A stretch of DNA of 64,000 bases from Oscillatoria sp. FACHB-1407 (GTDB taxonomy: Bacteria > Cyanobacteriota > Cyanobacteriia > Elainellales > Elainellaceae): positions 62,001 through 126,000 of the forward strand of contig NZ_JACJSA010000015.1 of NCBI RefSeq assembly GCF_014697545.1. The letters run 5' to 3'. Below the pieces are notes generated by a model. It was not told the origin of the DNA, ran no database searches, and saw nothing but the letters and a program-made list of their open reading frames with translations. Position 1 is the first letter of the stretch, and every line of letters starts with the position of its first letter. This document shows positions 1 through 64,000 of the stretch, in pieces. The translations under genes and the position numbers were made by a program.

Positions 1-463
1 CGTCGGGGCGTACGGCTCCAGCTTTTTGTGCCGCAACAATGACATCCAATAACACCTGAAATGCCTGCCCTCCTGCTTGCGCTCGTTCTGGATGGAGTGA
101 CTCCTCACCCGTATAACGACCAAACATGACCCGATAGTGGGAGGAGTGGGCGATCGCAAACTGCACATAGGCAACACCAGTCGCCTCCAATCGCTTCAAT
201 GGATCATCTGGTGCTTGTTGAATTCCCCGCTGCATCGCCTCTGTTAGCCCCATAAACCCCTCTTCGGCAACCGCTGCCAGTAATGCTTCCTTGTCCTGGA
301 AATGGCGATAAGGAGCCGTATGGGATACCCCAACCCGTCGGGCTACCTCTCGCAGCGACAAGTTACTGACATCCTCTTCTGTGATCAGAGCGATCGCCCC
401 TGTAATCAACGCTTGCCGTAAATCGCCGTGATGATATGTCGTCTTCTCAGCCATAATCTCCAT
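1..463 (-). CDS. TetR/AcrR family transcriptional regulator (C-terminus beyond window)
   Basis: The frame is open from position 463 to the window edge, giving 154 residues. The N-terminal helix-turn-helix lies at about residues 15-66 and contains SLREVARRVGVSHTAPYRHF, the typical TetR recognition-helix segment. The rest resembles the helical TetR_C_33 (WHG) ligand-binding domain. Such proteins are dimeric repressors released by a small ligand. Two starts are possible: 463 (MEIMAEK, no Shine-Dalgarno visible) or 454 (MAEKTTYHHGD, with GGAG only 3 nt away). The gene is divergent from the FAD oxidoreductase at 1114; paired palindromes before that gene could be its operators (inference). Confidence 0.9.
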   Translation of the reverse strand, partial: MEIMAEKTTYHHGDLRQALITGAIALITEEDVSNLSLREVARRVGVSHTAPYRHFQDKEALLAAVAEEGFMGLTEAMQRGIQQAPDDPLKRLEATGVAYVQFAIAHSSHYRVMFGRYTGEESLHPERAQAGGQAFQVLLDVIVAAQKAGAVRPD

Positions 464-470
464 TTTTTTG

Positions 471-770
471 TCAATGGTTAATGGTCAATGGTTAATGGTT
501 AATGGTCAATGGTCAATGGTTAATGGTTAATGGTCAATGGTTAATGGGCAGTGGTTAATGGTCAATGGTCAGTGGTCAGTGGTCAATGGTCAGTGGTTAA
601 TGGTCAATGGTCAATGGTTAATGGTTAATGGTCAGTGGTCAATGGTTAATGGTTAATGGTCAATGGTTAATGGGCAGTGGTTAATGGTCAATGGTTAATG
701 GGCAGTGGGCAGTGGGCAGTGGTCAATGGTCAATGGTCAATGGTCAATGGTTAATGGTTAATGGTTAATG
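471..770. repeat. Heptanucleotide tandem repeat tract (STRR type)
   Basis: About 43 consecutive 7-bp units fit the pattern (T/G)(T/C)A(A/G)TGG: TCAATGG, TTAATGG, TCAGTGG and GCAGTGG in irregular order. Related tracts occur at 8787-9036, 18002-18038 and 39538-39757. Short tandemly repeated repetitive sequences with heptamer units are known from filamentous cyanobacteria. The tract fills the spacer between the TetR gene and the divergent oxidoreductase. It contains no plausible gene. Confidence 0.95.
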
Positions 771-1038
771 ACCTCTGCTATTAGCCTTTCAGTCATGTTG
801 ATTGGGCGTTACGCAGACCCTATTTCCCTGCTCTGACGGGTGTTGCTGGGTTAAAGGTCGCATCTTGAAGCATTCCCCATCTCTCCTTAGGCTCGTGAAT
901 TGAATCAATCCGCAAACGGTACGGGCAGGTTTAGCTAGACCAGTCTGCACCCTGTCGTGGATTTGATGGCAAAACCCGCTCCTCTCCAGTATCGAACTGT
1001 CTGAATTTCCGTTCCTTAACTAAAGTTTGCACTCCTTT

Positions 1039-1086
1039 GTTTACACTGTCAACATCCTGGGTTATTCTAATGTTGTCAGCGTAAAC
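1039..1086 (+). promoter_or_regulatory. Candidate sigma70-type promoter with twin palindromic operators
   Basis: TTTACA (1040-1045) and TATTCT (1063-1068) are separated by 17 bp, a plausible -35/-10 pair for the gene at 1114. Two 15-bp sites with the dyad pattern GTT-N-ACA-N-TGT-N-AAC lie at 1039-1053 (complete match) and 1072-1086 (two deviations). Their centres are 33 bp apart, about three helical turns. One site covers the -35 box and the other the likely transcription start. This is how a TetR repressor site usually looks, so control by the divergent TetR gene is likely but inferred. Confidence 0.6.
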
Positions 1087-1113
1087 ATTCTCGATTGAGA
1101 AAGGGAAACGACC

Positions 1114-2790
1114 ATGCAAGCTCAATCAGCAAAGCCTACAAACGATTCTCACTACGACTTAATCTTGATTGGTTCTGGCATGGGTGCGCTCACCGTTGCC
1201 AGTCTGATGAGCCAATTGCGGGGCAAACGAGTGTTAGTGCTGGAACGCCACTTTAAGGCAGGCGGATTTACCCATGACTTCAAACGACACCAGTTTCACT
1301 GGGATGTGGGGATTCACTACATTGGGCAAATGAATGAGGGATCATCCATGCGTCAATTGTTTGACCTGGTGACGCAAAATGGCGTGCAGTGGAGCAAGAT
1401 GCCAGAGCCGTTTGAGCGGTTTGTCTACCCAGGGTTGACCTTTGACGTGTATGGCGACCCCAAACGCTTTCAAGCGGATTTGATACACCAGTTTCCAGCA
1501 GAAAAGCGAGCCATTCGACGTTACTTCCGAGACTTGCGAAAAGCGGCAGCAGCCTTGTTTCTGCGAAATTTGCGGCTGAATGGAAATTGGCTTTCCAAGC
1601 TGATTGGGCAGTTGGGCAGTTGGTGGAGTGGCATTGGATTAGACCTAACTACCCAGGAGTATCTCGATCGCCATTTCAGCGATCCCAAGCTAAAAGCGTT
1701 GTTAGTCTCGCAATGGGGTGACTACGGGTTACCTCCGGCTCAAAGTCCCTTTGCGGTTCATGCCACGATCGCCACTCATTACTTGCACGGAGCGTACTAT
1801 CCTGTGGGGGGTGCAGGGGCGATCGCCCATAGTGTGAAAACGGTTGTGGAAAGTCGGGGTGGACGGTTTTTGCTCAATCGCGACGTTACGCAAGTGTTGA
1901 TTGAGAACGGACGTGCCGTTGGTGTGCAAGTGCGAAAGGTGAATGCTGCTCCAGAAGCAGAATTGGAAACCTATTATGCTCCCATCATTGTTTCCAACAC
2001 AGGAGCCGCAACAACTTACCTCAAGCTGATTCCAGCGGATTACCCAATTCCGTTTCGAGACTCACTGCGACAGTTTGTGCAACGCCATTCATCGATTACC
2101 AATGTGACGTTGTATTTGGGGCTAGCCGATGATCCGAGAAAATTGGGATTTCTAGGCGAAAACCACTGGTTGTATGAGGCGATCGATCACAATGCCATCT
2201 ACGAAAAACGCAGTCAGTGGATTTTCGACGGAGAGGCTCCACAATGCTATTTGTCTTTTCCGTCGCTAAAAGATCCAAAAGCAACGGCGCACACCGCAGA
2301 AATTCTTGCCTGGGCAGACTACGACAGCTTTGCTCAATGGAAAGCACAACCGTGGTTGCATCGTGGTCAGGATTACCAACAACTAAAGGAACGCATTAGC
2401 CAAACCTTGATTCAACAGGTCGATCGCCAATATCCAGGGTTTGCCAAGCTAGTAGCGTATTATGAACTCTCGACTCCGCTCACTAACGAACACTTCACCG
2501 GACACAATAAGGGCGGTATCTATGGGTTGCCTGCCATTGCAGAACGCTTTGCCCCTGAAAATGCTGCCTGGACAAAGACTCAAACTCCTGTTCCTGGACT
2601 TTATCTGACAGGTGCAGATCTGTACATGGGAGGTATCGTTTCAGCCATGTTGGCTGGTGTAACAACGGTGAATAGTCTACCCGGTGGTGTTGCATTGCCA
2701 AAGGTGTTTGCGATCGCCGCCAAAGAAACTAACATTACCCCACCTCTTCCAAAAGATAGTAGAAAACAAGTTCCACACCTGTCAGCGTAG
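1114..2790 (+). CDS. FAD-dependent oxidoreductase, phytoene desaturase / carotene isomerase / retinol saturase superfamily
   Basis: 558 residues. An N-terminal Rossmann dinucleotide-binding motif, LILIGSGMGALTVASL, is at about residues 17-32, followed by VLVLERHFKAGGFTHDF, the ADP-ribose-binding acidic strand and the GG-containing loop seen in CrtI/CrtISO/RetSat proteins. Near the C-terminus GLYLTGADLYMGGIVSAMLAG is the second FAD-contacting motif. Members saturate, desaturate or isomerise polyene lipids such as carotenoids or retinoids; the substrate here cannot be read from sequence. The length suits the family. It is divergent from a TetR regulator with twin palindromes over its promoter, which suggests an inducible enzyme rather than the constitutive carotenoid pathway enzyme. 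Confidence 0.88.
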   Translation: MQAQSAKPTNDSHYDLILIGSGMGALTVASLMSQLRGKRVLVLERHFKAGGFTHDFKRHQFHWDVGIHYIGQMNEGSSMRQLFDLVTQNGVQWSKMPEPFERFVYPGLTFDVYGDPKRFQADLIHQFPAEKRAIRRYFRDLRKAAAALFLRNLRLNGNWLSKLIGQLGSWWSGIGLDLTTQEYLDRHFSDPKLKALLVSQWGDYGLPPAQSPFAVHATIATHYLHGAYYPVGGAGAIAHSVKTVVESRGGRFLLNRDVTQVLIENGRAVGVQVRKVNAAPEAELETYYAPIIVSNTGAATTYLKLIPADYPIPFRDSLRQFVQRHSSITNVTLYLGLADDPRKLGFLGENHWLYEAIDHNAIYEKRSQWIFDGEAPQCYLSFPSLKDPKATAHTAEILAWADYDSFAQWKAQPWLHRGQDYQQLKERISQTLIQQVDRQYPGFAKLVAYYELSTPLTNEHFTGHNKGGIYGLPAIAERFAPENAAWTKTQTPVPGLYLTGADLYMGGIVSAMLAGVTTVNSLPGGVALPKVFAIAAKETNITPPLPKDSRKQVPHLSA

Positions 2791-2931
2791 GAATGTTCAG
2801 ACAACGATACTTGCAACTCATCAATTGCTCATAGGGGCGTGGCTTGTCATGCCCTGCTTCTCATCAGCTACTCTCTTGTAATTGGCATAAACAGCGACGG
2901 GTTGCAGAATTGTTCAAATTGGGATCAACGA

Positions 2932-3378
2932 ATGACAGGTTTACTAACGCCTTTAAGTTGGCAAGAAGTTTTGCTTCGGTTGGGGATTGCATTGATTGTA
3001 GGAGCCGTTGTTGGGTTGGATCGTGAAATAAAAAACAAACCCGCTGGGTTACGAACTCATATGTTAGTGAGTTTAGGATCAGCCCTATTTGTGTTAGTGC
3101 CAATTCAGTTGAGCGTTGCCCAAGAGAGTAGTGAAGCCGTGAGCCGAGTGCTGCAAGGCATTATTACTGGAGTCGGTTTTGTAGGTGGTGGCGTGATCCT
3201 GCGAGGCTCTGGGGGAAGGGCAGAGTCAAAAATTCACGGGCTAACAACGGCTGCGGCAGTTTGGATTGCCTCTGCATTAGGAATTTGCGCGGGTTCTGGA
3301 TTATGGCAACTCGGATTGATTGGTGCCATTCTCTCATTTCTGACGTTAACTACGGTTAAGTATGTAGAGAAAGGGTAG
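2932..3378 (+). CDS. MgtC/SapB family membrane protein
   Basis: 148 residues when started at ATG 2932 (MTGLLTPLSWQEVLLRLG), the start I prefer because it matches the usual MgtC N-terminus; the frame is open further upstream. Family landmarks are LRLGIALIVGAVVGLDRE (first helix and conserved acidic residue), AGLRTHMLVSLGSALF (second), GVGFVGGGVILR (third) and HGLTTAAAVWIASALGI (fourth), giving four or five membrane helices. The MgtC/SapB domain is found in inner-membrane proteins tied to growth at low magnesium, and this short form lacks the C-terminal soluble domain of enterobacterial MgtC. Function in cyanobacteria is unclear. It is 141 bp after the oxidoreductase and may be transcribed separately. 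Confidence 0.9.
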   Translation: MTGLLTPLSWQEVLLRLGIALIVGAVVGLDREIKNKPAGLRTHMLVSLGSALFVLVPIQLSVAQESSEAVSRVLQGIITGVGFVGGGVILRGSGGRAESKIHGLTTAAAVWIASALGICAGSGLWQLGLIGAILSFLTLTTVKYVEKG

Positions 3379-3401
3379 AGAATCGTTGGTATGAATTACT
3401 A

Positions 3402-3523
3402 AGTACTGCTATTCATAGATAGGGTTTGGAAATAAAACCAGGGGGGTGTGGGGGCTGCGTCCCCAGCCAGGGGTTCCACCCCTGCACCCCAAATTCCCAC
3501 CCTTATTTACGACGAGTTGTACT
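3402..3523. repeat. Dispersed 122-bp repeat, family R1
   Basis: Runs from AGTACTGC to GTTGTACT, with a GC-rich core containing GGGGTGTGGGGGCTGCG and GGGGTTCCACCCCTGCACCCC. Near-identical copies are at 45491-45611 and 50717-50837; a core-only inverted copy sits inside 18075-18181 and a decayed one at 55163-55218. The outer ends (AGTAC...GTACT) are inverted. There is no coding frame, so a MITE-like non-autonomous element is the likeliest explanation. Confidence 0.85.
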
Positions 3524-3621
3524 AAGAATCGTCGATTAAACAGCTTCAGAAACTTCAGAATGATGGATTAGATAAAATCCAATTTCCCTGGTTCTTAGCC
3601 AGAGGCTGGGAACCTAAAGGT

Positions 3622-3666
3622 GGAGGCTCTGCCTCCTATGACACCAGCTTTGGAGGCAGAGCCTCC
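3622..3666. repeat. Inverted repeat hairpin, family R6
   Basis: GGAGGCTCTGCCTCC (3622-3636) is followed after 15 bp by its exact reverse complement (3652-3666). The same pair of arms occurs at 46352-46366 and 46380-46394. A further short palindrome, CAAGGCGGAGCCTTG, follows at about 3680-3694. The surrounding sequence (3524-3807) has no gene I can support. Confidence 0.8.
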
Positions 3667-3807
3667 GGCACAGAATAACAAGGCGGAGCCTTGTTACAAG
3701 AAGCAGGTGGACGCTCGCAGGGGCGGGTTTTGCTATTTACTGACGGCAAACCCAAGAACTTATCTGTAAAACCCCTCCCTACCGACATCTGTCTTGATCA
3801 CAATTTA

Positions 3808-3907
3808 ATACCAATTTGAATTGGCTTCGCTGCACAGGATTCTGTAAGGGCGTTTCGCGAAACGCCCCTACCCAGTGATCTACCACAATCAAACATTAAA
3901 TCGGTAT
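3808..3907. repeat. MITE-like 100-bp repeat, family R4
   Basis: Begins ATACCAATTTGAATTGG and ends AAATCGGTAT, so the termini form an imperfect inverted repeat. The centre holds the palindrome GGGCGTTTCGCGAAACGCCC. A 100-bp copy in opposite orientation lies at 63227-63326 and a decayed centre at 52925-52952. Its right end abuts element R2 at 3907. Confidence 0.85.
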
Positions 3908-3999
3908 ATAGCAACCCTAAATGATTTGTGAAAGTGCCCGCCCGATGGGCGGGCACTTTCACAAATCACCTTTTTCACAAATCAGATAGGACTGCTATA
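3907..3999. repeat. MITE-like 93-bp repeat, family R2
   Basis: The ends are TATAGCAACCCTAAATGATT and the inverted AATCAGATAGGACTGCTATA, an imperfect terminal inverted repeat extended by TTGTGAAA on each side. Inside is a nearly uninterrupted hairpin whose arms pair GATTTGTGAAAGTGCCCGCC with its complement. A second copy of identical length is at 50903-50995; it differs in the loop (GAT versus GTC). No coding frame. Confidence 0.9.
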
Positions 4000-4112
4000 G
4001 TTTGGTATGTAACTTTGGTCAGAAAGCTTAAGGCAAAGGCAATGACTCAAACCCTGATGCTGGGAAAGCTTCCTGACTCGCCTCCGCCCCATCGAATGTA
4101 GCTACGGCTATA
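3996..4112. repeat. MITE-like repeat, family R3 (inverted copy)
   Basis: Starts TATAG, overlapping the TATA that ends R2, and finishes GGCTATA at 4112. Its sequence is the reverse complement of the element at 48576-48674, including GGGAAAGCTTCCTGACTCG and CCTCCGCCCCATCGAATG. A shorter copy is at 62993-63070. This copy has about 18 extra bases near its left end. Confidence 0.85.
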
Positions 4113-4475
4113 ATTTGCATCCCTAAGAGTTATTTGAGGCTTATGTGCTGTGTTCAGCGTACGTTGTGGCACACCAAAATAAGCTTTTTGCATGAAGAGT
4201 AGAGAGTCATCTCATAGGGTGTGAGTAGTGCGCTATCAAGCGTAACTGTGTATAAGGCAAGCCAGGAATTGCGGCATAAGGTTTATCTCTGATCGTACCA
4301 ACTCAAAAACTGGCACTGAAATATCAGTTGAGTGCGAAAAGTAGATTGAATAAATGTTAGTAGCCAATAGAGAGAAGCAACCGATTCTAAGCCTGTCATC
4401 ATAGCAATGATATTCATCTTAGAGTTCTTGAAAGCTCTGCCTTAGACATTAGCCCCTTAGTTTAGGAGCAAACCT
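4113..4475. other. Intergenic spacer without recognised gene
   Basis: 363 bp upstream of the 97-residue protein gene. I see no coding frame, repeat family member or terminator in it. It presumably contains the promoter for the gene at 4476, but no convincing -35/-10 pair stands out. Confidence 0.5.
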
Positions 4476-4769
4476 ATGCAACTCAGTGATACTTCATTAA
4501 CTACAACTCACACTACTAAAGATGAAACGTGTAAAGCATCATCTACGACTGCTAACTCCAATGATCACGATGTCAGACTCGGTTGGATTTTAGTGAATAA
4601 AAACCTGATTTCAGAAGACCAACTTAACACTGCTCTCAACAATCAGCCCACATCTTCCCAACAAATTGGTGAACTGCTGACCGAGCAACAGTTGATTTCT
4701 GAACAACAGTTACAACAAGCACTGCAAGAGCAATACTGGCGTAGAAATGGCTATTGGATTATTGAATAG
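4476..4769 (+). CDS. Small protein with duplicated MshEN-like motif
   Basis: 97 residues, started at ATG 4476 with AGGAG ten bases upstream. After a Ser/Thr-rich N-terminus the protein contains two related 20-residue units: LGWILVNKNLISEDQLNTAL (35-54) and IGELLTEQQLISEQQLQQAL (64-83). This pattern (hydrophobic-G-x-hydrophobic-L ... hydrophobic-S/T-E-x-Q-L-x-x-A-L) is the motif of the MshEN / GspE N-terminal domain, which in ATPases such as MshE and in many stand-alone cyanobacterial proteins binds a partner or cyclic di-GMP. Ligand binding is not shown here. A diguanylate cyclase lies elsewhere in the window (46639). Confidence 0.8.
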   Translation: MQLSDTSLTTTHTTKDETCKASSTTANSNDHDVRLGWILVNKNLISEDQLNTALNNQPTSSQQIGELLTEQQLISEQQLQQALQEQYWRRNGYWIIE

Positions 4770-4956
4770 CCGATCTGAACGACAGGTCAAAACGTTTAAA
4801 TCGCCCAATAGGATGATCCACTTGTGTGAGGTGTTAGCTGTTTTGTACCCTCTATCTTAATAAAAGATAGATACGGCTTCGTTATCAGTCTTAAAAACGG
4901 CTTTAAACAACGGGTCAGTTCTTGTACAACGAGAACAATAAAATTCTAAAGTTGTT

Positions 4957-5088
4957 ACTCCTGACCCAATTTAATTTCACTTATTCACCTATATCCCAAA
5001 CATCAAGCAGAATCGCTACAGACAGATTTAGACAAGACATCAGAGACGACAACCTCAACCCCGGCAGCAATGTCGGGTTTTTTCTTTT
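4957..5088 (+). ncRNA. Candidate small RNA ending at an orphan terminator
   Basis: TTGTAC (4922-4927) and TCTAAA (4945-4950), 17 bp apart, could be a promoter, and a strong intrinsic terminator lies at 5060-5088. The roughly 130-nt interval has no convincing coding frame and is separated from the gene at 4769. It does not match a cyanobacterial RNA family that I can name. The alternative is a 3' untranslated region of the 4476 gene. Confidence 0.3.
5060..5088 (+). terminator. Rho-independent terminator
   Basis: CCCGGCA (5060-5066) pairs with TGTCGGG (5071-5077) across a GCAA tetraloop, with one G-U pair, followed by TTTTTTCTTTT. It lies 64 bp before the next start codon on the same strand, so it insulates the thioredoxin-NHL gene from upstream transcription. 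Confidence 0.85.
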
Positions 5089-5151
5089 GAATTGTGCAAG
5101 GTTGGAACTACCCTTGCTACAACTAGGAGATATCCCAAGTTTAGTAGCGTT

Positions 5152-6681
5152 ATGGTTCGTGTTAGAGCACCCGAAATCCCTAAACATCTGGATTGGCTTA
5201 ATTCGGATTGGCTTAATGTAGCGCAACCTGGTTTATCACTGAAGGCATTGCGAGGCTATGTCGTTCTATTAGATTTTTGGACGTATGGGTGCATCAACTG
5301 TTTGCATATCATTCCTGATTTGAAGTTTTTAGAACAAAAGTATGGCGATCGCCTCGTCATTCTTGGAGTTCACACAGCTAAATTTGACCACGAAAACAAT
5401 CGTGATAGTGTGCAGCAGGCAATATTGCGTTATGGTGTGCCGCATCCAGTAGTCATCGATCGCGATCGCCACCTCTGGGATCAGTATGCAGTGAGAGCAT
5501 ATCCCACTATCGTCGTGATTGACCCAAAAGGTTATGTTGTCAGGACGATAGTCGGTGAAGGTCAACGACAGGTGCTAGACGACCTGATTCAACAGGTGTT
5601 GGACGAACATGACAGCAAATCCCTCAACGTTGTACCCCTGCCCCTGCCCTCAGAACCCTCCCCATCGTTGATTCTCTCGCCCCTAGCCTTCCCCGGAAAG
5701 GTTATAGCCGATGAAGCCAGCGATCGCCTGTTTATTGCAGATACGGGGCATCATCGCCTGGTGATCACGACTCTGGATGGATCACTGAAAGCAGTGATCG
5801 GCACAGGTGAAGCAGGCTCAACCAATGGGGATTGGTCAGTCGCTCAGTTTTCTGCGCCACAGGGAATGGCGTTCGATCGCCAGCAACAGGTGTTGTATGT
5901 AGCAGATACGGGCAATCATCAGTTGCGCTGTGTTGATTTGCGAGATCAGACCGTTAAAGCGATCGCAGGTACAGGCGTCCAAAGTCGATGGCTGTTTCCC
6001 CATGGAGGTCAGGCATTGGAGGTCGATCTCAATTCCCCATGGGATGTGGTGCAGATTGAGAACCAGTTATACATAGCCATGGCAGGCTCTCATCAAATTT
6101 GGGTCATGGACTTGTTAGAACACACCATCCAAACCTGGAGCGGCACTGGAGCGGAGTTTTGCGCTGATGGCTCTCCTGAAGTTGCTGCCTTTGCTCAACC
6201 TAGCGGGCTTGCGACTGATTCAGAGGAGTTATTTGTGGCAGATAGTGAGTCCAGTTCAATTCGAGGTGTCAAGGTCGCCCCTGTTCCGATAGCTCGAACA
6301 GTATGTGGCAGTGGTCAACTGTTCGGCTTTGGCGATCGCGACGGAGCGGGTTCTGATGTGCGATTACAACACTGTTTAGGAGTTGTGTATGCAGAGGGTT
6401 ATTTATGGATTGCTGACACCTACAACCATAAAGTTAAACAGGTGAATCCTACAACCAACGAATGCAAAACTGTTGCAGGTGGCGGCATTCCTGGGTTTCA
6501 AGATGAGCTAGGGATCGACGCAACCTTTGCAGAACCCAGTGGATTAACCTACGCCCGTCAGCATCTCTATGTTGCCGACACCAACAATCATGTGATTCGT
6601 CACATTCAGCTCAACTCCCTGGAAGTCAGTACCTTACCAATACCGGATTTATGTTCGCCTTACGTTTGTTTACCTGATTAA
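5152..6681 (+). CDS. Thioredoxin-like domain fused to NHL-repeat propeller (NHLRC2-like)
   Basis: 509 residues from ATG 5152 (MVRVRAPEIPKHLDW), preferred over an upstream in-frame start because homologous proteins begin near here. Residues about 20-145 form a thioredoxin-like domain with FWTYGCINCLHIIPDL, so the redox pair is C47-x-x-C50. Residues about 180-500 are NHL repeats with the recurring phrases LFIADTGHHRLVI, LYVADTGNHQLRC, LWIADTYNHKVKQ and LYVADTNNHVIRH, expected to form a six-bladed beta-propeller. The architecture matches NHLRC2 of animals and its bacterial relatives. No signal peptide is apparent, so it is probably cytoplasmic. Substrate unknown. A terminator precedes it, and the TRAP genes follow after 146 bp. 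Confidence 0.92.
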   Translation: MVRVRAPEIPKHLDWLNSDWLNVAQPGLSLKALRGYVVLLDFWTYGCINCLHIIPDLKFLEQKYGDRLVILGVHTAKFDHENNRDSVQQAILRYGVPHPVVIDRDRHLWDQYAVRAYPTIVVIDPKGYVVRTIVGEGQRQVLDDLIQQVLDEHDSKSLNVVPLPLPSEPSPSLILSPLAFPGKVIADEASDRLFIADTGHHRLVITTLDGSLKAVIGTGEAGSTNGDWSVAQFSAPQGMAFDRQQQVLYVADTGNHQLRCVDLRDQTVKAIAGTGVQSRWLFPHGGQALEVDLNSPWDVVQIENQLYIAMAGSHQIWVMDLLEHTIQTWSGTGAEFCADGSPEVAAFAQPSGLATDSEELFVADSESSSIRGVKVAPVPIARTVCGSGQLFGFGDRDGAGSDVRLQHCLGVVYAEGYLWIADTYNHKVKQVNPTTNECKTVAGGGIPGFQDELGIDATFAEPSGLTYARQHLYVADTNNHVIRHIQLNSLEVSTLPIPDLCSPYVCLPD

Positions 6682-6827
6682 CTCTCAATTCGTGACTTGC
6701 CGCAAAAGTTGCAGATTCCCACGCCATGTAACGAAGCCCAAAACAAACTGATTAACTTCTAAAAGTTTGGTATTCTAATTTCCACGTGGAGGATGTTAGT
6801 TTTGTGACGCGCTAGAGGAGCGACCCC

Positions 6828-7421
6828 ATGCGGGTTTTATTGAGATTTGCTCAGGCAATCGATCGCCTGAGTGAGATGGTGGGGCAATGGTGTAACTGGC
6901 TAGTTATTATCACAGTTGCGGTTGGGTTTTATAACGTTTCTGTACGCTACATTGGGCGATTTATTGGGGTGCAATTGTCATCCAATGCCCTGATTGAGTT
7001 GCAGTGGTATTTATTCTCTCTGATCTTTCTACTGGGGTTTGCCTACATTCTGAAGCACGACCAAAATGTGCGGGTCGATTTTTGGTATGCCCATTGGAGC
7101 GAACGACGACGCACTTGGGTTAACCTGATCGGCACCGTGCTTTTTCTCATTCCGTTTTGTTTGCTGGGGCTATATGCAACCTTTGATCCCGTGTTGGGGT
7201 CGTGGGGGCGATTGCCCAATGGCACCTGGGGAACCTGGGAAGTCTCTTCCGATGCGAATGGATTGCCTCGTGCTCCGATCAAGACGATGGTGTTAGTGGG
7301 GTTTGTGTTGCTATTGTTGCAGGCGATCGCCCAAACCATTAAATATGCAGCGGTGCTGTTGGGCTATCAGCAAGTCACCCAACAACTGCACCAGGAATCT
7401 GAAAACCTGCCGTTTGAGTAG
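6828..7421 (+). CDS. dctQ: TRAP transporter small permease subunit (DctQ family)
   Basis: 197 residues with four predicted membrane helices, the usual DctQ topology. The second helix region contains [34 protein letters not shown], the conserved stretch E-x-Q-W...D-x-x-V-R-V-D of the family. The subunit pairs with the large DctM permease to form a sodium-driven importer fed by a periplasmic binding protein. The start ATG 6828 is followed by [16 protein letters not shown]. dctM follows after 29 bp, so the two are surely cotranscribed. Resembles GtrA of the Synechocystis glutamate TRAP system in arrangement, but the receptor here looks like a 2-oxoacid binder. Confidence 0.92.
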
Positions 7422-7450
7422 TCCTATGAACCACGGGGAGCAGCATCAGC

Positions 7451-8785
7451 ATGGGGTATGAATGGTTGGCGATCGCCATGTTTGCCGTCTTTTTTGTCAT
7501 TTTGATTAGCGGCTATCCAGTGGCGTTTTCCTTTGCGGGGACGGCTCTCACCTTTGGGGTGATTGGCTTGGCAGTGGGAGCTTTTAACCCCAATCGCTTA
7601 TTGCTACTGCCCAACATTTGGTTTGGCACAATGTCAAACTTCACCCTGTTAGCCATTCCGTTTTTCGTCTTTTTAGGCTCGGTTTTAGAGAAATCGGGCA
7701 TCGCCGAGGAATTGCTGGAAACCATTGGCATTCTCATGGGGCGACTGCGCGGAGGTTTAGCCCTCGCGGTGGTGATTGTGGGTACTCTTTTGGCAGCAAC
7801 GACAGGGGTGGTAGCGGCAACCGTGATCGTCATGGGAATCCTCTCGTTACCGATCATGTTGCGCTATGGCTATGACAAGCGGTTAGCAGCGGGCGTTATC
7901 GTTGCATCCGGCACTCTGGCACAACTGATCCCTCCCAGTTTGGTGTTGGTCGTTCTCAGTGACCAGATCGGTGTATCGGTTGGGGATTTGTTCTTAGGGG
8001 CGTTAATTCCCGGACTGATGCTATCCGGTTCCTATGTCCTGTACGTTTTATTGCTGGCGTTTTGGAAGCCTCAAACGGCTCCCGCATTGCCTCCCGATGT
8101 GCGATTGATTGGGGGTGCTGTTCTCTTGAAAAAAGTATTAAAAGCTGTTTTACCCACCGTTCTACTGATTTTTGCGGTGTTAGGGAGCATTTTCTTTGGA
8201 ATTGCCACTCCGACGGAGGCAGGAGCGGTTGGAGCGGTTGGAGCCTGTGTGTTAGCCGCGCTCAACCGTCGCTGGAACCAGAAGCTAATCCGGGATGCGG
8301 CTCATGCAACCGCATCTATCACAGCCCTCGTGTTGATCATTCTCTTTTGCTCGTCCTTTTTTGGGCTGGTATTTGACGGCTTGGGAGGCAGGCGATTGAT
8401 TACCGATTTGCTGGTTAACTTGCCGGGTGGCTATCTCAGCTTTTTGATCGTGAGTAACCTGGTGATTTTTGTTCTGGGAGTGTTTTTAGAATTCATCGAG
8501 ATCTGCTTTATCGCCATGCCCTTGTTAGTCCCGGCGGCTCAAGCATTAGGCATCGATATGGTCTGGTTCGGAGTGATTATGGCGATTAACCTGCAAACCG
8601 CGTTTATCTCGCCGCCCGTTGGGTTCTCGCTGTTTTATCTGCAAAGTGTTGCACCGAAAGAAGTCAGCACGATCGACATTCACCGCAGTGCCTTTCCCTT
8701 TATGGCATTGCAGGTCTTAGTGTTGTTAATCGTCATCGCCTTTCCGCAAACGGTGCGATGGTTGGTAGATCTGTCGTTTCAATAG
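7451..8785 (+). CDS. dctM: TRAP transporter large permease subunit (DctM family)
   Basis: 444 residues, about twelve membrane helices. DctM landmarks are [64 protein letters not shown] and [18 protein letters not shown]. This subunit holds the substrate and sodium pathway. The start ATG 7451 lies 29 bp after dctQ. The receptor gene is not downstream in the same direction but convergent at 9039-10172, separated by a heptamer-repeat tract that can form a long hairpin. Confidence 0.95.
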
Positions 8786-8786
8786 A

Positions 8787-9036
8787 TTGGTTAGGGGTCA
8801 GGGATCAAGGGTCAATGGTCAATAGTTAGGGATCAGGGGTCAATGGTCAATCGTCAGTTGTTCATTGTTTTTACCGTTCTCAGCCTACTAATGACGATTG
8901 ACCATTGACCATTAACTATTGACTATCAACTAATGACTATTGACCATCAACCATCAACTATTGACTAATGACTATTGACCATCAACCATTAACTATTGAC
9001 TATTGACCATCAACCATCAACTATTGACCATTAACC
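8787..9036. repeat. Heptamer repeats in inverted arrangement between convergent genes
   Basis: Near 8795-8860 the units read GGTCAATGG on the plus strand; from about 8890 to 9036 they read CCATTGACCATTAAC, that is the opposite orientation. At the switch point AATGGTCAATCGTCA (8840-8854) is the exact complement of TGACGATTGACCATT (8892-8906), giving a 15-bp stem. The position between the stop codons of dctM and the TRAP receptor gene suggests that it may act as a bidirectional terminator (inference). Confidence 0.85.
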
Positions 9037-9038
9037 AC

Positions 9039-10172
9039 TCACTGATTCAACTTGCTGTAGCTGAAGCGGGTAAAGTTGCCTTCATTGAGGCTGTTCCAGG
9101 CGTAGACGCGATCGCGAAATTCTCGCCATCCAGTGTAAACCGCCTGAAAATCAGGATCTTTAGCCGCAAATTCGTCATACAGCGCGAAAGTTGCTTCCTC
9201 CGCTGCACTCAAAATTTCATCGCTGTAAGCTCTGAGTTCCACACCATTACTGACCAGGCGTTGCAATGCCTCATTGTTGCGAGTTTCATAGCGTGACAAC
9301 ATCGTGACATTAGCTTCATAGGCGGCTGTTTGTACCGCCGCTTGATATTCAGGAGGTAGGTTGTTCCATTCATCCAAATTAATTTGCAACTCTAAGGTCG
9401 CTCCCGGTTCCCACCAACCGGGATAGTAGTAGTACTGCGCGACTTCATTTAGCCCTAACTTTTCATCATCGTAGGGACCAACCCATTCCGCTGCATCGAT
9501 CGCCCCTGTTTGAAGGGCCTGAAAGATTTCCCCTCCGGGCAGACTTTGCACCGTCACGCCGAGTTTAGACATCACCTGACCACCCAGCCCAGGAATTCGC
9601 ATCTTTAACCCTTGTAAATCTGTAACAGAGGCAATCTCCTTACGGAACCATCCCCCCATCTGTGTGCCTGTGTTCCCGGCGGGAAACTGAATCACGTTGA
9701 ACTTGCTGGCGTATAGCTCCTGCAATTGCTTCAATCCGCCTCCCTCATACAACCAGGCGTTTTGTTGTTGAGGCGTCAGCCCAAAGGGAACAGTCGTACC
9801 GAAGGCGAGTGCTGGACTTTTGCCGAGGTAATAGTAGGAAGCGGTGTGCCCACAGGGAATTGCCCCTTGAGACACCACATCTAAAATTTCTAGAGGAGGA
9901 GCTAGCTCCCCTGCCGCCCGGGGTGTGATCTTAAATCTGCCTCCGGTTAAAGCCGCAAGGCGATCGACCAACACTTGAGCACCACCAAAAATGGTATCCA
10001 ATGCAACGGGCCAACTGGTTGCCATTTCCCACTCAATCGTGGGTAGGTCAGCCGTACTGGCAGTGGAGTTGGAACCCGTTTCATTGGAAGTTGTCGCCTG
10101 ACTACATGCGACTAATCCCGCTGTGCTGGCGGCTCCAAGGGCAAGACTATTTAAGAGGGCACGACGTTTCAT
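9039..10172 (-). CDS. TRAP transporter solute-binding protein, TakP-like (2-oxoacid type)
   Basis: 377 residues. The N-terminus [25 protein letters not shown] combines a twin-arginine-like motif with a lipobox (LVAC, Cys23), so it is probably an exported lipoprotein. The mature part follows DctP-family receptors: [46 protein letters not shown] and [18 protein letters not shown]. This last pair of motifs resembles TakP of Rhodobacter, which binds 2-oxoacids with sodium; that assignment is from memory of the family. It would feed the DctQM permease encoded convergently at 6828-8785. Its separate promoter lets receptor and permease be made in different amounts. Confidence 0.93.
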
Positions 10173-10386
10173 AACAGGTTTCTCAAAAAACAGGTGTTGA
10201 CTGGGACAAATACTGTTTCAGATATTTATCTCGCTTTAAGAGTATTTCAGAAGACGTTCCCTCTCATGCATTCTCTTAGAAAATATTTGGAAAACACCGC
10301 AAACCAAGTGACGGAAAAGAGGAATAAAAATAGTAGAAACAATAACAGGGTGACTGGAAGATAAATCACGCTACACCTCGATATCT

Positions 10387-11649
10387 ATGGCTCTATCACG
10401 ACGGAAATTTTTTACTTTGGCGGGCACTGGGATAACGGGTGCTCTGTTGCTTGCTCCACTAATGGCGGTTTACCAGAGGCGGGCGATCGCAACGGCACGC
10501 TATGGTCCCCTGCAACCCGATCCCAACGGGATTCTGGATTTGCCTGCCGGATTTTCCTACACCCGCCTGTCTGAAACCGGGCAACTGATGAGCGATGGCT
10601 ACCCCGTACCGGGTGGACACGATGGCATGGCAGCGTTTGCTGGCAGTAATGGCATGACGATTTTGGTGCGAAACCATGAACTGGATCTGACCTCCAGTAC
10701 GCTGGTCAGAGCACCCAATGACAAACAGTTTGATGCCAGAGGTCGCGGCGGCACAACCACTTTGATCATCGATGCTAATCACCGATTAATCAGTCACTAT
10801 GGCTCACTGGCAGGGAGCGATCGCAACTGTGCTGGTGGCGCAACCCCCTGGGGCTCGTGGTTGAGTTGCGAGGAAAGTGTAGAAATAGCAGATCAAAAAC
10901 ACGGTTATGTGTTTGAAGTCCCCAGCCAAGCGACAACGTTTGTTGACCCCATTCCATTGAGGGCGATGGGTCGGTTTCGACGAGAAGCCGTCGCCGTAGA
11001 TCCCCATTCCGGTGATGTCTACATGACGGAAGATCGCGAAGATGGTCTGTTTTACCGTTTTGTTCCTGTGGAACCCGGCAATTTGAGTGCGGGAGGGGCG
11101 TTGTATGCGTTGAAATTAGCAGCCATGCCACAAGCCATTACCCGCTTTGGAGTTCCATTACAGCAACCAATGGCAGTTGAGTGGGTTCCGATCGCTGTCC
11201 CCGACCCCGATAGTGATACCGTCCGTGTTGAGGGATTCAACAAAGGAGCCGCTCAATTTGTGCGGGGTGAAGGGATTATCTATGGCAATGGCGAAGTCTA
11301 TTTTTGCTGCACCAGTGGCGGTAGAACGGGTGAAGGACAAATCTGGCGGTATCTTCCGGCTAACAACACGTTGGAGCTTTATCTGGAACCTGAAGATGCC
11401 AGTGTTTTAGACAATCCCGATAATGTAGTGATCGCTCCCAATGGTGACCTGTTTGTCTGTGAAGACGGAGACGGAACGGATCAGGTTGTTGGTATCACCC
11501 CTTCTGGTTCGCTTTACCCATTTGCTAGAAACGTGCTCAATACCGCAGAGTTGGCTGGAGTTTGCTTCTCACCCGATGGACAAACAATGTTTGTCAACCT
11601 CCAAACGCCAGGTATCACCTTGGCGATTTGGGGTCCCTGGGCAAGTTAG
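10387..11649 (+). CDS. DUF839 / PhoX-like family protein with Tat signal
   Basis: 420 residues. The N-terminus MALSRRKFFTLAGTGITGALLLAP carries the twin-arginine motif SRRKFF and a hydrophobic segment, so it is likely exported folded through the Tat system. The body shows DUF839 (PF05787) features: LDLPAGFSYTRLSETG, GGHDGMAAF, LVRNHEL, GGATPWGSWLSCEES, FRREAVAVDPHSGDVYMTED and PDNVVIAPNGDLFVCEDG. PhoX alkaline phosphatases belong to this family and use calcium and iron bound within a beta-propeller; this protein is shorter than classical PhoX, so phosphatase activity is possible, not certain. Its stop overlaps the stop of the convergent small gene by 3-4 bp. Confidence 0.88.
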   Translation: MALSRRKFFTLAGTGITGALLLAPLMAVYQRRAIATARYGPLQPDPNGILDLPAGFSYTRLSETGQLMSDGYPVPGGHDGMAAFAGSNGMTILVRNHELDLTSSTLVRAPNDKQFDARGRGGTTTLIIDANHRLISHYGSLAGSDRNCAGGATPWGSWLSCEESVEIADQKHGYVFEVPSQATTFVDPIPLRAMGRFRREAVAVDPHSGDVYMTEDREDGLFYRFVPVEPGNLSAGGALYALKLAAMPQAITRFGVPLQQPMAVEWVPIAVPDPDSDTVRVEGFNKGAAQFVRGEGIIYGNGEVYFCCTSGGRTGEGQIWRYLPANNTLELYLEPEDASVLDNPDNVVIAPNGDLFVCEDGDGTDQVVGITPSGSLYPFARNVLNTAELAGVCFSPDGQTMFVNLQTPGITLAIWGPWAS

Positions 11650-11894
11650 GAGCGATCGCCCCGCTTGATGCACTGCATACAAATGTTGAATAAGGCGAGG
11701 ATCAACCCTACCTCAATGCCAATTTGGAGTTGTAGTGGAGCAGAGATCAGACCGATCAAGACAAGGATTGAGCCAATAATGGCACTGACAATGAGAACCG
11801 CTTCATCGTTAAATAGGTTCAACCCTGCCCACAGTGTGCCGAACCCTAGAATCCAGAAGATTAAATGTTCCATGCTTGATATCTTTTCCAACAT
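11646..11894 (-). CDS. Small hydrophobic membrane protein, unknown function
   Basis: 82 residues from ATG 11894 (MLEKISSMEHLIFW); a GTG at 11900 and an ATG at 11873 are alternatives. Three hydrophobic segments are visible: LIFWILGFGTLWAGLNLF, AVLIVSAIIGSILVLIGLI and IGIEVGLILALFNICMQC. The pattern suits a small three-helix membrane protein. I do not recognise the family. It is convergent with, and overlaps by 4 bp, the DUF839 gene. The coding character (HIP1-type bases, no rare codon run) is like its neighbours. Confidence 0.65.
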   Translation of the reverse strand: MLEKISSMEHLIFWILGFGTLWAGLNLFNDEAVLIVSAIIGSILVLIGLISAPLQLQIGIEVGLILALFNICMQCIKRGDRS

Positions 11895-12009
11895 ACCCAC
11901 TCAAGAGTGTAGCAATGTCTAATCGTTTATTTAGAAGCCTTGATGTATCCTTTACACTGGCTTCTGAAGTACTCTATTAATCGGATGGTGACACCCTCAA
12001 GGCAGACCT

Positions 12010-12822
12010 ATGGCAGAAGTAAAGCCTTATGTTTCAAAACTATTCATCTACCCGATCAAATCCTTAGATCGAGTCGGCCTTGATCGGGGAGTGATCCTAA
12101 AACAGGGTGGTCTGAAGGGCGATCGCGAATTTGCCATCGTAGATGAATCTGGTCAGTTTGTGAATGGCAAGCGCAACAGCAAAGTTCATCGGCTCCGGAC
12201 GCAGTTCGATCTCGCCGCTAATACAGTGTCTTTGCACGTTGAGGGAGAACCTGATCAACAAACATTTCATCTAGAAACCGATCAAAAAGCCCTTGAAGCT
12301 TGGCTAAGCCGCTACTTCGGTGTTTCGGTATCGATTAAGCACAATCTTGAGACGGGGTTTCCAGACGATTTAGAGTCTCCGGGTCCGACGGTGATCAGCA
12401 CAGCAACCTTAGAGGCGATCGCCTCCTGGTATCCAGACCTGGATGTTGAACAGATCCGTTTGAGACTGCGTGCCAATATCGAAATTGCTGGAGTACCCCC
12501 GTTTTGGGAAGATTGTTTGTTTGCAACCGCAGAACAAGTTGTTGACTTTCAGATTGGCTCAGTCAAGTTTATGGGTGTTAATCCGTGTCAACGCTGCGTT
12601 GTTGTGACTCGTGACGCTCAAACTGGAGAAGCTTACCCTCAGTTTCAAAAAACATTTGTGGCAAAACGGCAGGAAACGTTACCCGCATGGGCAGAGCGAT
12701 CGCGCTTCAACCACTTCTATCGCTTAGCCGTCAATACTCGACTACCGGCTTCAGAGGAAGGAAAAGAGATTTGTGTGGGCGATCGCCTGATAGTAAATAG
12801 CGACGGCAAAAATCTCCTGTAG
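12010..12822 (+). CDS. MOSC domain protein (YcbX/mARC-like)
   Basis: 270 residues. Residues about 5-115 form the MOSC N-terminal beta-barrel domain (VSKLFIYPIKSLDRVGLDRGVI, GLKGDREFAIVDESGQFVNGK). The MOSC domain follows, with RLRLRANIEIAGVPPFWED and the conserved MGVNPCQRCVVVTRDAQTGE. In mARC and YcbX this domain binds molybdenum cofactor and reduces N-hydroxylated compounds; the Cys of NPCQRC is a candidate ligand. The C-terminal 2Fe-2S ferredoxin domain of enterobacterial YcbX is absent, so electrons must come from another protein. Start ATG 12010 follows a spacer in which AAGGCAG is a weak ribosome-binding site. Confidence 0.9.
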   Translation: MAEVKPYVSKLFIYPIKSLDRVGLDRGVILKQGGLKGDREFAIVDESGQFVNGKRNSKVHRLRTQFDLAANTVSLHVEGEPDQQTFHLETDQKALEAWLSRYFGVSVSIKHNLETGFPDDLESPGPTVISTATLEAIASWYPDLDVEQIRLRLRANIEIAGVPPFWEDCLFATAEQVVDFQIGSVKFMGVNPCQRCVVVTRDAQTGEAYPQFQKTFVAKRQETLPAWAERSRFNHFYRLAVNTRLPASEEGKEICVGDRLIVNSDGKNLL

Positions 12823-12955
12823 CAAGATATCCAAAATCCAAAATCCAAAATCCAAAGTGAGTATCACTCTTTCAATAGAACAAAAGAGAAGTACTCCCTT
12901 TCTATAATTGTCGTGCTCCGGTTATTAAAACTAATTCTTCATTAAAACTAATTTT

Positions 12956-13810
12956 ATGGTGCGGCATAATTTACCCCCCAACAACCTTGAACAGTCGGCT
13001 CACCAAACCGTTTCACACCCCTGGTTTGAACGATTGTCTCGTCTGGGCTATGCTGCCAAGGGAATAGTTTATTTTGTGGTTGGGCTATTAGCACTGCAAG
13101 CGGCGATCGGTAGTGGCAGTCAACCGACGGATACAAATGGTGCTCTAGAGGCGATCGTCGCTCAACCCTTTGGCAAGTTTCTTTTAGGGATTGTGGCGAT
13201 CGGTTTAATCGGATACGTCCTCTGGCGTATTGCACAAGCCGTTTTAGACCCAGAACACTCAGGGCAACAAACCAGTGCAAAACAAGTGGCTCAACGCATC
13301 GGTTATGCATTTAGTGCAGCAGCCTACACTGGATTAGCCGCAACCGCAGTCAAACTCATTTTAGGCACTGGTAATGGCGGTGATGGTAACGCAACTCAGG
13401 ATTGGACAGCACGATTCTTGTCTCAACCGTTTGGTCAATGGTTAGTTGGGCTTGCCGGATTGATTACCATTGGGGTTGGCATTTCCTACCTCTATGAAGC
13501 ATACAAAGCTAAGTTTCGCCAGCACTTAAACCTCAATGCCATGACCCCCAAAGAGCGAACTTGGGCTATGCGAGCAGGTCGATTTGGCATTGCTGCTCGT
13601 GGCGTCGTGTTTGGCATCATTGGAATCTTTCTTATCCAGGCGGCAATCCGTTCTAATCCGAATGAGGCGAAGGGGTTGGGTAACGCTCTGGCGGCTCTCG
13701 CACAACAACCCTTTGGTCCCTGGCTATTGGGATTGGTCGCCCTGGGATTAATCGCCTACAGCATCTATTCTCTAGTTGAAGCTCGCTATCGTAAGCTTGG
13801 CAATGCTTAA
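12956..13810 (+). CDS. DUF1206 membrane protein
   Basis: 284 residues containing three tandem DUF1206 units, each a pair of membrane helices: WFERLSRLGYAAKGIVYFVVGLLALQAA (about 21-48), AQRIGYAFSAAAYTGLAATAVKLIL (about 111-135) and MRAGRFGIAARGVVFGIIGIFLIQAA (about 203-228). Each unit ends with a phrase like QPFGKFLLGIVAIGLIGYVLWR. Six transmembrane helices follow. The family is common in cyanobacteria and actinobacteria, with no biochemical function known to me. Start ATG 12956 gives MVRHNLPPNN; no strong ribosome-binding site is visible. Confidence 0.9.
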   Translation: MVRHNLPPNNLEQSAHQTVSHPWFERLSRLGYAAKGIVYFVVGLLALQAAIGSGSQPTDTNGALEAIVAQPFGKFLLGIVAIGLIGYVLWRIAQAVLDPEHSGQQTSAKQVAQRIGYAFSAAAYTGLAATAVKLILGTGNGGDGNATQDWTARFLSQPFGQWLVGLAGLITIGVGISYLYEAYKAKFRQHLNLNAMTPKERTWAMRAGRFGIAARGVVFGIIGIFLIQAAIRSNPNEAKGLGNALAALAQQPFGPWLLGLVALGLIAYSIYSLVEARYRKLGNA

Positions 13811-14256
13811 TATGGGTGTCGCTACTTTAACGTGAATTTGGGATCAGGATTTTGGCGGTTGAAACCGCAGCGGTAACAGAGTGCTGAGTGCTGAGGAAAT
13901 AAAGTCCCTTCAAACAATGCAGGTTTTGAAGGGGCAGTTTTGTGTTTAGTCCTGTTTAGTCGAGGTCTATCTGACTAAACCTGCTCGCCCTCCAAGCCGT
14001 GATTGAATCTGCCCCTACTCACCGTTCCAGCTTATAGAGTTACCTCAACCAAGTGAGAGTGCTTTAAGGAGGCATATACCTACTGGAGGGGCAGTCGCCC
14101 TATTGGAGTAGGAACGCGGCTTTCCGGCAAAAATGAGTCTCAACTTGCGATAGAGGGTAGCGTGCCGGATTCTACGTTAACTTAGCGAATAAGTAAATGA
14201 TGTGTTGCGAAAATACATAATCTTGCTTACCTATCTTTACAAATCTCTCCTTCGCC
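13811..14256. other. Intergenic spacer with R5 fragment and hairpin
   Basis: Positions 13828-13871 (AACGTGAATTTGGGATCAGG onward to GGTTGAAACCGCAGC) match the inverted right half of repeat family R5 seen at 50999-51093. CCCTTCAAA and TTTGAAGGG around 13908-13936 form a 9-bp stem that could be a terminator for the DUF1206 gene. The rest shows nothing I can name. Confidence 0.5.
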
Positions 14257-15216
14257 ATGCTCATCGACCTTTTAGAAAAAAAGAATACAGATAGAAAAAA
14301 TAACCAATTTTTAGAAGCGACCGTTGTTATCAGTAAGTTAAGAAACAGCATTTGGTTTTTTGGAATTCCATCCTGGGTTTACGGTATCGCGGATCGAGGA
14401 GTTGCTGCACTTGCAGACGGTTATCTATCTGCAATCGAGATTGCTCATATTTTGACAGCATCTCTCTTCTTCCTGGGTTGGCTACTACTAAAACCTGACT
14501 ACGATTTAGATAGTGAGCATTTGCTGCCTGTCTATAACCCTGACTCCATCTCCCACCAAAATTATCTCGAAGCAACTCGTGCTCGAATTGATGAGATGGA
14601 AAAATATCACATGATTCGTCAGGAATACATTCTGCCATTTCCCTATCTCTGTCAGATTTACCATTTGTTGAACTTAAAGCACCTGGAAGAAGTGCATAGC
14701 TTCAGCCTCAACAATTTAAAAGTGGTGAAAGTTAGTGAATTCCAACCAACCAGTGTGGGTGGAGTAATGAAGTTCCAGACCGTTTTGGATTCTCCAATTA
14801 ATGCACTGCGAATCTGGAGACAACCCATTGTTGAGGCAGAACTGATTCTGCATACGCCTTACACAGTGGAATTGAGCATTCCGGTATATCAAAATCGACG
14901 AATCATTGTGTTATTTAACGCACTGCCCATTAATAACACTGAACACAAACTATTCATCGATATCTATAGTGATTTAGGTTGGTTTAAACCCCCTCTGCAA
15001 GTTTTGCTCCATCTGGCCTCCTGTTTGACTCTCTTTGAAGATCTGCCCTATCTACATACTTTGGCAAATCGAAACATTCAACGGTTAGTCAACTTAGGTC
15101 GAGTTTCAAATCACGAAACCATGCAATTATTTAATCGATTTGTTGATTTGTATGGTGCAGGGATAGAAGGAACTAAGCCGACCAATCGATTGGCGGAAGC
15201 GGGCGCAGAGGCATAG
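14257..15216 (+). CDS. Conserved-looking hypothetical protein with one or two membrane segments
   Basis: 319 residues, family not recognised. A hydrophobic segment, YLSAIEIAHILTASLFFLGWLLL (about 55-77), separates a short N-terminal part from a largely soluble C-terminal part rich in beta-strand-like stretches (VEAELILHTPYTVELSIPVY, RRIIVLFNALPI). The last 30 residues are hydrophilic. The start ATG 14257 has no good Shine-Dalgarno. A clear terminator follows at 15260, so it is probably a single-gene unit. Confidence 0.75.
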   Translation: MLIDLLEKKNTDRKNNQFLEATVVISKLRNSIWFFGIPSWVYGIADRGVAALADGYLSAIEIAHILTASLFFLGWLLLKPDYDLDSEHLLPVYNPDSISHQNYLEATRARIDEMEKYHMIRQEYILPFPYLCQIYHLLNLKHLEEVHSFSLNNLKVVKVSEFQPTSVGGVMKFQTVLDSPINALRIWRQPIVEAELILHTPYTVELSIPVYQNRRIIVLFNALPINNTEHKLFIDIYSDLGWFKPPLQVLLHLASCLTLFEDLPYLHTLANRNIQRLVNLGRVSNHETMQLFNRFVDLYGAGIEGTKPTNRLAEAGAEA

Positions 15217-15259
15217 GGGAGTGCCTGGTATCTAGAAGGTCGTTGTAAATTGTTAGATG

Positions 15260-15284
15260 AGGCTTGGTATTCCCAAGCCTTTTT
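15260..15284 (+). terminator. Rho-independent terminator after the 14257 gene
   Basis: AGGCTTGG (15260-15267) pairs with CCAAGCCT (15273-15280) around a 5-nt loop, followed by TTTT. It lies 44 bp past the stop codon. Confidence 0.85.
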
Positions 15285-15609
15285 AGTTGGAGGGTACTTT
15301 GTATTCAATACCGCTCATCTTACAACTCATTTAAAGCTGCTATAGCACAACACTAAATTGACCATTAATGAACGCAGGATAGACCACAGAACTCTTGCCA
15401 ATACTACACATCCGTTTAGATCCTTCTCTGGAGATATGAATTATGGTGCAGTTTTAACTATCTTAAGTATCTGTGAGTAGAGAGTTGTAGGGGCAAAACT
15501 CTGCAAGGAACTCATCTTGATTGATAAAAAATTTGCTGGGATTAAAGGATTCTCAATTCATACTTTGAGTCAGCAACACTAAACAAATTTGTATTCATTG
15601 AGAACTCTT
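15285..15609. other. Intergenic spacer
   Basis: 325 bp with no supported gene. It contains the motif GCTGCTATAGCA near 15338, similar to the ends of the R2/R3 repeat elements but without a full copy. It should contain the promoter of the gene at 15610. Confidence 0.4.
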
Positions 15610-16002
15610 ATGAATGTAGTCAGTGATACTTCTGATATTCACATTCTTGAATCGATCGCCTTCAAGATCAGTTCTAAACCAGCGACAGTAGATGGAGTAA
15701 GGTTTGTTTCAGAGGCTTATTCCCTGCCAACAGAACAGCCAATTGATCAGCATCAGCCCATTGATGCAGCTCAAGTATCACAAGTACTACCAGTTTGTTT
15801 TGTGATTGTGTGGGCGATCGCTGTTTTTGTTTTTCTGCGATTCAAACCTCATCGTCATAAGCAACCGATGTGTACTGTCAGAGGACAAATTCCCTGTACG
15901 ACTTGTCGGTTTTTTACCAATAATCCCTATGTCAAATGTGCAGTCCGCCCAGATCTGGCATTAACAAAACAAGCGATCGACTGCACTGATTATCAGGATT
16001 AG
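15610..16002 (+). CDS. Membrane-anchored protein with C-terminal cysteine motif
   Basis: 130 residues from ATG 15610 (MNVVSDTSDIH), chosen over an upstream TTG because GAGA lies about 8 bases before it. A single membrane helix, VLPVCFVIVWAIAVFVFL (about 80-97), is followed by a basic stretch and a C-terminal tail with IPCTTCRFFTNNPYVKCAVRP and ending in CTDY. The spacing C-x2-C-x10-C-x15-C suggests a metal-binding or disulfide-linked tail on the cytoplasmic side. I have seen similar tails in other cyanobacterial hypothetical proteins but know no function. The gene stands alone. Confidence 0.75.
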   Translation: MNVVSDTSDIHILESIAFKISSKPATVDGVRFVSEAYSLPTEQPIDQHQPIDAAQVSQVLPVCFVIVWAIAVFVFLRFKPHRHKQPMCTVRGQIPCTTCRFFTNNPYVKCAVRPDLALTKQAIDCTDYQD

Positions 16003-16193
16003 AATGACTCGTCCTGAGCGCAGTGGATACACCAAATTTTCAACCTGAACTTATTCTGTAGCTTAAATCACTATTTACCACTTCCGGCAGTTGACCATTT
16101 ATTTCCGTAGATAGATCTCGATCAGAGTAAATTTATTCCGTTGATAGATTCTAAAAACGGCTGATTCAGAGAAACTTAGGGATTATTACACGA

Positions 16194-16934
16194 TTGTTCC
16201 TAAATCGGGTATATGAAGATGGAAGCGATCGCCAACCGTCTCAAAATCATTTAGGACAACACTATGATGATGCCATTGATAATCCTTTAATGACTTTCTT
16301 TAATTCAAACACTCCAATTTTTGTTAGGAAAAAAACTGCTTTTGTTCAAGATCTACCGGGTATTTGGAGGATTCACTGGCAAATTGGTCGCCACGTTATC
16401 CTCTCTACCTTTTATACTCGCCATGATCAAGCTTGTCTTGTATGGGGTCTTTTATCCAGCATTATTTTTACTACTGTTCAGTTCGTACCCGTTAGTTGGT
16501 TGCATCAAACAGTTATTTTTAGTGGGTTAACTCTGGCTGCCCTTGCTATCATGCTTGGACTGACGTTGTACCTCACTGAGGAAAAGCCCTTTGCACGAGT
16601 TCTATGGGCTTGGGTCTTACTGATGGTAGTGGGCATATCCATCACCAATATGAGCTTTTTTCTAGGATGGGGTCACGTTCTAGGCTCAATCTGTCCACTG
16701 TGGTTGATATTAAATGCAATTGGTTATTGCTTCACCGGGGTAGAGTTGCGATCGCGTATGTTTCTGTTATTAAGCGGATTCCATCTACTCGCTGTTTTAT
16801 TACTTCCCTATGTAGGCATTTGGCAACCACTTACTACTGGAATTGTGATTAGTGGGTGTGCTTTTTGGGTCGCAGAATTGCAATGGGATGCCAATGGCGT
16901 GTGTTTAAGCCAACTCCAACCTGCACCACAATAA
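16194..16934 (+). CDS. Hypothetical polytopic membrane protein
   Basis: 246 residues if started at TTG 16194; ATG 16290 (MTFFNSNTPIFVRKK) would give 214 residues and keeps all membrane helices. Five to six hydrophobic helices are visible, for example ACLVWGLLSSIIFTTVQFV, TVIFSGLTLAALAIMLGLTL, VLWAWVLLMVVGISITNMSF, VLGSICPLWLILNAIGYCF, FLLLSGFHLLAVLLLPYVGI and LTTGIVISGCAFWVAEL. No family recognised. It ends 13 bp from the stop of the convergent methyltransferase gene. Confidence 0.72.
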   Translation: MFLNRVYEDGSDRQPSQNHLGQHYDDAIDNPLMTFFNSNTPIFVRKKTAFVQDLPGIWRIHWQIGRHVILSTFYTRHDQACLVWGLLSSIIFTTVQFVPVSWLHQTVIFSGLTLAALAIMLGLTLYLTEEKPFARVLWAWVLLMVVGISITNMSFFLGWGHVLGSICPLWLILNAIGYCFTGVELRSRMFLLLSGFHLLAVLLLPYVGIWQPLTTGIVISGCAFWVAELQWDANGVCLSQLQPAPQ

Positions 16935-16947
16935 CGCTTCGATAGGC

Positions 16948-17973
16948 TTAATCTTGTTTGTGTTGAATTGACAGTGTATTACGTTCCCAAAACACACCTT
17001 TAGAAAATCCTTGAATGCTTGGGTTTGTCTCTGCTAGTTCTAACCGCTTCTCTGTTAGCAAACAATACTCTTCACTCAATTCAATCCCTAAATACTGTCT
17101 TCCTAATTTTTTGCAAACAACTGATGAGGTTCCACTCCCTAAATAGGGATCAAACACTCGATCATTTGGGTTACTGCTTGCTAACACTAACTTAGCAATT
17201 AACTTTTCACTTTTCTGAGTCGGGTGTTGTGTATTTTCGGGCATCGACCAAAACGGCACTGTAATGTCTGTCCAGAGATTGGATGGGTGAGTGTCTCTAA
17301 AGTTTCCGTTGGCTGTGGTGCCCCAATCCTTTGGAGTTCCATCGGTATTTCTATAAGGAGCTAAGACTCGACGCCGCAGTTTAACTGCATCTAAATTAAA
17401 TGTGTATTGATCAGATACGGTACAAAACCAGATATCCTCACTGGAGTTCTTCCAGTTGGTTTTAGCTCCGCGTCCCTTTTCCCGTTCCCAGGTAATTCGG
17501 TTGCGAACCATAAAGTGGGAAGAAGCAACTGCAAAAATAGAGGCTGATGTAAACCAATCTCCACAAATATAGAGCGAGGCTGTTTCTGTCAGCAGAGGAC
17601 GAAACGTTAGAATCGTCTCTTCTAACCAACTGGTGTATTCTTCAACTTTTCGCTTGGCAAACTTATAACCATCAAAATCCTTGCTCAGGTTGTAGGGTGG
17701 ATCAAGGATGAGGAGATCTACGGATTGAGGCGGTAATCGCTTAGCGAGTTGCGTTGAATCTCCCTGCAAAGTACCCGTTGGAAACGAATGAAATTTTCCA
17801 TGGGGCGGCACTTGTAGGAGTCTTTGACGTAACCGATCGCGATCGCCATCTGTCAACTCAAGCGTGCGGTTCATTGGCGCACGTCTCTTTTTAGTTGAAT
17901 GGATTACGGATGACTCACCATGGTTTTTTGCCTGATCTGTCATGTGTATTGTGTATCGCCCAACTATCGCCAT
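16948..17973 (-). CDS. Site-specific DNA methyltransferase (beta class), apparently without a partner nuclease
   Basis: 341 residues. Motif IV, DPPYNL, is at residues 91-96 and the AdoMet-binding motif I, FDPYLGSGTSS, is near residue 290; the order IV-before-I marks the beta class of amino-methyltransferases (N6-adenine or N4-cytosine). HPTQKSEKL before motif I is also typical. DPPY favours adenine, but some N4-cytosine enzymes share it, so the target base and site cannot be read here. No restriction endonuclease gene is nearby, so it is probably a solitary methyltransferase acting on a genome-wide motif. The start is uncertain: Met11 and Met34 (MNRTLELTDG) are alternatives. Confidence 0.9.
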   Translation of the reverse strand: MAIVGRYTIHMTDQAKNHGESSVIHSTKKRRAPMNRTLELTDGDRDRLRQRLLQVPPHGKFHSFPTGTLQGDSTQLAKRLPPQSVDLLILDPPYNLSKDFDGYKFAKRKVEEYTSWLEETILTFRPLLTETASLYICGDWFTSASIFAVASSHFMVRNRITWEREKGRGAKTNWKNSSEDIWFCTVSDQYTFNLDAVKLRRRVLAPYRNTDGTPKDWGTTANGNFRDTHPSNLWTDITVPFWSMPENTQHPTQKSEKLIAKLVLASSNPNDRVFDPYLGSGTSSVVCKKLGRQYLGIELSEEYCLLTEKRLELAETNPSIQGFSKGVFWERNTLSIQHKQD

Positions 17974-18001
17974 CCTATTTGATTCATGAAGAAGTCTGAG
18001 A

Positions 18002-18069
18002 TATGGTCAATCGTCATTGGTCAATGGTCAATCGTTGCTGGTCATACACCAATGCCGAATGCCGAATGA
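18002..18069. repeat. Short heptamer-type repeat tract
   Basis: TGGTCAATCGTCATTGGTCA followed by ATGGTCAATCG continues the TCAATGG heptamer family seen at 471-770, followed by a 7-bp direct duplication (GCCGAAT twice). Small tract upstream of the methyltransferase gene. Confidence 0.7.
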
Positions 18070-18074
18070 AAGAG

Positions 18075-18181
18075 TATAGCAGTACTCACTAAGGTTAGGA
18101 CGGGGTGCAGGGGTGGAACCCCTGGCTGGGGGCGCAGCCCCCACACCCCCTTATGTCCTAATGCATATACGTAGGGCTATA
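18075..18181. repeat. MITE-like element with R1 core and TATAGC ends
   Basis: Begins TATAGCAGTACTCACTAAGG with TTAGGAC soon after, and ends GTCCTAA...GGGCTATA, an imperfect inverted repeat. The centre is the reverse complement of the R1 core (GGGGTGCAGGGGTGGAACCC, GGGGGCGCAGCCCCC). The ends match the R2/R3 families, so this is a composite. 18182-18419 holds nothing else recognisable apart from a second GGACTGCTAT at 18200. Confidence 0.75.
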
Positions 18182-18419
18182 GGTTTCACGATCGATTTAG
18201 GACTGCTATGTTTTTGTGCTCTCAATCCTCCCTCGTCTGGTTTAAGAGTATGACAGCAAATCGTGGAGGGGTAGAGGCGTGGAGGAGCTACCGAATTATC
18301 CCTCTATTTCCTTACCCCTCTACTCCCTTACCCCTTCGTGGTGCAGTACTAGTAGTTCATCCATAACATTAGCCTGGATGGCTACTACAACTTGTTATGA
18401 GCAGACTTTGAGCGAAACT

Positions 18420-19265
18420 TTAACCCGGTACGCGCACCAACAACACAGGGCAATTAGCATATACCCGAATATAGTCTGAGAGCGATTGCCCCAACAAGCG
18501 ATCGAGATCGGGTAGTCCTCTAGCGATTGAAGGACGACGCTCAGGCGAACCCAATACCAACAAGTCCACATTCAACTCTTCAGCAACCTGACAAATCCGC
18601 TCACCGGGTTTGCCAACAGGAGCAACAGTCTTATAGCTGATTCCCAGCTTTTTCGCCTCTGTTGCAGCTGCAATCAACAGTGGATCTTCTTCAGGATTAG
18701 GGATCTCACCGGGCTTGATCTTCATATCAGGATTAGCGTGAACCAGAATCAGCTGCCCTCCTTTGATGTCACGCAAAAAGTTGAGTGCCTGATTGAGAGC
18801 CTGCTTCGCGGAGTCCGACTTGTCCAACGCCACCATGATGCGGTTAATTTTTTTCACATAAATGTCGTCCTTCACCAGCAGCATGGGACGAGATGCCAGT
18901 TGAAACACATATTGACTGACTGAATTTTCCAGAATTGATTGCAATCGCTTCAATCCTCGCGACCCCATAATGATCAAGTCTGCGTCAATTTCGTCTGCTA
19001 CCCGACAGACAATATCTTTGGGGTCGCCTTCTCGCAGCATTGCAGTGACGCGATTGGGGTCGAGCTTTAATTGGTGAACTGCTTTTGCCAACAGCTTGCC
19101 CCCTTCTTCCCACCTATCGGTCATTTCCTCAGCAGAGACTTGGGGGGAGACAACGTGCAGGATGGTGACCGAGGCTCCTCCAATCGCGGGGATCTCCATC
19201 AATGCTTTTAACATCTCTTCCGTTTGCCCTGTCCCAGAGTCGGCTAGCAAAATTTTTTCTATCAT
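18420..19265 (-). CDS. Tandem universal stress protein (two UspA domains)
   Basis: 281 residues with two UspA folds. The first (about 1-130) has KILLADSGTGQTEEMLKAL and DADLIIMGSRGLKRLQSIL, ending with ASRPMLLVKD. The second (about 140-281) has INRIMVALDKSDSAKQALNQ and VDLLVLGSPERRPSIARGLP, ending with CPVLLVRVPG. In ATP-binding UspA proteins the late motif is G-x2-G-x9-G-S/T; the first domain partly keeps it (GSRG...ENSVSQYV) and the second is altered, so nucleotide binding may be limited. Proteins of this kind respond to osmotic, light or nutrient stress. Start ATG 19265 is the natural one. A 495-bp spacer separates it from the divergent thioesterase. Confidence 0.92.
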   Translation of the reverse strand: MIEKILLADSGTGQTEEMLKALMEIPAIGGASVTILHVVSPQVSAEEMTDRWEEGGKLLAKAVHQLKLDPNRVTAMLREGDPKDIVCRVADEIDADLIIMGSRGLKRLQSILENSVSQYVFQLASRPMLLVKDDIYVKKINRIMVALDKSDSAKQALNQALNFLRDIKGGQLILVHANPDMKIKPGEIPNPEEDPLLIAAATEAKKLGISYKTVAPVGKPGERICQVAEELNVDLLVLGSPERRPSIARGLPDLDRLLGQSLSDYIRVYANCPVLLVRVPG

Positions 19266-19760
19266 GATTGCCCCTTAACAAAAATTTTCACGCTAAATCA
19301 ATGCTGATTATTTCTGACACCTGAATGCCCAGAAATCAATCAGTTATTGGATGCTGAAACCCGTCCTTACAATACAAAAATCATACCTCTGTCAAGGCAT
19401 TGTTTCATAGATTTTATTGTTTAGATTTACGTCAAGATAATTAATAGTTTCAGCGCAATGGTATCTAATGCCTCTATACAATAGAAGCAGGTCAAAGCAT
19501 TGACTGATCATTACTATAGTCATTTCAAATCGACCTTTGGGCAGCCTGTCCGTGGTCGGCACACTGCTCATAAGCTAATTTTTTTAGAAATAATTTAGAC
19601 CCACTCCACACCCCTCGCGATTTTAATTACAGAGTTGATTCAGGTAGAATGACGGGAGTTTTGTTTAGCTGCGATCGCCCCTAACAATCTGAGAGATTAT
19701 GTAAAAATAAGTATAGAATTATTACTTTTAGTACAACCTTAACGCTTCAGGATTTCGTTT
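19266..19760. other. Divergent promoter region
   Basis: 495 bp between the stress-protein gene (minus) and the thioesterase gene (plus). The sequence is AT-rich and presumably contains both promoters. I see no coding frame, no member of the repeat families and no clear regulator site. Confidence 0.4.
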
Positions 19761-20231
19761 ATGCAACCTGAATTAGAGTCAACCAAAGCGATCGCCAAAT
19801 CATCCCAACCAACTGATGCAAAATGGTTTGAATATCTCATCAGAGTGCAGCCTCACCACACCGACTACTCTGGCACCGTCTGGCATGGCTCCTACATTAT
19901 CTGGATGGAAGAAGCCAGGGTGGAATGTCTGCGATCATTGGGGGTGAATTTTGCAGACCTGGTTGCCCTGGGCTGCGATCTTCCCGTAGTCGAACTCACT
20001 GTCCGCTATCATCGCTCTATGCAGATGGGCATGGAGGCAGTTGTCAAGACCCGCATGAGCAGCATTGAGGGTGTCCGAATTAATTGGGACTACTGCATTC
20101 AATCGCTGGATGAGCAGGAAATCTATGTCACCGCCCAGGTTACCCTGGTCACGGTCGATCGCGAGAAGGGTAAAATCATGCGGCAACTTCCCCCTTCCGT
20201 TAAAGATGCCCTGATACGGCTCTCAGTGTAG
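19761..20231 (+). CDS. Hotdog-fold acyl-CoA thioesterase (YbgC/4HBT family)
   Basis: 156 residues. The segment HHTDYSGTVWHGSYIIWMEEARVECLRSLG (about 34-63) is the 4HBT/YbgC motif, with the catalytic Asp (D37) and the Y/W and E-A-R residues following. The later LPVVELTVRYHRSMQMGMEAVVKTRM is the second beta-strand block. These enzymes hydrolyse acyl- or aroyl-CoA thioesters and form tetramers. It differs from the cyanobacterial DHNA-CoA thioesterase that begins with DTDGAGVVYF, so phylloquinone synthesis is not implied. A terminator follows 21 bp after the stop. Substrate unknown. Confidence 0.9.
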   Translation: MQPELESTKAIAKSSQPTDAKWFEYLIRVQPHHTDYSGTVWHGSYIIWMEEARVECLRSLGVNFADLVALGCDLPVVELTVRYHRSMQMGMEAVVKTRMSSIEGVRINWDYCIQSLDEQEIYVTAQVTLVTVDREKGKIMRQLPPSVKDALIRLSV

Positions 20232-20252
20232 CAGGTGGCGTGTTTCCTCGTG

Positions 20253-20300
20253 AAATTACTTACCGATGATTTAGAATCTACAAGCTTAAGTAATTTTTTT
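20253..20300 (+). terminator. Probable rho-independent terminator
   Basis: AAATTACTTA (20253-20262) pairs exactly with TAAGTAATTT (20287-20296), followed by more T residues. The loop is long (24 nt), which lowers confidence. Confidence 0.6.
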
Positions 20301-20387
20301 GCAAAACTTGTCACATAACATGGTGATCTTCCTGATTTCTGGCACACACTATGTTAGACAAAGTCTGCTATCTCCTCGATCACCCAT

Positions 20388-21641
20388 ATGCCCTCCTCTG
20401 GTTCTTCTGCCTCTAGCAGTGGTTTTTATCAGTTACTACAAAACCGCTCTTTTTTATTGTTATGGTTTGGGCAGGGGCTTTCACAAATCGCCGATAAGGT
20501 CTTTTTTGTACTATTGATTTCGCTGTTGGTTAACTATCAAACCCCTGATGATCCAGTTAACTCGATGCGATCAGCACTTATGATCTCGGCTACTTTGCCT
20601 GCCATCTTTTTAGGATCTGCGGCAGGCATTTTTGTAGACCGATTTGAAAAAAAGCGGGTCTTGACTCTCTGCAACTATCTGCGAGGTGCGTTAACCCTCC
20701 TGATTCCTGCCTTGCCCACCGCTTTTTTTGTGTTGTTGGCAATCACATTCTTAGAATCTATCCTCACTCAGTTTTTTGCTCCGGCTGAGCAAGCAGCAAT
20801 TCCTCTATTAGTCAGTCACGACGAGTTGATGCCTGCTAACGCCCTGTTTACGACAACCATTATGGGTGCTCTAATTGTGGGCTTTGCCATTGGTGAGCCG
20901 CTGTTGAGTATGGCAAAACAGTGGCACCCCGAATTAGGGCAAACTTTTCTGGTAGGTGGGCTTTATCTGCTGGCCGGAGGCTTGTTGCAGTGGGTCAGGA
21001 TGAAAGAGCCTAAGAAAAGCCATGCCGATCTGTCGGTTCACCCTTGGAGTGATTTTAAAGCCGGACTGCGATATCTGCGGCAAAATCCTCTGGTCAGCAA
21101 TGCGATGCTACAACTCACCATCCTCTACTCGGTGTTTGCAGCACTCACAATTCTGGCAATTCAACTGGCACAGGAGGTCGGGCTAAAATCTACGCAATTT
21201 GGTTTTCTTCTAGCGGCTTCTGGAATCGGTATGGTACTTGGAGCCGCATTTTTGGGACACTGGGGCGATCGCTTCCATCACAAACCCCTGCCCCTGATCG
21301 GCTTTTTGATCATGGCATCGGTGCTGGCAATTTTTGCGGTGATTAATAGCCTGTGGGTCGGCTTGACGCTCAGTACCCTTCTGGGAATCGGTGCCTCACT
21401 TATTGCCATTCCCATGCAGACGTTGATCCAACGCCAAACTCCCGAAACGATGCGAGGCAAAGTTTTTGGCTTTCAGAATAATGTCGTTAACATTGCCTTG
21501 AGCGCACCTTTGGCGATCGCGGGTCCCCTCACCGATATGTTTGGCTTACCGACCGTTCTCCTGGGAATTAGCGTTGTAGTCGCCCTCGGTGGCATTTGGG
21601 CATGGAGAAACACCCACGGAGTGTTAGAAGACGTGATTTAG
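20388..21641 (+). CDS. MFS transporter (MFS_3 / EntS-type)
   Basis: 417 residues, twelve predicted membrane helices. FLLLWFGQGLSQIADKVFFVLLISLLV is the first helix of MFS_3 transporters and AGIFVDRFEKKRVLTLCNYLRGAL (about 83-106) is the conserved loop between helices 2 and 3 (D-R-x5-R). The second half has an analogous GHWGDRFHHKPLPLIGFLIM. This subfamily contains enterobactin and drug exporters; the substrate is unknown. The start ATG 20388 gives a Ser-rich cytoplasmic N-terminus. It stands between the thioesterase terminator and the acetolactate synthase leader, so it is probably monocistronic. Confidence 0.9.
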   Translation: MPSSGSSASSSGFYQLLQNRSFLLLWFGQGLSQIADKVFFVLLISLLVNYQTPDDPVNSMRSALMISATLPAIFLGSAAGIFVDRFEKKRVLTLCNYLRGALTLLIPALPTAFFVLLAITFLESILTQFFAPAEQAAIPLLVSHDELMPANALFTTTIMGALIVGFAIGEPLLSMAKQWHPELGQTFLVGGLYLLAGGLLQWVRMKEPKKSHADLSVHPWSDFKAGLRYLRQNPLVSNAMLQLTILYSVFAALTILAIQLAQEVGLKSTQFGFLLAASGIGMVLGAAFLGHWGDRFHHKPLPLIGFLIMASVLAIFAVINSLWVGLTLSTLLGIGASLIAIPMQTLIQRQTPETMRGKVFGFQNNVVNIALSAPLAIAGPLTDMFGLPTVLLGISVVVALGGIWAWRNTHGVLEDVI

Positions 21642-21969
21642 CCAGAGTGAGCAACTCAATTTTTAGTCAAACGCTCAGTCGAGCCGTAGCTCCCGTCTTG
21701 ATAGCCGCAAATTGATTTGCCAGATGCTTCACCGAAACCGACATTATTAAGAAATGTAACCTTTCCGGAGGAGCGAACGATTGGAATAAGCACTCTAACC
21801 CAGAAGGGATCACGCTAAAAACCCAAAGTCTGAAGCTGATGCCTGATTTCAGAAGTCAAGTTTCTCTCACCAAACCCTCGACAGGAATTAACTCTCAGAA
21901 CTAGACTGGGATATTAACGCATTGTGCATCAATCGATACAGACCTCCAACGATACAAATATCCCAACTT
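21642..21969. other. Leader/promoter region of acetolactate synthase
   Basis: 328 bp upstream of the acetolactate synthase start. I checked it for riboswitch or attenuator signatures and recognised none. CCGGAGGAGCG near 21766 looks like a Shine-Dalgarno but no sensible frame follows. Confidence 0.4.
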
Positions 21970-23856
21970 ATGCGTGAAGTTCTCTCTGTTTCTGCCCAGA
22001 CTGACCTAACCTCTCAAGCTGCTCCCCTAGCGACGCTCGCCCCAGTCCGAGCCAGTGGAGCATATGCCCTTATCGATAGCTTGAGACGGCATGGAGTCAA
22101 GCATATTTTTGGCTATCCAGGTGGAGCAATTCTGCCGATTTATGATGAGCTTTATCGGGCAGAAGAACGAGGCGATCTGCAACATATTCTCGTGAGACAT
22201 GAGCAAGGGGCAGCCCATGCGGCTGATGGTTACGCTCGTGCCACAGGTGAGGTTGGAGTCTGCTTTGGTACGTCGGGTCCCGGTGCGACAAACCTTGTGA
22301 CTGGCATCGCCACCGCTCAGATGGATTCAATTCCCATGGTGATCATCACGGGGCAGGTCGGTCGTGCGGCGATCGGCAGTGATGCCTTTCAGGAGACGGA
22401 CATCTACGGAATTACGCTGCCGATCGTTAAACACTCCTATGTGGTGCGCGATCCTCAAGACATGGCGCGAATTGTGGCAGAGGCTTTTTATATTGCGCGA
22501 TCGGGTCGTCCTGGTCCGGTGTTAATTGATGTTCCTAAGGATGTTGGTTTAGAGCAATTTGATTACGTTCCCGTTGAGCCGTGGAGTGTGCGACTGCCCG
22601 GATATCGCCCTACTGTGAAGGGGAATCCCCGCCAGATCAGTCAGGCATTAAAGCTGATTCGGCAAGCACGACAACCGCTGCTCTATGTGGGAGGAGGGGC
22701 GATCGCCTCTAACGCTCATGCAGAGATTCGTTTGTTGGCAGAGCGATTCCGCTTACCCGTGACAACCACGCTGATGGGCAAAGGCGCATTTGATGAACAT
22801 CATCCCCTCTCCGTTGGTATGTTGGGGATGCACGGCACAGCCTACGCTAACTTTGCGGTCACCGAGTGCGACTTGCTGATTGCGGTGGGTGCTCGCTTTG
22901 ACGATCGCGTTACAGGCAAGTTAGATGAGTTTGCTAGCCGAGCCAAGGTGATTCACATTGATGTTGACCCTGCTGAGGTTGGCAAAAACCGGATTCCTGA
23001 AGTGCCAATCGTGGGTGATGTCCGCAATGTTTTAGCCGATATGTTGCGGCGCGACCAGGAAGATGGGGTTGCGCCCGATCCCACTCTGACACAAGCCTGG
23101 TTAGAGCGGATCGATCGCTGGAAACAAGACTATCCGCTAGTTGTGCCCCATCACGAAGACAGCATCGCTCCCCAGGAAGTGATCGTCGAACTGGGCAAAC
23201 AAGCACCCCATGCTTATTACACGACTGATGTTGGTCAACATCAGATGTGGGCGGCTCAGTTCCTCAAGAATGGTCCCCGCCAATGGATTTCTAGTGCGGG
23301 GTTAGGCACAATGGGCTTTGGCTTACCCGCCGCAATGGGTGCAAAAGTTGCGCTGCCTGACCATCAAGTGATTTGCGTCAGTGGGGATGCTAGCTTCCAG
23401 ATGAACTTCCAGGAATTGGGCACCCTGGCACAATATGGCATCAACGTCAAAACGGTGATCATCAACAACGGTTGGCAGGGAATGGTGCGCCAATGGCAGG
23501 AAGCGTTTTATGAAGAACGCTATTCTAACTCCAACATGCAAACTGGGATGCCCGATTTTGTTATCCTGGCTCAAGCCTTTGGCATCAAAGGTATCGTGGT
23601 GCGCGATCGCGCAGAACTGAAAGATGCGATCGCTGAGATGCTGGCACATGATGGTCCTGTCATCGTTGACGCCCACGTTACTCGAAATGAAAACTGTTAC
23701 CCGATGGTGGCTCCTGGTAAGAGCAATGCGCAAATGATTGGTTTACCAGAACGCCCTCGCACAGAGCAGGCGATCGAGCTAATCTACTGCAACAACTGTG
23801 GCGCGAAGAACGCAACCAGTAACAACTTCTGCCCTGACTGCGGCACGAAGCTTTAA
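21970..23856 (+). CDS. ilvB: Acetolactate synthase, large catalytic subunit, with C-terminal zinc ribbon
   Basis: 628 residues from ATG 21970 ([13 protein letters not shown]); a frame upstream is open but implausible. The ThDP-binding Glu is in [17 protein letters not shown]-type context ([20 protein letters not shown], about residues 71-90), FAD/regulatory regions lie mid-protein ([10 protein letters not shown]), and the ThDP-Mg motif is [20 protein letters not shown]...INN. The enzyme joins two pyruvates (or pyruvate and 2-oxobutyrate) in valine, leucine and isoleucine synthesis. The last 25 residues, [20 protein letters not shown] plus GTKL, form a C-x2-C...C-x2-C zinc ribbon not present in enterobacterial enzymes. 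The small subunit gene (ilvH/ilvN) is not in this window. A strong terminator follows at 23875. Confidence 0.95.
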
Positions 23857-23874
23857 TACGGGGTGAGATTCTAG

Positions 23875-23912
23875 CTCCCCGGTTGCTTTGAAGCAGCCGG
23901 GGAGTTTGCTTT
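23875..23912 (+). terminator. Rho-independent terminator after ilvB
   Basis: CTCCCCGGTTGCTT pairs with AAGCAGCCGGGGAG across a TGA loop (13 of 14 pairs standard, one G-T), followed by TTTGCTTT. It lies 18 bp past the stop codon. Confidence 0.9.
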
Positions 23913-23976
23913 AGAGGAATGATTGATGGTGTTTCAAACCTGTTGATAGCCTCTGTAAGAACCCCCTGAAGTCCCC

Positions 23977-24239
23977 CCTTATCAAGCTGCCTGTACACAT
24001 AAGTCTTTACAGACCCCTACATCCCCAAAAATTGGGGGACTTTGAGCCTTTGTCAAAGGTCTTGACCCCACCAGAAGTATCCGTACTTGGAACCGATGCG
24101 AAGCGTGCCTTTGGGTTCACCGAAACACCTTCTGCTAGGGAGTTTAGGGGATTCTCCCCCAATGTCTGGCTTTCAAACTTATTGAAGCAACCGAGTGTCT
24201 CATTGGCAAAGCGATATATGTACACCGTAGCCTTATCAA
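23977..24239. mobile_element. Putative non-autonomous insertion element, family R8, with 9-bp direct repeats
   Basis: CCTTATCAA occurs at 23977-23985 and again at 24231-24239 as a possible target-site duplication. The segment between has TGTACACATA near the left end (23992) and TATATGTACA near the right end (ending 24224), an inverted pair. Similar sequence, partly truncated, occurs inverted at 35326-35525 and as a left-end fragment at 60001-60078. A short frame inside (24032-24268) contains VLGTDAKRAFGFTETPSA and is echoed in the 35-kb copy as VLGTDAKRAFGLSKTPSA. No transposase is encoded. Confidence 0.6.
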
Positions 24240-24293
24240 AGGGGACAGCGACAGTCGGGGGTCAGTAGCAACAGATCTGAAACACTACCCTCA

Positions 24294-24668
24294 TCATGTT
24301 GCTTCGATTTTCTGACCAATCCTCAATAAACTGCCACTCGGATCGACAATGTAAAACTCTCGCATTCCCCAGGGTTTATCCTCCAACCGTCCAATCCGAG
24401 GGATACCCACATTAGGCAAAGATAACTGCCCAAATTCCTGAAATAATTCATCTACGTTTGTGACTCGGAGATAACATTCGACGTAGGATTTGGCTGGATC
24501 AATATCAGAAAATAGGGAAAAGTGAATTTCAATAGAATCGCGACATAGGATTACATAGTTCTCATGTTCAGAAATTGTTTCAAATCCAAGTTTGTTATAG
24601 AACGTGATTGTTTCTAACAAATCACGAGTTGGCAATATTGGAATTGCACAGTTTTGGTTCATGAGCAT
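24294..24668 (-). CDS. VOC family (glyoxalase/bleomycin-resistance-like) protein
   Basis: 124 residues, the size of a single vicinal-oxygen-chelate domain pair. CAIPILPTRDLLETITFYNKLGFET is the first beta-alpha-beta module, and PWGMREFYIVDPSGSLLRIGQ near the C-terminus is the second, with the F/Y-x-x-D-P-x-G-x-L signature. Such proteins are dioxygenases, glyoxalases or drug-binding (bleomycin-type) proteins. Few metal-ligand histidines are visible (a single H in YNKLGFETISEHENY and one in IEIHFSL), so a binding or resistance role is as likely as an enzymatic one. GGAG lies 4 bases before ATG 24668. It is divergent from the truncated AraC gene. Confidence 0.85.
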   Translation of the reverse strand: MLMNQNCAIPILPTRDLLETITFYNKLGFETISEHENYVILCRDSIEIHFSLFSDIDPAKSYVECYLRVTNVDELFQEFGQLSLPNVGIPRIGRLEDKPWGMREFYIVDPSGSLLRIGQKIEAT

Positions 24669-24789
24669 TTTTCTCCATTGCTGGATCAGTTCTCTCTAAT
24701 GCTGGCGATCGCTTCATTCGTATAGGAGGGGCAATATTGCCCATACCCCTGACTACATTTGAGAAATAACTCAAAGCGTGCGTATCTAA

Positions 24790-25323
24790 ATCCTTTGTAT
24801 TAATGCAGTTAAAGCTTATAGTGCATCCTTCTGGTACTACTTTACGCCGCTTGAAACGAATTGTCTTGCCTGTGCCGATGTTGAGGCAGGATGTCCAGTG
24901 GGTTCGTTGTATGGAGAGTCTTTAACAACTGCGCTTGCGGCTCACATGTTAAAACACTATGCGGTGTTTCCTGTGTCGATACCCACGTACTCTAGTGGAA
25001 TGCCACGCTATCAGCTCAAACTTGTCCTGGAATATATCAATGCAAACTTGCAACAGAATATTAAATTACAGGATTTAGCAAATGTGGCAGGTATGAGTCA
25101 GTACTACTTTTGTCGCCTGTTTCGAGACTCGATTGGCATGACACCTCATCAATATGTGCGCCATCAACGAATTGAGCGGGCTAAACAATTGCTTAAACAA
25201 CAACATCTCTCAATTTCAGATATTGCAATTCAATGTGGTTTTGCGAATCAAAGCCATTTCACTCGCTTATTTTCCAAGTTTACTCACACAACACCAAAAC
25301 TTTACCGAGATTCACAGGCATAA
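24790..25323 (+). pseudogene. 5'-truncated AraC-family regulator
   Basis: The frame is open from 24790 after a TAA at 24787. Reading it gives CLACADVEAGCPVGSLYGES just before the part that begins at GTG 24898, and this is the linker segment of larger AraC regulators. The C-terminal double helix-turn-helix is intact: LKLVLEYINANLQQNIKLQD, LANVAGMSQYYFCRLFRDSIGMTPHQYV and ISDIAIQCGFANQSHFTRLF. The N-terminal ligand-binding domain is missing and no ATG exists in the open part, so the gene looks like a remnant; translation from GTG 24898 (141 residues, DNA-binding part only) cannot be excluded. Confidence 0.75.
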
Positions 25324-25403
25324 TGGCGAGGAATTAGGATACAGAGTCTATGCTTTTCATGCGCCAGACCAACGAATGCATGAACCTGACCAGAGCTATA
25401 TAC

Positions 25404-26267
25404 CTACAACGCTATTAATTTGTACTTCAAACATCCTTCCAATCGCCCAATACGCCAACTCAGGTCGCGCAACCACCGCACCCGTTCCGATGAATTCAAT
25501 AACTTGGGCGCACCCCTTAATAGCTGCCACCACCCCGCTAACCCCATCTTCAACGTTAATTTCGGCATCCCTTTAGAGCGATATTTCTCATACAAAAAGA
25601 CGTTGTATTTGCCGTATTTGCGAGCTTGAGTGCAGATCTTCCAGGTATTTGGGCGAAACCGATAATGAACAACCGCATTGGGGACGAACTCTAACTTTGT
25701 CCCTGCCAGTTGTAAACGCCAACAAAAATCTGTGTCTGACAAGCACTGCATACTTTCATCAAATCCACCAATGCTTTGAAATAGAGTCCGCTTTACCCCC
25801 AGAGCACTGCTTGAAGCATGAGGCAAAAACGGGGGGTATCTATAAGTCTGAACTCCGTTTTGTTGATTGAGCGATCGCACCTTTAAGAGCCACGGTTCAT
25901 TTAACTTCGCGTATTCTCGTCTACAAGCAACAAAATCATAGGTTGCAAGAGCTTCACCCATCGCTGCAACCCATCCCGGTGCCACCTCATCATCTGCATC
26001 ACAAAACGCCAGTGATTCTCCTTGGGCTATACTGACAGCTACATTTCTGGCGTGAGCCACGCCCCTGACCTTAGAGGCATCAATCAATTTCAAATTCGGT
26101 AATCGGCACTTAAACTGCTCAACGACAGCACGAGAATCATCCGTCGAGCCATTGTCAGCCACAATAATCTCCCACGGTTCGCACCACGTTTGTAGGGCTA
26201 ATGCCTCTAACTGCACTCCGATGGTCTGGGCTGCATTAAAACAGGCAATAATAACACTCAACCTCAT
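25404..26267 (-). CDS. Family 2 glycosyltransferase
   Basis: 287 residues. The N-terminus MRLSVIIACFNAAQTIGVQL starts a GT-A fold; EIIVADNGSTDDSRAVVEQF is the nucleotide-binding region, and SLAFCDADDEVAPGWV (around residue 90) contains the metal-binding D-x-D. GVKRTLFQSIGGFDESMQCLSDTDFCWRLQLAG is the acceptor-side motif with the catalytic E/D-D. These enzymes transfer a sugar from a nucleotide sugar to lipid, polysaccharide or protein acceptors. The C-terminal 60 residues are basic and may contact the membrane; no transmembrane helix is obvious. Acceptor unknown. It is not beside other polysaccharide genes in this window. Confidence 0.92.
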   Translation of the reverse strand: MRLSVIIACFNAAQTIGVQLEALALQTWCEPWEIIVADNGSTDDSRAVVEQFKCRLPNLKLIDASKVRGVAHARNVAVSIAQGESLAFCDADDEVAPGWVAAMGEALATYDFVACRREYAKLNEPWLLKVRSLNQQNGVQTYRYPPFLPHASSSALGVKRTLFQSIGGFDESMQCLSDTDFCWRLQLAGTKLEFVPNAVVHYRFRPNTWKICTQARKYGKYNVFLYEKYRSKGMPKLTLKMGLAGWWQLLRGAPKLLNSSERVRWLRDLSWRIGRLEGCLKYKLIAL

Positions 26268-26621
26268 AGCCTAATGCCATCTCTAACTAAATTGAGTGAA
26301 AGGTCAATTAAAAAAGCAGTCTAATACTCGTATGATTGCTGAAATAGAAGCAGACAGTTGATATAAAACTTTATAACATCTACCAGGATGATTCTCACTC
26401 AACATCCCTCTTAAGATTGGAAAAAATGCGAGGTCAAAAAAGACAGCCGTGTATCCTCTGTCACCGAATAACTTTCATCAACGAAAATTAACTCCGGGCT
26501 TGGGTCACTGCCCTCACACCTCCCCTGTCCTAATTTAGATAGCGATAGCTATAAATTTGCTCTAAATCAACAAATTTTCTCAACATCTGCCCTTTGCTGT
26601 GCGCTTGATGGTACGATTAAC

Positions 26622-28091
<1,470 letters not shown>

Positions 28092-28685
28092 GGAGAAGGT
28101 TGGAGAGGGGGGATGGAGAGATGGGTAGATCAGGCTTGGCGTCCCATGCGTCAAGACTCCCATTCCTCTATCCCTCTTACTCTTCTGCTCATCTTTCCTT
28201 AACTACTGGTAGATCGCGGCCTGAAATGGGCTTTATAAAGTCAAGGCACCTTGATTCCCGAAATGAAACACCCGAATCGGGAATCTATAAAAAGCAAGCT
28301 TTCTCTGCACCTGGAGCACCTCATGCAGTATCCCCTCAAACTCAACTTTAAGATTTGGACGCTTGCACGCAGTCGGTTAAACAGGTTGATCAGCTCAGCG
28401 ATCGCGACGAACAATAAGCACTCCTGAGACTATTAAGGATGTTTTTGCTAGAGCGCAACCGTGGCTAAAGTTTGGTTTGGTTACTTGTGACTTTCCTCCG
28501 TTAGACAAATCAGGCGATCGCAACTTAATTGGGGCGATCGTTTTTTTGGCTTCGACATGAGTTCGGAAATGCGATCGCCTCCTGTCCCAACAACCGAACC
28601 TCGTCAAACAGTCGCCTTTGGTAGATTAAATGTCAGGAGAAGGGTCAAGAAAATCAATTAAACCTAACCGATGCAAACCCTTTAA
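28092..28685. other. Intergenic spacer between thiC and hsp20
   Basis: About 590 bp with no gene I can support. GATTCCCG near 28250 and CGGGAATC near 28276 are inverted repeats that might terminate thiC transcription. Several HIP1 cores occur at 28500-28580. A 70-residue reverse-strand frame at 28395-28607 is arginine/serine-rich without a family and is probably chance. Confidence 0.4.
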
Positions 28686-28728
28686 CTCCTGATAGTCATT
28701 TATCTTGTACAACCTTTAGGAGGAAGTG
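28686..28728 (+). promoter_or_regulatory. Candidate RNA thermometer in the hsp20 leader
   Basis: CTCCTGA (28686-28692) can pair with TTAGGAG (28716-28722), the Shine-Dalgarno of the hsp20 gene, giving seven pairs with one G-U, and GATA/TATC (28691-28694, 28701-28704) adds a small inner hairpin. Masking the ribosome site at low temperature resembles the known hsp17 thermometer of Synechocystis. Structure is inferred by eye, not computed. Confidence 0.45.
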
Positions 28729-28730
28729 TT

Positions 28731-29168
28731 ATGGCACTGGTTCGTTGGGCACCATTCCGTGAAATCGAAACTCTACAACGAGAATTGAATCAACTGTTTG
28801 ATACATTGGGTTCTGATGCCACTCGCGCTGACATGGTATCGTTCACTCCATCCGCAGAAATTCACGAAACACCTGAAGCCATTCAACTACGAGTTGAAAT
28901 TCCAGGCATCGATGCAAAAGATCTGGACATTCAAGTGATGGCTGATGCCGTTTCTATCAGCGGTGAGCGCAAATCTGAAACTCGCACCGAAGACAAAGGC
29001 GTGATTCGTTCTGAGTTTCGGTATGGCAGTTTCCGCCGTGTGGTTCCAATGCCCACTCGGATTCAAAATGACAAAGTGAAAGCTGAATACAAAGACGGTA
29101 TTTTGAGCTTAACCCTTCCTAAAGTTGAGGAAGAGAAGAACAAAGTCGTCAAAGTTAACCTTGCATAA
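28731..29168 (+). CDS. Small heat-shock protein (Hsp20/alpha-crystallin family)
   Basis: 145 residues, matching cyanobacterial Hsp17-type proteins. The alpha-crystallin domain (about 43-135) begins with ADMVSFTPSAEIHETPEAIQ and includes LRVEIPGIDAKDLDIQVMAD and the consensus A-x-x-x-G-I/V-L stretch at KVKAEYKDGILSLTLPKVEE; the C-terminal tail has NKVVKVNLA. It is an ATP-independent holdase forming large oligomers that protects proteins and thylakoid membranes in heat. AGGAGG lies seven bases before ATG 28731, and its complement just upstream may act as a thermosensor. A terminator follows at 29305. No other chaperone genes nearby. Confidence 0.97.
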   Translation: MALVRWAPFREIETLQRELNQLFDTLGSDATRADMVSFTPSAEIHETPEAIQLRVEIPGIDAKDLDIQVMADAVSISGERKSETRTEDKGVIRSEFRYGSFRRVVPMPTRIQNDKVKAEYKDGILSLTLPKVEEEKNKVVKVNLA

Positions 29169-29304
29169 CGCAGTTCTTAACGCTTTTTCCCATTGAGGTA
29201 GATGGTTGCAATGCATCCACTCCACCTCAACAGGAAAGAGATTGGTTGATGGGGGCTTGAGTGATTTGCAGGTTGGGGCTGTTGCAAACCAAATTAGAGC
29301 AACA

Positions 29305-29340
29305 TAAAGCGGGGTTTATATGAACCCCGCTTTTATGCTT
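29305..29340 (+). terminator. Rho-independent terminator after hsp20
   Basis: ATAAAGCGGGGTT pairs with AACCCCGCTTTTAT around a short TATATG loop, with the T-tract within and after the right arm. The remainder of the spacer up to 29490 holds nothing recognised. Confidence 0.9.
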
Positions 29341-29490
29341 TACAGTGTGCTAAATCGTCGTCTCTTTAAAAGCATTCGACAAAAGTTGTAAAACTTTCGC
29401 TGAGAAGCGTGCATTACCAGCTATCCAACTCTCATACACAACATGATTTACACACGTAGCGCATGAAAATTAAACGTCATTGAGCCAATA

Positions 29491-29808
29491 TCAACGGCTA
29501 GCCATTGCCATTGGCAGTACGGCTGGATCATCTTCCTGAACACGCAAACTGGGGAACAGGAAATGATTCTCCTCAACATATTGGGCACCAAAAAGCCCTT
29601 TCTCTGCCCAGAAATATCGATCGGTGGTGTGCTCATTCCGCTTAACCAACAACAATGCTGGTGGCAGAATACCTTCAGCACGGATAAAATTGCGAGCAGC
29701 CGTAACTGGCTTTTCTTCACCACACTCAATGCTGAACTGGGGCACTGACTCTAGAATTCTACGCCCTTCGAGGCGACGACGACTTTTACGCTTCCGTCTC
29801 CTTGCCAA
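29491..29808 (-). CDS. DUF3155 family protein
   Basis: 105 residues, closely matching the cyanobacterial DUF3155 family as I remember it. The N-terminus ARRRKRKSRRRLEGRRILE is extremely basic and could bind nucleic acid; the following KPVTAARNFIRAEGILPPALLLVKRNEHTTDRYFWAEKGLFGAQYVEENHFLFPSL is the conserved block. No biochemical function is known to me. The start appears to be TTG 29808, preceded by two AGGAGG-like stretches; the one 8 bases upstream has normal spacing. An NtcA-like palindrome lies just upstream, at 29837-29854. Confidence 0.88.
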   Translation of the reverse strand: MARRRKRKSRRRLEGRRILESVPQFSIECGEEKPVTAARNFIRAEGILPPALLLVKRNEHTTDRYFWAEKGLFGAQYVEENHFLFPSLRVQEDDPAVLPMAMASR

Positions 29809-29836
29809 CCTCCTTACCTCCTGTCTCTACAAATAG

Positions 29837-29880
29837 GTGTAACCCTAGTTACAAAATAAACAAACCGTGCAAAGTATATC
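29837..29880 (+). promoter_or_regulatory. NtcA-like site with matching -10 spacing on the plus strand
   Basis: TGTAACCCTAGTTACA is a perfect dyad around the NtcA consensus GTA-N8-TAC (29839-29852). On the plus strand, 22 bp later, comes TATATC (29875-29880), close to the TAN3T box of NtcA-activated promoters. The transcript would start near 29887, ahead of the histidine kinase gene. On the minus strand the site lies about 30 bp before the DUF3155 start. The rest of the spacer to 30202 is AT-rich without a frame. Confidence 0.5.
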
Positions 29881-30202
29881 GGCTTGAATTTAGAATTTCA
29901 ACTTCCTTTAAATTATCGATACAAAATCTAAAGCGAACCTTAAGGAGCCTAGAATTTGAGATTAACCTTTGAGGAGGCTGAAATCATTCTCATATATACA
30001 TCATAGGCAATTGATAAGCTATTGGGGGAATAGTTTTCAATTGCACCTTCGTAAAAATACCGTAAAGTTGCACGGAAATAAAGATTAAGAAATCGAAAAT
30101 CTTGTTCAAACAAACAGAGAATGAGAAATTTATAATTTTTTATAATAGGTTCCTGGCAATCACTGGGTTAGTCTAGACTCTCTAGCTTAAATCGGGTTTT
30201 CC

Positions 30203-31675
30203 ATGCTCATGTCCACGAGTTCTGAGTTCTTGATCCTGTGTCGATCGCAGGTAGCCATCCTGACACAGGGGTTAGGGGCTTCCCTGAGCGTGGTTTACCT
30301 GACTCAAGACCTCTCTGAAACAATGGGCACCAAATTAGTGCCAATCGTGGCTTATCCAGAGATTGCTCTCAATTGGGAGGCAGATCAGGTGCTCTCTCTA
30401 TTGTCAGGCAGGAAGGATTGGACAAGCACAAATTTACGCTTGCTGGCTTCCGAGGCGAATCTGGAGACAGATGAACTCCAATCATCCCAACTTCCGGCCC
30501 TACCTGCTTCTGATGAACCTGCCGCTGACTTTCCCGATGCCACCCGGATGCGAGTCTCGCAGCATGTGATGTTGCCGCTGATTCATGAAGGAGTGGTGAT
30601 GGGTTTGCTTGTAACAGCCCGATCAGACCGCAGTTGGAGCGATCGCGAACGAGCCCAAATCGAGCGAATTGCCACCACCCTATCCCTGGCGTGTGTTTTG
30701 GATCAGCGATCGCAATGGCTGGATCATGACCTACAACAACAGCGATTGTTGCAAGCTCAGCAACACGACATTTTGGATGATTTGTTGCACCAATTTCGTA
30801 ATCCCTTAACCGCTTTGCGAACCTTTGGCAAGCTGTTATTACGGCGGTTGCGCCCCAATGACCCTAACCGGGACGCGGCGACTGGAATTGTGCGTGAGAG
30901 CGATCGCCTGCAAGAGCTTTTGCGACAGTTTGATGTGGCGATCGATCTAGGGGAAGCAGACCTGTTGCCCTTGTTGCAACCTGGGCAAACTCCAACACTC
31001 AATCCCACGTCACCTTTAGAGCAGCAATTGGCTGAACAGGCAAAAGCAGCGGCATTGTCTAAACCCATGTCTAAACCCATACCACTGCTACCCAGTACTC
31101 ATTTTTTGACGGGGGCTCAGCTTGAGTTAACGCCCCACAATTTGGGTGAAGTATTGCAGCCCTTGCTCGATTCAGCTAGAGCGATCGCTCAAGATCGACA
31201 CCTGAACCTGCATATTAATCTTCCAGCCACATTAATACCGATTGCAGTCGATCGTCGGGCATTGCGGGAAGTGTTGAGCAACTTAATTGACAATGCTTTG
31301 AAATACACGCCACCTGAAGGAACGGTTTACATCTGGATCAGCCAGGAAACGATGGGAGATGAAATAGGGCAGGCGATTGCAATCGCGGATACAGGTCCGG
31401 GAATTCCAGTTGAAGATCAGCACCACTTGTTTGAACGACACTATCGGGGAGTGCAGGCAAGTACAGATATTCCTGGAACGGGGTTAGGCTTGGCGATCGC
31501 CCGCGATTTGGTTCGCCAGATGCGAGGCACTATTCAGGTGTTTAGTCCTGCCTCGACTAGCCCAATCCCCAGTCCATTTGAAATAGCAACCACGGCTGAT
31601 CATCCTGGCACGATGGTTGTGGTTTGGTTTCCAACGACACTGCCCACATCAACCGTGCCTTCGCCAACGCTCTAA
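30203..31675 (+). CDS. GAF-domain sensor histidine kinase
   Basis: 490 residues, no membrane helix. A GAF-like domain covers about residues 10-170; dimerisation/phosphoacceptor region follows with DILDDLLHQFRNPLTALRTF (His196); the N box is REVLSNLIDNALKYTPPEG, G1 is IAIADTGPGIP and G2 is GTGLGLAIARDLVRQM. This domain order resembles cyanobacterial Hik2-type kinases and plant CSK, for which a cysteine in the GAF domain has been linked to redox sensing; here Cys13 sits in the corresponding early stretch (FLILCRSQVAIL), though the match is from memory. A possible NtcA promoter lies upstream. Stops one base from the phycobilisome-like gene on the other strand. No cognate response regulator adjacent. 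Confidence 0.9.
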   Translation: MLMSTSSEFLILCRSQVAILTQGLGASLSVVYLTQDLSETMGTKLVPIVAYPEIALNWEADQVLSLLSGRKDWTSTNLRLLASEANLETDELQSSQLPALPASDEPAADFPDATRMRVSQHVMLPLIHEGVVMGLLVTARSDRSWSDRERAQIERIATTLSLACVLDQRSQWLDHDLQQQRLLQAQQHDILDDLLHQFRNPLTALRTFGKLLLRRLRPNDPNRDAATGIVRESDRLQELLRQFDVAIDLGEADLLPLLQPGQTPTLNPTSPLEQQLAEQAKAAALSKPMSKPIPLLPSTHFLTGAQLELTPHNLGEVLQPLLDSARAIAQDRHLNLHINLPATLIPIAVDRRALREVLSNLIDNALKYTPPEGTVYIWISQETMGDEIGQAIAIADTGPGIPVEDQHHLFERHYRGVQASTDIPGTGLGLAIARDLVRQMRGTIQVFSPASTSPIPSPFEIATTADHPGTMVVVWFPTTLPTSTVPSPTL

Positions 31676-31676
31676 T

Positions 31677-32144
31677 CTATTGCAAGCCCAGGTTTAGAGC
31701 CTGAATAAACTCTTGCAGATTTCGGTTAATCAGGTTGGCACAATCGGTGGGCAGTTGTTGAGCAATGATTTCCTGAAGATATTGATAGGCTCTGGCGGAT
31801 TGCGCTTCTTTTCGCAGTGCCATCATGATGTTTTGCATCCATAAAATCAGCTGTTCACGAAACCCTTGATCGTCATCTCTAAGAACAGCAAGGGCGATCG
31901 AACGTAACACATAGGTCATATCTCGCCGACAGGTTTCACCGTGTTCGCGAATGACGGTTGATTCTGTAGTGGCTAATCTGTCTAAAACTTGTTGAATTAA
32001 AGATTCAGACCTTTCACAGAGCAGGGAGTAAGCCGTTGAACGGAGTTGATAGGACTGGGCATAACCTTCGAGCGATCGCAGTTCTAAATCAGTTAAATAC
32101 CGACCATCGGCTTCGCGAATGTGCTGTTCTAGGGTGCTGTTCAT
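31677..32144 (-). CDS. Phycobilisome-fold (phycobiliprotein-like) protein
   Basis: 155 residues, all-helical, slightly shorter than an allophycocyanin subunit (about 160). TCRRDMTYVLRSIALAVLRDD (71-91) matches the helix carrying the bilin-binding cysteine of phycobiliproteins (compare CLRDMEIILRY), so Cys72 sits where Cys82/84 binds phycocyanobilin. The N-terminus MNSTLEQHIREADGRYLTDLEL resembles the two N-terminal helices of that fold. It may bind a bilin or only keep the globin-like scaffold; the arginine after the cysteine and the shorter length differ from antenna subunits. It faces the histidine kinase gene tail-to-tail with one base between stops. Family PF00502 assignment is by eye. 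Confidence 0.75.
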   Translation of the reverse strand: MNSTLEQHIREADGRYLTDLELRSLEGYAQSYQLRSTAYSLLCERSESLIQQVLDRLATTESTVIREHGETCRRDMTYVLRSIALAVLRDDDQGFREQLILWMQNIMMALRKEAQSARAYQYLQEIIAQQLPTDCANLINRNLQEFIQALNLGLQ

Positions 32145-32360
32145 AGGGTGTGAGGCTGGACTAGAGAGTTAATCTAACTTAATATTCAGGAAGCTCTACC
32201 GAACTCCGTAATAATTCCGATCTTTTACAACTCTCATTTACATTACTCAACATTTCTTTGTAACTGAGGTTTTTCCCGTACAATGGCTGCGTGCAATTTT
32301 CAGGAATGGATGTTTTGGTACTGCTGCAACAGATCAACAGGGAACGGATAAAAGGGCATC

Positions 32361-33233
32361 ATGGCTGAAGCAAAAATTGGAATTATTGGTGGAAGCGGTC
32401 TGTACAAGATGGAGGCACTGAAAGATGTCAAGGAGGTACAGATTGATACGCCTTTTGGTGCTCCTTCCGATGCATTGATTTTAGGAACATTAGACGGTGT
32501 CTCGGTCGCCTTTCTAGCCCGACATGGACGCAACCACCATTTGATGCCCTCGGAGTTGCCCTTTCGAGCGAATATCTACGCGATGAAAAGCCTGGGGGTT
32601 GAGTATCTGATTTCTGCATCAGCCGTAGGGTCGCTCAAAGCAGAAGCCAAACCCCTGGACATGGTTGTGCCTGATCAATTTATTGATCGTACCAAGAATC
32701 GCATTTCCACCTTTTTTGGTGATGGTATCGTGGCGCATATTGCCTTTGGTGATCCGGTTTGTGGCAAGTTGGCATCAGTCCTGGCAGATGCGATCGCTTC
32801 TTTGGAGTTGCCTGACGTGACACTTCATCGGGGTGGAACTTACGTCTGCATGGAAGGTCCAGCCTTTTCAACAAAAGCAGAGTCAAATCTGTATCGCAGT
32901 TGGGGTGCCACGATTATTGGCATGACTAATCTACCGGAGGCCAAACTGGCACGCGAAGCAGAAATTGCCTATGCAACATTAGCGTTAGTCACAGACTACG
33001 ATTGCTGGCATCCGGATCACGATAGTGTGACGGTTGAGATGGTGATTGGCAACTTGATGAAGAACGCGGTGAATGCTCAACGGGTGATTCGCGAAACGGT
33101 GCGACGGCTCAACGACAATCCGCCGATCTCCGATGCGCACTCGGCTTTGAAGTATGCGATCTTGACTCCGTTGGACAAAGTACCTGCTGCAACTAAGGAA
33201 AAGCTGAGTTTGTTGTTGCAGAAGTACGTGTAA
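32361..33233 (+). CDS. mtnP: S-methyl-5'-thioadenosine phosphorylase
   Basis: 290 residues, the usual length for this purine-nucleoside-phosphorylase family enzyme. [15 protein letters not shown] opens the protein; [26 protein letters not shown] binds phosphate and ribose; [39 protein letters not shown] contains the substrate contacts and GMTNLPEA signature. It cleaves methylthioadenosine to adenine and methylthioribose-1-phosphate in methionine salvage. Start ATG 32361, with no strong ribosome site visible (GGGCATC). The upstream spacer 32145-32360 contains no recognised element. Other mtn genes are not nearby. Confidence 0.97.
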
Positions 33234-33325
33234 GCAAGTGATGAGGACTGAGGGATGGAGTAATAGAGATACACGCTCACATCCCCCATCCCTACTTCGT
33301 CTCAGCACTCAGGACTTTTGCCTGA

Positions 33326-35065
33326 TTACTCATTAAGTGTGTGCCTGGAGAAAACGTAGATACGCTGGGTTTCCAGATTTTCACACACATTGGATGGTTT
33401 GACCGTATTGGTTGCGGAGTTGTCCAGGTGAAAGACCTGGCGATCGAGTTGAACTTGTAAGTTGACAAGCGGATCACTACCAGGTGACACCAAGAATTCA
33501 ATCTGCTCAAGGGTTTGCCAGTTGGCGAGGTGATCGAGAATTTGGGCGATTGCCTTGACACACGGGTGATCGGGCTGTTGATACCAATCAGCGGTAACCA
33601 TATTGGGCTGATCGAAGCCCAGGTGAACCTTGAGAGACGATTTGCTGAATAGGGCGATCGCCACAGGGCGTGCTTCTTCTTGCAGCAGCAAGTCATGGCT
33701 CTTGGCTAAATGCCGCAGCTTCTCCAATCGCTCATAGCGTTCTGTCACAGACTTGGGTTCATCTCGCCAGTGAATTGCCAAGGTCACGAGATAAGTCTGC
33801 AATAGCAGATGTCCTAGCTTCTGGGCTTTAGTTGCCAGATAGTCCGCGTTGTAGGGAGTTGCCTCAATTAACAACGGCATCCGATCGACCATCTCTAAGC
33901 CGTAACCCTTTAAACCTGCGATTTTGCGTGGATTGTTGGTAATTAAGCAGAATTTTTTAACGCCCAGATCGTTAAGAATTTGAGCACCAATGCCGTAGTT
34001 GCGCTGATCCGCTTGAAAGCCCAACCGCTCATTTGCTTCTACGGTGTCCAACCCCATGTCTTGTAAAGAGTAGGCTTTGAGCTTGTTGACCAAGCCGATG
34101 CCTCGCCCTTCTTGTCGCAAATAGACGACCACTCCCTGGTCGGCATTCTCAATCATTTTGAGGGCTGCCTGTAGCTGCATCCGACAATCACAGCGCAGAG
34201 AACCCAAAGCATCGCCTGTCAGACATTCGGAGTGAACCCGCACCATCACAGGTTTGTCTTGAAACATAGCGGGATCCCCTTTAACGATCGCCAGGTGTTC
34301 AGAGCGATCGAGCAAATTTCGATAGGCGTAGACCTTGAAATGACCAAACTCAGTCGGTAAGTCTGCCACCGCTTCACGCTGGACAAACCGTTCATGTTGT
34401 AGGCGATAACTAATCAGATCAGCGATGCTGATCAGCTTTAGTTGATGGCGTCTGGCATATTCAACCAGATGGGGCAAGCGTGCCATAGACCCGTCCGGGT
34501 TTTGAATTTCGCAAATCACCCCTGCCGGATAAAGCCCTGCCAGTCGAGCCAGATCGACCCCTGCTTCGGTGTGCCCAGCCCGTTTGAGAACTCCGCCATC
34601 CTTGGCACGCAGCGGGAAGATGTGACCGGGACGACGCAGGTCTTCTGGGCGACTGTTGGGGTTGATTGCGATTTGAATGGTGCGAGCGCGATCGTCCGCC
34701 GAGATACCTGTTGTGACACCGAGGTGAAGCGCACCATCAATGCTGACCGTAAAGGCAGTTTGTTCGCTTTCGTCCTCTTTGGTGTTGCTTACCATCAGAG
34801 GCAGGTCAAGTTGATCGAGGCGATCGCCCGTCATCGCCAAACAAATCAACCCCCGTGCTTCCACTGCCATGAAATTGATCATGTCGGGTGTGGCAAATTG
34901 AGCTGCACAAATGACGTCACCCTCGTTCTCGCGATTTTCGTCATCGACGACAACAATCGCACGCCCCGCCTTGAGATCGGCAAGAGCCGCATCAATTGAA
35001 TCAAACTCAAATACTGGAGTCGAGGAGCTGGAGTCAGTTCCCCCGCTGGAGTGAAGTGGTTCCAC
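33326..35065 (-). CDS. ribBA: Bifunctional RibBA: DHBP synthase / GTP cyclohydrolase II
   Basis: 579 residues. Residues about 20-225 form the RibB domain, with [15 protein letters not shown] (metal/catalytic acidic loop) and [34 protein letters not shown]. RibA follows (about 226-430), with the zinc site [19 protein letters not shown] and [29 protein letters not shown]. Together they supply both precursors of riboflavin. The C-terminal 145 residues (from about [11 protein letters not shown]) exceed the usual bifunctional length of about 430 and look like an extra domain typical of cyanobacterial RibBA. The start ATG 35065 gives a Ser-rich N-terminus. The upstream spacer contains no FMN riboswitch that I can see. 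Confidence 0.96.
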
Positions 35066-35903
35066 GGTAAGTGCCCAATCAGTAACAGTTGTAAAGTTAT
35101 CTAAACTTAAGAATTAATTTTAGCTTGCTCCATTATCAATCAGCGGTTTTATAGGGAGAAGTATAGGGTTGAATCAATCGTTGGCGTTGTTAAACGTAGA
35201 TATGATTCTCGAAAACTTACTATCGCTGTAGAGACGTTTCGTAAACCGCCTTACCAAATTCACATCAGGACTTACGCACTTGAAGCCTAAAACTTTGATC
35301 CTCCCTTGCCCCCTTAAAAAGCTACTGTGTACGTAGATCTCTGCTTCCTTCTAAATGTGATGCAGGGTTGTTTCCACTATGTAAAAACCAGGCATTGGGG
35401 GAGTCTTCCCCAAACGCCTTAGCAGACGGTGTTTTGCTTAACCCAAAGGCGCGCTTCGCATCGGTGCCCAGTACAAGTGTTCTGGTTGGGTTTAGGACAC
35501 CTGACAAAGACTCAAAGTCCCCAATCAGCTAGGGTGGAACCTCTGCACCTGTTCCTGTCTCAGTTGGAATCTCTATAGCACTACTGAGTACATCCCGCAG
35601 CTAAGGTTTCTTTTAACACAAACTTTATGTAGTGCTTATAACGTCTTTAAGAGAAAATACGTAAGCTCTACTTAAGCTACTTGCTCCCATTCTCACTATT
35701 CAAGAGCAGCGTTGGATAGTGACATATTTCTTTTTTGGAGATATTTCTTCAATTTAGTTTGCTGCTCAAACCGCCTTCAACCAAGGTAGTTTGAGCATAT
35801 TGCTGCACCTTAAAACTGTTCATCACTCTCAAATTGAGGTTTCTCATGTTTGTACCTAATCGGCTTCTTCCCCCATAAACCACTACCCCCCCTATAAATT
35901 CCC
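35066..35903. other. Long repeat-bearing spacer
   Basis: 838 bp with no supported gene. 35260-35300 (CACTTGAAGCCTAAAACTTTGATC) recurs near 41096 (GACTTGAAGCCTAAGCCTTTGATC). 35326-35525 is an inverted, partly decayed copy of element R8; it contains a frame with VLGTDAKRAFGLSKTPSA. The remainder is AT-rich and probably holds the promoter of the gene at 35904. Confidence 0.6.
35326..35525. repeat. Inverted, truncated copy of element R8
   Basis: Starts at TGTGTACGTAGATC and runs to GACTCAAAGTCCCC. It is the reverse complement of about 24035-24226: TCGCATCGGTGCC corresponds to GGAACCGATGCGAAG, and GGGGAGTCTTCCCC to the matching GGGGATTCTCCCCC. The side with the TGTACACATAAGTC end is missing here. 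Confidence 0.7.
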
Positions 35904-36962
35904 ATGAAAAGCAATTTCCCTCCAATCTACTTCTTCTATCCCAAGAAGGCGTGGCACAAAGATATGCCGATGGTTGCGGATCAATATTGGTACTACAACG
36001 TACCCGGTCAAGTCACCTTTGGTATGTATGCCAGCATCATTCAAACCTATCTGTACCTGAAAGACGCCGGTTTTCCGTGTGAATTGGTTACAGAGATGCC
36101 TACAGAAGGCATTGTGGTTGCTCATCGTCGTTCGTTTCCGTTTCATCAGCAACCGAATTCCAAGTTGTTAATGATTTGCTACAAAGCAAATTATGATCCC
36201 CATCCTTACGCTCAACTCCATGTTGTTCTGAATCCAAATGATGTTCGAGCGGGTTATCACTTCATTCCGCATTGGCGACAGACTGGGTTGATTCCACGGG
36301 ATCCTGAGCGGGGCGATCGCTTCGAGAATATTGCCTACTTTGGTTTGCGCGGCAACTTAGCCCCTGAGCTAAGGGACGAACAATGGGAGAAAATAGTCCA
36401 ATCATTGGGGTTATCGTGGCGGGTTGTCGAGCCAGAACAGTGGAACGATTATCGAGATGTCGATGCGATCGTAGCAGTGCGCCATTTTGAGAACCAGGAT
36501 TTTACCTACAAACCTGCATTAAAGCTCTATAACGCATGGCACGCTGGCATCCCAGCGATTCTCGGACGGGAAACATCTTTCCAGGCAGAACGCAAGAGTG
36601 ACCTGGACTACCTGGAAGTCACTTCTCTAGAACAAACCATCGCATCCTTAAAACGCCTTCGGGATGATGCAGCGTTGCGAAGAGCGATGGTTGCAAACGG
36701 GCATGTTCGCGCTCAAGCGACCACTCCTGCTCAACTCACATCGGAATGGAAAACATTTTTCCAGGAAGTTGCAATCCCTGTGTATGAACAGTGGTGTGCA
36801 GCGTCACCGTTCAAACGGAGAAGTTTTTTGTTTGAGCACTATATCAAGATGCGTTGGAGAGAGTTGGTTGAGAGAGTCACTCAAACCGATGCTCTGGGCA
36901 GAAAGAGACAATCCTCTGATGAAGATGTTGTCAGCAAAATGCCCCAACCTTTAACACCATAA
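35904..36962 (+). CDS. Glycosyltransferase-like protein (GT-B type), unassigned
   Basis: 352 residues. I do not recognise an exact family. KSNFPPIYFFYPKKAWHKDM and YNVPGQVTFGMYASIIQTYLYLKDAGFPCELVTEMPTEGIVVAHR read like the N-terminal Rossmann half of a GT-B glycosyltransferase. VDAIVAVRHFENQDFTYKPALKLYNAWHAGIPAILGRETSFQAERKSDLDYLEVTSLEQTIASLKRL has the shape of the C-terminal half, with the K-P-A-x-K-L-x-N-A-W-x-A-G-I-P pattern at the donor site. No membrane helix or signal peptide. Probably acts on cell-surface or exopolysaccharide sugars. Two hairpins, the second a terminator, follow the stop. Confidence 0.7.
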   Translation: MKSNFPPIYFFYPKKAWHKDMPMVADQYWYYNVPGQVTFGMYASIIQTYLYLKDAGFPCELVTEMPTEGIVVAHRRSFPFHQQPNSKLLMICYKANYDPHPYAQLHVVLNPNDVRAGYHFIPHWRQTGLIPRDPERGDRFENIAYFGLRGNLAPELRDEQWEKIVQSLGLSWRVVEPEQWNDYRDVDAIVAVRHFENQDFTYKPALKLYNAWHAGIPAILGRETSFQAERKSDLDYLEVTSLEQTIASLKRLRDDAALRRAMVANGHVRAQATTPAQLTSEWKTFFQEVAIPVYEQWCAASPFKRRSFLFEHYIKMRWRELVERVTQTDALGRKRQSSDEDVVSKMPQPLTP

Positions 36963-36994
36963 GGACAACTGCCTGTAGACTCAGCAAAATTAAT

Positions 36995-37074
36995 GTATCA
37001 AAACTAAGAGTTTTGGTACTACAATTCAGCATAAATTAACGCATTGGGTCAATTTGATCCAATGCGAGTTTTTT
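36995..37074 (+). terminator. Two hairpins in series; the second is a rho-independent terminator
   Basis: First, GTATCAAAACT pairs with AGTTTTGGTAC around AAG (36995-37019). Second, CGCATTGGGTC (37040-37050) pairs with GATCCAATGCG (37056-37066) around AATTT, followed by AGTTTTTT. The second has the classic form. The first may be an additional mRNA 3'-end structure. Confidence 0.85.
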
Positions 37075-37148
37075 AGAAGACAATTCTTCGTTCACTTGCT
37101 TCATTCAAATCGACATACTCTTTACTAAGGTTTATAAGGTTAGACATT

Positions 37149-38207
37149 ATGGGTGATTTAGGGCGCGTGCCAGTTGGAATCGTGGGAGCGTCAGGATATG
37201 GAGGAGTCCAACTTGTTCGCCTTCTGTTAGAGCATCCAAATGTCAAGCTGACCTATCTGGGTGGTGAAAGCAGTGCAGGAAAACCGTTTGCCGATATTTA
37301 TCCCCATTTAAACTTCGCCACTAATTTAGTGATTGAGGCAATTGATCTTGACCAGATCGGCGATCGCTGCGAAGTGGTATTTTTGTCGCTCCCAAACGGG
37401 TTAGCTCACCAGATTGCACCCACGCTGTTGCAGAAGGGGTGCCGGGTGCTGGATTTGTCTGCGGATTATCGTTTTGCTGATCTGCAAATTTATAGGGACT
37501 GGTATGGGGGCGATCGCACGGATCACGATGTTGCTGCAAGAGCCGTTTATGGCTTACCAGAACTCTATCGCGATCGCATTGCCGAAGCACAACTGGTGGG
37601 TTGTGCAGGTTGCCATTGCACGGCCAGTTTGCTCGCCCTCTCTCCATTGCTCAAGCAGGGGTTAATTATTCCTGAAACCGCCATCATTGATAGCAAGACG
37701 GGCACTTCAGGCGGTGGACGGCAAGCTAAAACCAATATGTTGCTGGCGGAGGCAGACCAATCTCTGGGGGCTTATAACGTGGCACGCCATCGCCATACTC
37801 CTGAGATTGAGCAGGTCTGTAGTGACCTGGCCGGGCATGAGGTTATGGTGCAATTCACGCCACATCTGGTGCCTATGGTGAGGGGTATCCTGGCTACGGT
37901 CTATGCCACAATGCGCGATCCGGGGTTAGTTCGAGATGATTTGTTAACCATTTATCAGGCTTTTTATCGCACCTCTCCCTGGGTCAAAGTTCTGCCCAGC
38001 GGCATTTATCCTCAAACAAAATGGGCAACTGGAACCAATCTCTGTTATATCGGCTTGGAGGTTGATCCCCGAACAGGTCGAGTGATCGCAATGTCGGCGA
38101 TCGACAACTTAATGAAAGGGCAGGCGAGTCAAGCCATTCAGTGTCTCAATTTGATGATGGGATGGGGCGAAACGTTGGGACTACCCCAATTGAGTTTTTA
38201 TCCATAG
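37149..38207 (+). CDS. argC: N-acetyl-gamma-glutamyl-phosphate reductase
   Basis: 352 residues. The N-terminus [20 protein letters not shown] is the NADP-binding G-x-S-G-Y-x-G motif; [36 protein letters not shown] and [12 protein letters not shown] follow in the expected order. [17 protein letters not shown] and HRHTPEIEQ complete the ArgC signature. It catalyses the third step of arginine synthesis. The catalytic cysteine sits in an unusual context, [16 protein letters not shown] (near 157-160), where ArgC proteins normally read G-C-Y-P-T; the cysteine of AGC is preserved. Start ATG 37149 follows AAGGTTAGACATT. Confidence 0.94.
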
Positions 38208-38267
38208 CTTTGAGACATTATTCACCTGAGTAACCTCCGTCAAGATTAACCTGAGTCAAGTACTTGA

Positions 38268-38296
38268 TACCCCTACCTAAAATTAGGGGTAATTTT
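38268..38296 (+). terminator. Rho-independent terminator after argC
   Basis: TACCCCTA (38268-38275) pairs exactly with TAGGGGTA (38284-38291) around an 8-nt loop, followed by ATTTT. Confidence 0.75.
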
Positions 38297-38461
38297 GCCT
38301 GATTTCACTGCTTTTTTCATCGCTGTAACGACAGAACCTGTAGTTGCAAAAAGATTGAAATTTGCTTCTCAGGAGATATTTCACTGGGGAGAGGCAGCGG
38401 AAGTAGGAGCGACCTAAGCTTAAAAACTAGTTCAGAATTAGTCTTTACGGAGTCGAACCTT

Positions 38462-39463
38462 ATGAAATCTTCCCTTAAGCTATTGATTGGCTTAGCCAGT
38501 GCTGTGAGTTTTGTTGTTGGAGCAGGTTTTTCTGCTTCTGCTCAAACCAGCTCTGTTGACTCGCTTGGCAACCAAGCCCCTGGTAGCGGTTCCAGCTCCG
38601 GTTCAGTCAATAGTCCTTCCAACATGGGTGACACTACTCCTCCTCGGACTGACCGCCTGGGTAATACTCCTGGTACAACAAACGACCCTTCCTACAACCA
38701 ACAGCCCAGCAACCAACAGCCCAACAACCAACCCTCCAACAACCAGCCTTTTAACAACCAACCTTTCAACAGCCAGCGCGTATCGCCTCAAGCTCAAATC
38801 GAGGTTCCTAGCTCTGCTGGTGATATGAGCATTGATCAGATCGTTAGCGAAAGTTCTTCTTTTGAATTGTTTAATGCTCTGTTGCGAGTTGCCAACATCG
38901 AAGATGAAGGATTAGTTCAGATGTTGGGTGGTGAAGAAGGTTCTTATGTAGTTTATGCTCCTACCGATGAAGCATTTGCTGCACTGCCTCCTGAAGCCAT
39001 TAAGACTCTGGTACAACCCGAAAACCGGGACTTGTTGGTAGAGTTGCTGTCTTACCACATCGTGCCTGAAGACAATGCGTTTGAAGGTATCCAAGCATCT
39101 ACTGAAGGTGAGGCTTCTGAAAATGCTGAGCAAGCAGCTCCCGCAGTCGGTGAAGTTGATTCACCTTCCCAGCTTTCAGATTCAACCAGTTCACTCAGCA
39201 GTGGCTCAAGCGACTTCCCCAGAATGCGAACCGATCGCACTAGCGGTGGCATGATGGTGAACGAAGCACGGGTGATTGGCACCAACATCCAGGCAAACAA
39301 CGGTTCGATCTATCCTGTCGATCGTGTGATTTTGCCTTCTGAGCTTCAGTCTGAACTGGGCGATCTGGGTGTATTGCCTACCACTGGCACCCCCAGCGCA
39401 ATCAGCCCTAACGAAAGCAGCCCCAGCCCTGGTTTCAGCAGCCCCAGCCAGCGTCCTTTCTAG
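38462..39463 (+). CDS. Secreted fasciclin (FAS1) domain protein
   Basis: 333 residues. Residues 1-27 are a signal peptide ending in SASAQ. A low-complexity linker follows, with QPSNQQPNNQPSNNQPFNNQ (about 81-100). The FAS1 domain starts near 118 (GDMSIDQIVSESSSFELFNALLR) and includes YVVYAPTDEAFAALPPEAI and ELLSYHIVPEDN, but a Ser/Glu-rich insertion at about 211-262 separates this from the closing strand VNEARVIGTNIQANNGSIYPVDRVILP. FAS1 proteins mediate adhesion at cell surfaces or in biofilms. The C-terminal tail is again Ser/Pro-rich. Expected location: periplasm or outer surface. Confidence 0.93.
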   Translation: MKSSLKLLIGLASAVSFVVGAGFSASAQTSSVDSLGNQAPGSGSSSGSVNSPSNMGDTTPPRTDRLGNTPGTTNDPSYNQQPSNQQPNNQPSNNQPFNNQPFNSQRVSPQAQIEVPSSAGDMSIDQIVSESSSFELFNALLRVANIEDEGLVQMLGGEEGSYVVYAPTDEAFAALPPEAIKTLVQPENRDLLVELLSYHIVPEDNAFEGIQASTEGEASENAEQAAPAVGEVDSPSQLSDSTSSLSSGSSDFPRMRTDRTSGGMMVNEARVIGTNIQANNGSIYPVDRVILPSELQSELGDLGVLPTTGTPSAISPNESSPSPGFSSPSQRPF

Positions 39464-39495
39464 GGCGATCGCATAAAGGATTGCTAGTCTAGACT

Positions 39496-39535
39496 AAAAG
39501 GCGTAGAGGTTTTGCCTCTGCGTCTTTTGGTTTTG
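39496..39535 (+). terminator. Rho-independent terminator after the fasciclin gene
   Basis: AAAAGGCGTAGAGG pairs with CCTCTGCGTCTTTT around TTTTG (14 pairs, two of them G-T), followed by TTTT at 39531. Confidence 0.85.
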
Positions 39536-39537
39536 TA

Positions 39538-39757
39538 GCAGTGGTCAGTGGTTGATGGTCAGTGGTTGATGGTCAATAGTCAATGGTCAGTGGTTAATAG
39601 TTAATAGTCAGTGGTTAATAGTCAATGGTCAGTGGTTAATAGTCAATGGTCAATGGTTAATAGTCAATGGTCAATGGTTAATAGTCAATGGTCAGTGGTT
39701 AATAGTTAATAGTCAGTGGTTAATAGTCAATGGTCAGTGGTCAATGGTCAAGGTTAG
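39538..39757. repeat. Heptamer tandem repeat tract (STRR type)
   Basis: About 30 units of TCAGTGG, TTAATAG, TCAATGG and TTGATGG alternate irregularly, in the same family as the tract at 471-770 but with TTAATAG as a frequent extra unit. It fills the spacer between the fasciclin terminator and prfB. 39758-39918 holds GC-poor sequence with no gene. Confidence 0.95.
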
Positions 39758-39918
39758 CGGTTTTACTCTCCCAATCCTCCCCTACTCCCCACTCCCCATT
39801 CCCTTACAGACGCGATAAATCGCGCTTTTCCCCATTCCCTACTCCTTCAGCCTGATTACGAGATCAGTATTAGAATTAGAAACAGTCCCTAACAGTAGAA
39901 CCATTCATTGATCTCCCT

Positions 39919-41044
39919 ATGATTGAAGCTTTAGATATCAAACGCGATATCGAACTGTTATCTGCGCGCCTGGGTAAAACCCAGGACTATCTTTGACATT
40001 CCTGCTCTAACTGCCAAGATTCAAGATTTAGAACAAGTTGCAGCACAACCCCAGTTTTGGGAGGATCAGGCGATCGCCCAAAAGACGATGCAGGAGTTGA
40101 ACGATCTCAAGTCGCACCTCGACCAACTTCGACAGTGGCAGAGCAATCTGGAGGACGCCAAAGCCATTCTAGAATTGCTAGAGCTTGAGTCAGATGAGGC
40201 TTTGCTTGAGGAGGCACAAACCAATCTCAACCATTTGAGCCGCGAACTCGACCAGTGGGAGCTTCAGCAGTTGCTATCGGGTCCCTACGACCACGATGGT
40301 GCGGTGTTAACCATCAACGCGGGGGCAGGGGGCACGGATGCCCAGGATTGGGCAGAGATGCTGCTGAGAATGTACACCCGTTGGGCAGAAGACCACGGAT
40401 ACAAGGTTCATTTAGCCGAAATTTCAGAGGGAGATGAGGCGGGTGTGAAGTCCGCCACGCTCGAAGTTGAGGGTCGCTATGCCTATGGCTATCTAAAAGC
40501 TGAGAAGGGAACCCATCGCCTTGTACGAATTTCTCCGTTTAACGCCAATGGCAAGCGACAGACGAGCTTTGCTGGGGTTGAGGTGATGCCCATTCTGGAT
40601 AAGTCGGTGGAGTTAGACATCCCCGAAAAGGATCTGGAAATTACAACCTCGCGTGCGGGTGGTAAAGGCGGACAAAACGTCAACAAAGTAGAAACGGCGG
40701 TGCGGATCGTCCACATCCCCACGGGGTTGGCGGTGCGTTGTACGCAGGAGCGATCGCAGCTTCAGAACAAAGAAAAGGCACTTGCTATTCTCAAAGCCAA
40801 GCTGTTGATCATTGCCCAGGAGCAGCGGGCAAAAGAGATCGCCGATATTCGGGGTGACATGGTAGAAGCCGCCTGGGGTAACCAGATCCGCAACTATGTA
40901 TTCCACCCCTATCAGTTGGTTAAAGACCTGCGGACAAACGTCGAAACAACCGCGATCGCCGATGTTATGAATGGGGATCTCGATCCCTTCATCCAATCCT
41001 ATCTGCGTCAAGAAAATCAACTCGTTGAAACTGCCAGCGTTTAG
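39919..41044 (+). CDS. prfB: Peptide chain release factor 2, with programmed +1 frameshift
   Basis: The gene starts at ATG 39919 and reads [25 protein letters not shown] to CTT, then meets an in-frame TGA at 39994-39996. A +1 shift at CTT|T GAC continues as [14 protein letters not shown] and joins the main frame to 41044, giving about 374 residues. The site is the classic CTTTGAC slippery sequence with AGGAC 6 bases upstream as internal Shine-Dalgarno. RF2 recognises UGA and UAA; the shift lets the cell sense low RF2. Domain landmarks: SPF in [16 protein letters not shown] and the catalytic GGQ in [16 protein letters not shown]. Start of a collinear run with ybeY, dgkA and trpG. Confidence 0.96.
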
Positions 41045-41150
41045 TAATGCCTGGTGTCCTAACACAAGTTTGGTAACACAGCACTAGGGCTTACGGACTT
41101 GAAGCCTAAGCCTTTGATCTTTCCTTGCCTCCCTCGAAAATAATCTTCCT

Positions 41151-41372
41151 ATGAGCAACCAACCTGCCGAATCTCAACTCCCTACAACAGAACCACAACC
41201 AGCTGATCCCAATTCTCCACTCCCTACCCAGAACTCCGAACCCCAGCCCAGTTACGTCAAGCTAGCTATGCGCAATATGGTTCGCAAGCGAGGTAAGTCG
41301 CTGTATCACTTCACCCTAACGACAGTGGGGTTGTTGGCAGTGCTGGTGGGGTTAGCGTATCTCACTCGTTAA
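41151..41372 (+). CDS. DUF3285 small membrane protein
   Basis: 73 residues. A proline/serine-rich N-terminus (1-35) is followed by SYVKLAMRNMVRKRGKSLYHFTLTTVGLLAVLVGLAYLTR, with a basic stretch and one C-terminal membrane helix (about 51-71). This is the cyanobacterial DUF3285 family as I know it. Position between prfB and ybeY is a recurring arrangement in cyanobacteria. The stop at 41372 is one base before ATG 41374 of ybeY, so the two are translationally coupled. Function unknown; perhaps linked to translation or the membrane. Confidence 0.88.
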   Translation: MSNQPAESQLPTTEPQPADPNSPLPTQNSEPQPSYVKLAMRNMVRKRGKSLYHFTLTTVGLLAVLVGLAYLTR

Positions 41373-41373
41373 T

Positions 41374-41886
41374 ATGACTATCATCCCCGAAACTCCTGTA
41401 CAGGTTGAGGTTAACGTACAGGACTATTTTTCTGAGGAGTCCACACCCCTCATTGCGATCGCCACCTGGGAAGGGTGGTTTCAACGGTGGCTCGACCAGC
41501 TTAAGCCTGATTTCTCGCCTCACAATCAATACGAGTTGAGTTTGCGGCTCACCGATGATGCTGAGATTCAAACCTTCAACGCACAATATCGCCAGATTGA
41601 CAAACCAACCGATGTACTGGCGTTTGCTGCGCTGGAGACAGACTACCCAGAACTGGATGAGCTAGATGCCTCTCCGCTGTATCTGGGGGACATTGTGATC
41701 TCGGTGGAGACGGCACAGCAGCAGGCGATCGCCCAACACCACTCACTTCAACAAGAATTAGCGTGGTTAGCCGCGCATGGGTTGCTTCATCTACTCGGTT
41801 GGGATCACCCCGACGATGACAGTCTGGCACAAATGTTGCAACAACAAGCCAGTTTGCTGGAGACAGTTGGCTTGGAGAGCGAGTAA
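41374..41886 (+). CDS. ybeY: YbeY, 16S rRNA 3'-end maturation endoribonuclease
   Basis: 170 residues. The zinc motif H-x3-H-x5-H is present as AAHGLLHLLGWDHPDDD near the C-terminus, and LRLTDDAEIQTFNAQYRQIDKPTDVLAFA is the conserved central block. YbeY is a metal-dependent RNase needed for 16S rRNA 3'-end processing and ribosome quality control. The N-terminal 60 residues are longer than in E. coli, as is usual for cyanobacteria. Starts one base after DUF3285. dgkA follows after 228 bp. Confidence 0.96.
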   Translation: MTIIPETPVQVEVNVQDYFSEESTPLIAIATWEGWFQRWLDQLKPDFSPHNQYELSLRLTDDAEIQTFNAQYRQIDKPTDVLAFAALETDYPELDELDASPLYLGDIVISVETAQQQAIAQHHSLQQELAWLAAHGLLHLLGWDHPDDDSLAQMLQQQASLLETVGLESE

Positions 41887-42114
41887 GATAGGGCAGCTTG
41901 ACTCAATCCAACAATAATTTGTCGGAAATATAATGCAAAAAAAATTAATCTTGGCAATGTTGGTTGTAACATAGGTTAGCTCGTACCGTTTGATTGGCGT
42001 TGATTACGGATGCCCACCTCACCTTTGACTTTTACAAGTTGAGTAGCCGTCTTTGTAGATGCCAATTCCCTGCTTGTCGCGCTGTAATCGTTACTCTCCA
42101 CGTTGCTTTTGGCT

Positions 42115-42573
42115 ATGCCTCCAGAACTTTCAACAGAGACACCCCCTCGCCCGACGAAGCTACTGCAACCCAATCGTGAATACGCATGGCGAGTAGCAAC
42201 CAGTCTTGCTATCAGTTTTAAATATGCCTGGGCAGGCGTTCAGTATGCCTTTCAAACTCAACGCAATTTTCGCATTCATGTCGTAGTAGGCACCCTGGCG
42301 ATCGCTTTGGGAATCTTCCTCCAACTCACCCGCGTTGAAATTGCTATCATCGGCTTAACGATTGGTGCGGTGCTAACGATGGAGCTACTCAACACAGCAC
42401 TTGAATCGGTGGTCGATCTGACCGTTAAGCAGACCTATCACGACCTTGCAAAAATTGCTAAAGACTGCGCCGCAGGGGCGGTTTTGATTTCGGCTCTAGC
42501 CGCAGTGCTGGTGGCTGGTTCGTTGTTGTTGCCCCCGTTGGTCACACTGTTGATAGCAACTTTTGGGATATAG
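42115..42573 (+). CDS. dgkA: Diacylglycerol/undecaprenol kinase family protein
   Basis: 152 residues from ATG 42115 (MPPELSTET); an upstream TTG at 42103 is also in frame. Three membrane helices are visible after an N-terminal soluble part: FRIHVVVGTLAIALGIFLQL, IAIIGLTIGAVLTMELLNTALESVVDL and DCAAGAVLISALAAVLVAGSLLL. The motif ELLNTALESVVDL is the DgkA active-site segment, with the E-x-x-N-T-A-x-E-x2-x-D pattern complete. It phosphorylates diacylglycerol or undecaprenol using ATP. trpG starts 5 bp after its stop, so it is in the same operon. Confidence 0.93.
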   Translation: MPPELSTETPPRPTKLLQPNREYAWRVATSLAISFKYAWAGVQYAFQTQRNFRIHVVVGTLAIALGIFLQLTRVEIAIIGLTIGAVLTMELLNTALESVVDLTVKQTYHDLAKIAKDCAAGAVLISALAAVLVAGSLLLPPLVTLLIATFGI

Positions 42574-42578
42574 CCATT

Positions 42579-43193
42579 ATGATTCTCGTTATCGATAACT
42601 ACGACAGCTTCACGTATAACCTGGTGCAGTATTTAGGCGAGTTGGGGCGTGAGTTGCCCGTTGCAGGAGACATTCGCGTTTATCGCAATGATCAAATCAC
42701 ACTGGATGATATCCGCCAGATGAAACCAGATGGCATTGTGATTTCCCCCGGTCCCGGTCGTCCCGAAGAGGCAGGCATCTCTACGACTGTGATTGAGGCT
42801 CTTGGCACGACAACACCTGTTTTGGGAGTTTGTTTGGGACATCAGGGGATTGGGCATGTGTTTGGTGGCAAGATTACCTCGGCACCCGAGTTGATGCATG
42901 GCAAAACCTCCCAGATCCATCACAACGGTGAAGGAGTATTTGCTGGACTCGATACTCCGATTACGGCGACTCGTTATCACAGCCTGGTGATCGATCGCGA
43001 GACATGCCCAGCGGTGCTTGAAATTACAGCCTGGGTAGATGACGGCACGATTATGGCAGTGCGCCATCGCGACTATCCCCATGTCCAGGGGGTGCAGTTT
43101 CATCCAGAAAGCATTTTTACCAATTTGGGTAAGTCGTTGCTGAAAAACTTTTTGCTCACCATTAGCGATCGCACCTTGGCATCCGTTGCTTAA
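42579..43193 (+). CDS. trpG: Glutamine amidotransferase subunit of anthranilate / aminodeoxychorismate synthase
   Basis: 204 residues, a stand-alone class I glutamine amidotransferase. ILVIDNYDSFTYNLVQYLGE opens the protein; the oxyanion and nucleophile motif is PVLGVCLGHQGIGHVFGG (Cys about 87) and the His-Glu pair lies in VQGVQFHPESIFT. The subunit delivers ammonia to TrpE for anthranilate, or to PabB for aminodeoxychorismate; the sequence does not separate the two, and no trpE/pabB is in this window. It starts 5 bp after dgkA. Confidence 0.95.
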   Translation: MILVIDNYDSFTYNLVQYLGELGRELPVAGDIRVYRNDQITLDDIRQMKPDGIVISPGPGRPEEAGISTTVIEALGTTTPVLGVCLGHQGIGHVFGGKITSAPELMHGKTSQIHHNGEGVFAGLDTPITATRYHSLVIDRETCPAVLEITAWVDDGTIMAVRHRDYPHVQGVQFHPESIFTNLGKSLLKNFLLTISDRTLASVA

Positions 43194-43313
43194 CCAACCA
43201 GAGGGCTGAGTGCTGGTAAGCTATAGATTGCAAATTGATTGACGACACACTTGCGGAACCTTTGGAGCAGTCTGAGGGTCACAGTTGGATTTGCGATCGC
43301 GGTTGAGGAGATT

Positions 43314-44084
43314 ATGAAACGACGACAGTTTATTCGGTACGCTGGGGCGGGTCTGTTAGCAAGCACAGGGCTTGGCACTGTTGCCTCGCAAACGGCTCAG
43401 GCTCAGAGTGGTAGCTCGGTTTCGATTCAATGGCTGGGGCATACCTGCTTCTTGTTTACAGGCGACGGACGGCGCATTCTGGTCAATCCCTTCCGCACGA
43501 TTGGTTGCACCGCTGGCTATCGCACTCCTAACGTTGCGGCTGATTTAGTCATGATCAGCAGTCGTCTGTTTGATGAAGGCGTGACCGAAGGGTTACCGGG
43601 CAATCCCAGAGTCCTGGCAGAACCCGGAGTCTATGAGTATCGGGGATTGCAAATCCAGGGCATTCGCATGGATCACGATCGCATCGGTGGGCGGCGATTT
43701 GGACAAAATGTGGCATGGCGATGGACTCAGGGAGGGTTGACCATCCTGCATTTGGGAGGTGCGGCGTCTCCTATTACCGTTGAGCAACAAATTCTCATGG
43801 GTCGTCCCGATGTGGTGCTGGTTCCGGTTGGGGGTGGACCAAAAGCCTACACGCCACAAGAAGCCCGACAAGCGATTCAATCGCTGAATCCCAGAATTGT
43901 GATTCCCACTCACTATCGCACCCAAGCAGCGGATGCCAATGCCTGCGATATCGGGTCGTTGGATGAGTTCCTGGCACTCCTGCCCGACTCCCCCGTGCGG
44001 CGGAATGGCGATTCAGTATCGTTGCGACGAGCCGACCTGCCCGAAACAGGCTCGAAGATTGAAATTTTTAGCTACAGGTTTTAA
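43314..44084 (+). CDS. Tat-exported metallo-beta-lactamase-fold protein lacking the usual metal motif
   Basis: 256 residues from ATG 43314 with GAGGAG 6 bases upstream (an open frame extends further back). The N-terminus MKRRQFIRYAGAGLLASTGL is a twin-arginine signal, with AQAQ as a cleavage site. The rest resembles UlaG/MBL-fold hydrolases: VSIQWLGHTCFLFTGDGRRILVNPF and IPTHYRTQAADANACD. Where active enzymes carry H-x-H-x-D-H the protein reads VMISSRLFDEG, and the next ligand position reads HLGGAAS rather than H-x-G-D, so three or more metal ligands are gone. It may be a binding or structural protein. It follows trpG by 120 bp, before pepP. Confidence 0.88.
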   Translation: MKRRQFIRYAGAGLLASTGLGTVASQTAQAQSGSSVSIQWLGHTCFLFTGDGRRILVNPFRTIGCTAGYRTPNVAADLVMISSRLFDEGVTEGLPGNPRVLAEPGVYEYRGLQIQGIRMDHDRIGGRRFGQNVAWRWTQGGLTILHLGGAASPITVEQQILMGRPDVVLVPVGGGPKAYTPQEARQAIQSLNPRIVIPTHYRTQAADANACDIGSLDEFLALLPDSPVRRNGDSVSLRRADLPETGSKIEIFSYRF

Positions 44085-44123
44085 CGTAGGCTGTAAGCCG
44101 TTTATTCCCTCTCTAATTTCACT

Positions 44124-45440
44124 ATGCACACCGAGTATGCTCAACGTCGTGAAACCCTGATGTCAAAGATTGGCAAGGGAACAGCGATCTTTCGCAGTGC
44201 CCCAATGGCAGTCATGCACAACGATGTTGAGTACAACTTTCGGCAGGATAGTGACTTCTTTTATCTGACAGGGTTTAACGAACCCAGTGCGGTGGCGGTG
44301 CTGGCTCCGCACCATGAAGAACATCGCTTCATTCTGTTTGTGCAACCCAAAGACCCCGAACGGGAAACCTGGACGGGCTATCGGGTCGGTGTGGAGGCAG
44401 CCAAAGAGCAGTTTGGAGCAGATGTGGTCTATCCCATTGGCGAACTGGATGAGAAACTGCCGCAATACCTCGAAAAAGCCGATCGCATCTTTTATCGATT
44501 GGGGCGCGATCGCTCCTTTAATGACACGGTTTTGCGACACTGGCAGCAGTTGATGCGGACTTATCCCAAACGCGGAACAGGTCCCGTTGCGCTGGAAGAT
44601 CCCGCCCCAACGCTGCACGCCCTGCGTCAGATCAAAAGTGCCAGTGAACTGGAACTGATGCGAACCGCAGCGGCGATCGCCGTTGATGCTCACAATCGAG
44701 CGCGAGCCTTTGCCCAACCCGGACGATACGAGTACGAGGTGCAAGCGGAGATCGAGCACACCTTCCGCTTGCGAGGAGCCTCTGGACCTGCCTATCCCTC
44801 GATCGTCGCATCAGGAGCCAATGCCTGCATCCTGCACTACACCGAAAATACGCGGCAAATGCAGGCGAATGAGTTGCTGCTAATCGATGCCGGATGCGCC
44901 TATGGCTACTACAACTCCGACATCACCCGCACCTTTCCGGTGAGTGGTCGCTTTACCGCTGAGCAAAAAGCGTTGTATGAGATTGTGCTAGAAGCCCAAT
45001 TGCAGGCGATCGCCCAGGTGCATCCCGGCAACCCCTATAGCCAGATCCATGAGACGGCAGTGCGCGTCATCGTCGAGGGATTGCTGGATCTGGGACTGTT
45101 GCAGGGCGACATCGAAGAGATTATCAAGGAAGAAAAATACAAGCCCTTTTACATGCACAAAACCGGGCACTGGTTAGGCTTGGATGTTCACGATGTCGGT
45201 ATCTATCAACACGGAGAAACAGCCCACACCCTGGAACCAGGGCAGATTACCACGGTTGAACCCGGCATCTATATTGCCCCAGACATTAAGCCTGCTGAGG
45301 GACAACCCGAAGTTGATGCTCGTTGGCGTGGCATCGGCATTCGGATCGAAGATGACCTGTTGGTGACATCGACCGGGCATGAAAATTTAACTGATGCTGT
45401 TCCTAAGGCGATCGCCGACCTGGAACACCAGGGTGTGTAG
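44124..45440 (+). CDS. pepP: Xaa-Pro aminopeptidase
   Basis: 438 residues, two-domain M24B peptidase. The N-terminal domain (about 1-170) includes VEYNFRQDSDFFYLTGFNEPSAVAVL. The pita-bread catalytic domain carries the dinuclear metal ligands: two Asp in LLLIDAGCAYGYYNSDITRTFP, His in HKTGHWLGLDVHDVG, and two Glu in TVEPGIYI and IGIRIEDDLLVT. It removes N-terminal residues before proline. The start MHTEYAQRRETLMSKIGKG is typical. It follows the MBL-fold gene by 39 bp and probably ends the run from prfB. Confidence 0.96.
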   Translation: MHTEYAQRRETLMSKIGKGTAIFRSAPMAVMHNDVEYNFRQDSDFFYLTGFNEPSAVAVLAPHHEEHRFILFVQPKDPERETWTGYRVGVEAAKEQFGADVVYPIGELDEKLPQYLEKADRIFYRLGRDRSFNDTVLRHWQQLMRTYPKRGTGPVALEDPAPTLHALRQIKSASELELMRTAAAIAVDAHNRARAFAQPGRYEYEVQAEIEHTFRLRGASGPAYPSIVASGANACILHYTENTRQMQANELLLIDAGCAYGYYNSDITRTFPVSGRFTAEQKALYEIVLEAQLQAIAQVHPGNPYSQIHETAVRVIVEGLLDLGLLQGDIEEIIKEEKYKPFYMHKTGHWLGLDVHDVGIYQHGETAHTLEPGQITTVEPGIYIAPDIKPAEGQPEVDARWRGIGIRIEDDLLVTSTGHENLTDAVPKAIADLEHQGV

Positions 45441-45490
45441 AAGTGCTAAGGACTGAGTGCTGAGTGCTGAGTGCTGAGAGGCGAAAACTT

Positions 45491-45611
45491 AGTACTGCTT
45501 TCATAGATAGGGTTTGGAAATAAAACCAGGGGGGTGTGGGGGCTGCGCCCCAAACCAGGGGTTCCACCCCTGCACCCCAAATTCCCACCCTTATTTACGA
45601 CAAGTTGTACT
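45491..45611. repeat. Dispersed repeat, family R1 (second copy)
   Basis: AGTACTGC...GTTGTACT, 121 bp, nearly identical to 3402-3523 and 50717-50837. It follows a short tandem of GTGCTGA units after the pepP stop. The rest of the spacer (45612-45793) shows nothing recognised. Confidence 0.9.
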
Positions 45612-45793
45612 TAGTCCTCAGAATCGTGGATGAGATATCCTGGAAGTTGGGTTTCACACTTCAATCCAACGCTTCCACAAATGTTGAGGTTTGCAGACTC
45701 AAGCCAACCTACAAAAGCTGAGGGTAGCCATTACCGCTCGATAAAAGCCAGCAACCAAGCAAGCTGTCAGTGCGATCGCCCGAATTGTGCTAT

Positions 45794-46201
45794 TTAGGTA
45801 GCACGTTGCAATCGATGAAAGCTCAATACCCCACGCATTCCTTCCCAAAAGCAGTAAACAAATGGCAATAGTAGAACCAACGTGACGATGAGTTGAATAG
45901 TAGCATCCTCTCTTCGAGTGAAGGGATTGCTTATTGCCAAAAAAAATATAACAAGTTGAGTTAAAACATTAGTGATGCCCAGGAAAAACAAAACGAGCGC
46001 GGCGGTCGATCGCTTCTGGTAAACGCCGAACGTTAGCCCAAATAATAGAGCGACCATTAAGACTGACGTGATATCAGTAGGGTCTAGGCTCAATCTAGAA
46101 AATATTGCAAGCGTCCCAAGCAAGCTGTAAACCAAACCTGCAATCCATCCGGTCTTAATTGCCCTTCTGGCACGACTCATGTCTGAAAAGTAGAAACGCA
46201 T
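45794..46201 (-). CDS. Hypothetical membrane protein
   Basis: 135 residues from ATG 46201 (MRFYFSDMSRARRAIK); GTG 46210 and ATG 46180 are alternatives. Four hydrophobic helices: TGWIAGLVYSLLGTLAIFSRL, ITSVLMVALLFGLTFGVYQ, ALVLFFLGITNVLTQLVIFFLAI and IQLIVTLVLLLPFVYCFWEGM. No family recognised. The N-terminus has a cluster of basic residues (RARRAIK), consistent with a cytoplasmic N-terminus. It is not in an obvious operon. Confidence 0.7.
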   Translation of the reverse strand: MRFYFSDMSRARRAIKTGWIAGLVYSLLGTLAIFSRLSLDPTDITSVLMVALLFGLTFGVYQKRSTAALVLFFLGITNVLTQLVIFFLAISNPFTRREDATIQLIVTLVLLLPFVYCFWEGMRGVLSFHRLQRAT

Positions 46202-46330
46202 ATGCAGCACAATCCTAGACAGAATCTGTTGTTAGCATCAGCTTACTATTAAGACTCAACGTTGATCACTCTAACCCTCTTCTGTCACTCTCTTCGTAAA
46301 CACATCTCATACAGACCTCGTTTCCAAGCT

Positions 46331-46394
46331 CCTGCTTGGAAATGGAGTGACGGAGGCTCTGCCTCCTAAAGCAACGGTTGGAGGCAGAGCCTCC
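46331..46394. repeat. Inverted-repeat hairpin, family R6 (second copy)
   Basis: GGAGGCTCTGCCTCC (46352-46366) and its reverse complement (46380-46394) enclose 13 bp. Just before, TTTCCAAGC and GCTTGGAAA form another stem. Same arms as at 3622-3666. The remainder of the 46202-46638 spacer is unassigned. Confidence 0.8.
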
Positions 46395-46638
46395 ATGCGT
46401 ACATTCCTAGCTAGAAGTTGGAAGGCTTTCGGAAAAATACTCTCCATCCAACGTGATGAAAGAGGGCTAAATTTAGCGATCGCATTACAGGGGGCGAGTT
46501 CACCTTAGAGGGACAAGCCAATCAGAGTGCCATTCAAAAATCTCAAGAGGGTTATCACCACTATCCACATATCTCCTTTCACAAACGGGCACTCTATCGG
46601 TAATAGCGTCTCAACTGAGCGATTCTGCTTACCGATAT

Positions 46639-48495
46639 ATGCAATTTCGATGGTCAAAATGTCTGAATCGGCTTTCGCTGCAAACGGTTCTCATTGTTCC
46701 ATTTGTAGTGCAGGTCATTGCTGTTGTTGGAGTAGTGGGCTATCTCTCCTTCAAGAACGGACAATCGGCTGTCAATAACCTGGCATCACAACTCCGTCGA
46801 GAACTGACCGCCCGTATTCTTCAGCAATTACAAGCGACGGTAGAACGTCCCCATGTGATTAACCAGATCAATGCAAACTCACTCTTGCAAAATGATCTCA
46901 ATATTTTGACAGGTCAGGGAGAATATCAGCTCTGGCAACAGGCAAAGGTTTTTCCATCGACTAACCTGATCTATTGCGGCAGTGAAGAAGATGGTGCATT
47001 TTTAGGGGTGGGGCGATCGGACGGAGGAATTGGGGATGCTTTGATTGTGCAGACGTCAAACGCCAGTACCGATTATTACTTTCGCTATTACGACATTGAC
47101 CCAACCGGACGACGGGGATTGCTCCGCAGCAAAGGCAACCGCAGATATGATCCGCGATCGCGCCCCTGGTATCGAGCAGCAGAAGCTATAGGCAAACCGA
47201 CCTGGAGTGAGGTCTACCTCGACTTTGATGTAATGTTGCCGACCATAACAGCGGCTATTCCGGTTTATAACCGTGAAAATGGGCAACTCTCGGCGGTGTG
47301 TGCGACCGATATTATTCTGTCGGAAGAACTCAATCACTTCTTGAGAAACCTGGAGATTGGTCAATCTGGAATCGCCTTCATTGCTGAACCGGATAGCTCG
47401 TTGATTGCCAGTTCGACCATTGAACCGATCACGCTGGGCAGAGGCGAAAATACTGAGTTACTGCCCGGTAATCAGAGCAGTAATCCCTTAATTCGTGCGG
47501 CAACTCACTATCTAAGCGATCGCTTTGGTGGCTTTAGCAATATCTCAACGACTCAAGCAACCTTTATGTTGGAGGATAAACGGCAATTTTTAGAAGTTGT
47601 CCGGTTTAACGATGGACATGGGTTGGATTGGATTGTCGTTCTCGTCATCCCCGAAAGCGATTTCATGGAGCAAATTCATGAAAATACGCGAATGACCCTT
47701 TTGTCGTGTGTTGTCGCTTTGCTCGTTGCAATTTTGATTGGACTCATCACAACTCAATGGCTCACCCGTCCTCTGCTGCAACTCAACACCACTGCCAAGG
47801 AGATCGCTCAGGGCAAATGGGAAAAAGTAGTTGAACTGGAGCGCACCGATGAGATCGGGGAGTTATCCCGTGCTTTTGCCAGTATGGTTTATCAACTGAG
47901 AGCAGCGTTTACAAACCTGGAAGAACGGGTTGAAGAACGAACGACCGAGCTAATTCGGTTAAATCAGGAATTGCACCGTCTCGCTCAAGTCGATGGCTTG
48001 ACCCAGATTGCCAATCGGCGACAGTTTGACGTTTATCTCGATAAGGAATGGCAACGATCCATTCGAGAACAGCAACCACTGACGTTGATATTGTGTGATG
48101 TTGACTATTTCAAACGATATAACGATACCTATGGGCACCAAGCGGGCGATCGCTGCCTTCAAAAAATTGCCCATATGCTGACTCAGACTGTTAAGCGTCC
48201 GGCGGATTTGGTAGCTCGCTATGGCGGTGAGGAATTTGCCATTATCCTGCCCAACACGGATGAAAACGGAGCGATCTATGTCGCTCACAAGATTCAGATG
48301 GCTCTGCAAGCACTACAAATCCCACACCAGTCATCTGAGAAGGGCTACATCACGATCAGCATGGGTATGGCTACGATGACACCTATCACAGGTGAAATTT
48401 ATCAATCCCTGATTTTATCGGCAGATCGCGCTTTGTATTTGGCGAAAGCTGAGGGGCGAGATCAGTTTTGTATTGGTAAGCACGAGGAGGGGTAG
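46639..48495 (+). CDS. Membrane-bound diguanylate cyclase (Cache-HAMP-GGDEF)
   Basis: 618 residues. Transmembrane helix 1 (LQTVLIVPFVVQVIAVVGVVGYLSF, about 13-37) is followed by a large periplasmic Cache-type sensor domain (about 40-350, with RPWYRAAEAIGKPTWSEVYLD), helix 2 (MTLLSCVVALLVAILIGLIT), a HAMP domain (RPLLQLNTTAKEIAQGKW...TDEIGELSRAF), a coiled coil and the C-terminal GGDEF domain. The catalytic motif is RYGGEEF, so the enzyme should make cyclic di-GMP. The inhibitory I-site RxxD (RPAD) lies five residues upstream, as in feedback-inhibited cyclases. The ligand is unknown. Start ATG 46639. Confidence 0.95.
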   Translation: MQFRWSKCLNRLSLQTVLIVPFVVQVIAVVGVVGYLSFKNGQSAVNNLASQLRRELTARILQQLQATVERPHVINQINANSLLQNDLNILTGQGEYQLWQQAKVFPSTNLIYCGSEEDGAFLGVGRSDGGIGDALIVQTSNASTDYYFRYYDIDPTGRRGLLRSKGNRRYDPRSRPWYRAAEAIGKPTWSEVYLDFDVMLPTITAAIPVYNRENGQLSAVCATDIILSEELNHFLRNLEIGQSGIAFIAEPDSSLIASSTIEPITLGRGENTELLPGNQSSNPLIRAATHYLSDRFGGFSNISTTQATFMLEDKRQFLEVVRFNDGHGLDWIVVLVIPESDFMEQIHENTRMTLLSCVVALLVAILIGLITTQWLTRPLLQLNTTAKEIAQGKWEKVVELERTDEIGELSRAFASMVYQLRAAFTNLEERVEERTTELIRLNQELHRLAQVDGLTQIANRRQFDVYLDKEWQRSIREQQPLTLILCDVDYFKRYNDTYGHQAGDRCLQKIAHMLTQTVKRPADLVARYGGEEFAIILPNTDENGAIYVAHKIQMALQALQIPHQSSEKGYITISMGMATMTPITGEIYQSLILSADRALYLAKAEGRDQFCIGKHEEG

Positions 48496-48575
48496 AGGGG
48501 GAGCAATGCAGATGATTGAGCAGGGCGATTGAGTTAACTATCTTCTGCGTTATGCTCTCAAAATAGATCGCGAAG

Positions 48576-48674
48576 TATAGCCGTAGCCACATTCGATGGG
48601 GCGGAGGCGAGTCAGGAAGCTTTCCCAGGATCCGGGCTTGAGCCATTGCCTGAAGCTTTCTGACCAAAGCTATA
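48576..48674. repeat. MITE-like repeat, family R3 (plus orientation)
   Basis: TATAGCCGTAGCC to GACCAAAGCTATA, 99 bp, with inverted TATAGC/GCTATA ends and GGGGCGGAGGCGAGTC in the middle. It is the reverse complement of 3996-4112. Followed after 12 bp by an R5 element. Confidence 0.9.
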
Positions 48675-48686
48675 TTTTGAATCGTT

Positions 48687-48850
48687 AACGTCAGTTCGGT
48701 TTAAGAGCCCGGCGAATGAATTCGCGGCTATCAGAGCGAAGTCCACCGATGCGGACTCCGGAAAATGCAGGATTTAACGAACCAACACAGGTTGTTTTGC
48801 TCCGATAGCAGCGGTTCTAACCGCCGAAATCCTTATCCCGAATTCACGTA
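48687..48850. repeat. MITE-like repeat, family R5 (long version)
   Basis: AACGTCAGTTCGGTTTAAG at the left and CTTATCCCGAATTCACGT at the right are imperfect inverted ends. 164 bp here; the shorter version at 50999-51093 (95 bp) lacks the middle section. The adjoining 48851-49118 shows no further gene or repeat. Confidence 0.8.
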
Positions 48851-49118
48851 ATCGTTAAGTTTTACAAGATAAACCCTAGCTTATTATCGCGAGAGGGATG
48901 TGTTTCTCCTGAAATCTCGGTAGAATCTCTGATAATTCTTTGGTTTAAGCGATCGCACTGTTAATGCTGATCCAGTTGCCGAATCAGCTTTTTCAGGGGT
49001 AAGGCATGGAGTGTCTAATCGAGGCTGTAACCTCAACTTCTGACTGATCCTTGCCAGGATTAAGCAATATTAATGTGCATATCTAACACTTATGACCTGG
49101 AGCGGGTGGGACTAAAGT

Positions 49119-50717
49119 ATGCAGAGTCTAGCACTTCCTTCAATGCAGGCGGAGCAGTTTCGCCAGCTTCAGAACCAGTTGCGCGATCGCTGGCAGAGCA
49201 TTGATCAGTTTGACACAGCGGCATATGACGTATTGGTAGTCCCCTCGCTTAGTCTCGATCAGCGAGAGTTGCACAAGGTCACTGGCATTCACCACTACGA
49301 AGAACGGTTATTGTTCTCGCTGATTCGGTTACGAAACCCTAACACGCGGATTATCTACGTTACATCACAACCAATTCACCCCAGTGTCATTGATTACTAT
49401 TTGCAGTTGTTGCCAGGGGTGCCAATCTCCCATGCCCGTAATCGGTTGCTGCTACTGTGTACCTACGATTCGTCGCTCAAGCCCCTGACTCAAAAGATTC
49501 TGGAGCGTCCTCGGCTGATGGCTCGAATTCGGCAGGTCATGCGCTGCGACAACTCCTACATTACGTGTTTTAACTCGACTCATTTAGAACGGGATCTGTC
49601 ATTGCAACTCGGCATTCCTTTGTTAGCCCTTGATCCCGATTTACTCTACTGGGGCACCAAAAGCGGTAGCCGAGAGATTTTTCAGGAGTCAGAAACTCCC
49701 CATCCCGATGGCAGCGATCTGGTGCAAAGTCCCACTGATTTAGCCGCAGTCGCCGCTGACCTGTGGGAGCGACAACCCACCCTGCAACGGATGGTGATCA
49801 AGCTGAATGAGGGCTTTTCGGGACAGGGCAATGCCCTACTCGATTTGCGATCGCTCCAATCTGTAGCTCCAGGTCATGCCTCAACTGCTGCTCGTACAGA
49901 AGCACTACACCAACACTTTCAAAACCTCAGCTTCCAGAGCCGCACGGAAACTTGGGACAACTTCAGCAGCAAAATCCCAGAACTGGGTGCGATCGCCGAA
50001 GCCTTTCTGGAAGGGGAAGAAAAGCGATCGCCCAGTGTGCAATGCCGCATTACTCCCCATGGCAAGGTAGAAATTCTCTCGACCCACGACCAGATTTTAG
50101 GCGGTCCCGATGGGCAAATCTTTTTGGGATGCCGTTTCCCAGCAGATGAGGTCTATCGTATGCGGTTACAGGATTACGGTTATCGGGTTGGCAAAGTGTT
50201 AGCCGAGAAAGGGGCACTTGAGCGATTTAGTGTAGACTTTTTGGCGATCCCTAACCCCGATGCGGAAGGGGGTTGGGAGTTACAGGCGATCGAAATTAAC
50301 CTGCGAAAGGGCGGCACGACCCATCCCTTTATGGCACTCAAACTGCTCACTCAAGGCTACTACGATCTCGACACAGGGCTGTTTTATAGCCAGAAGGGCA
50401 ATCCCAAATATTACGTCGCGACTGATAACTTACAGAGCGATCGCTACATTGGGCTACTTCCCGATGACCTGATGGACATCGTGGCTCACCATCGTCTCCA
50501 TTTCAATAGTGTCAGCGAGACGGGCAACGCATTTCACCTGATTGGCTGTCTGTCGGAGTTTGGTAAGGTAGGGTTGACCAGTATCGGCAACTCACCCCTG
50601 CAAGCCGAGGAGCTATATAACCAGGTCGTTCAAGCGTTAGACGATGAAACGCAGGAGCAGGGAAATTCTTCAATAGCGTTAACGCCACCTTTAACCTGGG
50701 GTAATGGGCAGTACTGA
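49119..50717 (+). CDS. ATP-grasp carboxylate-amine ligase, PGM1-like
   Basis: 532 residues. I assign this by overall pattern, not by a single motif. Residues about 1-190 resemble a pre-ATP-grasp domain (YDVLVVPSLSLDQRELHKVTGIHHYEERLLFSLIRLRNPNTRIIYVTS). About 200-420 show an ATP-grasp domain, with RMVIKLNEGFSGQGNALLDL as ATP-binding loop, EAFLEGEEKRSPSVQCRI, and LQAIEINLRKGGTTHPFMAL, where E-x-N supplies metal ligands. The C-terminal 100 residues form a further domain. Relatives make amide bonds in natural-product peptides (PGM1 type); the product here is unknown. The stop codon lies at the first base of repeat R1, and no natural-product neighbours are visible. Confidence 0.8.
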   Translation: MQSLALPSMQAEQFRQLQNQLRDRWQSIDQFDTAAYDVLVVPSLSLDQRELHKVTGIHHYEERLLFSLIRLRNPNTRIIYVTSQPIHPSVIDYYLQLLPGVPISHARNRLLLLCTYDSSLKPLTQKILERPRLMARIRQVMRCDNSYITCFNSTHLERDLSLQLGIPLLALDPDLLYWGTKSGSREIFQESETPHPDGSDLVQSPTDLAAVAADLWERQPTLQRMVIKLNEGFSGQGNALLDLRSLQSVAPGHASTAARTEALHQHFQNLSFQSRTETWDNFSSKIPELGAIAEAFLEGEEKRSPSVQCRITPHGKVEILSTHDQILGGPDGQIFLGCRFPADEVYRMRLQDYGYRVGKVLAEKGALERFSVDFLAIPNPDAEGGWELQAIEINLRKGGTTHPFMALKLLTQGYYDLDTGLFYSQKGNPKYYVATDNLQSDRYIGLLPDDLMDIVAHHRLHFNSVSETGNAFHLIGCLSEFGKVGLTSIGNSPLQAEELYNQVVQALDDETQEQGNSSIALTPPLTWGNGQY

Positions 50718-50837
50718 GTACTGTGATTCACAGATAGGGTTTGGAAATAAAACCAGGGGGGTATGGGGGCTTTGCCCCAGCCTGGGGTTCCACCCCTGCA
50801 CCCCGAATTCCCACCCCTATTTACGACGAGTTGTACT
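50717..50837. repeat. Dispersed repeat, family R1 (third copy)
   Basis: AGTACTGT...GTTGTACT, 121 bp, with the same GC-rich core as 3402-3523 and 45491-45611. Its first base is the last base of the ATP-grasp stop codon TGA. It is the first of four short repeats that fill the whole spacer. Confidence 0.9.
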
Positions 50838-50853
50838 GAGGATTAATGCAATT

Positions 50854-50891
50854 TTTGTGGAGGGGTTGACATGGCTAAACCCCTCCACAAA
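50854..50891. repeat. Perfect 14-bp hairpin, family R7
   Basis: TTTGTGGAGGGGTT (50854-50867) pairs exactly with AACCCCTCCACAAA (50878-50891) around a 10-nt loop. A decayed copy is near 63090-63122. It could act as a terminator for the ATP-grasp gene, but there is no following T-tract. Confidence 0.75.
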
Positions 50892-50902
50892 GTCGCTCAT
50901 GT

Positions 50903-50995
50903 TATAGCAACCCTAAATGATTTGTGAAAGTGCCCGCCCGTCGGGCGGGCACTTTCACAAATCACCTTTTTCACAAATCAGATAGGACTGCTATA
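50903..50995. repeat. MITE-like 93-bp repeat, family R2 (second copy)
   Basis: Identical in length and almost in sequence to 3907-3999; ends TATAGCAACC and GGACTGCTATA. The inner hairpin has loop GTC instead of GAT, flanked by GTGCCCGCCC and GGGCGGGCAC. The change of loop while the arms stay paired fits either recent copying or maintained structure. Confidence 0.92.
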
Positions 50996-50998
50996 TTG

Positions 50999-51093
50999 AA
51001 CGTCAATTCGGGTTAAGCATCTGGCGAATCAATTCGCGAGCGACTGGATAGCTGCGGTTTCAACCGCCAAACCCCTTATCCCGAACTCACGTT
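50999..51093. repeat. MITE-like repeat, family R5 (short version)
   Basis: AACGTCAATTCGGGTTAAGC at the left and CTTATCCCGAACTCACGTT at the right are imperfect inverted ends. It starts 3 bp after R2 and stops 21 bp before the pyrG stop codon. Other copies: 48687-48850 (longer), 13828-13871 and 53216-53243 (fragments). Confidence 0.85.
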
Positions 51094-51114
51094 TTGTGGG
51101 TGCTGGCTTCTGCC

Positions 51115-52803
<1,689 letters not shown>

Positions 52804-52978
52804 TCATTGTGGCATAAGGACTCGCTACCGCCATCAAACAATTCTGTTTTCTTCGTCGTTTGTTGTTTTGTGCGTAAATTCCACTTAGGAGATTTCTGAG
52901 AAAAAATCTACCAATCGGTTTCCGGTAGGAGCGTTTCGCGAAACGCCCTTACAGATATTTTGGTTTCTGGAAATCTCC

Positions 52979-53071
52979 TTAAAGCAAGCAGATGAGTAGG
53001 ACGAAGCCAAGGATGCCAAGAGCAGATTCGGCAAATAGGGCAAATTCAGAGCAAGAGTTGCTGCGTTCCAT
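52979..53071 (-). CDS. Unannotated 30-residue membrane peptide
   Basis: Reading the minus strand from ATG 53071 gives MERSNSCSEFALFAESALGI then LGFVLLICLL and stop TAA at 52979. It has an almost ideal Shine-Dalgarno, AGGAGG, with six bases (TGTCCT) before ATG. The C-terminal half, ALGILGFVLLICLL, is hydrophobic enough for one membrane helix, and the N-terminal part is polar and acidic with one cysteine. I do not recognise it among known photosystem, cytochrome b6f or NDH small subunits. It lies between tpiA and pyrG on the same strand. Being so short it would be missed by ordinary gene calling; a chance frame is the alternative, but the ribosome site argues against that. Confidence 0.6.
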   Translation of the reverse strand: MERSNSCSEFALFAESALGILGFVLLICLL

Positions 53072-53192
53072 AGGACACCTCCTGGGGCTTATGGGTCTAT
53101 CATCCAAAACTTTTCAGGGTTTAGGGGTGATACCCAGCGCAAAACCAGGTGATGTTAGCACCCTGTTGAAGTGATGGAGTAACCACAAAACA

Positions 53193-53206
53193 GTGATTTA
53201 CGTCAC
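53193..53206. promoter_or_regulatory. CRP-family-like binding palindrome
   Basis: GTGATTTACGTCAC (53193-53206) matches the dyad GTGA-N6-TCAC of CRP-type regulators (cAMP-CRP, SYCRP1 in cyanobacteria). It is about 128 bp upstream of the 30-residue peptide gene on the minus strand. A truncated R5 element (53216-53243) follows it, before the tpiA stop. The functional assignment is inferred. Confidence 0.4.
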
Positions 53207-53244
53207 CTATGAGTGAACGTCAATTCGGGTTAAGCACCTGGCGG

Positions 53245-53970
53245 TTATTGATAGTTAACAATGCGGGCAAAACCCTCCGGCGAGAGGCTAGCTCCACCAA
53301 CTAAAGCTCCATTAATTTCGGGTTGAGCCATAATCTCATCAATATTTTCTGGTTTGACAGAGCCACCATATTGGATCGGCACCTCTGGGTTGCTCAATTG
53401 GCTGCGAATCAACCCAATAATTCGGTTGGCTTCTTTTGCTTCACAGGTATCTCCAGTGCCGATCGCCCAAATCGGTTCATAAGCGATGACCAGGTTACTC
53501 TGATCAATATCCACCAAGTCCTGCTTCAGTTGCAGAGTAATCAGGGATTCCGTTTCACCTGCACCGCGCTGTTCTTTGGTTTCGCCCACACAGAGGATGG
53601 GGATTAACCCATGTTTTTGTGCCGCTTTGAGCCGGAGGTTGACGGTCTGGTCGGTTTCACCAAAATATTGCCTACGTTCACTATGCCCAATGACGACATA
53701 TCGCACTCCAACCTCAACTAACATCGGTGCTGAGATCTCGCCTGTATAGGCTCCTGAGTCTTCCCAGTGGACATTTTGGGCACCGATCTTGACCCGACTG
53801 CCGTGCAGATTCTTAGACAAGACGCCCAACGCTGTAAAGGGAACACATAATACAATCTCCCGGTCGTCAGGGGTGTCGTTCAGGTGTCCCAAAAATCCTT
53901 GTAGAAACTCAAGCGTCTCTGCTTGAGTTTTAAACATTTTCCAGTTACCAGCGATGACAGTTTTGCTCAC
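53245..53970 (-). CDS. tpiA: Triosephosphate isomerase
   Basis: 241 residues. [13 protein letters not shown] starts the barrel with the substrate-binding Asn-Lys; [11 protein letters not shown] carries the electrophilic His; [14 protein letters not shown] holds the catalytic Glu; and ALVGGASL is the C-terminal phosphate-binding loop. It interconverts dihydroxyacetone phosphate and glyceraldehyde-3-phosphate in glycolysis and the Calvin cycle. It begins at ATG 53970. The stop codon is only 2 bp from the R5 fragment, so insertion has nearly reached the gene. Confidence 0.98.
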
Positions 53971-54301
53971 AAGTCGATGAATGTAGGGTTAAAACGATTA
54001 AGAATGCATCCTACAGTTTAAGGCTTAGAGGGATCAATCTATCATTTAGTTGAGGTAAAAGCCGGATCAAGTCATGTGTTCTGTTCCTCTATGCCTGGGG
54101 TAAGATGTAGTAGAAGACAGTATTGCTGGTTTTAGAGTTACGTTTCAAGAAATAAATTATTGTTTGCAAATTGTAATTTCTTCTTGTCAATAATCCTTCG
54201 CTAGACTCCCGAGCCATTTAATTCAGCGCCATTTGCCGCTTTAGAAGTGCCTCGCTCTTTAACTGCCTTAAGGTAACTTCTATACTCGTTGCAGGAAGGG
54301 C
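53971..54301. other. Divergent promoter region
   Basis: 331 bp between tpiA (minus) and the response regulator (plus). AT-rich in the middle (54130-54190) and likely to contain both promoters. No repeat family member or RNA structure recognised. Confidence 0.4.
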
Positions 54302-54730
54302 ATGAACTTGGATTTTTCTACAACTTCTGGCTTGACTACCCATGTCGATCGCCCCTTGGTACTAGCTGCCGATGACGATGAAGACAACCTGCTGTTGTTG
54401 GTCTATGCGCTCAATCTGTTTGGCTATACCTGCATCAGCACCCTCAGAGGAGAGATGGTGTTGCAATTGGCTCATTGCTATAAACCCAACCTGATCTTGC
54501 TGGATGTAGTCTTTCCGGATCTAAATGGCATTGAAGTCATTGAGCGTCTAAAGCAGGATGTAGTCACCCGGTCGATTCCAGTCATTGCAGTGACGGCTCT
54601 GGCACAAGCTGATGATCGAGAACGGTTACTGAACGCGGGGTGCAAAGGCTATGTTGATAAGCCTTACGATCTCGATGATCTAGAAGTTATGCTTCGCCAG
54701 TTTCTGACTCCGATGCCTTCGATTTCTTGA
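54302..54730 (+). CDS. Single-domain response regulator
   Basis: 142 residues, receiver (REC) domain only. Acidic pocket VLAADDDEDN, phosphoacceptor Asp in LILLDVVFPDLNGIEVIERL (about residue 67), the Thr of IPVIAVTALA and the Lys of GYVDKPYDLDDLEVML are all present. No output domain, so it acts by protein contact. No partner kinase adjoins. The last 44 bp overlap the 3' end of the convergent DUF2294 gene. Start ATG 54302 follows GGAAGGGC. Confidence 0.95.
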   Translation: MNLDFSTTSGLTTHVDRPLVLAADDDEDNLLLLVYALNLFGYTCISTLRGEMVLQLAHCYKPNLILLDVVFPDLNGIEVIERLKQDVVTRSIPVIAVTALAQADDRERLLNAGCKGYVDKPYDLDDLEVMLRQFLTPMPSIS

Positions 54731-55112
54731 CCTTGGGCTCACTATTAGGTCTGACCTGAGGAGGAGCCGACAAAATAGCGATGGTTCCGGTGCGACCCGT
54801 TTCGAGGGTGGCATCGCTCAGCATATCGGTGACGGATACCCCAACAGTCTCTTCAATTAATTGAACCAACTGAGGACGCAGAGCTTTATCTAAGTCGCCT
54901 CGTACCTGCTCTGCCAATTCTTCCTGCCCTGAATTTGCCAGCAACTGCTCTGGTTGAGTGATGGCTTCTTCAAGGACGATCGCAATTTTGTCATCAAAGA
55001 TCCGACAGGACACCTTTGTGGGTCGATGCCCCAGTTCTCGGCGATATAACGCCTCAATTCCTTGAGCGAGCGATCGCTCTAATTGTCCACGAGTGGGGTC
55101 CGATGCTTGCAT
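54687..55112 (-). CDS. DUF2294 family protein
   Basis: 141 residues. PTRGQLERSLAQGIEALYRRELGHRPTKVSCRIFDDKIAIVLEEAITQPEQLL is the recognisable DUF2294 (MpsC-like) block: a helix, G-x-x-P-x-x-V and a strand with I-V-x-L. The middle LDKALRPQLVQLIEETVGVSVTDMLSDATLETGRTGTIAIL completes the domain. The C-terminal tail is charged. Related proteins accompany bicarbonate or sodium uptake genes, but function is unsettled. It overlaps the response regulator by 44 bp, tail-to-tail. Confidence 0.85.
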   Translation of the reverse strand: MQASDPTRGQLERSLAQGIEALYRRELGHRPTKVSCRIFDDKIAIVLEEAITQPEQLLANSGQEELAEQVRGDLDKALRPQLVQLIEETVGVSVTDMLSDATLETGRTGTIAILSAPPQVRPNSEPKVKKSKASESETGEA

Positions 55113-55162
55113 ACGCTGAATTACAGGGATGACAAAATTCGTAATCTGACAACCATAAAGGC

Positions 55163-55218
55163 GTTGGGATACAGGGTGGGGAGACTGCGCCCCAGTCAGA
55201 GGTTTTATCGCTGCACTC
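55163..55218. repeat. Decayed R1 core
   Basis: AGGGTGGGGAGACTGCGCCC...GCTGCACTCC follows the R1 core base by base with many substitutions. It is an old copy, immediately upstream of the DUF2294 gene on the minus strand. Confidence 0.55.
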
Positions 55219-55331
55219 CGGCCTAACCATCATCGCCTCAATTGCCATAAAGCAATTTTTACAGGATTTTGTGAAGAAATTAGTACTAAATTCAGAAACT
55301 TTGGAACTTTCTGGTGGATTTCTTTCTCATA

Positions 55332-55437
55332 GAGATTAGCCAGACAACTGACATCAAAAAAAATTGAAGTAGTTTTGTATGACATTAGTGGACTGAAGCG
55401 TTGTAATTCAGTCCAGCAATGCCGACTGGCTAATCTC
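55332..55437. repeat. 106-bp nested inverted-repeat element
   Basis: GAGATTAGCCAG (55332-55343) is complemented exactly by CTGGCTAATCTC (55426-55437), and inside GGACTGAA (55390-55397) is complemented exactly by TTCAGTCC (55407-55414). Neither arm matches the other repeat families of this window. A run of ten G residues follows at 55503-55512. It could be another MITE-like element or a structured leader for the beta-barrel gene. Confidence 0.65.
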
Positions 55438-55629
55438 GAAATTCCTCCCTAAATTAAAGTTTTTGGCAATATTGGGTCGAATTCTGGAGAGACATCCTGA
55501 TTGGGGGGGGGGAGGATTGTAGCAGTTATATGTTTCGCATGTCACCTTCACTGTGATATTTGCAAAACGAGAACGGGGTGCGAGTTGTGTTGACAGATTG
55601 TTGTTCTTTTCACATTTTCGCTGCCGTTT

Positions 55630-56964
55630 ATGCGTGGTTCAACCGTTGTATTTTATACGTTGGCAACCCTGACTGCGACCAACTTGGCACAGTCAGCGAT
55701 CGCCACTCCAGATCCTACCCTGTTAGATGACAGTGCTGAGCCAGCAGAGCCAGCCGAAGCCGTATCGGCTTCACCAGAAGCGATAACAGAGTCACTGGAC
55801 TCGATCGCATCCCCAGAGGCATTCATCGCCGAATTATCAAAGTTAGCCTTGATGACCGCTACGGGGGCTGAACGGCAAAACGCAACTGATAGTCAACCTG
55901 CATCGACAACCGCAACCAAACCCGTTGTCGAGCACGAGAGGTCATCGCCTGACACCCTATCTACTCGCTTTCCTGCGATCGCCCCTCCGGAAACCTTGTT
56001 AGCTCTAGAACGACCTGGAACAGCAGAGCCATCCCCCCAGGCTAATTTAGTAGCACAGGCAATTATTCCTGGCGTTCCACCGTTGCCAGAGGCGATCGCC
56101 CCAGAAGAAGCTACTTTCACCCTGCCATCACCCGTTGAGAGTGAGTCTTCTATTCTCCTGACATCGGCAGCTTTGTTGCGTGACCCCTCAACACTAGTGG
56201 CTCAGGCAACTCCTCCACCTCAAAGTGAGATCGAGGATTTGCAGGAGGAGTTAGAGTCTCTCGAACCAGACCTGACAGACGACTTTGGCAATGAGTTTGA
56301 GGGGTCGCCTGCGGTGACGATTTCTAACCCCTCCGGGTTTGGGGCAGATAACTTCACAGGATTTGTAAACTTTGGCTTTCAATCCGAAACGCGCTATTCC
56401 GATGAAGCCGATGGCACGCTAGGCTTCGGGATTGGACTGGGCGATGCTCAAGAGGCAGTCGGGTTACAGCTGTCCTATACCTTAGCGAGCTTTGGAGGCA
56501 GCCGTGACTTTGGTACAGGTGGCTTGAATGCAAAGCTTCACCGCCAATTCTCAAATGGATTAGGCATTGCTGTTGGGTGGGAAGGGTTTGCAACAACAGG
56601 TGAAGTGGACTTTGAGGACACCGTGTACGGCTCTATTACCCAAATCATCCGCACGAACGACGATCTGGATGATCCGTTTAGTCGCATTGCCTTGACCGCT
56701 GGAGTTGGCAATGGTCGCTTTCGCTCAGAAGAGGCGGTTGCGGATGATGAAGACACCGTTGGCGTGTTTGGTAGTGTCGCCGTTCGGGTTGCTCGTCCTG
56801 TGAGTGCGATCGTGGAGTGGACAGGGCAAGACTTGGCGGTTGGGTTATCGATCACACCGATTCGTGGATTTCCACTCGTGATTACGCCTGCCCTGCGTGA
56901 CATTGCTGGGGCGGGAGATGGTGCCCGGTTTGTGCTGGGTACAGGGATTTCATTCCAGTTTTAA
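55630..56964 (+). CDS. Predicted outer-membrane beta-barrel protein with long proline-rich N-terminus
   Basis: 444 residues. The N-terminus MRGSTVVFYTLATLTATNLA is a likely signal peptide. About residues 25-215 are low-complexity, rich in Ala, Glu, Pro and Ser. From about 215 on, alternating strands occur (FTGFVNFGFQSETRYSDEA, LGFGIGLGDAQEAVGLQLSY, RISLTAG-like stretches) and the chain ends in ISFQF, with terminal Phe as in outer-membrane barrels. Its family is unknown to me. It is followed after 24 bp by a second exported protein, so the two are probably in one operon. Confidence 0.75.
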   Translation: MRGSTVVFYTLATLTATNLAQSAIATPDPTLLDDSAEPAEPAEAVSASPEAITESLDSIASPEAFIAELSKLALMTATGAERQNATDSQPASTTATKPVVEHERSSPDTLSTRFPAIAPPETLLALERPGTAEPSPQANLVAQAIIPGVPPLPEAIAPEEATFTLPSPVESESSILLTSAALLRDPSTLVAQATPPPQSEIEDLQEELESLEPDLTDDFGNEFEGSPAVTISNPSGFGADNFTGFVNFGFQSETRYSDEADGTLGFGIGLGDAQEAVGLQLSYTLASFGGSRDFGTGGLNAKLHRQFSNGLGIAVGWEGFATTGEVDFEDTVYGSITQIIRTNDDLDDPFSRIALTAGVGNGRFRSEEAVADDEDTVGVFGSVAVRVARPVSAIVEWTGQDLAVGLSITPIRGFPLVITPALRDIAGAGDGARFVLGTGISFQF

Positions 56965-56987
56965 CGTCAAACCTGCCAGGAGAAGCG

Positions 56988-57527
56988 ATGAAATACATCA
57001 AGCGAATGCAAATGCAGAGTCGAGCTAAACAGTGGCGGGGTTGGATGTTGAACCTTTCGATCGCCAGTGTTGTGCTGGTGTGGGGGTTAACTCACCCCAT
57101 AACCCACGCCTCTGAAGTCAGATTGGCTCAATTGCCTCCTAACCAATCGGATATTACAGGTCCAGATGTGGGTAACCCTCAGGGACCCGATGTTCCAGGG
57201 GACATTCAAGATATCCCGATTAACCTTGATGGCTTAGATTTGCTACGGGAAATCATTGGGGATGAAACCGATTTGGATGCGATCGCCCAACGCATCTCCC
57301 AGGCACTCGACGAAGCCTATGAAGACTGCCGCTCATCCAGCCAGGTCACTCAAAACAACGGTCCTCGACGGTTTGCTAGAGGGGCAACAGCACCGATCTG
57401 TACTCCTACTGCCAGTGCAGCCTGCCAGCGTCTCCAACAATTGATTCGAGAAACTCGGACGTTTATCGGCAACCAACGGGAACTGCAAGACCAGATTCGA
57501 GCCAATTCGCGAGTGCGGTACTGGTAA
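56988..57527 (+). CDS. Exported hypothetical protein
   Basis: 179 residues. MKYIKRMQMQSRAKQWRGWM then a hydrophobic stretch (LNLSIASVVLVWGLTHPITHA, about 21-41) form a signal peptide or anchor. The mature part is soluble: PDVGNPQGPDVPGDIQDIPI and two cysteine-bearing segments (YEDCRSSSQ and PICTPTASAACQRLQQ). AGGAG five bases before ATG 56988 is a good ribosome site. Cotranscribed with the beta-barrel gene. No family recognised. Confidence 0.75.
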   Translation: MKYIKRMQMQSRAKQWRGWMLNLSIASVVLVWGLTHPITHASEVRLAQLPPNQSDITGPDVGNPQGPDVPGDIQDIPINLDGLDLLREIIGDETDLDAIAQRISQALDEAYEDCRSSSQVTQNNGPRRFARGATAPICTPTASAACQRLQQLIRETRTFIGNQRELQDQIRANSRVRYW

Positions 57528-57635
57528 GAAGAACAAAGGATAAACGATGAAGGATAAAGCGGGAAGAGGCGCAATTCATCGCGTCTATACAAAGGGAAGA
57601 GGGAAGAACGAAGAGTGAAGAGAGAAGAGGCAATC

Positions 57636-58214
57636 ATGAGAACCATATTCAAAACGGTGTTGGGAGGTGTGATGGGAGCAGCGGCGATCGCCCTGGCAAC
57701 ACCTGCCTATGCTCAAGATCAGTTCGACAATACGGTCATTCAATTTGATGTTGATACGATAGTTGAGTTTGAGTTTGTCGAGTCACGCGGGGTTTATCAA
57801 TCGACCTTTGGTGTAATCAATCTGAATACGGGCGATCGCATTCCATTAATTCGTGAGGTGCGATCGAGCGATAGTGCTCCGATTGGATTGTCTCAGTCCG
57901 ATGATACCGGCACTCCTGGAAACAGTGTGCCCCAACCGCTAGCGGAGTTTGAGTTTGAGGCAAATACGCCCTATGCCTTTTACCTGGAGTCCTCCTACAA
58001 TGGACAACCTGCGGGAATTTTCTATTCCATCGACGCGCGTAATCCCAATAACAGCCGACGGTTGCGTCTGGATGGGGATGCCTCCGATTTAGGGGCAGGT
58101 GGAGTCGTCATGCGCTGGGATGATACAGGGTCGCTGTTAGTGCCACCCCCTTCACAAGATCGCGACTACAATGACTTCACCGTACGAGCAGGCGGACATG
58201 TGGCGTGTCCGTAG
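57636..58214 (+). CDS. Exported protein with a DUF4114-like C-terminus
   Basis: 192 residues from ATG 57636 (MRTIFKTVLGGVMGAAAIAL); an upstream GTG at 57615 is less likely. Signal peptide to about residue 27 (PAYAQ). The C-terminal part MRWDDTGSLLVPPPSQDRDYNDFTVRAGG resembles the DUF4114 ending with the D-R-D-Y-N-D-F motif, which suggests calcium-associated surface proteins. The spacer before it (57528-57635) is purine-rich with GAAGA repeats, and 58215-58290 afterwards has GGATGAA/GGATAAA heptamers. Third gene of the exported cluster. Confidence 0.8.
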   Translation: MRTIFKTVLGGVMGAAAIALATPAYAQDQFDNTVIQFDVDTIVEFEFVESRGVYQSTFGVINLNTGDRIPLIREVRSSDSAPIGLSQSDDTGTPGNSVPQPLAEFEFEANTPYAFYLESSYNGQPAGIFYSIDARNPNNSRRLRLDGDASDLGAGGVVMRWDDTGSLLVPPPSQDRDYNDFTVRAGGHVACP

Positions 58215-58566
58215 GAAAGGATGAAGTGGGAAAGAATGAGGTGGGAAAGGATGAAGGATGAAGGATAAACGATAAAAGGGCTATGTAAATTCAAGTGTGT
58301 CTGTTACCGTTCCTATCCGCCCGCACATCAATGGCAGGCTACCTTTCAAAGTCCACTAAAGTGGACTGAAAGCTACTGATAGTCTGCTTCAGCAGACTTT
58401 ATCCTACTAGCCCGCACTTTAGTCGCGGGTGGGAGTAGAGCGAAGGCAGCATAGATCCTACACAAAATTCTGGACATCCCCCTTTATCCCTCATCCCTTA
58501 TCTTGCTGGATCTCTCATCCTTTATCCTTTATCGTTTAGCCTTCTCGATTCCCCACTTCCCATCCC
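58215..58566. other. Spacer with a second heptamer type and a structured repeat
   Basis: 58216-58280 contains GGATGAA and GGATAAA heptamer units (GGATGAAGGATAAACGATAAA-like order); 58485-58545 repeats them inverted (TTTATCCTTTATCGTTTA). Between, AGTGGACTGAAAGC and TCTGCTTCAGCAGA form hairpins, followed by CCCGCACTTTAGTCGCGGG. These are unlike the TCAATGG heptamers. No gene. Confidence 0.65.
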
Positions 58567-59772
58567 TCAAGCTCTGGCAAAGTTAGCCGGGTCTTGATCG
58601 CGTCGATGCTTAATCGGAATCGGAATGCCCTGCCCATCTCCAGCTAAAGCAGCAGTTGTCTCCAAAGCTTCTCTCAGTCGCTTAGCCGCATAGATCGACA
58701 TATCGCGAGGTACATTGATGCGATCGCGTAGATATCGCAATGCCGGATCTGATCCAGACGGTGGAGTACACACTTCGCCCGTCATCATAAACGTCAACGC
58801 ACAACGTAAGGCTTCATCAAATAATTGATCATCTGCCGGATTCACACGAATCATATTGGCACGATGCTTAATCACGCGCTGGAGAGCTTCCTGGCGAGAG
58901 TTTTCGGGTTCTGGATAAGTCACATCGGGCAAACCAAACCAGGGACCGTTATCTACCCGATGCTTGTTCACTAACATCTGGGGTTCACCATTTTCCCAGC
59001 AACCACCCATCTGTGGAGGCAAGTCATGAGCATGCGTGTGAAAGTCGCTCTGTGTCCCACGATAGGTGGAACGGCTCTCCATGGCGTCAAACCAGGCAGA
59101 CAAACGGGGGTTGCCTTCTCGTAGGGAATAGCCCTTGTAGTAATACAGACTGGCATTCATCCGTTCAACATAGGGTGTGAAGATCACATCCGCTGTGCCA
59201 AATTCTTCTAAGAAATAGGGACCGGGGGTACTCGCCAGAGCATACTCAACTTTGTTGACCACCTCTACAAACTGCTCTCGACTGCGTCGCTCTTGCTGCT
59301 GCGAGACAACGGGGTAACACAACCAGGTACACCAGGCTCTAAACAGCAGTCGTTCCAGTCGTCGCAGCGGCAGCACCCTGGGATCTTCCATGCCCTGCCC
59401 TAACGGACCAAAGACCCGCTCTAACGCCAACAAAATATCATCGCTTTCTGTAATTAATCGCCCATCCAACTCCAGTGCAGGCAACATTCCAGAGGGCACT
59501 TTGCGCTTGTACCAAATCTCTTTCTCCCCGTAACAAAACATGGTTACTTTTTCGATACGGTAGGGGATTTGCTTTTCTTCCAGCCACAACCAGACTTTTT
59601 GGCAATAGGGACACCAGGCATGGTTGTCGCGGTACAGGGTCACTCGCACCTCTGACTCACTGTGACCAAATAAACGCAACCGAGCTTGAGCATTGGTGGG
59701 TCCATTAATGGGGTCGATTTGAAAGTCGGTGAGCTTTTCGAGTTCTGTCCAACTGAGCGGAGCAATGGTCAT
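58567..59772 (-). CDS. Glutathione S-transferase family protein
   Basis: 401 residues from ATG 59772 ([17 protein letters not shown]); an earlier frame start is not plausible. A thioredoxin-like GST N-terminal domain (about 35-125) contains [20 protein letters not shown], with a CPYC glutaredoxin-type pair, and [22 protein letters not shown], the cis-Pro and glutathione-binding E-S. A helical C-terminal domain follows. The extra C-terminal 140 residues make it longer than classical GSTs (about 220). Such proteins use glutathione to reduce or conjugate quinones and organic compounds. No operon partner. Confidence 0.9.
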
Positions 59773-60295
59773 GCGGATGAGTGTCCTGAATGATCTCAAT
59801 AACTTACAACAGTTATTGTAGGGGTTACACTTCAAACGCGACAGATGGCAGCAGGGGTGATAGCCGTTTACTCCTTAGTGCATATGCAGGAAACCTTTTT
59901 TGCAAGCTTCACTCAACCCTCATCCCCCAACCTCTTCTCTCCACTTGGGAGAAGGGGAGTCAAAGTGGCTTGAAGTCCCTCTCCCCAGTTTGGGCTACCG
60001 TGTACACATAAGTCCTCTCAGCCCCCTAAATCCCCCAATTCTGGCGGACTTTGAGCCTTCGCCAAGAGCCTCTTAAAAGATTTTGTCAAGCATCAGGGAG
60101 AAATCTTATCTACTAAACCTACCTGTATAACCATCTGCCTGTGCCCTGTAAGTAGAAGTCTGGAAAACGTGTTGAAACGTTGTAGTAGAACAAGACAACT
60201 GAAGGGATTTGAGTTCCTACGTTGAGAGAATGTAGCGATTTATGGAGCTATCTACAGTTCCGGGCACTCTAAGGTTGCTAAATTGAGGAGTCTTT
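59773..60295. other. Spacer with an R8 fragment
   Basis: 523 bp with no supported gene. TGTACACATAAGTC at 60001 and the following CAGCCCCCTAAATCCCCCAA up to TTCGCCAAGAGCC match the left end of element R8 (23992 onward). The remainder includes 59930-59990, rich in CTCTTCTC/GGAGAAG, possibly another hairpin. Confidence 0.55.
60001..60078. repeat. Left-end fragment of element R8
   Basis: TGTACACATAAGTC through GGACTTTGAGCC matches 23992-24060. It stops at about 60078, so this is a partial copy. Same orientation as the 24-kb copy. Confidence 0.7.
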
Positions 60296-61270
60296 ATGAC
60301 CGCCACTACAGCAGATTTATCTTTCAAATTTCACTTTGTCACGAATGGTCGTGCTCAAGGATTTGCCAAAAAGGGAAGTGCAAACAATGACAGCATTATT
60401 TTGGGCAAAGATGTCTTGAAGTATGACGACATTATCGACACTACCACTCGCGATCAACGTATTGTTCTGGTTCTTGCTTCAACTGTTAACCTGGCTCCAA
60501 ATCTGTCAAAATCCCTTGCAGGTGGATCGTCACTGGTTCTTGAGGTCAACGGCTCAAAAGCAAGAGAACTGGAGCGACAAATCGATCGCATCACCTCTCA
60601 AAAAGCGATCGCCAATCGAAAACACAATCTATTGCAATTGGGTCAGGGAGATCTACTCCGAGCAGTGTCTTGTCCTGAATGTGAAGCCGCAGTCGATTTA
60701 ACAGATTTTGAACGAACATCTCACATTTACTGTCGCTTCTGCGAGAGTATTTTTAAAGAAAACCAACCCACTCTCACCAAAGGTGATACCTATCGGATTT
60801 GTGATGAGTGTGGCATGTTTGATCGAGTCAAAGGCTACACCGAATTCTACTTTTATTTTTTGATCTTCATATACGGCTTCTCGTATAAACGTCGTTATAT
60901 GTGTGATCATTGTGCTCACAATTTGTTTGTGAAGATGTTTTGGATTAATTTGATATTTTTACTGGGAATTCCCTTTGCACTCTACGTCAAGTTCAAATCG
61001 ATGACAGGTCGCAGCCCAGAATTACAGCAATTATCTCGTGCCAATGCACTTGCAAAAAAAGGTCAGTATCAAAAGGCAGAATCCATTTATCAACAGCTTT
61101 ATCAACACCATCTTGAACATCCAGGGCTATTACTCAACGAAGGCATCGCGCATTTAAATGGCAAAGATGGGGAGGGAGCATTACACTGCTGGCGGCGATC
61201 GCTCCAATCTTGCGCGAATTATCACCCCACTCTCCGACTACTCTACAGTTTGCAAAAGTCTGGTCAATAA
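60296..61270 (+). CDS. Zinc-finger / membrane / TPR protein, unknown function
   Basis: 324 residues. Residues about 1-115 are a beta-rich soluble part. Two zinc-finger-like segments follow: SCPECEAAVD...YCRFCES (C-x2-C...C-x2-C) and RICDECGMFDR...YMCDHCAHN (same). Two hydrophobic segments, YFYFLIFIYGF and FWINLIFLLGIPFALYVKF, surround the second zinc site. The C-terminus (about 250-324) has two TPR-like repeats (ALAKKGQYQKAESIYQQLYQ; LNEGIAHLNGKDGEGALHCW). GGAGTCTTT before ATG 60296 is a good ribosome site. No known family. A hairpin follows. Confidence 0.75.
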   Translation: MTATTADLSFKFHFVTNGRAQGFAKKGSANNDSIILGKDVLKYDDIIDTTTRDQRIVLVLASTVNLAPNLSKSLAGGSSLVLEVNGSKARELERQIDRITSQKAIANRKHNLLQLGQGDLLRAVSCPECEAAVDLTDFERTSHIYCRFCESIFKENQPTLTKGDTYRICDECGMFDRVKGYTEFYFYFLIFIYGFSYKRRYMCDHCAHNLFVKMFWINLIFLLGIPFALYVKFKSMTGRSPELQQLSRANALAKKGQYQKAESIYQQLYQHHLEHPGLLLNEGIAHLNGKDGEGALHCWRRSLQSCANYHPTLRLLYSLQKSGQ

Positions 61271-61305
61271 ATCCTGTAGTACAGCAGTGGCTATAAATCT
61301 TGAGT

Positions 61306-61328
61306 AAGGGCTTGACTGCCAAGCCCTT
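61306..61328 (+). terminator. Hairpin after the 60296 gene
   Basis: AAGGGCTTG (61306-61314) pairs exactly with CAAGCCCTT (61320-61328) around ACTGC. It lacks the T-tract of a strong terminator, so it may only stabilise the mRNA end. Confidence 0.5.
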
Positions 61329-61450
61329 CCAGAAACAATGTGTTGCAAAAAAATCTCAAAGCGATAGTGCTTGATAGAATGCAACCATCCTCCTGTCATC
61401 GTATTCCTATTGACCAAGAGGCTCTCATCATTTACTAATCAGGGAAACTC

Positions 61451-62119
61451 ATGTATAAAACTTCTAAACTGTTTCTCAACATTGTTCTAATTGTTTGCCT
61501 GGTGGTTGGTTTCTGGGTCATCGGTATACAACGTACCAATGCCCAAATTCCCTCCTTGCGTCCAATTCAGGAGGCGACCAACCGCTTTAATCAAACCATC
61601 GATAACTTCAACAACACGATTAACGAATATCGACAACGCATTGATGAATACGAAGGTAAGATTGATGCCTATGATCAGCGTGTAACTACCACCATCAACA
61701 GTATTGAGGGCAGAGTGCAAGATGAAATTGATGGGATTTCAGGGCGGGTTGAAGATGAAATTACAGGAGTCCGCAGCGAGATCGACTCCTCTATTGAAGA
61801 AATTGAAGGTCGTATTGTCAGAACGATTAGCTCTCTTGGATGGGGCTTGTTAATTGGCGATAGTGTTGTCTCTGCGATCGCCTCAGGAGTGGCAACCTGG
61901 TGGGTCACTCGTCGCCTCCGCCGCACAATCAGAACTCAGTTGGATGAAATAAATACGACCTTCAAAGAAGGCGTGAATACGGCGATGAGCCGGGGTGAAC
62001 AAGCGGCTCAAACGGTGACAGATAACCTCAGCCAAAGCAATGCACTGGCAATGATTCAAGGGTTACAGGCAGAGAATCGAGAAATTTTGCAACTGTTACG
62101 TGATTTGAAAAACTCGTAA
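61451..62119 (+). CDS. Exported coiled-coil membrane protein, unknown function
   Basis: 222 residues. The N-terminus MYKTSKLFLNIVLIVCLVVG is a signal peptide or anchor (to about 32, NAQ). About 38-125 is a strong coiled coil (RFNQTIDNFNNTINEYRQRI...DEIDGISGRVEDEITGVRSE), with heptads of I/V/F and many Glu/Asp. A second membrane helix, GWGLLIGDSVVSAIASGVATWW (about 130-151), is followed by a basic cytoplasmic stretch and another helical region ending in LQLLRDLKNS. The shape recalls a sensor or scaffold spanning the membrane. Start ATG 61451, with AGGGA five bases before. No family recognised. Confidence 0.75.
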   Translation: MYKTSKLFLNIVLIVCLVVGFWVIGIQRTNAQIPSLRPIQEATNRFNQTIDNFNNTINEYRQRIDEYEGKIDAYDQRVTTTINSIEGRVQDEIDGISGRVEDEITGVRSEIDSSIEEIEGRIVRTISSLGWGLLIGDSVVSAIASGVATWWVTRRLRRTIRTQLDEINTTFKEGVNTAMSRGEQAAQTVTDNLSQSNALAMIQGLQAENREILQLLRDLKNS

Positions 62120-62173
62120 CCCTCATTCCAGGTATGCAGCGATCGCCTCACCTGATATCAACCTCATCCATCC

Positions 62174-62827
62174 TCATGGGGCGACGGCATGGCTTGCCCC
62201 TTCTGTGAATTGGGTGATTTGGTGACGAGCATGGGCGATCGCATTTTCCAAGGTTTTCCCGCCTGCCTCGTCATACTCAACGTCAATAAACGTCACATCC
62301 GTGACACCGATAAAGCCAAATACGGCTGCCAGATAGGGGGTTTGATAATTCATCTTTTCGTATTGCCCTCCGGGTCCAAAACCACCGCCCCCACGTGCCG
62401 AAATCACAACCATTCTTTTGCCTAGCACAAGTGGCTTGTAGGGGTTGTCAACATCTTCTGCATCAACGGCAAAGGTGCGACCGGGACGCACAATTTGATC
62501 AATATAGGCTTTGAGGGTGCTGGGAACGCTGAAGTTGTACATGGGAGTGCCAATGACGTAGAGATCCGCCGCTAAGAACTCGTCCACCAGGCGATCGCTC
62601 ATACGAATTGCCTCCCACAACTCTGGAGTACGCAGTTCAGGTGCAGTATAGGCAGCTGCGATCCAGGGTTCATCCACATGGGGAACGGGATCGTGCCCCA
62701 GATCGCGATAGGTGACGATGTCGTCTGGATGCACTCGTTTCCATCGCTCAACAAACTCCTGACTCATACGGCGAGAATGGGATCTTGCGCTGCGTGGGCT
62801 GGAGTCGATATGCAATATATGTGTCAT
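62174..62827 (-). CDS. azoR: FMN-dependent NADH-azoreductase
   Basis: 217 residues from ATG 62827 (MTHILHIDSSPRSARSHSRR). The flavodoxin-like fold shows phosphate-binding IDSSPRSARSHSRRMS, the FMN contact GTPMYNFSVPSTLKAYIDQI and ISARGGGGFGPGGQYEKMNYQTPYL. The enzyme reduces azo compounds and quinones with NADH, two electrons at a time. The upstream spacer 62828-63346 has no gene. Confidence 0.94.
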   Translation of the reverse strand: MTHILHIDSSPRSARSHSRRMSQEFVERWKRVHPDDIVTYRDLGHDPVPHVDEPWIAAAYTAPELRTPELWEAIRMSDRLVDEFLAADLYVIGTPMYNFSVPSTLKAYIDQIVRPGRTFAVDAEDVDNPYKPLVLGKRMVVISARGGGGFGPGGQYEKMNYQTPYLAAVFGFIGVTDVTFIDVEYDEAGGKTLENAIAHARHQITQFTEGASHAVAP

Positions 62828-62992
62828 AGGTCTGTTTGAATGCATTTCCCCTTTAGCTTAGGCAAGTGCTTTCGACGGGGCTATCTAATTCCTGTGCCGC
62901 TGTCAAAATCTTGCGGATAGTTTTACGAGTTTGAATAGAAGCTATTTCAAAGTGAATACAGGGCATAGGTTTTTCTTACAGATTTTGATAGC

Positions 62993-63070
62993 TATAGCTA
63001 TAACCACATTTGATGGGGCGGAGGCGAGTCAGAAAGCTTTCCCAGCATCAGGGTTTGAGCCATTGTTATA
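62993..63070. repeat. Truncated R3 repeat
   Basis: TATAGCTATAACCACATTTG with GGGGCGGAGGCGAGTCAGAA matches 48576-48674 but lacks its right part; it ends GTTATA. Followed by a decayed R7 hairpin (TTTGTGGAGGGGTTTGGC, from about 63090). Confidence 0.75.
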
Positions 63071-63226
63071 GAAATTAAATAAGGTGCAATTTTTGTGGAG
63101 GGGTTTGGCATTGCCAAACCCGTACAGTTCAGACGTTGCCCCTGTTATTTAATTAATTTCCAGAATCTTCTTAACGATGAGTGTATTCAATTCCAACATT
63201 CAAGTCTGACTCAGATCCCGCAGCTA

Positions 63227-63326
63227 ATACCGATTTAATGTTTGATTGTGGTAGATCATGGGGTAGGGGCGTTTCGCGAAACGCCCTTACGGAATCATGT
63301 GCAGTGAAGCCAATTCAAATTGGTAT
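63227..63326. repeat. MITE-like repeat, family R4 (inverted copy)
   Basis: ATACCGATTTAATG to CAATTCAAATTGGTAT, 100 bp, reverse complement of 3808-3907, with central GGGGCGTTTCGCGAAACGCC. Lies 20 bp before the gpV-like gene, so the promoter of that gene must be in or beyond the repeat. Confidence 0.9.
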
Positions 63327-63346
63327 AACATCTACTGGAGACATTC

Positions 63347-63784
63347 ATGCGTCAATTTTTTGGCAAGTATCGCGGCAAAGTGGTAGCCAACAAAGACCCA
63401 ATGCATTTAGGTCGAATTCAAGTGCAAGTACCAGCTATTTTTGGGGCGGGGCATCAGAGTTGGGCACTACCCTGTGTACCTTACGCAGGTTCCGATGTAG
63501 GGTTCTTTGCTATTCCTCCAGTTGGTGCCAATATTTGGGTTGAATTTGAGGGAGGTGACCCCGATAATCCGATCTGGAGTGGGTGTTTTTGGGGACAAGA
63601 CGAACTGCCACACAGGGTAAGGGTAGATGATCCTACCCGTGTGCAGGTGTTTAAGTCTGAGGGGATGACTTGCGTTCTCGATCGCTCCGAAGGTACTCCA
63701 GGCTTCACCATTCAGGTGGAACAACCTATTGTCAGAGGTGTGCTCAAGTTAGTGTTCAACACATCGGTGCTGATTCGGAAATGA
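63347..63784 (+). CDS. Baseplate assembly protein V-like (contractile injection / phage tail)
   Basis: 145 residues. RQFFGKYRGKVVANKDPMHLGRIQVQVPAIFG opens an OB-fold like that of gpV/Gp5 and VgrG, then ALPCVPYAGSDVGFFAIPPVGANIWVEFEGGDPDNPIWSGCFWG is the conserved block (P-P-V-G-A-x-V-W-V-E-F-E-G-G-D-P). In contractile tails and injection systems this protein forms the spike hub. The C-terminal part (about 120-145) is short compared with the eCIS gpV proteins I remember, so it may be truncated. GGAGACATTC before ATG 63347 is a good ribosome site. A MITE-like element begins 36 bp after the stop; whether more baseplate genes follow lies outside the window. Confidence 0.85.
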   Translation: MRQFFGKYRGKVVANKDPMHLGRIQVQVPAIFGAGHQSWALPCVPYAGSDVGFFAIPPVGANIWVEFEGGDPDNPIWSGCFWGQDELPHRVRVDDPTRVQVFKSEGMTCVLDRSEGTPGFTIQVEQPIVRGVLKLVFNTSVLIRK

Positions 63785-63819
63785 GACCGTTCCCGTATCT
63801 TGCGCCTCGAATTTGAGAC

Positions 63820-63924
63820 AGTAAGTAGGTGGTTTCAAATAAATGTAAGAAGGGGGGTGTGTGGGATACATCCCCCTTCACCCCTTCTTCCCATCCTGCG
63901 TTTAATTACGCCCACCTACTTACT
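63820..63924. repeat. MITE-like 105-bp element, family R9
   Basis: The first 13 bases AGTAAGTAGGTGG (63820-63832) and the last 13 CCACCTACTTACT (63912-63924) are exact inverted repeats. The interior has AAGGGGGGTGTGTGGG...CCCCCTTCACCCC. No other copy is visible here. No coding frame. 63925-64000 contains nothing I can support. Confidence 0.85.
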
Positions 63925-64000
63925 TGGAAATAAGGCTGTAACTGTTTAACTTGATGAGAAGTTATTTGCGATCGCCACGGTTGCTTGATGCACAGCGTCG

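Follow-up and report, generated by a model that had tools for sequence, protein, structure and literature searches.

The window, by which is meant the whole 64,000-nucleotide stretch of Oscillatoria sp. FACHB-1407 DNA analysed here, holds a gene for a 30-residue peptide between tpiA (53245-53970, minus strand) and pyrG (ATG at 52761, minus strand), preceded by a phased array of CRP-type boxes. The features of the locus (window positions), each with its basis in parentheses, are as follows.

52979-53071, minus strand: coding sequence of the 30-aa peptide MERSNSCSEFALFAESALGILGFVLLICLL, with ATG at 53071 and TAA at 52979 (homologues, pN/pS, one helix)
53078-53083, minus strand: AGGAGG ribosome-binding site, 6 nt 5' of the ATG (sequence; alone not above chance)
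53099-53104, minus strand: inferred -10 element GATGAT, 26 nt past the last TCAC (shared, at an equal distance, by four other family members)
53127-53206, minus strand: 22-nt-phased CRP-type array GTGA-N6-TCAC-N18-TCAC-N18-TCAC-N18-TCAC (sequence, scans)
53193-53206, minus strand: outermost full dyad GTGACGTAAATCAC of the array (sequence; matches the consensus of 80 arrays)
53171-53174, minus strand: TCAC half-box 2 (sequence)
53149-53152, minus strand: TCAC half-box 3 (sequence)
53127-53130, minus strand: TCAC half-box 4, at -38 to -35 of the inferred start site (sequence, inferred -10)
52908-52928, minus strand: candidate intrinsic terminator, a 7-pair stem followed by a T-run (pattern match only)

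The complete frame described at 52979-53071 in the initial annotation exists and is conserved, but it lies on the minus strand; translation of the same interval on the plus strand is interrupted by stops. Its placement between tpiA and pyrG was borne out, and the AGGAGG with a 6-nt spacing was found as described. The ribosome site by itself is no evidence of a gene, because shuffled windows give equally many AGGAGG-ATG pairs (four occurrences of AGGAGG-N4 to 9-ATG in the 64-kb window vs 3.1 in shuffles); the frame was taken as real because it is conserved. The presence of pyrG within about 1.5 kb of tpiA was looked for in 29 relatives and found in none, and the gene order tpiA-peptide-pyrG is peculiar to the Oscillatoria sp. 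FACHB-1407 genome. Because of the candidate terminator downstream, a transcript of about 190 nt likely carries the peptide gene alone.

Two other elements were recorded nearby. Three copies of the palindromic repeat GGGCGTTTCGCGAAACGC lie in the window (3848-3867, 52929-52948 and 63267-63286; none expected in shuffles), the one at 52929-52948 just past the peptide gene; the repeat is likely a dispersed cyanobacterial palindrome. An Rfam scan of the region returned weak sub-threshold matches, none of them at the peptide gene; those downstream of pyrG (AbsR25 and others, 50849-50967) fall at an imperfect inverted repeat and are probably chance matches to a hairpin.

The peptide and its family

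The search of relatives at the protein level and the comparison of synonymous with nonsynonymous change, proposed in the initial annotation as checks, gave homologues and strong constraint, respectively. Close matches to the peptide were found at unrelated genomic places in a search of 40 relatives; in every case the C-terminus lies no more than a few residues from the helix, and for most a start and a ribosome site can plausibly be assigned. With a profile built from 32 members, and counting as confident those relatives with E below about 1e-4, the family was detected in about 55 of 390 genomes of the cyanobacterial class, belonging to six GTDB families, at up to four copies per genome and with tandem pairs in some (G003, G201). 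The Oscillatoria sp. FACHB-1407 genome has a second copy, and a DNA pattern for FWQSGxSVFGF was found in ten named carrier genomes, among them Phormidium tenue FACHB-1052, Leptolyngbya sp. FACHB-60 and Halomicronema sp. CCY15110. The members begin with a polar stretch of about 5-20 residues that varies among them, continue with F-x-(E/Q)-S and close with a helix that ends at, or immediately after, the last residue (a short tail follows it in a few); they share the core F-x-(E/Q)-S-x3-(I/V)-x-G-F-L-L-L-x3-L-L-end.

In 11 genomes of a single genus (Nodosilinea and relatives, by genome names), mean pS was 0.48 and mean pN 0.044, a ratio of 0.09; in this alignment the peptide varies almost only synonymously, at codon thirds, and the flanks diverge. 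For the window gene and its three nearest relatives, pS was 0.72-0.82 and pN 0.17-0.26 over a 21-residue core, with synonymous change near saturation. That the 30-residue frame codes for protein is well supported by these substitution patterns. A spurious frame, with an RNA, a leader or regulatory DNA as the conserved thing, would suit the chance-level ribosome site; it is very improbable and already contradicted by amino acids kept despite synonymous change, by diverged flanks and by the occurrence of the family at many unrelated loci.

Structure modelling gave one helix spanning residues 5-29 (mean pLDDT 86.6), and hydropathy reaches a maximum of 2.44 over 19 residues, a helix long enough to cross a membrane. 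The peptide ends in ...ICLL in the window and in ...ILLA in relatives, with no charged C-terminal tail. The product is predicted to be a one-helix membrane microprotein of about 3.3 kDa; the earlier description of an unannotated gene for such a peptide is supported by its conservation and its pattern of codon changes as well as by hydropathy and the structure model. The statement that it matches nothing known also held: no match was found in Pfam, NCBIfam or PHROGs, and a profile search of the PDB gave no related chain. As judged by these searches, the peptide belongs to a family that these protein libraries lack.

A general conserved neighbourhood of the family was not found. The neighbours form local groups only, namely malate dehydrogenase (Nodosilinea group), gas vesicle-like genes (a few genomes) and a Mo-nitro_C-like gene (one genus). 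A role as a small subunit of a membrane complex, raised in the initial annotation, is conjectural: since no solved structure contains a sequence relative and the neighbours vary between genomes, no partner protein is indicated.

Small proteins of Synechocystis such as Norf4, HliR1 and Norf1 (31-48 aa) were likewise missed by annotation, and Norf4 and HliR1 have one predicted helix (PMC5126843). The window peptide resembles Norf4 and HliR1 in its small size, its one predicted helix and in having been overlooked; the ends of the Synechocystis proteins derived from primers (MTADQLL...SFAKGG, MSNLIAVAF...), however, do not resemble the family. Norf4 is very conserved, whereas the family is variable outside its core. 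On this sequence comparison, Norf4, HliR1 and Norf1 are different proteins from the peptide family.

The promoter array of the peptide gene

The CRP-like dyad noted upstream in the initial annotation was recovered as GTGACGTAAATCAC and proved to be part of a larger element. No other exact GTGA-N6-TCAC occurs in the 64-kb window, and the exact four-box array, with TCAC at 22-nt steps, occurs once in the 8.1-Mb genome, at the peptide gene. The putative -10 element GATGAT is found at the same distance (+26) in L058, L063, L069 and L078. In class II CRP sites the downstream half lies at -38 to -35; half-box 4 fits this position if GATGAT is the -10 element, which would put the start near 53092. 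What lies there is a half-box rather than a full palindrome centred at -41.5, and the full palindrome is 66 nt further upstream.

Upstream regions of 39 family members were scanned for TCAC at a period of 22. Chains of at least two were found in 14 (0.17 in shuffles) and chains of at least three in seven (0.007 in shuffles). Among the periods from 8 to 44 tested, only 22 and its double, 44 (10 regions), stand out, the others giving 0 to 2. In 570 kb around the members, triple TCAC occurred 14 times at period 22 and 0 or 1 times at the other periods from 14 to 33. A graded array score was also used, with a threshold of 15 or more; it was reached by 10 of the 39 members vs 0 of 284 other genes at the same loci. 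The largest score among 2340 shuffles was 15.5, and the window member scores highest of the members. These counts are not independent, because family members are related; the positive members belong to three GTDB families and several genera. They include the window gene and all tested members of the closest N-terminal type, M(E/D/Q)R(S/H)SEF (L058, L063, L069, L078, and also L067 and L250). The array is no constant feature of the family: about 27 of the 39 members tested, the second copy in the Oscillatoria sp. FACHB-1407 genome included, have no detectable array. The CRP-type array is real and well supported.

A second TCAC array lies at L064 8467-8514 (minus strand) and in Nodosilinea-group relatives, between mdh and a gene with a cyclic-nucleotide-binding domain, near the peptide gene.

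Known small subunits of photosynthetic and respiratory membrane complexes are of similar size and have a similar helix, and the peptide might be such a subunit, made constitutively. The patchy presence and variable copy number of the family, the lack of a relative among solved structures and the regulated promoter of the window member argue against this reading and make it improbable.

Arrays across cyanobacteria

The exact four-box pattern was searched in 390 genomes and gave about 150 matches in 68 genomes, some of them plain tandem repeats, vs about 20 with the reversed control. A consensus was taken from 80 arrays without simple repeats, selected on TCAC alone. Despite this selection, their first unit reads GTGAt-N5-aTCAC (G69 T74 G74 A79 T55 percent); the inner units are single half-boxes, (A/G)TCAC, with no second half. 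A -10-like (C/G)ATAcT starts 26 nt past the last TCAC. Up to six phased units are present.

For 65 of the 80 arrays, a frame no more than 330 nt from the last box clusters with a frame behind another array, a few small clusters among these consisting of frames that overlap in the same genes. The largest clusters are a 72-aa family (ITLADRYGLMAAI; 22 arrays), a 68-aa family (11), an 82-90-aa family (6) and an exported 180-aa family (6); others are the HD-domain Npun_R2479 family (4) and Mo-nitro_C proteins (2). Apart from these last two, no curated family was found for the array-linked groups. For the most part, the arrays stand in front of small proteins whose function is unknown. In the Oscillatoria sp. 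FACHB-1407 genome itself, an array match with two mismatches precedes another small protein.

Individual loci were also noted. In L171-L250, several families of 60-110 aa (e.g. ITLADRYGLMAAI, IREIVQQAL, YWQKLVREGVP) that have no curated family stand behind TCAC arrays. The other exact dyad-plus-two-box match in the Oscillatoria sp. FACHB-1407 genome (G000:C30:23914-23971; L252) precedes a gene for a 102-aa membrane protein (MPLYAFLASLILAVPVYAVLYATSLF...). An aspartate aminotransferase-like gene (MSIKLAARVQQVTPSMTLAISAKAKAM) has an array 360-475 nt in front of it in three related genomes (L237, L238, L239).

This company of genes bears on a further reading, that of a hydrophobic peptide resembling type I toxins and restrained by an antisense RNA. 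Its short length and hydrophobicity, the patchy distribution, the several copies per genome and the tandems (G003, G201) are in keeping with a toxin. The helix is followed by no charged tail, however, a pattern scan gave no antisense promoter-like match over the gene, constraint is strong across families, and the dedicated activating promoter is common to many ordinary small proteins; a toxin is accordingly quite improbable.

The regulator

The Oscillatoria sp. FACHB-1407 genome encodes a CRP (G000:C2:125576-126274) whose recognition helix, ARETVTRVL, fits the pattern of E. coli CRP (RETVxR) and not that of NtcA (TRVTVTRLL). An orthologue of the SYCRP1 type was found in 290 of the 390 genomes (search at E 1e-40). 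A strong CRP match is present in 66 of the 68 array-bearing genomes (counted by eye), the two others being drafts of over 1000 contigs, and picocyanobacteria have neither a strong CRP match nor arrays. This co-occurrence is weak evidence, because most of the class has CRP and phylogeny confounds the association; the distribution supports CRP as the putative reader of the array, short of proof.

Two other candidates were rejected. The NtcA motif GTA-N8-TAC is present in four of the 39 upstream regions. The J-Box promoters of SigJ in Nostoc have the extended -10 GGGaAtacT (PMC6495340), whose -10-like aAtacT resembles the array consensus (C/G)ATAcT; the window sequence TGGATGAT, however, lacks the GGG, and no TCAC array has been described for the J-Box.

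The array might also be read by a protein other than CRP, i.e. another Crp/Fnr-type or a monomer-chain regulator, with a real peptide and a dyad that is merely CRP-like. Published cyanobacterial CRP sites are described as palindromes (PMC2633013), whereas the inner units here are single half-boxes with no second half and the position nearest the promoter is a half-box too; the genome also encodes ten or more further regulators of the Crp/Fnr type that score above the family cut-off. Set against this, both the dyad consensus and the site length of 22 bp agree with those of CRP, the last box occupies the class II half-site position, and an SYCRP1-type protein accompanies the arrays in nearly all genomes (66/68). 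A non-CRP reader is on balance unlikely.

Discussion

We consider the locus to be, with a probability of roughly 0.6, a free-standing gene for a one-helix membrane microprotein whose promoter of 22-bp-phased CRP boxes is activated by cAMP-CRP. The analysis establishes the coding status of the frame, its family, the helix prediction, the array with its recurrence across the phylum and the presence of a CRP; CRP binding, the start site, induction by cAMP, membrane insertion and a partner protein are what we infer. The cAMP receptor protein (SYCRP1 type), with cAMP bound, would occupy the outer full palindrome, and further CRP dimers would align on the weaker half-boxes along the same face of the DNA, 22 bp being two helical turns. 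The last dimer, at -35, would contact RNA polymerase in a class II-like manner. A rise in cAMP would in this way yield a short single-gene mRNA and then the peptide, which would insert as a single helix whose end lies at the membrane face and may act by helix-helix contact on a larger membrane protein, modulating this partner.

The arrangement can be compared with known CRP promoters. Cyanobacterial CRP sites have been described as palindromes, TGTGA-N6-TCACA, followed by a -10 box at a distance of about 22 bp, and predicted targets include hypothetical proteins (PMC2633013). The array resembles SYCRP1 and AnCrpA promoters in its GTGA-N6-TCAC, in a sigma70-like -10 shortly downstream of a CRP-type box and in its small hypothetical targets; it differs in that its palindrome lies far upstream, linked to the -35 by half-boxes at exact 22-nt steps. 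With E. coli class II promoters it shares a downstream half-site TCAC at -38 to -35 of the inferred start; unlike them, it has only a half-site there, and the units in phase can number as many as six. Half-box arrays phased at 22 nt were not found described in the open-access papers searched, and their novelty is provisional.

It is conceivable, at slightly less than even odds, that many cyanobacteria use a common code, in which CRP nucleates on the palindrome and extends as a chain of 22-bp-phased dimers to the -35, switching on a regulon, mostly of small and unstudied proteins, that includes the peptide family.

The promoter array is a larger finding than the peptide gene. An overlooked 93-bp frame becomes a defined family with a testable switch, and a strictly spaced promoter element in dozens of cyanobacterial genomes points to a regulon composed of small proteins whose function is unknown. 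To our knowledge, few direct targets of cyanobacterial cAMP signalling are known; the spacing rule, which can be searched in any genome, would yield many, and with the array it would become possible to test directly whether a CRP family protein binds cooperatively, in the manner of a chain.
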